Source: a virus
Direction: 5' to 3' (one strand)
IMG/VR virus record: IMGVR_UViG_3300042883_001344
Location: 1 to 33,962 of that record
DNA: 33,962 nucleotides
Below the pieces are notes generated by a model. It was not told where the DNA came from. It worked only from the letters and a program-made list of their open reading frames with translations, and searched no databases. Positions 1 to 33,962 of the stretch are shown here, piece by piece. The position numbers and the translations under genes were made by a program. How positions within the stretch are numbered: the stretch's first letter is position 1; each line of letters begins with the position of its first letter.

Positions 1-54
1 TCCCAAGATGCAGTAACCTCAAGCGGTTTCAACTCTGAGATTATCAGACCATAA
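1..54 (+). CDS. C-terminal end of an upstream gene (partial)
   Basis: The first frame is open from base 1 to a TAA at 52-54 and encodes 17 residues ending in SEIIRP. The gene starts outside the window, so its product cannot be named from this tail. Position just before a terminator and tail-tube-like genes would suit a tail sheath or tube protein, but that is inference from gene order only. Its final residues (IIRP) resemble the end of the next protein (ISRP), a weak hint of relatedness. That it is coding is inferred from the open frame and from the terminator placed just after the stop. Confidence 0.55.
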   Translation, partial: SQDAVTSSGFNSEIIRP

Positions 55-78
55 CCAAATAACAGTATTAAAAATCTT

Positions 79-118
79 GAGACGTGGAGGATGAGCTTTG
101 TCCTCCACGTCTCTTTTT
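79..118 (+). terminator. Strong intrinsic terminator or attenuator
   Basis: A perfect 13-bp inverted repeat pairs 79-91 (GAGACGTGGAGGA) with 101-113 (TCCTCCACGTCTC) around a 9-nt loop. Five T residues follow at 114-118. This is a textbook rho-independent terminator. It lies 24 nt after the upstream stop and only 15 nt before the next start codon, leaving no room for a separate promoter between the T-run and that gene's ribosome binding site. Downstream genes therefore probably depend on partial readthrough or antitermination. Confidence 0.93.
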
Positions 119-133
119 ACTTTAAGGATATAA

Positions 134-874
134 ATGAGAAAAGATATTGATGAACTTAAATTAGAGAAAAGACAAATATCTGACTATGACAATACGATAT
201 CTTCAGTTAGAAGAGACAAGGGTTTTCCCGATCCATTTTCTAATATGTCCTTTGCTGGAGTTGATATCCAGGCTACAATGGTGCTTCCCAGAATAGGTGA
301 TGACACATCAAGTTCAGTTGGCGACTTTATAGAACTTGGGGAACTCCAAACAATATCTTATTCCATTCACAGAGAAAACTCTCCAGTAAGAACATTAGGT
401 CACGTAAATGCTAGAGGATTTGTTAAAGGCTCCAGAACTATAGCTGGATCTTTAATATTTACTGTATTTAACGAGTATGCCTTCTATAGAATTAGAGAGT
501 TTAAGAAAGCATTAGCCGAAAAAAACTACTCGCCATTAGCAGACATGCTTCCTCCATTTGATGTTGTCTTAACCTTTTTTAATGAATATGGATTAGCTGC
601 TAAAATGAAACTTTTTGGTTTAACTATTGTAGACGAGGGTCAAACAATGTCTGTAGATGACTTAATTACAGAACAAACCTATACCTATATGGCTAGAGGC
701 ATCCAGCCCATGCTACAATTGGACACTGCAGAAGATAGAAATATTTATTCAGATAACCCAGATGCTGCGATAGTTGCCCAGCAGACAGTTGATAAAAATA
801 TATCTACTAATTTTTTTGGGGATAATGTGGCAGCTTATAAAAACTTTATTAACCAAAGAATATCGAGACCATAA
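134..874 (+). CDS. Tail-tube-like virion structural protein (246 aa)
   Basis: This is probably a tail-tube-fold protein at the tube/baseplate end of a contractile tail. Residues 74-89 (ISYSIHRENSPVRTLG) followed at 98-112 by a KGSRTIAGSLIFTVF segment match the pattern I associate with tube-like structural proteins of large myoviruses. The same spacing recurs in the next gene (YxxxxExxPxxxxG, then GxRxIxG). Start ATG 134 is preceded by TTTAAGGA at 121-128 with good spacing. There is no signal peptide or membrane segment. The stop overlaps the next start by one base (TAATG), implying translational coupling. It could instead be a tube-initiator or terminator protein; the exact role cannot be fixed without homologues. 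Confidence 0.72.
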   Translation: MRKDIDELKLEKRQISDYDNTISSVRRDKGFPDPFSNMSFAGVDIQATMVLPRIGDDTSSSVGDFIELGELQTISYSIHRENSPVRTLGHVNARGFVKGSRTIAGSLIFTVFNEYAFYRIREFKKALAEKNYSPLADMLPPFDVVLTFFNEYGLAAKMKLFGLTIVDEGQTMSVDDLITEQTYTYMARGIQPMLQLDTAEDRNIYSDNPDAAIVAQQTVDKNISTNFFGDNVAAYKNFINQRISRP

Positions 875-1908
875 TGCCTTCTACAAATCGTTCTCCCTAT
901 CGTCCATTTACCTCATTCCTTCCTTATGATTTAAAGGATCCAGACGTAGTTAAAAAGGGAAATGGCAATGGGTTTTTTGATCCATTAAACGAACAAATAG
1001 ATCTTCAGTGGGGTGGGGCCAGACAAGACGATGCTTTTAATAACTATTATGATTATTTTTTTTCTGGAGAAGATGTAAAAATATTTATAGATGGCTTATT
1101 CGATCCAGCAGATGAGATGGACATAGCTGCTATGGCTTATGTAGTCAAGCAGGAGAAGCAACCGCTGTATGGCTTTTGGTCATACAACTATGATGCTATG
1201 ATGAATGGCACTAGATTAATTACAGGAGAGTTCTCCTTGTATTCCAGGTATCCAAGAAGAATGACTTCTTTATTAGAAAAAGCTGCAAAGGTAAGAGCCG
1301 AAAGTTCAGGAACCAATCCACCATCTTCAGTAATTTCTTCTTTAAATTCAAGTAATGAATCTCAGAGTGATGAAATAAACATAAATAAATATTGGACTAG
1401 CACCCAGTTAGATAGAGTGACTTCTGATAGATCAGGTAAATCAACTTTTGCTGATTACGAAAAAGGTGGCCATAACATTTTTAGTGCGCACCCGCCATTT
1501 AATTTAGTTATATTTTATGGAGTAGAAGAAACAGGCATTACATCTAATTCTATTTTGACATATAAATCTGGCACTGAGATAAACCAACAATTAAATTCTG
1601 ATAGAATCCTAGCTACTGATATCAATGAAAGAAGTTCAATTAGTACCAGTAACAGTCCAATGAAAATTGTTTTACAAAATATACAATTAGTGTCTATGTC
1701 TACAGCGTATCAAAGTGGTGGTCAACCACTAGTTGAAAATTATCAATTTATAGCTAGAGACTTCTACTTCTCCAGTGCTGATATAGGAGATAAGCCTTTC
1801 ATGGACAAGTCAGCTACAGTGCCTAATTCAACTGAGAATACCGCAACCACGGGTGCTACAACTTCCACCACGGTAACTGGTGTCCAAGTCCCTGCTACGA
1901 ACACTTAA
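874..1908 (+). CDS. Virion structural protein, tail-tube-like N-terminal half (344 aa)
   Basis: Residues 64-74 (SGEDVKIFIDG), 87-100 (MAYVVKQEKQPLYG) and 111-122 (NGTRLITGEFSL) follow the same motif order as the preceding protein and look like a family I recall from contractile-tailed phages. A Ser/Asn-rich linker at about 141-168 separates this from a second region that includes another beta-rich stretch (about 260-300, MKIVLQNIQLVSMS). The last 30 residues are Thr-rich, as in flexible or surface-exposed virion tails. The start is fixed by a one-base overlap with the upstream stop; no strong ribosome binding site is visible, so coupled translation is likely. It probably acts at the tail tube or baseplate interface. 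Confidence 0.68.
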   Translation: MPSTNRSPYRPFTSFLPYDLKDPDVVKKGNGNGFFDPLNEQIDLQWGGARQDDAFNNYYDYFFSGEDVKIFIDGLFDPADEMDIAAMAYVVKQEKQPLYGFWSYNYDAMMNGTRLITGEFSLYSRYPRRMTSLLEKAAKVRAESSGTNPPSSVISSLNSSNESQSDEININKYWTSTQLDRVTSDRSGKSTFADYEKGGHNIFSAHPPFNLVIFYGVEETGITSNSILTYKSGTEINQQLNSDRILATDINERSSISTSNSPMKIVLQNIQLVSMSTAYQSGGQPLVENYQFIARDFYFSSADIGDKPFMDKSATVPNSTENTATTGATTSTTVTGVQVPATNT

Positions 1909-1918
1909 ATTAAAATAT

Positions 1919-1947
1919 TTGCTTAGACATATTCTAAGTGGTATTAT
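1919..1947 (+). promoter_or_regulatory. Candidate extended -10 promoter with internal inverted repeat
   Basis: In the 74-nt gap before 1983 there is TGGTATTAT at 1939-1947, which fits an extended -10 (TGnTATAAT). A weak -35-like TTGCTT at 1919-1924 lies 17 nt upstream. A perfect 6-bp inverted repeat (CTTAGA at 1922-1927, TCTAAG at 1933-1938) overlaps the last three bases of that -35 element and fills most of the spacer, where an operator could sit. It has no T-run and is not a convincing terminator. This is the only gap in the window large enough for a conventional promoter, and the gene behind it has atypical codon use. Confidence 0.42.
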
Positions 1948-1982
1948 GTTATGATTCTAGAAAATACTTTTAAGGAGTAAAA

Positions 1983-2492
1983 ATGTCAAATGAAAAAAAG
2001 GTAGTTATATCTGCCGATGAAGAGACCATTGAGGAACTAAATCTTGAAGAGGTAGCTACATCCGAAGCACCCTTAACGCTTAAAGAACAACTTGACGAAG
2101 ACCTTGGCCCTCAATCCGTAGAAGACTTAGATGACGCTGAAGAAATTTGGGACAATGGTCCAACCGCAGGAATGGTTAAAGCATGGAAAGCTCTTCATGG
2201 TGACGTATATGTAACTTCATTGACTTACGATAAGCATGTTGTTTGGAGAACTTTGTCCCGCAGCGAATACAAGCAATTGGTAAAGAAGATGGAACAACTT
2301 GTTCAAGCTGGCCAATTGTCAACTGCTGAAGCTAATCTTTGGAACGAAGAAGCTATTACCGAAGTCTGCCTTTTGTTCCCGGACTATACCAAGGTATCAA
2401 TGGCAGAAGATATGGCTGGAATTCCTTCTCTTCTATCTCAGGAGATTCTTGAGGCTTCTGGTTTCGTAGCACTTGAGGTTCGCCAGCTCTAA
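1983..2492 (+). CDS. Probable tail assembly chaperone, first paralogue (169 aa)
   Basis: Position directly before the tape measure candidate and partner gene makes this the likely equivalent of lambda gpG. An acidic N-terminal segment (residues about 13-56, many Glu/Asp) precedes a compact domain at 60-165. The domain contains RTLSRSEYKQLVKKMEQ, then FPDYTKVSMAEDMAGIPS, then ILEASGF; the next gene repeats the same order. The ribosome binding site TAAGGAG (1971-1977) is strong and well spaced from ATG 1983. Of 21 Leu codons, 11 are CTT and only 2 TTA, and Arg uses CGC twice against AGA once. This is unlike the AGA/TTA-rich neighbours and suggests selection for high expression. The stop TAA abuts the next ATG in the same frame. 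Confidence 0.7.
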   Translation: MSNEKKVVISADEETIEELNLEEVATSEAPLTLKEQLDEDLGPQSVEDLDDAEEIWDNGPTAGMVKAWKALHGDVYVTSLTYDKHVVWRTLSRSEYKQLVKKMEQLVQAGQLSTAEANLWNEEAITEVCLLFPDYTKVSMAEDMAGIPSLLSQEILEASGFVALEVRQL

Positions 2493-3122
2493 ATGATAGA
2501 TCCTGAAGTTCTTGTAGAATTAAAGATTAAATATGGTCCCCTTTACAGCGTTAGCGTAAAGGGGATTGATCTTCTCTTTCGAGAATTAACTTTTGCGGAG
2601 TTCGATAGAATATCAGAATATCAAAGTTCAGAAGGATATTCCTCCGCTGATGCAGAAGATTTTATACTAGAAAAAACAGTAGTATACCCTGAAAATTTTA
2701 ATGTAAATAAAATTCCTGCAGGAGCTGTAAGTTCAATATCTGAAGAAGTCCTAGATGCTTCCGGCTTTGCATCTGCCCGCGTGGCCAAAAGGATCATGGA
2801 TAAAAAGAGGTCAGAAGCTGGCGAAGTAAGATCATTGATGAAAGCCTTTGTCCTCGCTACTATTAATACATATACCCCAGAAGATTTGGATAATTTTACT
2901 TTTTCTCAATTAGCAGAAAGAGTTGCACTAGCTGAAAAGATTATAGAGATCCAGCAATCAACATATGGCATTGAGCCAACGCAAATCAAGCTAGATATCA
3001 TTGATCCACAAGAAGAAGCATTCAAGCAGCAGATGATAGCTGCTCAGCATGATGCAAAGCGTAAAGAGGGCGAAGCACGTTACAACGACCCCATTGCTCA
3101 AAAACTTATGGGTAGTTTATAA
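2493..3122 (+). CDS. Probable tail assembly chaperone, second paralogue (209 aa)
   Basis: This is likely the partner chaperone, equivalent to the gpGT extension in siphoviruses. Residues 25-101 (LLFRELTFAEFDRISEYQ, YPENFNVNKIPAG, VLDASGF) align in order with the first paralogue, so the pair arose by duplication. A C-terminal extension (about 105-209) is helical and charged. The start is ATG 2493, directly after the upstream TAA and in the same frame. The only Shine-Dalgarno-like element is TTGAGG about 14 nt upstream, so reinitiation after the upstream stop is the likely mode. No -1 slippery heptamer was seen near the junction, so the usual frameshift arrangement seems to be replaced by two abutting genes. 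Confidence 0.68.
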   Translation: MIDPEVLVELKIKYGPLYSVSVKGIDLLFRELTFAEFDRISEYQSSEGYSSADAEDFILEKTVVYPENFNVNKIPAGAVSSISEEVLDASGFASARVAKRIMDKKRSEAGEVRSLMKAFVLATINTYTPEDLDNFTFSQLAERVALAEKIIEIQQSTYGIEPTQIKLDIIDPQEEAFKQQMIAAQHDAKRKEGEARYNDPIAQKLMGSL

Positions 3123-3137
3123 ACTTAGGAGAAAAAA

Positions 3138-6100
3138 GTGCTCAGAGATAGAGGACCAATACATAACATAGGCTATGGTGTATCTTCTCGCGAACTACCT
3201 TCTCAAGAGGGTGAAACGGAAACTCCAAGTCCAGGTAGTGGCAGGATAGCAAAAGCCCTCGATGGCCACCCAATGATGAAGTTCTTGGGTTCGGCTGCTA
3301 CGGCAATGGTAGTTACGACAGTAGCATCAAAGCTTACTAAATCAGGTGGATTGAAACTAGGAAAGTTTTTACAAGACTCTTCAGATGCGGCAATTAGAGC
3401 TGGCCATTATGACAGGCCATCTACTAGATTAGTAAAAGGTATCTTAGACCTTAGGCAGGGGCTAGATGAGTTAGAATCTGTAACACGCGCAGGTGCAGGT
3501 TTAGATGACTATTCTAGATTAGTCGAAAAAATTGATGGAAAACTAACTACTGGTTACGATGGCAGAAGAAGTGCTAGAAGTTTTATTGTACCACTTAGCG
3601 AGCAAGGTAGGAAGACTACTGGAATTGGCATCAATAGTGAATCAAGTGAATCATTCTTAATTAGAGATCAAATCCAAAAACAATTAGTTCGAGCAGCCAG
3701 GAGAATGCCGTACGAATTGCCGGCACTGTACGTTACGCAAAAAGCTGTTACAGATCCATTATTTGGACACAATCAAGATAAGAAAAAAGTTAACTGGTAT
3801 AATCCAGCAGATGTATTAACGGATTTTGTTAAAACCTCTACACTTAACTTAGCTACAATGGTTTTGCCATTTGAAGCTTTAGGGGCAGCAGGTGCTGCAG
3901 GCAAAAGTTCGTTAACCACTTTAGCTAACTCAATGAACGACTTAAATGCACTAAGTCCAATAAAACAAAAAGCAGCTGGATTTGCTTTTGATCTTAGATC
4001 TCTTTTAGCAGAAGTTGGCCACGACTCTGCTGACGTATTGAACAAAGCCATTAAGCTCTCTTCAAGAACAAGTGGGGCGTTTGCTTCAGGAGTTCAAGAA
4101 TCAAACAATGTTCAACCAGAATTTGTTCAAGCTTTAAGAGCAGCTAGGAAAGGTGTTAAAGATGCTGGGAGAAGAGCTTCTGATGTAGACGCCGGAAAAT
4201 TAACAACATTAACAGAACAAGCAAAAGCTTTTTTTGTTTCCAAGTCAGATGATGGATATGGAGTCTTAGATGCCTTCCCTGGATTAAAAGGAATATCTTC
4301 CGGATTCCAAGCATTTAAGAATCAATTTCATTCACTTGGTGTTGCGCATGATGTTGTGTCAGGTAAATTATCTAGAGAACAAGCTTTAGGCAATCTAACA
4401 AAAAAGTTTAGCTTAACTGATAAAGATATTTTAGGTCAAGCTTTAGATCAAAATCATACTAGATTAAAACTAAAAGGCCTTGCTGGAACTGACGCTAAAA
4501 GTATTTTAGAAAATTCAATCAATAAAATACAAACACAGCATTCAAGTAAACTATCAAGGGTAGCTCACGATTTTGACTCAATGGCTGCCGGTGGGCCATC
4601 TTCAGATAGATTCACATCAGGTGAATTTTATCGAGGTAGATTAAAAGATGCCTATAAAGATGAATTAGAAAGTAGATTAGTTTCTGGTCGTCGATTAGAT
4701 AGAAAAGTTGCAAGAAGTTTTGTTGATAATTTAGAAATAAAAGACTTACCTAGCAAGAGTACGTTTGTATCATTGGACAGAAGAATTGCATTAGGAAGAA
4801 AAGCAATAAAGTTAGAAGGCGATGAATTTTTTGATGAAATCATTAAGCGCTTTCGAGGAACAAAAGCAGGTAAAGATTTCGCAAGTGCTATACCTGAGGG
4901 TAGTGCGCTTAGGCAGTCAATAGAAGAAGTCGATAGCTTATTTATTGCTAAAGATTTTAGAAAAAATTTAGACTTAAATATTCGCTCTCAATGGAATCAA
5001 GTATCTAAGAATCAAATTGGAGAACAAGTATCTTCAATATTAAAACCCACTAAACAAAGTTACGGTGATTTTGTTGGAGATTTAAATGATCAAAAGAAAA
5101 GTTTCTTATTAAGAAAAACTGCAAAAACATTAGGAATCCCATTAACAGAATCTAATGGTAAATTACTTTCAGAAAATGTTCTGTCTAAAAGCATAGCACA
5201 AAGTGGGATAGACCCAACTGACTTCCAATACATGAGAGATTACCTTTTAGAAAATAAAGGTTTAACAACAGGATTTTTTTCTGGGTCTGGAAGTATTTTT
5301 GGCCTAAAGCCAGTGCTAATCGATGAAGCTGTTGAAAGAGGAATGTTCTCCTACATGGGAGAAAGGCAACAGAAGGCTATTACTCAAATAGCTTCGTTGC
5401 AAGCTACTAGAGATCCTTTAACCAGAGGACTTGGCTCGGCAACAGAAACTCTTGGTAAAACAAGAGTCGGAGGAGTGTACCAAACTAGAGGCGGGCAAAT
5501 ACTAGACCTCACAAAGATTAGCAGTATGGTTAATAGTGCTAAAGATTTCATGGCTTCTGAGTTTAAGATTCCCATTCTTAACTTTAACCCAGCCGACATG
5601 TTTGGTTATCAATCTTTAAGGGCTGCAAAAGAAGCTCCTTTAATAAGTTATGTTTCTTCTAGATCAGTACAACCATTCCTAGGTGCAGAAACTTCTAGGC
5701 CAGAGTTTTATCTATTTGCAAAGAATAAAGGATCCAAGGGTTCGTTAACAGGTTTTACTCAAGATCAAAGAGGAATTCTTAACGCAAAAACAATAGCAGG
5801 TTCTTACAGGCCAATATCTTCTTCGAGTACTGAATTAATAAGTAGAGAAGCAAGAAATGCAGCAGGGCTGACTGGACAATCACCTGATCAAATAGCCGGT
5901 AGAACTGAAATGCCCGGTAAAATTGGTAGGGTAGCAAGATTCAAAAAAGCTTTTGACATTGATTATGAGCAACCAAACTCTTTAGCTAGATTGGCACAAA
6001 GGTTTAGGAAACGTTCTTATGACATAAATAACCCATCTACTATGGCTAAGCTAATTAAAGATGGGTCAATTACTTATAAGCAAGGCGGGAAAACTAAAAG

Positions 6101-9100
6101 ACTAACCCTACAGGGCTTAGATGATGCTAGTGCAACCCTATCTGTAGTAGATGATGCCGGAGAAGTAGTTTATGATCAAAGGCAAATCTTATCTGCGGTT
6201 GATGATTTTAGGGCTAAAATTTTTGGATCCGGAACAGATCCTAGAATAAGAACTAAACTTGAAACAGATAAACCAGATTTATTTACATCTAATGGGGTAA
6301 GTTCTTCTCAAGTAACATCGCATAAAGCCCTTGTTGATGTATACGATAATCTAATGGCAGACTTGCCGAGTACTGTAGCTAAATTGCGAAATGCCGGGAA
6401 AGACCCAAGAGAAGTAATAGCAGCTCATTCTAAATTAAAGCCGTATTTAAGTCAGTCGTACTATAATGCTCCTTCCCGATTGTCATCTAGATCTGGTGTC
6501 CTTAACACTAGGCAGGATGAAGCTTCAAATGAAGTGTTTAGGTTGATATCACTTAAGAATCAAATGCTTAATGATACAGAAGATATTTTTACTGAAACCG
6601 TAAAAGCAACTAGGCAACTTCAAAAAGAAGGCAGGATAGGTCTTAATGATGCAATAGAAGCTAGAATTGCATCTTTAGCAGATTTATTCAACTTTAGCGC
6701 ACACATAACTTTCAAAGGAGAGTTATCAAATGTAGCAAATGCAAAAGCAGCTCTTAGAGAAATATCACAAAGAACTCAAGCTAGCGATGACGTAGCTTCT
6801 TTATTCACACCCATAATAAGTGGCGCAGATTCAATGATTGGAACTTCTATTAGAAGACCATTCTCCAGAGCTTTACCATTAATTAGAAAAAACTTTGGTT
6901 CTGCTCCGTATCAAATAAGCGACGATGCAGTTAATACTCTTGGTACCGGCCAAGAGTATACTTTTGTTCCAACATTTGGGACAGCCCTAGAGAGAGGTCC
7001 GGCAGCTGCAATTAAAAGTGCAATGGGATTTGGTACATACAAAAACCCAGATGCATTTTCTACTGGCTCTGTAGCTAGTTCACATCTTGTTTCTAGAGTA
7101 AATAAATACTTTGGTACGTTTGGACTACAGTTAGATCAAAGTAAATATGGTGGACCAGTCGACATGTACATGCGTGGCATGGTTGGCAAAAGAGTACTTC
7201 CAATTGTTGCTGGAGGTACAACCTTATTAGCTGCAGATAGAACTATCGGTGGCTATACGAATGAAAAAGATAAAAATGGAGAAAGAGTTTATTCTCCATT
7301 CTTTACAACTAAAATTGCAAGAGGTCTTGTAGAAACACAAGCATTAGCTGCAGGATTAATTCCTGGTGGAATGTCAGCTGAAGAAAAAAAGAAACAACTT
7401 ATTGAGGGCGAAGTCCCAATTAAGCAGGGTAGATTTTGGCCGTTGGGTAGCACGCCTTTTATGGGCGGAAAAACAATGTACTATCGCCCATCTTATTACA
7501 GAAAGCTAAAAGAGGCTGGAACCTATACATCAGATTCATTTGAATCTCCTCTAGAAAAATTAGCCTATGGGTATGACTTCTCTCCCCTAAGGCCATTCGA
7601 TCCATATCGATTTGAACGTCAGCACTATGAGGATAGACCGTATCCTGTAAGTGGAGAGTATTTTACTGGACCATTTGGTCCAGCTACTGCCATAGCCAAT
7701 ATGACAATTGGAAAACTGCTTAAGCCTCAAATTAGAATGCACGAAGCTGAGGTTCAACAAGGATTGGCTAATTATCAGAGGGCAGGAGAGTCCGGAGCAT
7801 ATGACACTACAGGCTATATGGGAGCTTCTCAGGGGGGTTTTGGCGGTGGCATGGGGTATGGTGGCACTGGCTCCTCAGGAGGTGGCTCATACGGTGCCTC
7901 AACGATGGCTATTGGCGGATATAACTCAAGGCTATCTCAAGCTTCTGCCCCGATGGGAACTGCTAGCAGACAAGTTAAATCTACCATTGGAGGATATAAC
8001 TCTACTCTAAGAGACGCTGTTGGGTATGGCCCACCTAAGGTTAGTGGGGTAATGTCTCCTTCAATAATTCCAGCCGGAGTGCCAATTGAATCTAATAAGA
8101 TAGGGATACAAGCAGGAGAGTTGGGCTATAGGGCTCAAGAAATGGCTGGTATCTATGGATTTACTTTCGGTCAAGTAAGGGAATCATTTGGATTTGGGCA
8201 AAGCGACTATGAGCCACAAAGGCCAGTTCTGCAATCTGCAGCAAAAGGATATGGATCAACTAGATCATTTTGGGACTTAAACTTAGGTGGACTTGGTGAC
8301 GCTCCCCTGGGTGGGGAAGGAGCTCTTGGTAATCTTGAAGTTTCTGAAGTAGTAAGAAGATTTATTCCAAAAGAAAGATCTAACGTTAATTATATTAACC
8401 CAATTAGAAATACAATGGGAGAAAAATATCCATTCCTTCCAGGAGCTGAATACTTTACAGACTTCCAAAGAGGAGATCCATTTACAAAAGTTGCTGACGG
8501 TGAAATTAGACTTCCCGGAAAAGGATATGAAAGATTCAATACAGTTTCAGCTGATGAAACTGGTAAGTATGGGAAACTAAATCAACTAGACATCCTTGCT
8601 GACGTAGCTCCTTATTCTAAACAATTTAGAACTTTGAATAGCCAAATACAAACCGGCTCTCTTTCCCCTGATGAAAAGTTAAAAGTACAAACGATAAGAG
8701 ATCAAGTAGCTGACACTACAAGTAAATATGATTTCTCTCCATATAAGTATAAAGATACTAGTCCTCAAGAAATGGGGATGAACCCAACCCTACACGGTGT
8801 AAGTAGAGTCGGAGAATATTTAGCTCATAGAGATACTTTCTTTAATACTAAATTCATGAACAAAAGAACTGCCACTGAAGATTGGGAAAGAAGAAATGTT
8901 TATGGTTCTACCTTTCCAGAATGGCAAAGGCCATATGAAAGCTTTATTGAACCAATGGTGAATAAAGCATCTCAAAGAAACCCAATTGTTGCAACTGCAG
9001 CTATGGCAGTTGCAGGTTCTATGTTTGGGAAAGGGATAAGGGGCAAAACATTAGGATCATTGATAGGAGGAGTTGCAGGATTTGCTTCTTCTATAAGGGG

Positions 9101-9800
9101 AAATTTACATGAAGCTATAACTGGCGATAGATTTATCCCAACAAAAAGAAAAAAAGAATTAGCACTTGAAGAATATATAGACATTCTAAGCTATGTGAAA
9201 AACACAAGTTTAGCTAATCAGGCTCAAGCTTCAGGCGATGCAGCAGCAGCAGCTAATTTTCAAACTGCCGCTAAGAGAACTATGTATGGAGCAGATTTAG
9301 AAACGCCATCTTTAGATACTCTTTCTTTATCAGTACCCAAAAGAAAAAGAGAACATTTCAAAACAATGATCAATGCCCCGGAAAATGAAAGAGAAAGAAT
9401 TCTTTCAACAGCAGGAAGATTAGAAAGAAGAATCTATCAATCAGCTTGGGGAATGGCAGTAGAACAGAAACCTGATCTAGTTGATTACTTTGCTAGACAT
9501 GAATTGCCATCTCAGAACTGGGAAGGTTGGCATCCAAATACCAACCTTGAACATGTAAAGATTAAAACTGGTGCATCTATGGGTCTTGAAATGTCACAAA
9601 TGGGTTACTATCCACAACAGATACGTGAAGCCAATTTAACTAATCCATCTTATCCTTCTTTTTTTGGAGGAAATAATAGTAAAGATACAGCAGCTCAACT
9701 AAGAGCAATGATGTCCCGCATGGGAGTTTCTGGTTCAGTATCTCCGGTAAAAAATCCTTATGGATCAAATTCAATTAACATTAATGCAGGAGTTAGATAA
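3138..9800 (+). CDS. Giant tail protein, probable tape measure (2220 aa)
   Basis: It follows the chaperone pair, the canonical place for the tape measure protein that sets tail length and is ejected ahead of the DNA. The start is GTG 3138, supported by TAGGAG at 3126-3131. Seen in sequence: a hydrophobic segment at about 48-66, long charged helical stretches through about 1500, and a Gly-rich run at 1561-1590. A twice-repeated IGGYNS motif follows. A conserved-looking block at about 1754-1803 runs from NPIRN through FLPG to a RLPGKGYE segment. A Gly/Ala-rich hydrophobic segment lies at about 1948-1988. The region from about 1480 on is richer in aromatic residues, so it may be a separate structural module. 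No enzymatic motif was recognised. The stop overlaps the next start (TAATG). Confidence 0.65.
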   Translation: MLRDRGPIHNIGYGVSSRELPSQEGETETPSPGSGRIAKALDGHPMMKFLGSAATAMVVTTVASKLTKSGGLKLGKFLQDSSDAAIRAGHYDRPSTRLVKGILDLRQGLDELESVTRAGAGLDDYSRLVEKIDGKLTTGYDGRRSARSFIVPLSEQGRKTTGIGINSESSESFLIRDQIQKQLVRAARRMPYELPALYVTQKAVTDPLFGHNQDKKKVNWYNPADVLTDFVKTSTLNLATMVLPFEALGAAGAAGKSSLTTLANSMNDLNALSPIKQKAAGFAFDLRSLLAEVGHDSADVLNKAIKLSSRTSGAFASGVQESNNVQPEFVQALRAARKGVKDAGRRASDVDAGKLTTLTEQAKAFFVSKSDDGYGVLDAFPGLKGISSGFQAFKNQFHSLGVAHDVVSGKLSREQALGNLTKKFSLTDKDILGQALDQNHTRLKLKGLAGTDAKSILENSINKIQTQHSSKLSRVAHDFDSMAAGGPSSDRFTSGEFYRGRLKDAYKDELESRLVSGRRLDRKVARSFVDNLEIKDLPSKSTFVSLDRRIALGRKAIKLEGDEFFDEIIKRFRGTKAGKDFASAIPEGSALRQSIEEVDSLFIAKDFRKNLDLNIRSQWNQVSKNQIGEQVSSILKPTKQSYGDFVGDLNDQKKSFLLRKTAKTLGIPLTESNGKLLSENVLSKSIAQSGIDPTDFQYMRDYLLENKGLTTGFFSGSGSIFGLKPVLIDEAVERGMFSYMGERQQKAITQIASLQATRDPLTRGLGSATETLGKTRVGGVYQTRGGQILDLTKISSMVNSAKDFMASEFKIPILNFNPADMFGYQSLRAAKEAPLISYVSSRSVQPFLGAETSRPEFYLFAKNKGSKGSLTGFTQDQRGILNAKTIAGSYRPISSSSTELISREARNAAGLTGQSPDQIAGRTEMPGKIGRVARFKKAFDIDYEQPNSLARLAQRFRKRSYDINNPSTMAKLIKDGSITYKQGGKTKRLTLQGLDDASATLSVVDDAGEVVYDQRQILSAVDDFRAKIFGSGTDPRIRTKLETDKPDLFTSNGVSSSQVTSHKALVDVYDNLMADLPSTVAKLRNAGKDPREVIAAHSKLKPYLSQSYYNAPSRLSSRSGVLNTRQDEASNEVFRLISLKNQMLNDTEDIFTETVKATRQLQKEGRIGLNDAIEARIASLADLFNFSAHITFKGELSNVANAKAALREISQRTQASDDVASLFTPIISGADSMIGTSIRRPFSRALPLIRKNFGSAPYQISDDAVNTLGTGQEYTFVPTFGTALERGPAAAIKSAMGFGTYKNPDAFSTGSVASSHLVSRVNKYFGTFGLQLDQSKYGGPVDMYMRGMVGKRVLPIVAGGTTLLAADRTIGGYTNEKDKNGERVYSPFFTTKIARGLVETQALAAGLIPGGMSAEEKKKQLIEGEVPIKQGRFWPLGSTPFMGGKTMYYRPSYYRKLKEAGTYTSDSFESPLEKLAYGYDFSPLRPFDPYRFERQHYEDRPYPVSGEYFTGPFGPATAIANMTIGKLLKPQIRMHEAEVQQGLANYQRAGESGAYDTTGYMGASQGGFGGGMGYGGTGSSGGGSYGASTMAIGGYNSRLSQASAPMGTASRQVKSTIGGYNSTLRDAVGYGPPKVSGVMSPSIIPAGVPIESNKIGIQAGELGYRAQEMAGIYGFTFGQVRESFGFGQSDYEPQRPVLQSAAKGYGSTRSFWDLNLGGLGDAPLGGEGALGNLEVSEVVRRFIPKERSNVNYINPIRNTMGEKYPFLPGAEYFTDFQRGDPFTKVADGEIRLPGKGYERFNTVSADETGKYGKLNQLDILADVAPYSKQFRTLNSQIQTGSLSPDEKLKVQTIRDQVADTTSKYDFSPYKYKDTSPQEMGMNPTLHGVSRVGEYLAHRDTFFNTKFMNKRTATEDWERRNVYGSTFPEWQRPYESFIEPMVNKASQRNPIVATAAMAVAGSMFGKGIRGKTLGSLIGGVAGFASSIRGNLHEAITGDRFIPTKRKKELALEEYIDILSYVKNTSLANQAQASGDAAAAANFQTAAKRTMYGADLETPSLDTLSLSVPKRKREHFKTMINAPENERERILSTAGRLERRIYQSAWGMAVEQKPDLVDYFARHELPSQNWEGWHPNTNLEHVKIKTGASMGLEMSQMGYYPQQIREANLTNPSYPSFFGGNNSKDTAAQLRAMMSRMGVSGSVSPVKNPYGSNSININAGVR

Positions 9801-12800
9801 TGGCTGATGGTATAAATTTTCCACCTAGTTATTATGCCCCTGAGTATTTGCAAATCCATAGAAGAGCTTTAAGAAACTCTATCTACGGTGCAGGTAATAT
9901 TATTAAAACAGAAATTAGTTCCGGAAGAATAACTTACGTAATGAACTCTACCGGAGAACGCTTTGAGACCATGAACCAAGCCTTCAATGCAGCAGATAAA
10001 TCAGGCCTTACTGGGTTCGCAAGATTAGCTGGAGGTGGACCTGAAGAATCAGGATCAATGAGAGGCCTACACGGGTTTAACGAAAGAGTAAGATCTATAC
10101 AAGAGATGCTGCAAAATGACAGTAAACTTAGAGACTCTCTCAGCTTTATAAATTCCCCTACTGATAGATTAACTTTTACTACTGGGTCATTGACTGTCCC
10201 CGAGTCAGCTAAAGAAACAGCAAAAAATGTTTTGAAAAGTGTTTCCAAAGGAAAAGGATTTATGTTTCAAACAAAAGATTCTGGAACTTTTGTAAAAGCT
10301 TTTATCAACGATGTTGAACTAACTAGCGTAGAATTAAATGAACTTTTATTCAGAACTAGCGATGGTGCTGGCGGTCTATTTTCAAATGAACAAATTCTTA
10401 TAGCTTTAGAAAAAGGAGATTTGGGGGCATTGTTTATGAAGTCAGCTAAAAGAGGTAAAGGTATTTTTTCTTTAGATGGAATTTCTTTGGCTGGAAACGA
10501 TTTACTTAATTTAGCAAAAAACTTAGATTCTAGAAGCTCTGCTTTTTCTACCTTTGGTGATTCAGTAAAAATATTTGATACAGAAAAAGATTTGACCAAA
10601 ATAGCTTCGCAATACTTAAGAGATATATCTGGATCATCATATAATATATCAGTACTTGATGAAGAGAATTTAGTTAGACGAGCAATGGCTGGTCTTTCGC
10701 CTGACGAGATAAACCAAGCAGTTGATTTCTATGCTAAAAGTGGAGCTATAGAAACTACATTAAGCGCAATGGAAGAACTTCGCATTATAAGTAGAAACGA
10801 TGCAGGGCTAGCAAAAGTCCTAATAGACAACCCTGAATTAGTAGACGCCCTAAAAACTGGAGCCCCTCTTACTCAAGGTAGCGAAGCAGCAAAGAGATAT
10901 AACGAATTAATGGAATCATTCAAAAGACCTTTTGATGGGTCTACTCTTATAAATGAAGATTTTGTAAAAGGAATGCGAAAAAATATGCAGGCAGAATTAT
11001 CTGCATTAGAGGCAAAAGGGGTAATGAATCTTAGCCCAGAAGAATTTGAAACAAGAAACCTACTAAAAAGTGATTTAGCTAACTCGCAATTAGGAATGGA
11101 TGCCGACACTATTAGAATTTATTTCATGAGATATAATAAAGATTTAAATATTAACGAAACACTAAACCTTAAGGGCATTGGAGTATCGGCTGAATTCAAA
11201 AAATACCTTAAACAATTTAGTTTAGTTACAACCGAAACTAACGTAAAAAGAGAATTGGCCATTATGGGTAAAACTGATATGGTTAATATAATTCTACAAG
11301 GAGAAGGAAGAAATTTAGTCTTTCAAGACCCTCTAGCTCCAGCTTTCCATGGTGAGATTTTCTCTTCTCCAGAAGCAGTTGAAGCAACTGCTGCAAGAGG
11401 AAGAAGAATTTTAGACGCTTACACAGAAGCTTTGAGTACTGGTCAATTTGATCAGACTTTAAAAGGTGAAATATATAAACAATCAGAACAAATTATAGAA
11501 GCTGTGCCAATAGAGTTTAGGCAAACAGCAAGAAGGTCGAAAGATTTTGCAAAACAACTAGTTAGAGCATTAGAAAGTGGAGTAGACATTAGGCAGCAAC
11601 CGCAATTGGCTAACTATCTAATGAAATTTGTTCAATCTCAAATAGCTAGAGAAAAAGGCAATACGCTACAGCCTGTAATGGAAGATGTTTTTAGATTTGC
11701 AGTTACTACAGAACCAGCCTATTATGCGGGAAGAGAACTTGGAGAAGATTCCGCTAGTCTAAAAAACACCACAGCGTATAGATTATCGTCTGATGGAGAT
11801 CCAATTGGATTAATGAACTTTAAAATAAGAGGTCACAACCTGCTTATGGCAGGACATGCTGCAAATATATTCCACCATTCTTTAGGTACATTCGACTTGG
11901 ACGACAAAGGAATCCCAGTCATGAGAGCTATGGAAGTTTTTGGTGACCAAGGTGAATCTTTGGGTGAGAGGATTGGCTTCTTCACCTTTCGTCAGCCAAC
12001 AGGACCCGCTGAATATGTTTTATCTGTAGCAGATTTTGATACAGAAACTATTAGACGTACATTTGGACAAAATAAAAGTTACGTCTCCGCTTTAAATGAC
12101 ATAGTAGAGAAAGGTACAGCGACTAGAGTACAACAAATTATTCATGAAATGATTTCTCCGGAACGAATGTCCCAACCAGATATGTTTAAAATAAACAAAA
12201 AATATTTAAGCGGTACAAATATTCAAACAGAATTGCACCAAGCAATGCTTTCGGTAATGCAAGCATCTGGTTCGCCAATGCCAAGAATTACAAAAGATAT
12301 TATTAACGAGTTAAAATTTGAAAAGTATGGATCGCCATTAGCTCTAGATGAAAATAGATATAACATTTTACTTAAAGCTGGAGTCAACGAAAAGCAATTA
12401 ACCGCTAATTATAGGCAAGGAAATATTTATAAATTATTTGCACAGGAGGGGACATATAAACTTGAAGATAGTGTAATTCAAGAACTGCTTGATAACCCAC
12501 TGCTTCAAGACCCTAAATATTCCGCTGAGATAGCAGAAATTAAACGACTATCAGAAACTGGAGCTGGCCATGAAGAAATAAAAAAAGAGATGGCAAAAAT
12601 ACTGCGAAAAGGTGGTGAGGAAGAACAACTTTTAATATCAAACTTACTAGTAAAAGAACTTGGTGCAAAACAGCTACTAGCAATAGATTCAGCAGATTCT
12701 CTTGGTGGATACATTAACAGGCTAACAATGGTAACAGCTTCTACAAGACAAAGCGAAGACATACTAGGACGATTAGGTCAATCTACCCTAGCCAGCGCAG

Positions 12801-14662
12801 CTGACGACATAGCAAGGTTGAGAGAGGGATATAAGGTAGGTTTAATTGACCCCGGCCAAGCTATCGACTATGCCATTAATATGAGTAGCGGTCAAAAAGT
12901 AAATGCTCTAGTTAGTGAATCACATTATACAGAAGAGATATACAACTCTCTTATGTCATCAATACGCTCAACTGCGGACAGTGGGGCGGACATGAGTGGA
13001 GTAGTTAAGTCCTTGCTAAGGCTGACTGGTAGAGAAGCTAGTTTAGGTCAAGAATCTAAGGTATTAAATTTAGTAGGAACTCAAGCTATAGAAGAACAAG
13101 GCAGGTATATTGGAGCACTAAGAGCTATAGCATATAAGCATGGGATAGAAGATCCAGATTATTTAGCTGGCGTAGATGAACTAATACTCAAACAAAGGCT
13201 TAGGGGAAGCGACAATGCGATTTTCCGAGACGCAATTATTTCTGGGTTCAAAGATTTTAGTAGCGAAATAGATCCTTCTAATGAACTAGCTAAACAATTT
13301 ATAGCTTCTCTAGAAACCTCTGCAACAAATTCTACAGAAATAAATAACATATTAGTTAGAGCTATAGGTATTACAACAGGAAAGTATGCTGGAGTTGCAC
13401 AGATGGCAAGAGATGCATATAGAGCAACCGCTGGAGCGATGGAACGTGGTCGAGTTCATGGGGTAAATGCTACTTTACCATTTATGGGCGAAGCTTCTAT
13501 AACTACAGGGGGCAGGAAAGCTGCATCGCAAGTATTAAACCTACAACAAGCTGAAACAGAAAGATTATTTGCCCTCTCAAGTGCAATAGAATATGGGGTA
13601 AGAGATCCGAGTGAATTGCTATCGGCGCAATTATTCATAGAAAAAGAGATGTTGGGGGCAAAGCTTTATGAATCAATACGCGAATCAGCTAAAGCAACAA
13701 ACAGTACGTTACGAGAAGTAATAGATAGTGTTGACTATATGAGTGGGTCAAGAAGCGGATTAATGGACTTAACTTCATATAGTTCTGGTGGGGACGAAGC
13801 AAATGAATTAATGGACCTAGTTCAAGGGGTTAGAGACGGAAGGGCTATATCTCATTATAAAAAACAAGACGGATTAATGGATTTAGTAGATCAATACGAC
13901 GCCTTTAAAAAATCGACTGACATGTCGGATCTGAATCTCTATAATGCTGGAATCATGGATAGTAGAATGAATGGCTTAGATCCTATATTTGATCCAATCA
14001 TGGAAGCCATGAACATGGAGATCAGCGATACTAAGGAACTTAAAAATATACCGGAAGATGTAGCAAATCAAGTTAGAAGTATTAGAGCTGCTAGTGCTGC
14101 TAAGGAAAGCCAAACTCCAGAACTTTTAGATCTATTGGGGAAAAGGGGAAACGCTATAGGTTTTGCCCCTACTGTATTAAGCGATGAAGACAGAGTGGTC
14201 ATGCTTGGGGATGAAGCGATAGACGTCAGTGGTAGTTTGGTTGGAAGAACATATAGAAGAATAGGCGACTCTTTTAGGGATGGGGCAATGAATAAAGCTT
14301 TTCAAAATCCCACAGTTAAAAAAGCAGGATATGCAGGATTGGCAATAATCGCTGCCAGCTTTGCCTTCCAACATGGCAAGGGCAGAAGTCCAGAAGATGT
14401 TGGTGGACCACCTCTTCTACCAGGAGGATCAGCTTATGAACAAATGCCTCAAAGGTCCCCTCAAATACCTCAAGCCTCTATGTATTCAGGCTACGGCCAG
14501 GGAACTTCTTATTCCGTAAATATAGAAGGAAGTTCTGATCAAATAAATAGTTTTAGATCTGCAGCTGGATCTGTTGCACCAGGCTCTGTCAACAGTACTA
14601 TGTATAAAGGATTGCCCAATCTTGGCACCGATCCCTATTCGCAAGTAGCGAGTTCTTTTTAG
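9800..14662 (+). CDS. Second very long tail protein, tape-measure-like (1620 aa)
   Basis: No family is recognised with certainty. The protein is mostly charged alpha-helical sequence. Near the C-terminus it has one short hydrophobic segment (about 1510-1523, YAGLAIIAASFAF), followed by a Pro/Gly/Ser-rich tail. This ending resembles that of the preceding giant: a hydrophobic segment, then a flexible tail with an alternating Ile/Asn or Val/Asn strand (SVNIEGS here, SININAG there). The start ATG 9800 overlaps the upstream stop by one base, with AGGAG at 9788-9792, so the two giants are probably made together. It could be a second tape measure strand, a minor tail protein ejected with DNA, or a baseplate protein. 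The hydrophobic segment may contact the host membrane on ejection. Confidence 0.55.
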   Translation: MADGINFPPSYYAPEYLQIHRRALRNSIYGAGNIIKTEISSGRITYVMNSTGERFETMNQAFNAADKSGLTGFARLAGGGPEESGSMRGLHGFNERVRSIQEMLQNDSKLRDSLSFINSPTDRLTFTTGSLTVPESAKETAKNVLKSVSKGKGFMFQTKDSGTFVKAFINDVELTSVELNELLFRTSDGAGGLFSNEQILIALEKGDLGALFMKSAKRGKGIFSLDGISLAGNDLLNLAKNLDSRSSAFSTFGDSVKIFDTEKDLTKIASQYLRDISGSSYNISVLDEENLVRRAMAGLSPDEINQAVDFYAKSGAIETTLSAMEELRIISRNDAGLAKVLIDNPELVDALKTGAPLTQGSEAAKRYNELMESFKRPFDGSTLINEDFVKGMRKNMQAELSALEAKGVMNLSPEEFETRNLLKSDLANSQLGMDADTIRIYFMRYNKDLNINETLNLKGIGVSAEFKKYLKQFSLVTTETNVKRELAIMGKTDMVNIILQGEGRNLVFQDPLAPAFHGEIFSSPEAVEATAARGRRILDAYTEALSTGQFDQTLKGEIYKQSEQIIEAVPIEFRQTARRSKDFAKQLVRALESGVDIRQQPQLANYLMKFVQSQIAREKGNTLQPVMEDVFRFAVTTEPAYYAGRELGEDSASLKNTTAYRLSSDGDPIGLMNFKIRGHNLLMAGHAANIFHHSLGTFDLDDKGIPVMRAMEVFGDQGESLGERIGFFTFRQPTGPAEYVLSVADFDTETIRRTFGQNKSYVSALNDIVEKGTATRVQQIIHEMISPERMSQPDMFKINKKYLSGTNIQTELHQAMLSVMQASGSPMPRITKDIINELKFEKYGSPLALDENRYNILLKAGVNEKQLTANYRQGNIYKLFAQEGTYKLEDSVIQELLDNPLLQDPKYSAEIAEIKRLSETGAGHEEIKKEMAKILRKGGEEEQLLISNLLVKELGAKQLLAIDSADSLGGYINRLTMVTASTRQSEDILGRLGQSTLASAADDIARLREGYKVGLIDPGQAIDYAINMSSGQKVNALVSESHYTEEIYNSLMSSIRSTADSGADMSGVVKSLLRLTGREASLGQESKVLNLVGTQAIEEQGRYIGALRAIAYKHGIEDPDYLAGVDELILKQRLRGSDNAIFRDAIISGFKDFSSEIDPSNELAKQFIASLETSATNSTEINNILVRAIGITTGKYAGVAQMARDAYRATAGAMERGRVHGVNATLPFMGEASITTGGRKAASQVLNLQQAETERLFALSSAIEYGVRDPSELLSAQLFIEKEMLGAKLYESIRESAKATNSTLREVIDSVDYMSGSRSGLMDLTSYSSGGDEANELMDLVQGVRDGRAISHYKKQDGLMDLVDQYDAFKKSTDMSDLNLYNAGIMDSRMNGLDPIFDPIMEAMNMEISDTKELKNIPEDVANQVRSIRAASAAKESQTPELLDLLGKRGNAIGFAPTVLSDEDRVVMLGDEAIDVSGSLVGRTYRRIGDSFRDGAMNKAFQNPTVKKAGYAGLAIIAASFAFQHGKGRSPEDVGGPPLLPGGSAYEQMPQRSPQIPQASMYSGYGQGTSYSVNIEGSSDQINSFRSAAGSVAPGSVNSTMYKGLPNLGTDPYSQVASSF

Positions 14663-14673
14663 GTTGATTTTCT

Positions 14674-15126
14674 ATGATTCTTGGTGCTGATAACCAAAAC
14701 AAAAATTTACGTTCTGCTGCAAAGATTAAATCTAATCCAACTGCTAAGACCAAAACTGCCAATCACTACGCTGCTGCCATATCCTCGAGCAATACCAGTG
14801 GTAGTAGTGGTGGGTCAAATACGGTTCATCAATCCAGGCAAAAGATCAATGATACAAAACCAGACCCAATGAAGGGTTCCTATGAGGGTTTGGACACAGG
14901 CAAATCCGCCTACATACAACCCAATGGAGTAGGTTATGCAAATCCAAGTCTGCAAACAGCTAGATATGGGAATAGAAATAAAAATATAATTCCAGCAAAA
15001 GGAAGTAGTCTTTCCTTTACAAATAGCGGGTTTAAAGGTATAATGGATAACTATAGCAATTCTACTATGTCCGGTAGTTCTAGTGACAGAATGAGCAGCA
15101 TGTTGAAAATGAATAGGTTTTTTTAA
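14674..15126 (+). CDS. Small Ser/Asn-rich structural protein (150 aa)
   Basis: I do not recognise a family. The composition is dominated by Ser, Asn, Gly, Lys and Thr, with a low-complexity stretch at residues about 35-52 (SSSNTSGSSGG) and no hydrophobic core of the usual kind. This suggests a disordered or linker-type virion component. It ends in KMNRFF, similar to the RRINRF end of the 117-aa protein at 27359; both sit beside the 4079-aa hub gene. ATG 14674 lies 11 nt after the upstream stop with only a weak Shine-Dalgarno (TAGG). The stop TAA abuts the next ATG. Confidence 0.6.
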   Translation: MILGADNQNKNLRSAAKIKSNPTAKTKTANHYAAAISSSNTSGSSGGSNTVHQSRQKINDTKPDPMKGSYEGLDTGKSAYIQPNGVGYANPSLQTARYGNRNKNIIPAKGSSLSFTNSGFKGIMDNYSNSTMSGSSSDRMSSMLKMNRFF

Positions 15127-18100
15127 ATGGCAAAGAACACTTCGCTAGAACTTTATATTTCTTCTTACATGGCCAATATGAGCCAGGAAGAATACGACGC
15201 TGATGTACTGGTCCTACAAAATGCTATTAGATTAGGCAAGCAAGCCTATAGGGATTTAAAATTAATAGTTAGTCAAGACTCTAATAAAAATTTTGCTAAA
15301 GGTCTTGCCTATTCTAATAGTAGCCCATCTTCAGAATTTTCTGAAAATGAACCAAAAACAAAAGGAAATCTTAACCTATTCCACTATTGGTATACGGATG
15401 CCAGTAAGGTTGAAGATGGATATATTATTACCGATCCAAATAGTTCAACTGGTGGTGATGATAAAAGGGGTAATCATGTTTTTGCTTCCCCCAACACGCC
15501 TTCCGCCAAAACTTCTGCAGCTGTAAAAATTTTATATACTAATAAAATTAAATTATTAAAAAATGCAGTGGAAGACTATGTTTATCCTGGTGGTAGAAAC
15601 AGAAAAATATTAGATGCAAATGATTTAGACCCAGAGTTTAATAATTCTGCAGCTAGCAAATATGCCGACCTGACTCCAATTGGCGGTCCTGGACAAGACT
15701 ATACTATAGATCCGTATGCCATGACAGCAGCTGGCACATATTTATGGCAGAATATATTTGATACAACAAGCAATAAGTTATCATCACGCGTAGTTAATTA
15801 TGTAGCTGAACTTGACAGGGTAAAAGTATTTTACTTTGATGCTAGCAATCCTCAAGCAAGAGTGCTTGGATTAAACCCCGGCTATTACGATGCTAAATAT
15901 GTTCTAAGAAATTCCTTCCTAGGATGGATAGCTGTCTTGCAGGGATGCTTGGACAAATTAAATAACTTTGATCCAATTACTCATTCTTTCAAAAGTGATT
16001 TTGCAACATACATAAATACTGGAAATTCAACTGAGATAACTTTAGGTAATGAATTCGATGCGATACTTAGTAGATACGGTATTGTATTTGATTTGGATAC
16101 AGCACTTGCTAGTAAATATGGGAAGACCATAGACGACAATTTAGAATCTTATAAGAGTGGATTCTATACAGTCCTTAAACCTAATGAAAATTTTATTAAT
16201 AAAAATGAAAAATATATAAAGAATGTTTGGAATAAAATTAAGGTTAGCGGTTTATTGGACTTAGCTCTACATGTTAATTCCATTTCACAGTTTGCCCAAC
16301 AAAGGTTCACGGCAGGAAACAAACTTACAGATCCAACACAAGGCTCTGCTTTTAATTACATAGACCCATTAAGAGATACTATGTGGTTAAACGATCTCAA
16401 TAATGTTGTGGCCAACTTAACTAGGGACCCAATAACTTTATCTATAATACAACAGTATTTTCCTAACTTAGTCACACTGTTCTTTAACGCAATAGCAGCT
16501 GCAGCAGATTACAATCCTAATGCAGGAAGTCAAGATGATCCCATTAACAATCCAGATGAATTAGCAAAGAGTTTATTGAGAGCTTTTGGAACAGATCCAT
16601 TAACCGGAAAACCTATTTTTCAACCGGCTTGGGAATTAATGAACACTGGCCAAAAAATAAAGAAAGCTTTAGATCAATTTCCTTTTAGAGAAAATATACC
16701 ACCACAAACTCCAGATATATTTCACTTTAGATTAGGAGCTGCAAATTTTTATGTTCCACCAATTTCTATTAATGTAAATTCTCAATTCAAAACAGGAAGT
16801 CTTACTGGCGGTGCAATCAGACAAAAAAGTTCTCCTAAATTTAATGCCGGCTATAAACAGACTTCGATTAATGTAAAATTATTTTTTCCTAACTACGAAG
16901 AAATCTGGGGAATATCAATTGATGGCATCAAAGAAGTAAAGCTCACTGATGATTTTAAGATTGACTTTAAAGTTGGAGGAGAATCAGAAGAAAAAATAGA
17001 TAAGTTCCTATCCTCATTAAGAGGTTTGATTGCAGCGTTTAAGTATGCCCCCATTCTTCCAATAAAAAATCACTACCTAAATACCGTACATGGAATTACT
17101 GGAGTAGCCCTCTCATCCATGAGTATCTCAACAATACCAAATTATCCATTTGCAGTTGTTGTCGATCTGGAGTTGTTGAACTTTAACCATAAACCTTTCC
17201 TACCTATGATCAAAGATTTTAATCAAGCTATACATTGGGGTAAGTACAGACACTACATGGGCAAAGCAGCAGGGTCTCTACATTCTTATGTTAATGAATC
17301 TTTCTTTATAGAACAAGCAGTTCCAGATTCCAATACAGCAAATCCCGCTAACGCTGCTAGTGGCTTGCCCGTAGATATTCATACAGTAACTACTGCAGAT
17401 ACTCCATCTCCTCCGTCTAATTCTAATGTAGATAACATATATGAACCAGACCTGTTAACAAACCCTTTTACAAATGATGTCTTTAATACTAATGTTATAA
17501 AGGAATGGAGAAATGGCAATAATATAAGTCTATTCATTCCAGCCCAAACCCAAAGTAAAATGTTTACTCCTGACATTTCTTCCTTTAGGTCCAACGAAGA
17601 AAAGGGAATGGAAGATTTAGGTGAATCTTTTTGGGAAGCTAGAATGAAGTCACTAGGCATCGACGTTGCCCAAGCATCAAAGTATCACAGGAATCTGGGA
17701 GATGTAACGCAAACATCTATAGAAGGATCTGTAGCACCTTCTGCTAGAAAGCTAGTGCTTAACTCAATAGAATTAATTGTAGCAGGAGCAGGCAAAAGTG
17801 AATACAACGAAAAAGTATATGCCTACCTTGTTACATCTTTTGTCATTGAGAACAAAGCTAACTTAAATCAGCAAGAAATAGATTATTTAAGAGTTGTTCC
17901 AGCAGAAAAGAATTTAATACAAAATCATTTTGACAGCAATACTAAAGTATATACTTTTAAAAATAAAGATTTAATACTGAAACAAGAAGGCCTAGAACCA
18001 AAATCGTATAGCCTTAGACAAGTTAGAGCATTGTTTGAAAAAAGCTCTAAAGGAACAGAAGCTTACTTAGACAGTTTAGCTCAAGACGATGCAAGAGAAA

Positions 18101-21100
18101 AATCAGCAAGAACTGGTTTGCCGATTAGTAAGTTCATAGAAGATTCTGAAAAAGATATTGCTAGAGCTTTTACTGTTTTATTCTATAATAGGTATTTTAA
18201 AAGTGGCCCAATGCAAGATGTCATAGAGAAGTATAGGTTAACTCAATCAAGATCTGGTGATGGCGGAATATTTGGCAATGGTGTAGCTACCTTTAATGAA
18301 TGGGAAGTCCCAATGATTAAAGTTGACCTTGATCCTAAAGCAGTTATTGTCAATGGCGTTTCAGTAACTCTTGGAAACAACTTAGCTAAAATGCAACTTC
18401 AAATGCAAGAAGAACCAACCTATCAACACATAGGTGGCAGGGATACTTACCTAAATATATCTATGACTGTATTTGGAGAAAAAGAATTAATAAAAATAAG
18501 AAATGTTTTTGAACACATCAATGGACTAGCTAGGCTCGAACACGCAGCTGGAGTAATAGGCTTTATGGGAATAAAGAATATTATAGCTGGTCTAGCAGGA
18601 ATGAAATACGTTATGCCTTTAAGCTATGAGGTTGATACGATACCAAATTATCCTCATGTTTATGATGTCAGAATGTCCTTTGTCGACTTTGACATATTCC
18701 AGCAACAAAGAGAACAGCTTTCATCCAAGCAGCAAAAGGAAATGGTCGATGTTTTTGAGACCAAGAAAAATCCTTTCTTAAGAATCAAACAACTATGGGG
18801 AGCATTCAATGCTTATCCAGATTTTCCTTTATCAATTAAAGATGAACTTGGGGAAACAGTAGGTTGTTTAGACCCAGATTATTATTTTAGATCTTTTGAA
18901 ATGTTTGATCAAGATATTATAAATAATATAACTGTTCAAACTGAAAAAAATAAAGATTTTATTATAACTCCAAAACAATATAATTCTAGTTCTACTTCTG
19001 ATCAAGCTAAAGCTGACGTAGCAATAATGAACGCTATCAAAGATTTTATTCAAAACGATAAGGTATCAGAATTAAAAAAGTATTTTGAAGAACAAGGAAT
19101 TGGTGCTAGAGAATCAGTATCATATGTAGAAGGCGCAATCAAAGAATTTTTTAATAATCAAAAGAAACAATTATTAATCGATTATATTGAAGAGTATGAC
19201 GAACTTGATGGGAAGATAGCTGTCTTTGGAAGGGAATATGAAATAGGCTCTAGCGTTACTGGTATAGAATTAAAAGCTGGAAACATTGTGTCTAGTGATC
19301 AATCTAAGGTTGATGAACTGCAAGCTTACCTGTCAGGGGTAAAGGGCACTGGAGACGAAGAGGGCTATATATCATTTGATCCAGACGGCCTTAGCATACA
19401 TCACATAATTACATTGATCCCAGCACAAGATAATGTCGCTGAAGATAAAGTACCTGCAATATTTACTACGGCTATGGGTTATCACTTAGGCTATATGAGC
19501 AAAAAGAATAACAAATTTTATTTAAGTGTTGATGGAATAGAAGTAGTTAAATCTGAAACCACTGGAAAAACTGGATATAAGCCAATACCAATATCCCATC
19601 AAGACGTAGACTCTCCATCAAGATCATATTTAGCAGGTCAAAAAACGCATACAGGAGTTGCTGGAGCAACGCTAGCAGATTACGCTGATCCATACTCTAT
19701 TGGTAGTGCTGACAAGCCAGAAGTAATGGCGACAAAAGCAAAAGTACCTAGCACAACTAAGCATTGGGAAAAGATGCTTATCGATACCCAGTACAGAGAT
19801 ATCTCTGGAAGAATGCTAAGAGCATTTCCTACGTATATGCTTTGGCTAATTGATGAAGGTGGCTATTTTTCCGGAGTAAAATTGTTTGATAATTTTTATG
19901 GACTTCAGTCTATTATAGATTTTTCCATAGTTCAATCAGAAGACATTCTTGGTGACACATTAATGTTAAGGGTTTCTAATCTTTATTCCAAATTAACAAC
20001 ACCAGCTTCGAATGCATTGTTTGATAAAACAGACCAAGGCTACAGCGATCAAATGACTACTCAAGATGGAATGGAATCTGTAATTAGTAATGTCTTGAAT
20101 AGGTCTATGAATTTGCAAAACCATATGGACAGTAAGTTTGTTGTAGACATAAATAATATTAGACTTAAACCTGGTGTTAGAGTTCATCTAAGAGCTGGGT
20201 ATGGCTCTAATCCCAATTCATTGCAAACAGTATTTAACGGAGTTATCACTCAGGTTGAAAATGGAGAAATAGTTACCATCACAGCACAATCAGATGCAAT
20301 AGAATTAAGCCCTATCGTCAATAGCACAAATAAAAAAGGCGATAGCGGAAAAATAGATGGTGGAATAAATACTGGTTTTTGGCTATCAGAACCAAGAGAC
20401 TTAATGGTTAGACTATTGTCAATGGGTTCTTCTCGAACTAGAGAAGCTATAGCTCATGCAACTAGGGGTACTATTTTTTCTGAAAATAAATTTGGAATTA
20501 GACACTTTGGTTCTATATTATATCAACCATTAAATGATTTAGAACAAGCAAAAAATGATGCAGTGACTGCTTCGGTAAAAGATGCTTTTGAATCATTGGG
20601 TGCTGCTAATGGCAGCGCATTTGGAATGGGATCTGCACTTGGGGTATTGAGTTCTGGGACCAATGATGGAGAAGGTACATTTGGAATTGGTCCAGAAATT
20701 AGAGTTCCTGGCATTTCTTTAATGAAAACTTTATGGGCTAATTTTTCTACTCAAAGAGATTTTGAGATATTTAAAAGAAATATATATCCAGGAAATGGTA
20801 CAGGAATTGCTCAATATTTAGGTGGAGACTTGGGTGATGGTTGGTCTACAGTTGCAAGTTTAACTCCAGAAGATAAACCTAATGAAAGAATAAATTACAT
20901 AGGAAAAGCTACAGATGTAACTTGGAATAATTTAACCAGTTTATATGGCCAAGGTCAAAGTGGTGCAACATCGGTAATGGATTCGTACAATATGGGCAAA
21001 GAATTAAAGGATGGTACTGCATCAGCCAATAAAGCTGGCGCATTAATTACCATGGGACTTGCTGCTACTGGCATTGCTATAACAGGAGGATTAGGTGCTC

Positions 21101-24100
21101 CAATTATTGGTGGATTTATAGGATTAGGTGGAGGATTAACTGGAGTCTTAAGTGGCAGGAATGGATCTAACATATTTAACGCTATGGGAATCACCTCAGG
21201 GAGAGACGATGATCTTCCAGGATTAGATGAAGTATCTTTTAGAGCTCAAACTTATATGAGAAGTGTTTGGGATTTATTCCAAATGTGCGCAAGATTACTT
21301 CCAAACTACATAGTAGCTATTAGACCTTTTGAAGATAGGTCTACTGTATTCTATGGGAAACCTCATTGGCTTTATACGTCAGGAGTAGTGCCGCTTACTG
21401 CTGGTTATGATACCGATCAAAGAGCTAGAGAAAAGGGAATTAACTCTCCAAGAATGGTTGACATAGATCAAAGCACTCAGGCGATTATAGACTCTTTAAA
21501 TCAACAGTCTAATCCATTTGCTGACGCAGAAGCATTTAGAAGCGCAAACCAAAGCATAAGGTCGATAGATAGTATCTTGGCAGAACAGAATGGAACATTT
21601 ACAGATTATGACCTGTATGCTCCAAGAGAGGCACTAACTGGAAAGTTGATAGCATTTGGCGTTGAATCTTCAATGACGTACAAAAAAAATAACACTGTAG
21701 TATCCAAACTTCCTTCTGATTCAGGTTATGCTACTGTTGGCTACCACTTGCCCATAAGTGGGAATGGCACAGATGTAACAGCTCAATTAGACAAAGATCA
21801 ATTAAGTAAACATCAACAAATAAATCAACTTCCATATAGATATAGATTTCCATTCTTTACTGACAGGAAAGATGGAATAGTACTAGAAGATTACGCTTAT
21901 TATGCTTTGAGTGACCAGTTAGGCAAATGGGGAAAGCATAGATCAGATTATGTGGCTTTAGCAATAGATGATTGGTCGTACGGTTTAGTTGGTGGATCTA
22001 AGCAAGAAACTCAATGGGTTAAGTTATTGAAACTAGAAGCTTCTATTTTTTCCGGAATAAACACTACAGATAGTGCAGATCTGCAAAACATAAATGAAGT
22101 AGGGGTGGCATTAAAGTTTAATTTAAGTTCTACTATTTCTTTTAATAATGAACTAGAAGATGCATCATCATATATATATTCAGAAAAAAATAAAACAGCA
22201 GGAAACAATGCTATTGTTAGGATGCCTTATCCAGATTCAGAAAGTGATAATTCATTCGTACTCAATCAAGCTGATGGGGAATATAATATAACTAGAACCA
22301 GCTTTGCCCAAACAAACAACGCTGCTTCTATGATGGAGTGGGGATCCCCAAGTACTCCAATAGAAGAGCAATTTTATATAGCCATGAGATGGCCGTATAA
22401 TCCTGGAGAAGGGGCAGACGAAAGAACAGTAGAGAACTTAAAACTGCTTCACAACATAACTGATACTTATGGTAGTGTCCAAGATTATAAATCAAGAAGA
22501 GTATTAGTATATAGTCCTACAACTGGACAAGCGGTAGTTTGTAAACCAGCTTATTTTTTGTGGGGCAAAGAAGATGTTGGCGTATTAGATATGGGGTCAT
22601 CAGAAAAAGATGGCATAACAGGTTGGGATCCAACTACATATTTAGATACAGCTGCAGGAATTATAACAGGCGATAGAGTTGGTAACTCTGATTCTTCAGG
22701 GTTCTTAGCAAATAGAGGCAATAATTTAGGCCTAGAAGATAGAAAAAAGTTAGAGGCAATAGTTTCTCCCGACGCTGCGTACTTTTTAGGCATGTTAAAC
22801 TTGACTCCATCTGAACAAGAATATTGGAAAAATGATCAAAACTCTAAAAACGAAGGCTCTTGGCACGAAGCAGAAGATGCAATAAAGAATGCTGCCAAAT
22901 CGGGCATAGCACCATTTCCTGTACCCCGCAATTGCCTCTATGCTTTTGTCCCTGATGACACACCATTAGGCGTAGTCCCAGACATAGTACTGCCAGCAAA
23001 AGAATTTGAGAATCCAACGAATGGCAGCGGTGACTACAAGCCCAATAAAATAATTGGCTTTGGAAGTTTTAAAGGCAAAAAAAGTGTCATCAATCCAGAG
23101 TTTACTAATGGTAAAGATTTTTATCAATTTATTCCCGACAAAACAACAAGCGCACAGATTGACTCACTCCAAATTATCGGAGCTACAAAATTAGCAGGAA
23201 ATATATTGTCAGCTGATAATGCTGTTAATGGGTACTTTGATATGGTTAAATCTAAAGATTTTGCAGGGCTTACTAGGGACTCCTTAAACACAATCTTAAA
23301 TGAAGAAACTGAAGCATCAAAAGATTCCAAAGAAGCTATCGGAAGAAAAAGATTTGTTGGCGTTTATACCGCTATAGATCAGCTTTCAGTAAACGCTAGA
23401 AAATTATACGACGAAGACTACGATCAATCAGTACACGTATTAGCTGGAGATGGAAGAACATTAAGTGAAGCAGCAAATGTTTGGGATCAATTTAGAGTTG
23501 CTTATCATACGTACACTAATGTAAAAGAAGCTTTTCAAAATGCATATGGCTTAGATCCAGATAGTGAAGAAAGCCTATTCTCACTTGGTTCACTAGGTTC
23601 GGCACTGGGTACCAATATAACAAATGGTCCGTTAAGTAGAGATATCTTTTCTACTACGGGTGACGAATATGAAGAAGCAGCGGCAGCTTTAAAAAACAAT
23701 AATAATGTTTTTAAAAAGTATGGAGATACAGGACAAAGTGCAGAAGACGAATTTACAGCGGTGTTTGGCGAAGATTTTTTCAAAGACCCATATAAAGATT
23801 ATGTTGGACCAGTAGCTAACAGGGGACAGGCTGCAGAGGAAAAAATTAAACAAGGATTGGAGTTATCTAGACAAAAATTTATTGATGGATCTCTAGAAAA
23901 TGATGGGCTAATAGAATACTTCAATAGCTTAGTTGACTCCAAGGTAGAAAATATTAAAAATATTATTTCAGATGGAATAAAATTGTCTGGCGGTAATCCC
24001 AATGATTATCTAGGTAAAATAGAAACTCCAAAGCAACTCTTCCTATTTATAGTAGGAGCTTTTAGAAATACAATGTGGTCTGATTCATATGCTAGAGCAT

Positions 24101-27100
24101 GGTTAGTACTTAAGCCTAACCGAAAGATGAGAGGTCAAGATCTATGGGATTTCAATCCAGTCTTAAAAATATTCCAAGCTTATATAGATCCAAATTCAAC
24201 TTATGGAAAAGACCCTACAAAATTCAGAAAGTTACTTGCAGAGAATAGAGGCGAAGGTTCTAGCGCGACTAACATAGTAGGTAAAGTTACTCAGGATATA
24301 AATGGATTTTGGGATACAAACATTGGACCATTGTTTAACGCCCTAGGAGATAGCTTATCTGGTCTAATTAACCTATTCAGGATGTCAATGATGCAGTTAG
24401 GTTATGGACTTGGTCAAGTTGGTCAAATGTCAAAGCAGGCTAATATTTTAAACAAAGCTTTAAATGACTCTATTTATTATTCATTAGGCAGACCTGGCTC
24501 CTTGTTAAGAGCTGTGGATAATCCTTTTACTAGAGAATACGGCGAACCTGTTATAGAGGTTAGAGAACCGTTTCAGAGAATGCATTATCTAAGTTCTTTC
24601 TCCCATATTATTTCTAATGGAATTCAAGAAAATATATCAGGAGTTGCAACTGCTGTTACCGCTGTGTCGGATGGAAAATATCCAGTAACTGTAGCAATGG
24701 ACAAATCTATCCCGTCAGAAAGACAAGTAGAAAAAACAGTAGAAACTGGGTTATATTATGATAATGTAAATGGCTCTGGTCTCTTTGGAGCACTTCAACC
24801 AATACTCCACCCTTTTGAATTCGCTAGAGGAATTTCTAAATTTGCTCAAGGAACTCCAGATGAGCTGTCAGCAAGAAGGGTAGCATTGTCTCATCTTAAG
24901 GAATCTCTTAAAGATATTTATGGTGGAGAAATTGTTGTCGTAGGCAATGCCGACATAAGACCTCATGACATTGTTTATCTAGCAGACGTATATGAAAGAA
25001 TGTATGGCATGTTTGAAGTAGAACAAGTAGTGCATCACTTTACTTCTGAGCTTGGGTTCATTACTTCAATAACACCAAATGCACTAGTTACTGTTAATGA
25101 TCCATCTAGGTGGTTCATGTCATCATGGGTAGGCACGTGGTTCCACATGCAGGCTTTGAGGAATGATACCAGACTATACATGAACTCGCTAGGCTCTGGC
25201 GTCACTGCATCAGGTCAAATAAGCGTAGATGGTTTAGCTGACTCCCTGCAAACACAAATGGTTGGAGGAATACAATATACCCATGGAGCATCTTCTATAG
25301 CAAAAGATGCAATGGCTACTTTTACTGCTGAAGGTTTCCAGGATATAAATGAAAATGTAAGAACTATGGTTGAAAACAAAACCAATATTGGCAGCGGTAA
25401 AGCTGGCGTAGGTACAATGTTTGCAGCAATGACTGGGCTTGGAGCAACTGCTGCAGCAATTGCAACTTTAGCAGTCCCTGGAGCTGGTGTATTAGTAGCT
25501 GGAACTGCAGCTCTAGTAGGGGGTAATATTGGCGGAGGTCTTGCCTGGAAGGGTTGGAGTTGGATTAGAGACAATGTACTAGATCAACACGGATGCTATA
25601 TACAATACTTAAACAAAAATGGACAGGCAATGGATGCCGGTCTCAATCAAAGTGGCCAGGGAATGGTAGTGGGTAGATACAGTACCAAGAAGCTTCTTCC
25701 TGGGATTTTAGGAGTTAGCGAAAAAATAAGAACCCCAGAAGGCTATATGTATATTAGATCAGATGATCTTCTTAAAAGTCTTGGTTGGAGAGAAAAAGAA
25801 ATAAACGATCTAACTAGATATATAAGTCTTGAAAATGCGTTAGTCAATGCTCAGGTATTAAAATATTCTGGCATAGGACCTGAAAAAGCTGGGTTAAATA
25901 GATTCTTTAAAGTAATATGTAAAGTTACACATGTAGTTGACGGTGACACAATTGACGTAATCGACATATTTGATAAAGCCCAAGTTCCATTTAGAATTAG
26001 ATTCGACGGAATAAACACGCCTGAATTAGCTATAGTAAAATCTAATACAGCTACTCTTCCACCTAAGACTGTTAATATAAAATCTGTTAAAATTGAAAAT
26101 AATGTTATGTTTATTAAATTTGATTTAACGCTTAAAGAATTTAGTGATCTAGTAGATACCCCTAGTAATTACTTCCAAACAGATGATAAGGTAAGAATTT
26201 CTATTCCAAATTTTAACGGCCTACCATTATTGCTAGACGGGACTGTAGAGATAAACGGTAAAGAAAATGAAACAGTAAAAGATACTACTACAATTACTCC
26301 AAATTTTACTAATGGAATACAAAGATTTAGACTGTCTTCTGACCCATCTGTATCTAGTTCTGGGTCCGGGTCTGGGTTCTATGTTGGATCAAGAGTTAAG
26401 ATTTATAACAAAAATTCTCCAGAAGTTAATTGGATGGAAGGAGTTATAACTGAAATTGATAATACTGAAAATTTGTTTGACCTAGAGGCTAACAACTATG
26501 GCATCTTTGTAGATGTAGACAAAAAATCTGGGACTACTGCTTCAGGCATTTACTCTGTTAGCGATAGACTTTTCCTCAATGGGTATATAACACTCCCATT
26601 CAAGCACGTTAATCTTGAGCAGAAAAACTATACTGGCAACGTAACAGTCTACTCCTACGCTTCTACTGAATTTAAGCTAAACGTATCACCAGGTGGAGCT
26701 TCGGCATTGTTTACTCAAAATGCAATTAACGACAAAATAATAGTATTAAGAGCTAATCCAGATACTAAAAAAATAACAGCAATTGTTGGAGAAGATGACT
26801 TTGAAGCTGGAGCACAAAAAAATAGCTACCTTTCTTATGGTAAAGATGTTTATGGCTCAAGAGTTTTAGGAACTGTTTTTTATAAAACTAGCTCGGATAT
26901 AATAGAAGCTTTAAAGATACAGGTCAATAATTTATTCTCAAAACATAGAGGTCTTTCTAGTAAAGATTTAAAAACAAAATTACAATTAAGTTTTTATGAT
27001 GGAGTTTTCCATGATAGGTTTACTGAAATTTATGATGCAGTTTCAGCAACATCTCTAGTAAATTACTATAAACTGTATGCAGCGAACAATTCTATACTAA

Positions 27101-27366
27101 AAGATTTTTCAGTCGAAACAATAAAAATATATAATATTTATTTTTCCATGAGAGTAATTAGAGATGTTTATCAAAAGGTTTCAGATTGGCCAAATATAGC
27201 ATGGGATGAATACTATGAAGATGGAACCCCAGCTTCTTTGAACTGGGAGCTTGTAGTTAATAATCTAGCTAAAGTTTATACATCAGGTTTACTTGTAGAG
27301 CAACCATCAATCAACACTGCTACAGAAACTTTAGCAATAGGGAAACGGATCATAAAAAATGAGTGA
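15127..27366 (+). CDS. Giant multidomain baseplate hub protein with split nuclease-like domain (4079 aa)
   Basis: Two related tube/hub-like domains lie at about 532-698 and 1064-1198; each ends in a block containing TIPNYP. A hub region follows at about 1562-1735: RAFPTYMLWLIDE, then LKPGVRVHLRAGYG, then FNGVITQVENGEIVTITAQS, a pattern typical of gp27/gpD-like hubs. Further hub-type blocks lie at about 2044-2090 (LLPNYIVAIRPFEDRSTVFY) and 3153-3328 (GNADIRPHDIVYLADVYERM). Two Gly/Ala-rich hydrophobic segments occur at about 1969-2011 and 3428-3475. Residues 3597-3633 carry a staphylococcal-nuclease signature (VDGDT, then FRIRFDGINTPE), and the fold seems to resume at about 3854-3920 (PGGASALF, DVYGSRVLGTVF). 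It abuts the gene before it (TAAATG) and overlaps the gene after it by 8 nt. Confidence 0.8.
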   Translation: MAKNTSLELYISSYMANMSQEEYDADVLVLQNAIRLGKQAYRDLKLIVSQDSNKNFAKGLAYSNSSPSSEFSENEPKTKGNLNLFHYWYTDASKVEDGYIITDPNSSTGGDDKRGNHVFASPNTPSAKTSAAVKILYTNKIKLLKNAVEDYVYPGGRNRKILDANDLDPEFNNSAASKYADLTPIGGPGQDYTIDPYAMTAAGTYLWQNIFDTTSNKLSSRVVNYVAELDRVKVFYFDASNPQARVLGLNPGYYDAKYVLRNSFLGWIAVLQGCLDKLNNFDPITHSFKSDFATYINTGNSTEITLGNEFDAILSRYGIVFDLDTALASKYGKTIDDNLESYKSGFYTVLKPNENFINKNEKYIKNVWNKIKVSGLLDLALHVNSISQFAQQRFTAGNKLTDPTQGSAFNYIDPLRDTMWLNDLNNVVANLTRDPITLSIIQQYFPNLVTLFFNAIAAAADYNPNAGSQDDPINNPDELAKSLLRAFGTDPLTGKPIFQPAWELMNTGQKIKKALDQFPFRENIPPQTPDIFHFRLGAANFYVPPISINVNSQFKTGSLTGGAIRQKSSPKFNAGYKQTSINVKLFFPNYEEIWGISIDGIKEVKLTDDFKIDFKVGGESEEKIDKFLSSLRGLIAAFKYAPILPIKNHYLNTVHGITGVALSSMSISTIPNYPFAVVVDLELLNFNHKPFLPMIKDFNQAIHWGKYRHYMGKAAGSLHSYVNESFFIEQAVPDSNTANPANAASGLPVDIHTVTTADTPSPPSNSNVDNIYEPDLLTNPFTNDVFNTNVIKEWRNGNNISLFIPAQTQSKMFTPDISSFRSNEEKGMEDLGESFWEARMKSLGIDVAQASKYHRNLGDVTQTSIEGSVAPSARKLVLNSIELIVAGAGKSEYNEKVYAYLVTSFVIENKANLNQQEIDYLRVVPAEKNLIQNHFDSNTKVYTFKNKDLILKQEGLEPKSYSLRQVRALFEKSSKGTEAYLDSLAQDDAREKSARTGLPISKFIEDSEKDIARAFTVLFYNRYFKSGPMQDVIEKYRLTQSRSGDGGIFGNGVATFNEWEVPMIKVDLDPKAVIVNGVSVTLGNNLAKMQLQMQEEPTYQHIGGRDTYLNISMTVFGEKELIKIRNVFEHINGLARLEHAAGVIGFMGIKNIIAGLAGMKYVMPLSYEVDTIPNYPHVYDVRMSFVDFDIFQQQREQLSSKQQKEMVDVFETKKNPFLRIKQLWGAFNAYPDFPLSIKDELGETVGCLDPDYYFRSFEMFDQDIINNITVQTEKNKDFIITPKQYNSSSTSDQAKADVAIMNAIKDFIQNDKVSELKKYFEEQGIGARESVSYVEGAIKEFFNNQKKQLLIDYIEEYDELDGKIAVFGREYEIGSSVTGIELKAGNIVSSDQSKVDELQAYLSGVKGTGDEEGYISFDPDGLSIHHIITLIPAQDNVAEDKVPAIFTTAMGYHLGYMSKKNNKFYLSVDGIEVVKSETTGKTGYKPIPISHQDVDSPSRSYLAGQKTHTGVAGATLADYADPYSIGSADKPEVMATKAKVPSTTKHWEKMLIDTQYRDISGRMLRAFPTYMLWLIDEGGYFSGVKLFDNFYGLQSIIDFSIVQSEDILGDTLMLRVSNLYSKLTTPASNALFDKTDQGYSDQMTTQDGMESVISNVLNRSMNLQNHMDSKFVVDINNIRLKPGVRVHLRAGYGSNPNSLQTVFNGVITQVENGEIVTITAQSDAIELSPIVNSTNKKGDSGKIDGGINTGFWLSEPRDLMVRLLSMGSSRTREAIAHATRGTIFSENKFGIRHFGSILYQPLNDLEQAKNDAVTASVKDAFESLGAANGSAFGMGSALGVLSSGTNDGEGTFGIGPEIRVPGISLMKTLWANFSTQRDFEIFKRNIYPGNGTGIAQYLGGDLGDGWSTVASLTPEDKPNERINYIGKATDVTWNNLTSLYGQGQSGATSVMDSYNMGKELKDGTASANKAGALITMGLAATGIAITGGLGAPIIGGFIGLGGGLTGVLSGRNGSNIFNAMGITSGRDDDLPGLDEVSFRAQTYMRSVWDLFQMCARLLPNYIVAIRPFEDRSTVFYGKPHWLYTSGVVPLTAGYDTDQRAREKGINSPRMVDIDQSTQAIIDSLNQQSNPFADAEAFRSANQSIRSIDSILAEQNGTFTDYDLYAPREALTGKLIAFGVESSMTYKKNNTVVSKLPSDSGYATVGYHLPISGNGTDVTAQLDKDQLSKHQQINQLPYRYRFPFFTDRKDGIVLEDYAYYALSDQLGKWGKHRSDYVALAIDDWSYGLVGGSKQETQWVKLLKLEASIFSGINTTDSADLQNINEVGVALKFNLSSTISFNNELEDASSYIYSEKNKTAGNNAIVRMPYPDSESDNSFVLNQADGEYNITRTSFAQTNNAASMMEWGSPSTPIEEQFYIAMRWPYNPGEGADERTVENLKLLHNITDTYGSVQDYKSRRVLVYSPTTGQAVVCKPAYFLWGKEDVGVLDMGSSEKDGITGWDPTTYLDTAAGIITGDRVGNSDSSGFLANRGNNLGLEDRKKLEAIVSPDAAYFLGMLNLTPSEQEYWKNDQNSKNEGSWHEAEDAIKNAAKSGIAPFPVPRNCLYAFVPDDTPLGVVPDIVLPAKEFENPTNGSGDYKPNKIIGFGSFKGKKSVINPEFTNGKDFYQFIPDKTTSAQIDSLQIIGATKLAGNILSADNAVNGYFDMVKSKDFAGLTRDSLNTILNEETEASKDSKEAIGRKRFVGVYTAIDQLSVNARKLYDEDYDQSVHVLAGDGRTLSEAANVWDQFRVAYHTYTNVKEAFQNAYGLDPDSEESLFSLGSLGSALGTNITNGPLSRDIFSTTGDEYEEAAAALKNNNNVFKKYGDTGQSAEDEFTAVFGEDFFKDPYKDYVGPVANRGQAAEEKIKQGLELSRQKFIDGSLENDGLIEYFNSLVDSKVENIKNIISDGIKLSGGNPNDYLGKIETPKQLFLFIVGAFRNTMWSDSYARAWLVLKPNRKMRGQDLWDFNPVLKIFQAYIDPNSTYGKDPTKFRKLLAENRGEGSSATNIVGKVTQDINGFWDTNIGPLFNALGDSLSGLINLFRMSMMQLGYGLGQVGQMSKQANILNKALNDSIYYSLGRPGSLLRAVDNPFTREYGEPVIEVREPFQRMHYLSSFSHIISNGIQENISGVATAVTAVSDGKYPVTVAMDKSIPSERQVEKTVETGLYYDNVNGSGLFGALQPILHPFEFARGISKFAQGTPDELSARRVALSHLKESLKDIYGGEIVVVGNADIRPHDIVYLADVYERMYGMFEVEQVVHHFTSELGFITSITPNALVTVNDPSRWFMSSWVGTWFHMQALRNDTRLYMNSLGSGVTASGQISVDGLADSLQTQMVGGIQYTHGASSIAKDAMATFTAEGFQDINENVRTMVENKTNIGSGKAGVGTMFAAMTGLGATAAAIATLAVPGAGVLVAGTAALVGGNIGGGLAWKGWSWIRDNVLDQHGCYIQYLNKNGQAMDAGLNQSGQGMVVGRYSTKKLLPGILGVSEKIRTPEGYMYIRSDDLLKSLGWREKEINDLTRYISLENALVNAQVLKYSGIGPEKAGLNRFFKVICKVTHVVDGDTIDVIDIFDKAQVPFRIRFDGINTPELAIVKSNTATLPPKTVNIKSVKIENNVMFIKFDLTLKEFSDLVDTPSNYFQTDDKVRISIPNFNGLPLLLDGTVEINGKENETVKDTTTITPNFTNGIQRFRLSSDPSVSSSGSGSGFYVGSRVKIYNKNSPEVNWMEGVITEIDNTENLFDLEANNYGIFVDVDKKSGTTASGIYSVSDRLFLNGYITLPFKHVNLEQKNYTGNVTVYSYASTEFKLNVSPGGASALFTQNAINDKIIVLRANPDTKKITAIVGEDDFEAGAQKNSYLSYGKDVYGSRVLGTVFYKTSSDIIEALKIQVNNLFSKHRGLSSKDLKTKLQLSFYDGVFHDRFTEIYDAVSATSLVNYYKLYAANNSILKDFSVETIKIYNIYFSMRVIRDVYQKVSDWPNIAWDEYYEDGTPASLNWELVVNNLAKVYTSGLLVEQPSINTATETLAIGKRIIKNE
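25915..26887 (+). other. Interrupted SNase-like (thermonuclease) domain within the hub gene
   Basis: The first half encodes VDGDT (residues 3604-3608) and RFDGINTPE (3625-3633). By position these match staphylococcal nuclease D21, R35, D40 (here Asn3630) and E43. A stretch of about 215 residues with beta-rich and Ser/Gly-linker sequence (about 3637-3853, including SSSGSGSG near 3743) follows. SNase-like sequence then resumes: GGASALFTQNAINDKIIVLR, the expected helix and strand, then DVYGSR (3907-3912), matching the D-x-Y-G-R element that supplies R87, with one extra residue. E43 to R87 spans 44 residues in the classical enzyme and 279 here. Whether it is catalytic is unknown; Asn at the D40 position could weaken calcium binding. 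Confidence 0.68.
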
Positions 27367-27712
27367 CTTAAAATTTAATGTAGATGATTTAGCAGATTCA
27401 TCTTCAATAACTAGAAAAATAGCAGAAAGTTTTTATCCAACTGGGCAACCGCTTAAAACTTCTTACTCTCAAGACCCAGATGCAGCTAGTAGAACTTTAA
27501 CTCAAAGAGACCTACAAAGTATATTAGGAGGAGATGCCCTTTATAGGAGCCCCAACTTTGCTTTGCAGATAAGTCAAAAAAATACAGAATCTAGTATTGC
27601 AGCAATATTAGCTGCTAACCCAGGAACTGATAAAGATGGCAAAGGTATAGTAATATCAGATCCTAACTCTCAAAATATCAATGCTCAACTAAGGCGGATC
27701 AACCGCTTTTAG
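27359..27712 (+). CDS. 117-aa protein, possibly the N-terminal part of the tail lysin
   Basis: I recognise no family. The protein has a TRKIAESFYPTG segment (residues 19-30), a QRDLQSILGGDALYRSPNFALQIS segment at about 49-72 (quoted here in outline) and a hydrophilic C-terminus ending in RRINRF. It overlaps the hub gene by 8 nt. The frame ends at TAG 27710-27712, but the +1 frame is open from 27693 and continues without a break into the 753-aa lysin, which lacks a convincing start of its own. A +1 shift at TTT-TAG-C would give an 887-aa fusion. Against this, the NRF ending resembles the natural end of the 150-aa protein at 14674, so it may be a complete small protein. Confidence 0.65.
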   Translation: MSDLKFNVDDLADSSSITRKIAESFYPTGQPLKTSYSQDPDAASRTLTQRDLQSILGGDALYRSPNFALQISQKNTESSIAAILAANPGTDKDGKGIVISDPNSQNINAQLRRINRF

Positions 27713-27713
27713 C
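27707..27713 (+). other. Candidate +1 frameshift site (TTT TAG C)
   Basis: Reading the 117-aa frame, Phe codon TTT (27707-27709) is followed by the stop TAG. Slipping forward one base keeps a perfect UUU pairing (27708-27710) and makes AGC the next codon, entering the lysin frame. This is the same logic as the prfB-type +1 site (P-site slip at a stop followed by C). An AAGGCGG element lies at 27691-27697, farther upstream than the prfB stimulator. The same effect would result if the true sequence had three T residues instead of four, so a homopolymer sequence error is a real alternative. Confidence 0.42.
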
Positions 27714-27761
27714 CAAATAGTAGCTAGTGGTTCCCTTGGGAAACAATCCCTTGGATACAAC

Positions 27762-30023
27762 TTGCCAAATGTACTTAGTGGATTATCTGATAGCCTAGGG
27801 CCAGATGGCTCTCCCCATACTGCTACAGCCGGTAGCTTTGATCCGACTACAGCATCATCTGGTGCAGGGGCAGAAGTAACAATAGTTAGCGAATTAAGCG
27901 CTAAGGAAAAAGAAATTTTTGACGATAGATTAAAACAAGTTGTTGCTACTGGAATTGTTAACGATGTTAATCAATTAGTCTTTACCTTTAGAGCTACTGA
28001 TTCAGCTAAAATAGGTTCCACTTCAACAATATACCTTACTGCATCTAAGGGAGTTAATGGCAATAGTAACCCTATACTAAATACTGACCAAAGCTATTGG
28101 TCAGGTATAGATGGGAAAACAGCATATACCTGTGCCTCAATGGTAGAACTTCTATTGTGTTTGGGCTCTAGCGGATCAGGGCTATATGCAAGAGGGAGTT
28201 TAGGTGTTACTAATGGCTTTACTGGTGCAGCCCAAGGAAATATGGCAGATCAGGGTGGTATATCGGATCATACATTTGGTAGAGCTTTTGATATAACTAT
28301 GGTTGGCAAATCTGCTTTAGACGCAGTTAATCTGTCTGGCAAAAATTTAGATAATTATAGAATTGCTTTTGATATACTTTTATCTAAACTTAGAACTATT
28401 CCAGAATATCTTCACCCTGACTTAATCGTAATCCATGATCAACTCGTAACTGAATATGGAATAGGAAATGGATTTGAAGGTGACTTCAAGGGAACCAACG
28501 CTGCGTTAATAATAAAAAATTATCCTGAGTTAAGTAGAATAAATTTTACCGGAGATGCAGGCCATAGAGATCATATACATATGTCTTTTGGCCCAGCAAG
28601 AGCTGGTTCATATAAAAGCTGGCAAGATGCAGCAAGTGACTCTTCTGGTGGAGAAGACCCAGACAGCGATGCTGTTTTTGATGAAACGACATTAGATATT
28701 TCTGAACTTGGACAAAGTTTTGCTACTACTGGAGTTGCATTAAAAAATAAAAATGCACTCTACAGAGCATTAGTTAATTATGGTGGCTACAGTCCAGAGG
28801 CAGCTGCTATATGGATGTGCGTTGCTGAACGAGAAAGTCTTTTTAGTCCTGGTGGCTTTAATGGTAAGGTCAATGGAAGTGGTGGAACTCCACCTGGGAG
28901 TGGAGACTATTCTATTGGTCTTTGGCAAGTAAACTTTTATGGCACACCGAGCCTACTGACTTCAAACCTAGTTCTAGCTAGTTTAGATTCAACAAAGAAA
29001 AAAGTAATAAAAGAAAATGGTCTTGGCTATAAACTAATCGACAAAGATTGGTTAGCTAATGGCACAAAAGATCAAACCACGGCTATAGCTAAAATGAAAG
29101 AATGGTATAAGGTCAATCCTAAAAAGCCAAATGAAGAAGGAATTAGTGAAGGAAAAGTTCATTCTGACTCAAGACTATGGAACGCTCTAACTCAAATATT
29201 CTTGCTATCAAAAATAACTGACGATAGAAAAGATATGTGGATGTGGTGGAATTGGGGAGAATATCCTGGAGGTCCAGCTTCAGGTTGGCTAGCTAAACTT
29301 AAATTCCAAACAGCAGTAAACTATTATGTTGCCAACAACCCAGGAAAAACGGCAGAAAACCTTAAGACGTGGGTAAAGAAAAAGGGAACAGACATGAACC
29401 TCAACTCATCTAAGAAGTATTTAGACAGATGGTTACAGGGATATGTATTTAAGATCAATGGCGACGTACTTGAAAGGCCTACTAGTAGTGTAGAAGGAGT
29501 CCCTAAGTTTAGTAAAACAGAAATTAAAGAAGCTGCAATCTGGTTGAGAACTAATAGAATGAACGCATGGGAAAAAAGAAATGGAAAAGCTTTTGGTTGT
29601 GAAGGTTTCATTAGTAGACTTAGCGCTGGACTAGGACTTTATGGCCCAGCTAATCAAGATCTATTCGAAAAAGAATGGACTCCACAAGAATGGAACAACG
29701 CAGATAGACCACCCTCCAATCTAACTAGCCACGACAGTGCACAATCTCACTATGATGCAATAAAAAATCGCACATCTTTTTATGGTCCACTTACAGCTTA
29801 TGGGATAGCTCCTCCAGCTGGATATCTAGTATTTTGGACAGGTGGCACTGGGGCAAATACAAACTACGGTCACATAGGTATATCATTAGGTGACGGAACT
29901 TTCATAGACCAAAATGACCTTAAGAATAGTTACAGCAATAGCATAACTACACCAAAGCTAATTGGCGATCCGACTTGGCCGGGAAGTGCGTACACATACA
30001 GAGGATCTTCTCCAACTTGGTAA
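27762..30023 (+). CDS. Tail lysin with three peptidoglycan-active domains (753 aa)
   Basis: It digests the host wall during injection. Domain 1 (about 120-285) is M15-peptidase-like: SDHTFGRAFDI (168-178) gives the H170/D177 pair and GHRDHIHMSF supplies H271/H273, the expected zinc ligands. Domain 2 (about 325-530) is lysozyme/transglycosylase-like, with AERES (catalytic Glu candidate E356 or E358) and GDYSIGLWQVN (381-391). Domain 3 (about 585-750) is NlpC/P60-like, with the Cys in GCEGFI (C613) and the His in YGHIGISLG (H704). The first legal start in this frame is TTG 27762, with only a weak GGA upstream. The frame is open back to 27693 and encodes plausible protein, so translation may enter from the 117-aa gene by +1 frameshifting. 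Confidence 0.85.
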   Translation: MPNVLSGLSDSLGPDGSPHTATAGSFDPTTASSGAGAEVTIVSELSAKEKEIFDDRLKQVVATGIVNDVNQLVFTFRATDSAKIGSTSTIYLTASKGVNGNSNPILNTDQSYWSGIDGKTAYTCASMVELLLCLGSSGSGLYARGSLGVTNGFTGAAQGNMADQGGISDHTFGRAFDITMVGKSALDAVNLSGKNLDNYRIAFDILLSKLRTIPEYLHPDLIVIHDQLVTEYGIGNGFEGDFKGTNAALIIKNYPELSRINFTGDAGHRDHIHMSFGPARAGSYKSWQDAASDSSGGEDPDSDAVFDETTLDISELGQSFATTGVALKNKNALYRALVNYGGYSPEAAAIWMCVAERESLFSPGGFNGKVNGSGGTPPGSGDYSIGLWQVNFYGTPSLLTSNLVLASLDSTKKKVIKENGLGYKLIDKDWLANGTKDQTTAIAKMKEWYKVNPKKPNEEGISEGKVHSDSRLWNALTQIFLLSKITDDRKDMWMWWNWGEYPGGPASGWLAKLKFQTAVNYYVANNPGKTAENLKTWVKKKGTDMNLNSSKKYLDRWLQGYVFKINGDVLERPTSSVEGVPKFSKTEIKEAAIWLRTNRMNAWEKRNGKAFGCEGFISRLSAGLGLYGPANQDLFEKEWTPQEWNNADRPPSNLTSHDSAQSHYDAIKNRTSFYGPLTAYGIAPPAGYLVFWTGGTGANTNYGHIGISLGDGTFIDQNDLKNSYSNSITTPKLIGDPTWPGSAYTYRGSSPTW

Positions 30024-30033
30024 AGGAAATATT

Positions 30034-30267
30034 ATGGCTATAAATTATCCAAAATTTGATAAAAAAATAGATGAGCAAATCCAGTCAGCTCATATGCAAA
30101 GAGCTAAGACAAGGATGGGGACAGTTGCTCAGTACAACAAGCATACCAATACAGCAGTAATTATATTGGAATCAAATTATTCAGATACTATTGGTGGTAT
30201 AATTAAAGATGTATCTTGTCCAATAGTATACCGGATTGCAAATGGTATCTCCAGAACCAGGAGATAG
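30034..30267 (+). CDS. OB-fold-like baseplate protein, N-terminal part (frame broken)
   Basis: ATG 30034 is preceded by AAAGGAA (30022-30028). Residues 28-66 (MGTVAQYNKHTNTAVIILES, then CPIVY) read like the start of the OB-fold domain of gp5/gpV-type baseplate spike or hub-adjacent proteins. After Tyr66 this frame degenerates into RIANGISRTRR and stops at 30265-30267. The +1 frame gives GLQMVSPEPGDRCIVGF directly after Tyr66, the continuation expected for the fold (PEPGxxxxVxF). Removing one C of CC at 30231-30232 restores a single 120-residue protein. Its place between lysin and gp25-like genes suits a hub/spike OB domain. Confidence 0.72.
   Translation: MAINYPKFDKKIDEQIQSAHMQRAKTRMGTVAQYNKHTNTAVIILESNYSDTIGGIIKDVSCPIVYRIANGISRTRR
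30229..30235 (+). other. Inferred +1 frame junction (TAC C GGA)
   Basis: The best protein-level join leaves the first frame after TAC (Tyr, 30229-30231), skips C30232 and resumes at GGA (30233). This yields CPIVYGLQMVSPEPGDRC across the junction. The A-site codon in the original frame is CGG, a codon I see seldom in these AGA-rich genes, so pausing at a hungry codon could promote slippage. A duplicated C in the sequence explains it equally well. There is no stop codon or clear stimulator at the site. Confidence 0.45.
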
Positions 30268-30397
30268 ATGCATAGTGGGGTTCAAGGACGATAACGAAAG
30301 ATATGCATATATAATTAGTTTTGTAAATGACTTTTATAATGGCAGAAGTACGAATATGAATATAGCCAATACCGGCATACCTAGGTTTATGATTTAA
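30233..30397 (+). CDS. OB-fold-like baseplate protein, C-terminal part in the +1 frame
   Basis: This frame is open from 30227 to TAA 30395-30397. Its in-frame ATG at 30242 would give only 51 residues, with no good ribosome binding site. The sequence MVSPEPGDRCIVGFKDDN followed by RYAYIISFVNDFYN is plainly coding and completes the OB fold begun at 30034. The stop is one base before the next gene's ATG (30399), as expected for the true gene end in this tightly packed operon. Without this segment there would be an unexplained 131-nt gap. Production of the whole protein needs a +1 shift around TAC-CGG (30229-30234) or a corrected base. Confidence 0.75.
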   Translation, partial: GLQMVSPEPGDRCIVGFKDDNERYAYIISFVNDFYNGRSTNMNIANTGIPRFMI

Positions 30398-30398
30398 A

Positions 30399-31061
30399 AT
30401 GGCAGTTAATAGAGATATATTAAATAATGCAGAAACTGCAAACCCAGGCTATTTTGATGAAGCTTTTGAGTTGGAGAGAAGAAATACTTTTTCCAGAAGA
30501 GAAGTTGGACTAACCCACCCTGACACTTCTTCTTTTATTAAATTAAATGATAAGGGTGAAATTGAGATATTTGCAGGGGAAGAAATAGGGATTATAATAA
30601 GCCCAGCAACTGGGACTATATCGTTATTTGCAGACATAGTTAAGGTATATACTAAAGAAGATTCTGGCCTTAGGTGGAATAATAAGAGCTTTAACTACGC
30701 TGGGGATTCTTACAATGAGCCATCTTTAGTCACTACTGAGGTTAAAGAAATAAATCCAGGCTTTAACTATGCAGATTATTACCTAGATGCAGTAGATCAA
30801 TTTGATCAGACAGATAATTCTAGCAATAACATAGTTACTATAAATGGAGAATTTGCTTTTAGGGCTAACAAAAATGATACTTTTGGCACAGGGATATCTA
30901 CCAATAGCCCAAGTTCTATAAGCCAAAACGACCTATCTCTACTTAAGGATTATGCGTTGACCAATAGCCAGGATAAATTAAATTATATGAAAACATTATT
31001 AGAATCTGGTTTTACATTTGATCAAGCTGCGGAAAAAACAGTGAGGGATAAAGGTGTCTGA
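30399..31061 (+). CDS. Baseplate protein upstream of gp25-like gene (220 aa)
   Basis: Probably a baseplate hub or spike-associated protein, judged by its position between the OB-fold and gp25-like genes. Residues about 37-85 (GLTHPDTSSFIKLNDKGEIE, then FAGEEIGIIISPATGTISLF) form alternating beta strands of a kind I recall in a baseplate protein found at this locus in large myoviruses. The C-terminal third is Asn/Ser/Asp-rich, then ends in a short helix (about 185-215). ATG 30399 starts one base after the previous TAA; the nearest Shine-Dalgarno (TAGG) is about 13 nt away, suggesting coupling. The 3' end overlaps the next gene by 8 nt. No catalytic motif is visible. Confidence 0.62.
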   Translation: MAVNRDILNNAETANPGYFDEAFELERRNTFSRREVGLTHPDTSSFIKLNDKGEIEIFAGEEIGIIISPATGTISLFADIVKVYTKEDSGLRWNNKSFNYAGDSYNEPSLVTTEVKEINPGFNYADYYLDAVDQFDQTDNSSNNIVTINGEFAFRANKNDTFGTGISTNSPSSISQNDLSLLKDYALTNSQDKLNYMKTLLESGFTFDQAAEKTVRDKGV

Positions 31062-31434
31062 TTTATTCCTAACCCTAGATGGGGACTTGGCTATCAATGG
31101 CAATAAGGACATTGGCATGGTCCAGTCCTCTAAGCAGAATGATGTACAGCAAATTTACATCAGGCTAATGACTGAACCGGGTGATTTCTATTCCTACCCT
31201 ACCCTTGGCGTAGATCTGTCAAGGCTCTATGGCATGGCTCAATCAGCAGAAACTGGAGAACTTGGCAAGCAGCTAATTCGTACAGCTTTAGAAAGAGAAA
31301 ATATCTTTAGGGGAAAGAATATATCCATCAATGCAGTTCCAATAAGCAGGGATGTAATTAGGTTTGATGTACATATCTTAAGTGGATCTAACCAACCAGT
31401 AACTCTTAGCATCAAACAAAACTTGGGAGCATAA
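31054..31434 (+). CDS. gp25-like baseplate wedge protein (126 aa)
   Basis: It matches the T4 gp25 / gpW-type wedge family in length and layout. The N-terminal strand LFLTLDGDLAINGNKDIGMV is followed by NDVQQIYIRLMTEPGDFYSYPTLGVDL (residues about 29-54, given in outline), in which the R-L-x-T-x-x-G-x-x-x-x-x-P-x-x-G core is characteristic. A C-terminal IRFDVHI strand completes the fold. In T4 gp25 nucleates sheath polymerisation on the baseplate wedge, and its presence is the best evidence for a contractile tail here. The start is GTG 31054, with GAGGG at 31043-31047. The gene overlaps the 220-aa gene by 8 nt and its TAA abuts the next ATG. Confidence 0.9.
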   Translation: MSDLFLTLDGDLAINGNKDIGMVQSSKQNDVQQIYIRLMTEPGDFYSYPTLGVDLSRLYGMAQSAETGELGKQLIRTALERENIFRGKNISINAVPISRDVIRFDVHILSGSNQPVTLSIKQNLGA

Positions 31435-32604
31435 ATGCCTACTATTAATACTAAAACTAGAGAAGAAATCGTTACCAGAATACTAGGTGCATTAGAAAAA
31501 AACGCTAATATCACTGCCACTTCTCCTGGTTCTATTGCAAGAGCTTTTGCTGAGTCATTTGGGGCAGAGATGTTTTACCTGTATGAATCATTTAAGGAAG
31601 CAATAAACCAAACCAATTTGTCAACAGCTTCAGGTAGATCATTGGACCTAATAGGGGAACTATATAATGTTCAAAGAAAGACTATATCAGATCAATTAGT
31701 ATTCGATAGATCTACAGCCAATATAGAATTCTTTTTAGATATAGCTAGTTCTGGCGATATTATTATTCCAAAGGGAACTTTAGTCTATAATGATGTAGGA
31801 TCCTTCTCCTCTGCTCAGTACTCATATACCCTAGTGGGGGATGTTGTTATTCTTTCCGGATCGACTAAGGCATATGGTGCAGTCCAGCCAAACTTCCAGT
31901 CTAATGACTACGTTGCTTCAGTGGGTTCTTTGACTCGACATAACTACATATCGCCTGCGGCGTCGCTGGTATTCTGCTCAAACCCTAAAGAGATATATCC
32001 AGTTTTAAATTCTGAATCAGATGATAATTACAGAAGAAGAATTATTTCTTCAGTTAAGATAAATGCAACAGGAACTGCTGAAGCTTTAAGGTTTGCAGCC
32101 CTTTCGGTTAAAGGTGTTAAGGACGTAAAGATAAGGGAAGCTTCTTATGGGCTTGGTTCTTGCGACGTTATTATTGTTCCAGAGGTAGCGGGTAATATTG
32201 GGATGATCCCACAAACCGTGACCAACACCATAGCTCCTATTAGGCCAATTGGCATTAGAATGAACGTATCTATGGCAGAACCTATAGACTACTCGCTACA
32301 AGCCGTTATAACACTGCCCTATGGCACTGGAGAAAATCTTCGTTTAGGCGTAGAAAATCAAGCTATAATTTTTGTTAAAAGATATCTTAATTCACTAAGC
32401 ATTGGAGATAGCGTATCTATCCAAGAAATTGAAGCTAGAATTAGACTATCTTCTGATCTAGTTAAGTCTATCAATATAACAACCGCTTCTGCTAAAGGAG
32501 TTAACGTCAATAGAAAAGATTTTAAGCCTTCTTCCGAAAGACAATACATAGTAGCTGGCAATATTAACATTTCTTCTGTTATAATAGGTGTATCTAATTA
32601 CTAA
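31435..32604 (+). CDS. Baseplate J / gp47-like wedge protein (389 aa)
   Basis: It forms the baseplate wedge with the gp25-like protein. The N-terminal helical region (residues 5-80) ends in SGRSLDLIGELYNVQRK, the usual J-family element where the protein ends up listing a unique layer and then begins its first beta domain. A middle region includes SDDNYRRRI (about 197-205), the conserved segment followed by a helix (TGTAEALRFAALSVKGVKDV). The C-terminal domain, about 280-389, is alternating alpha/beta. The start is ATG 31435 with GGGAG at 31425-31429. The order gp25-like then J-like is the standard order in P2, Mu and many myoviruses. No odd features. Confidence 0.9.
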   Translation: MPTINTKTREEIVTRILGALEKNANITATSPGSIARAFAESFGAEMFYLYESFKEAINQTNLSTASGRSLDLIGELYNVQRKTISDQLVFDRSTANIEFFLDIASSGDIIIPKGTLVYNDVGSFSSAQYSYTLVGDVVILSGSTKAYGAVQPNFQSNDYVASVGSLTRHNYISPAASLVFCSNPKEIYPVLNSESDDNYRRRIISSVKINATGTAEALRFAALSVKGVKDVKIREASYGLGSCDVIIVPEVAGNIGMIPQTVTNTIAPIRPIGIRMNVSMAEPIDYSLQAVITLPYGTGENLRLGVENQAIIFVKRYLNSLSIGDSVSIQEIEARIRLSSDLVKSINITTASAKGVNVNRKDFKPSSERQYIVAGNINISSVIIGVSNY

Positions 32605-32618
32605 AGAAAGATGGTTAT

Positions 32619-33860
32619 ATGACCATGTCCGAAAAATATTTTTTGATCACAACCAACCACATAATCAAGGCACCTAACATGACGCAGGCTAAATTAGCCG
32701 TAGAGGGCGAGATGGATTTCTTGGGTGAAGTATTAAAGAACGATTCTCATTCAAAAGAAATACAAGCTGCAGAAGCATTTAAGTTTGCTGGATATAATAC
32801 AGCTTCTGAAATAGACGACGATGAACCCGATGCCTATGTCGACCTAGAGGATTCTCCAACTGAAGTTAATAGATTTGATTTCATTAGATCTGAGAATAAA
32901 AGATTGGCTAAATTAGCTGAAAAGAATAAGAACGTTAAGGATGAAGCCATACTGGCTGTCTACGAAGCAGCATACGATGCCTTCCTGGACTTTGAGCTTC
33001 CCCCTATAAAGCAGAACGTAATTACTTCAGGGAAATCTGGAGCAGGGGAAACTGCTGTTGCAGTTTTTGGAGACTGGCAGCTGGGAAAGGTAACCCCTAG
33101 TTACAACTCTGAAGTGCTTGGCAAGAGAATAGAAGCCTATGCAGACAAGCTAGTAGAGATCACTAATATCCAAAGAACTCATCATCCAGTAGATAATCTT
33201 CACGTTTGGCTCTTGGGAGATATCGTTGAGGGGGAAGAAATATTCCCAGGGCAAAGTCACTTAATTGACTCAGGTTTGTATAGACAAGTTGGAGTTAATG
33301 GCCCTGAAATTCTTGGCAATTTCCTCAGAACTGCCCTTCAGAACTTCAAGCATGTTCATGTTACTGGGGTCATAGGTAATCATGGGGCTGTTGGCGGAAG
33401 AGCCAGAAAGCAGCATGACCCCGAGACCAATATGGACAGACTTCTCTATAAGATTGTTGAATTGATATTCAAGGACGAGCCTAGAATTACCTTTAATATT
33501 CCAGACGGCAAGGGTGAGAGAAACTTCTATGCAGTAGACACCATTGGTAGCTACAGCTCCCTGCTTATTCATGGCGATCAAATGCCTGCACCAAGCGCTT
33601 CCTATGGTTACTATAAAAAGGTAATGGGATGGAAAGATGGTGCTATCCCGGAGCATTTTGAAGATGTATTTATGGGGCATTACCACCAGCAGGTGAAGAT
33701 GACTATAGGTAGTAGTCTTTTGAGAATTTCTGGTTCTCCAGAAAGTCACAACACCTATGCTCAAGAGTATTTCTCCTCCATGAGTAGACCATGTCAGCAC
33801 TTAATGTTTGTCCACCCAGATAATGGAGTTACTTCAGAGTACTCAATCTGGCTAGACTAA
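32619..33860 (+). CDS. Calcineurin-like metallophosphoesterase (413 aa)
   Basis: It is a predicted two-metal phosphoesterase or nuclease of the SbcD/Mre11-like superfamily. Motifs occur in order: GDWQLGK (151-157; the usual D-x-H is D-W-Q here), LLGDIVEGE (198-206), GNHG (253-256), a lone HGD (318-320) and GHYHQ (353-357). The first 145 residues are an acidic and helical extension that I cannot assign. D-x-Q in motif I is something I recall from phage members of this family, so it is probably not inactivating. ATG 32619 follows AAAGAAAG; ATG 32625 is a possible alternative. It is the only gene here without an obvious virion role and may act in DNA metabolism or ejection, which the sequence does not decide. 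Confidence 0.85.
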   Translation: MTMSEKYFLITTNHIIKAPNMTQAKLAVEGEMDFLGEVLKNDSHSKEIQAAEAFKFAGYNTASEIDDDEPDAYVDLEDSPTEVNRFDFIRSENKRLAKLAEKNKNVKDEAILAVYEAAYDAFLDFELPPIKQNVITSGKSGAGETAVAVFGDWQLGKVTPSYNSEVLGKRIEAYADKLVEITNIQRTHHPVDNLHVWLLGDIVEGEEIFPGQSHLIDSGLYRQVGVNGPEILGNFLRTALQNFKHVHVTGVIGNHGAVGGRARKQHDPETNMDRLLYKIVELIFKDEPRITFNIPDGKGERNFYAVDTIGSYSSLLIHGDQMPAPSASYGYYKKVMGWKDGAIPEHFEDVFMGHYHQQVKMTIGSSLLRISGSPESHNTYAQEYFSSMSRPCQHLMFVHPDNGVTSEYSIWLD

Positions 33861-33879
33861 CCTCGAAAGGCATCTGTAG

Positions 33880-33962
33880 ATGAAACAATATATATTAGCC
33901 TTAAGAAGTCTTGACTTTATTAAGTCTGGTAAGAGTTGGTCTACTGGATCTATCGACTTATA
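33880..33962 (+). CDS. Start of a further gene (partial)
   Basis: ATG 33880 is preceded by GAAAGG at 33865-33870 with 9-nt spacing, and the frame stays open for 27 codons to the window edge. The visible N-terminus begins MKQYILALRSLDF and continues with a polar Ser/Gly/Lys stretch. Too little is visible to suggest a product. It lies 19 nt after the phosphoesterase stop and is probably in the same operon. Confidence 0.6.
   Translation, partial: MKQYILALRSLDFIKSGKSWSTGSIDL

Follow-up and report, generated by a model that had tools for sequence, protein, structure and literature searches.

Why should a phage build a staphylococcal nuclease (SNase)-like domain into the hub of its baseplate? This was asked in 2007 of the BtI1 prophage, whose hub contains an SNase-related domain that was suspected to have been transferred from a stand-alone gene, and the reason for whose presence there, the authors wrote, was "not obvious" (Hardies et al. 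2007, PMC2147016). The BtI1 hub is a homologue of gp147 of Bacillus phage 0305phi8-36, and belongs to the gp27 family of baseplate hubs (PMC2147016). A search of the open-access literature after 2007 for papers on tail-borne SNases found none. The same question is raised by a stretch of viral DNA of 33,962 nt (positions 1-33,962 of IMGVR_UViG_3300042883_001344, hereafter the window, meaning the whole stretch analysed), in which a giant reading frame holds both halves of such a domain near its end.

The hub protein and its SNase-like domain

The features of the window that bear on this question are listed below, and residue n of the translation of positions 25831-27363 corresponds to hub residue 3568+n.

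15127..27366, + strand: giant baseplate hub protein (ORF, 4079 aa)
25420..25524, + strand: Gly/Ala-rich membrane-like segment, hub residues 3432-3466 (hydropathy 1.86)
25903..26025, + strand: SNase N-half, strands beta1-beta3 (phrog_452, residue conservation, model strands)
26026..26259, + strand: outer insert, first part, 78 aa, in the beta3-alpha1 loop (64% identical to L010/L011)
26260..26583, + strand: inner insert, 108 aa, nested in the outer one (comparison of relatives' inserts)
26584..26685, + strand: outer insert, second part (comparison of relatives' inserts)
26686..26886, + strand: SNase C-half (alignment, window model strands, residue conservation, L030 model)
26887..27363, + strand: conserved C-terminal helical domain, containing WPNIAWDEYYEDGTPASLNWELV (invariant WDEYY block, model helices)
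27762..30023, + strand: separate tail lysozyme-like gene (weak Phage_lysozyme2 match, E 4e-4, under the curated cut-off)

By homology, the product of the 15127-27366 reading frame is a gp27-type baseplate hub of the 0305phi8-36 lineage. Specifically, profile searches matched it to phrog_20474 (E 9e-120) and phrog_8809 (E 3e-20), and tblastn matched it to Bacillus phage KLEB27-3 (E 1e-28), Moorella phage MTATph1 (4e-23) and Acinetobacter phage ME3_37 (8e-7). The C-terminus of a homologue (L030) returned 'Baseplate hub protein' from the Foldseek viral library (E 1.3e-25), and the genes downstream, one of them weakly lysozyme-like and others encoding baseplate wedge proteins, place the hub gene in a baseplate gene cluster. 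The preliminary description of this DNA, which had assigned the domain to a phage baseplate hub, is borne out by this homology to annotated hubs. The same cluster includes a reading frame at 32619-33860 that matched phrog_284 'exonuclease' (E 1.2e-42) and no Pfam family; either the label is wrong or this may be a second nuclease-like protein in the baseplate cluster. The membrane-like segment at residues 3432-3466 precedes the SNase domain, and the Moorella and ME3 hubs have similar segments close to their C-terminal part. The segment would fit delivery toward the membrane, although it proves nothing.

Both SNase halves lie within hub residues ~3593-3920 (25903-26886) and are 220 residues apart. 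The N-half reads FFKVICKVTHVVDGDTIDVIDIF...RIRFDGINTPE. In terms of staphylococcal nuclease numbering, its VVDGDT motif supplies D19 (D3605) and D21 (D3607), and RFDGINTPE supplies R35 (R3625), position 40 (N3630) and E43 (E3633). The C-half comprises helix alpha1 (PGGASALF), the strand KIIVLRAN, a DDFEAGA loop and the strand YGSRVLGTVF; R87 (R3912), within YGSRVLGTVFY, was assigned via the strand motif R-x-[LMI]-[GAS]-x-[IVL]-[FW]. The hub translation thus confirms VDGDT, RFDGINTPE, PGGASALF and the R87 strand at the positions first proposed for them. The helices of the C-terminal domain that follows were modelled with a pLDDT of about 90 in both the window and L030 models.

With respect to family membership, phrog_452 'endonuclease', from a library without curated cut-offs, matched hub residues 3585-3637 (E 2.4e-5) and the corresponding region of a relative, L068 (E 5.7e-9). 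Pfam searches of the whole hub gave no matches, and a sequence-profile search of the PDB did not find SNase. When the window's two halves were joined without the insert, an SNase match was found in Pfam, but at 12.7 bits it fell under the cut-off of 21; the best member of the hub family reached E 0.0012. Comparison of the hub family with the stand-alone SNase family described below gave an hhalign probability of 93.6% and a score of 45.7, as against a maximum of 16.2 over 20 column shuffles, in an alignment restricted to the first half plus helix 1. The putative second half is supported by its R-x-L-G-x-V-F motif and by the model of a relative.

That relative, L030, is compact and insert-free, and its AlphaFold model (316 aa, 50-row alignment) had a pLDDT of 80.2. 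All 50 of the 50 PDB matches listed by Foldseek were staphylococcal nuclease (probability 1.00, E from 3.4e-4), and the viral library returned, after hub protein, mainly TNase-like and other nucleases. The window's own 511-aa model, insert included, also has the SNase strands and helix, with the SNase halves at locally high confidence, but Foldseek gave no significant PDB match for it, probably because of its large low-confidence insert. The single barrel predicted for the two halves was therefore recovered in a relative ~43% identical, and we infer it for the window itself. Taken together with the phrog_452 match and the residue conservation considered below, the L030 fold upholds the claim of an SNase-like domain in the hub, and we regard the fold assignment as very nearly certain.

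Catalytic residues and loop inserts among relatives

Scans of IMG/VR for the C-terminal region of the hub recovered 4, then 21, then at least 78 distinct loci (96 stretches), a count that is a lower bound and depends on the search patterns; the contigs are mostly fragments. A collection of about 85,000 species genomes, bacterial and archaeal, contained no relative of this region, and tblastn against annotated phages gave none either. Among 58 complete relatives, 47 share invariant D19, D21, T22, R35, E43 and R87. These 47 sequences occupy several deep branches, down to about 30% identity, and only 10 of the 101 domain columns examined are invariant, the catalytic residues among them. The proposed equivalences of D21, R35, E43 and R87 therefore hold, all four being kept in the same 47 relatives. 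The Asn reported at position 40 is also present, but it is the common state rather than a sign of decay: the 47 residue-retaining relatives have Asn in 36 cases, Asp in nine and Gln in two. L009 has Asp at this position.

The remaining 11 relatives (L017-L020, L022, L035, L038, L043, L047, L055, L059) group together as one clade with a support of 100/99. They retain the domain itself, but have other residues in place of both E43 and R87, and Glu in place of T22. Since it persists in these phages, the domain would seem to have a structural part as well. In the window's own clade, dN/dS was 0.07-0.10 for the SNase halves together, the lowest of the region, as compared with 0.13-0.28 for the insert and 0.15-0.25 for the helical tail. 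As judged from these alignments, the catalytic residues of the hub SNase are under purifying selection.

Two relatives, L073 (near 10658) and L064 (near 10643), have the hub frame broken at the same conserved SNase site (KSRQRR, then a stop), and in both the +1 frame then stays open for 205 codons, which encode the remainder, R87 and the C-terminus included. The break is a shared frameshift, possibly a programmed one.

The proposed splitting of the domain by an insertion is confirmed, with about 220 residues between E43 and helix 1 in the window as compared with 17-44 in most relatives, so that homologues lacking the insertion do exist. What did not survive comparison was the suggestion of one grafted beta domain: a 108-aa inner module is nested in an outer module of about 111 aa, and L010 and L011 have the outer module alone. 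Among the matches listed, the inner module is carried only by the window/L002, L003 and L009 (= L004). L010 and L011 are nested among these carriers in the tree, where branch support is moderate, and the inner module was thus seemingly gained or lost more than once. It contains SGSGSG and a weak Tudor/SH3-like stretch, FYVGSRVKIYNKNSPEVNWMEGVITEID. For a Tudor domain in the insert, the matches were sub-threshold only: PF22987 (Tudor-like) reached E 0.007-0.01, under its cut-off, and 3bdl (the Tudor-SN comparison) stood second in the Foldseek list for the window model with a probability of 0.08. The insert was modelled with low confidence. A separate clade, L075-L084, has an unrelated insert of 167-173 aa in the same beta3-alpha1 loop; homology between the two inserts was not supported (hhalign 0.3%).

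A second SNase and the role of the hub domain

A second, stand-alone SNase gene is present on 15 of 16 contigs of large relatives (PF00565, E 1.3e-13 to 7.6e-17). The gene is highly conserved (for example L101:3846-4286, - strand). Its position was worked out in seven genomes, and in these it shares the strand of the hub gene and follows it at a distance of about 31-35 kb. No signal sequence is evident by eye. In L009, the one genome examined in this respect, the gene adjoins those for dCMP deaminase, ThyX, a pyrimidine-dimer glycosylase and glycosyltransferases, and these nucleotide-metabolism neighbours point to work inside the cell. The corresponding motif of the stand-alone proteins is RLYGVNTPE, which puts Asn at 40, and their other catalytic residues are in place. 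Because these are confident SNases, N40 alone is no mark of a dead enzyme, and the family does not strictly require D40. The stand-alone gene is intact in L059, L021 and L047, where the hub copy has lost E43 and R87 (the hub C-terminus of L021 is identical to that of L020). The hub domain may plausibly have come from the stand-alone gene that these phages carry.

Since an intact SNase domain is present here and in dozens of related phages, the particle probably carries an enzyme that cuts nucleic acid. We favor the reading that the hub SNase is a virion-borne, probably active nuclease used at entry, and put its probability at roughly 0.6; nuclease activity, presence in the particle, and the place and target of action are what we infer from the sequences and models. 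Catalytic competence, taken separately, we judge to be rather probable. At the tail tip, the domain would act as a metal-dependent nuclease on nucleic acid encountered in adsorption or entry. Candidate targets are DNA in the host envelope or matrix, and host nucleic acid that might be reached as the hub C-terminus crosses the membrane. Intracellular work probably falls to the stand-alone SNase that these phages also encode, and the hub domain would be decorated by the inserts that individual lineages carry in the loop joining strand 3 to helix 1. Counting against an active nuclease are the Asn at position 40 and the clade without E43 and R87, and the insert, in a loop near the active site, might hinder substrate access.

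An alternative is that the hub retains the SNase fold for a structural or nucleic-acid-binding purpose and does not cut with it; the module might then serve in assembly, in adhesion or in contacts with the DNA of the phage itself. Persistence of the fold in the 11-sequence clade, Asn at 40 and large inserts beside the active-site loop would all agree with such a role, and the loss of catalytic residues from an SN fold has a precedent in the repeats of eukaryotic Tudor-SN. It is difficult to reconcile, however, with four catalytic residues that are invariant in all 47 of the other relatives, down to about 30% identity, or with purifying selection that is strongest on the SNase halves, and as a general account we consider it unlikely. 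It is favored for the E43/R87-less clade only; the reuse of the fold raised in the preliminary description accordingly fits that clade and not the window's, where the residues are kept. A further alternative, a short motif match with no SNase domain behind it, would account for the sub-cut-off Pfam score and for the failure of the full-length window model to find SNase. It is hardly credible given the phrog_452 match and an hhalign score far above the shuffles, and is already contradicted by the Foldseek probability of 1.00 for a relative 43% identical.

If the domain does cut, its substrate might be extracellular: a narrower version of the favored explanation holds that it depolymerizes extracellular or surface DNA at adsorption, much as a tailspike depolymerase would its own substrate, rather than host DNA at entry. 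Hub proteins are located at the tail tip, SNases classically require Ca2+, which is more available outside cells, and the cell interior is seemingly covered by the stand-alone copy. Against this, the hub sits at the baseplate centre and not on fibres, and the neighboring membrane-like segment could suggest delivery further in. We consider this restriction to extracellular DNA somewhat unlikely. Returning to the reading of an active nuclease used at entry, a more general proposal, offered tentatively and at less than even odds, is that large myophages have repeatedly built an active SNase into the hub at differing positions in the chain, where it would travel with the particle and act as infection begins, alongside a separate intracellular SNase; one clade would have turned it into a non-catalytic structural part, and in others unrelated loop inserts would tune access or binding.

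The 2007 question rested on one prophage. The domain is now seen in dozens of relatives, with conserved catalytic residues, and at three positions in hubs. A natural clade lacking E43 and R87, together with an apparently intracellular paralogue as control enzyme, makes the question testable in a tube, and the fragments available from compact relatives are about 316 residues long. Tail-tip nucleases, should they prove active, would be another class of tail-carried enzyme besides peptidoglycan hydrolases and polysaccharide depolymerases.

Comparison with known systems

An SNase in the hub is, as far as sequence comparison goes, not peculiar to the window phage, and recurs in hubs that carry it elsewhere in the chain. 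Tblastn with the KLEB27-3 hub led to elements on plasmids of Cytobacillus and Bacillus velezensis that are annotated as 'nuclease', and the KLEB27-3, MTATph1, ME3, Cytobacillus and B. velezensis hubs each have an N-terminal or central SNase-like domain. By inspection, all five retain D21, R35, E43 and R87. The ME3 hub (E 4.7e-14) and, in a six-frame search, the Moorella hub (E 2.2e-9) passed the Pfam SNase cut-off; the KLEB27-3 hub fell under it, and for the Cytobacillus and B. velezensis hubs Pfam gave nothing at E 0.01. In B. licheniformis and Paenibacillus, related hubs have no SNase and carry a lysozyme or glucosaminidase. SNase hubs (L109, L110, L006) tend to be accompanied by peptidoglycan hydrolases in separate downstream genes, whereas hubs without an SNase (L111, L112) contain the hydrolase in their own chain. 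Separate genes of this kind accompany the hubs of KLEB27-3, Cytobacillus and B. velezensis and, on a weak match, that of the window, but in this small sample the pattern is broken by ME3, which has an M23 peptidase within the hub.

The closest described parallel is the BtI1 hub, likewise a gp27-family baseplate hub with an SNase-related domain (PMC2147016). There, the domain is N-terminal, without an insertion as described, and in a Bacillus prophage-like element (PMC2147016), whereas that of the window is near the C-terminus, split, and in an environmental phage family. ME3_37, KLEB27-3 gp035, MTATph1 and the Bacillus and Cytobacillus plasmid-borne hubs share the hub family (by tblastn), the SNase and its four residues, and differ in the N-terminal or central position of the domain. 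The stand-alone phage SNase of phrog_452 (for example in L101) resembles the window domain in fold family, catalytic residues and Asn at 40, but is a 132-aa gene, apparently intracellular and outside any virion protein. Staphylococcal nuclease itself (thermonuclease, PF00565) shares the fold and D21, R35, E43 and R87, but has Asp at 40, is secreted, and has a short loop in place of ~220 residues and other C-terminal helices. Finally, Tudor-SN and extended Tudor proteins also present an SN fold interrupted by a beta-rich module, which in the window is possibly Tudor-like; unlike the window domain, the SN domains of Tudor-SN are without the full catalytic set.
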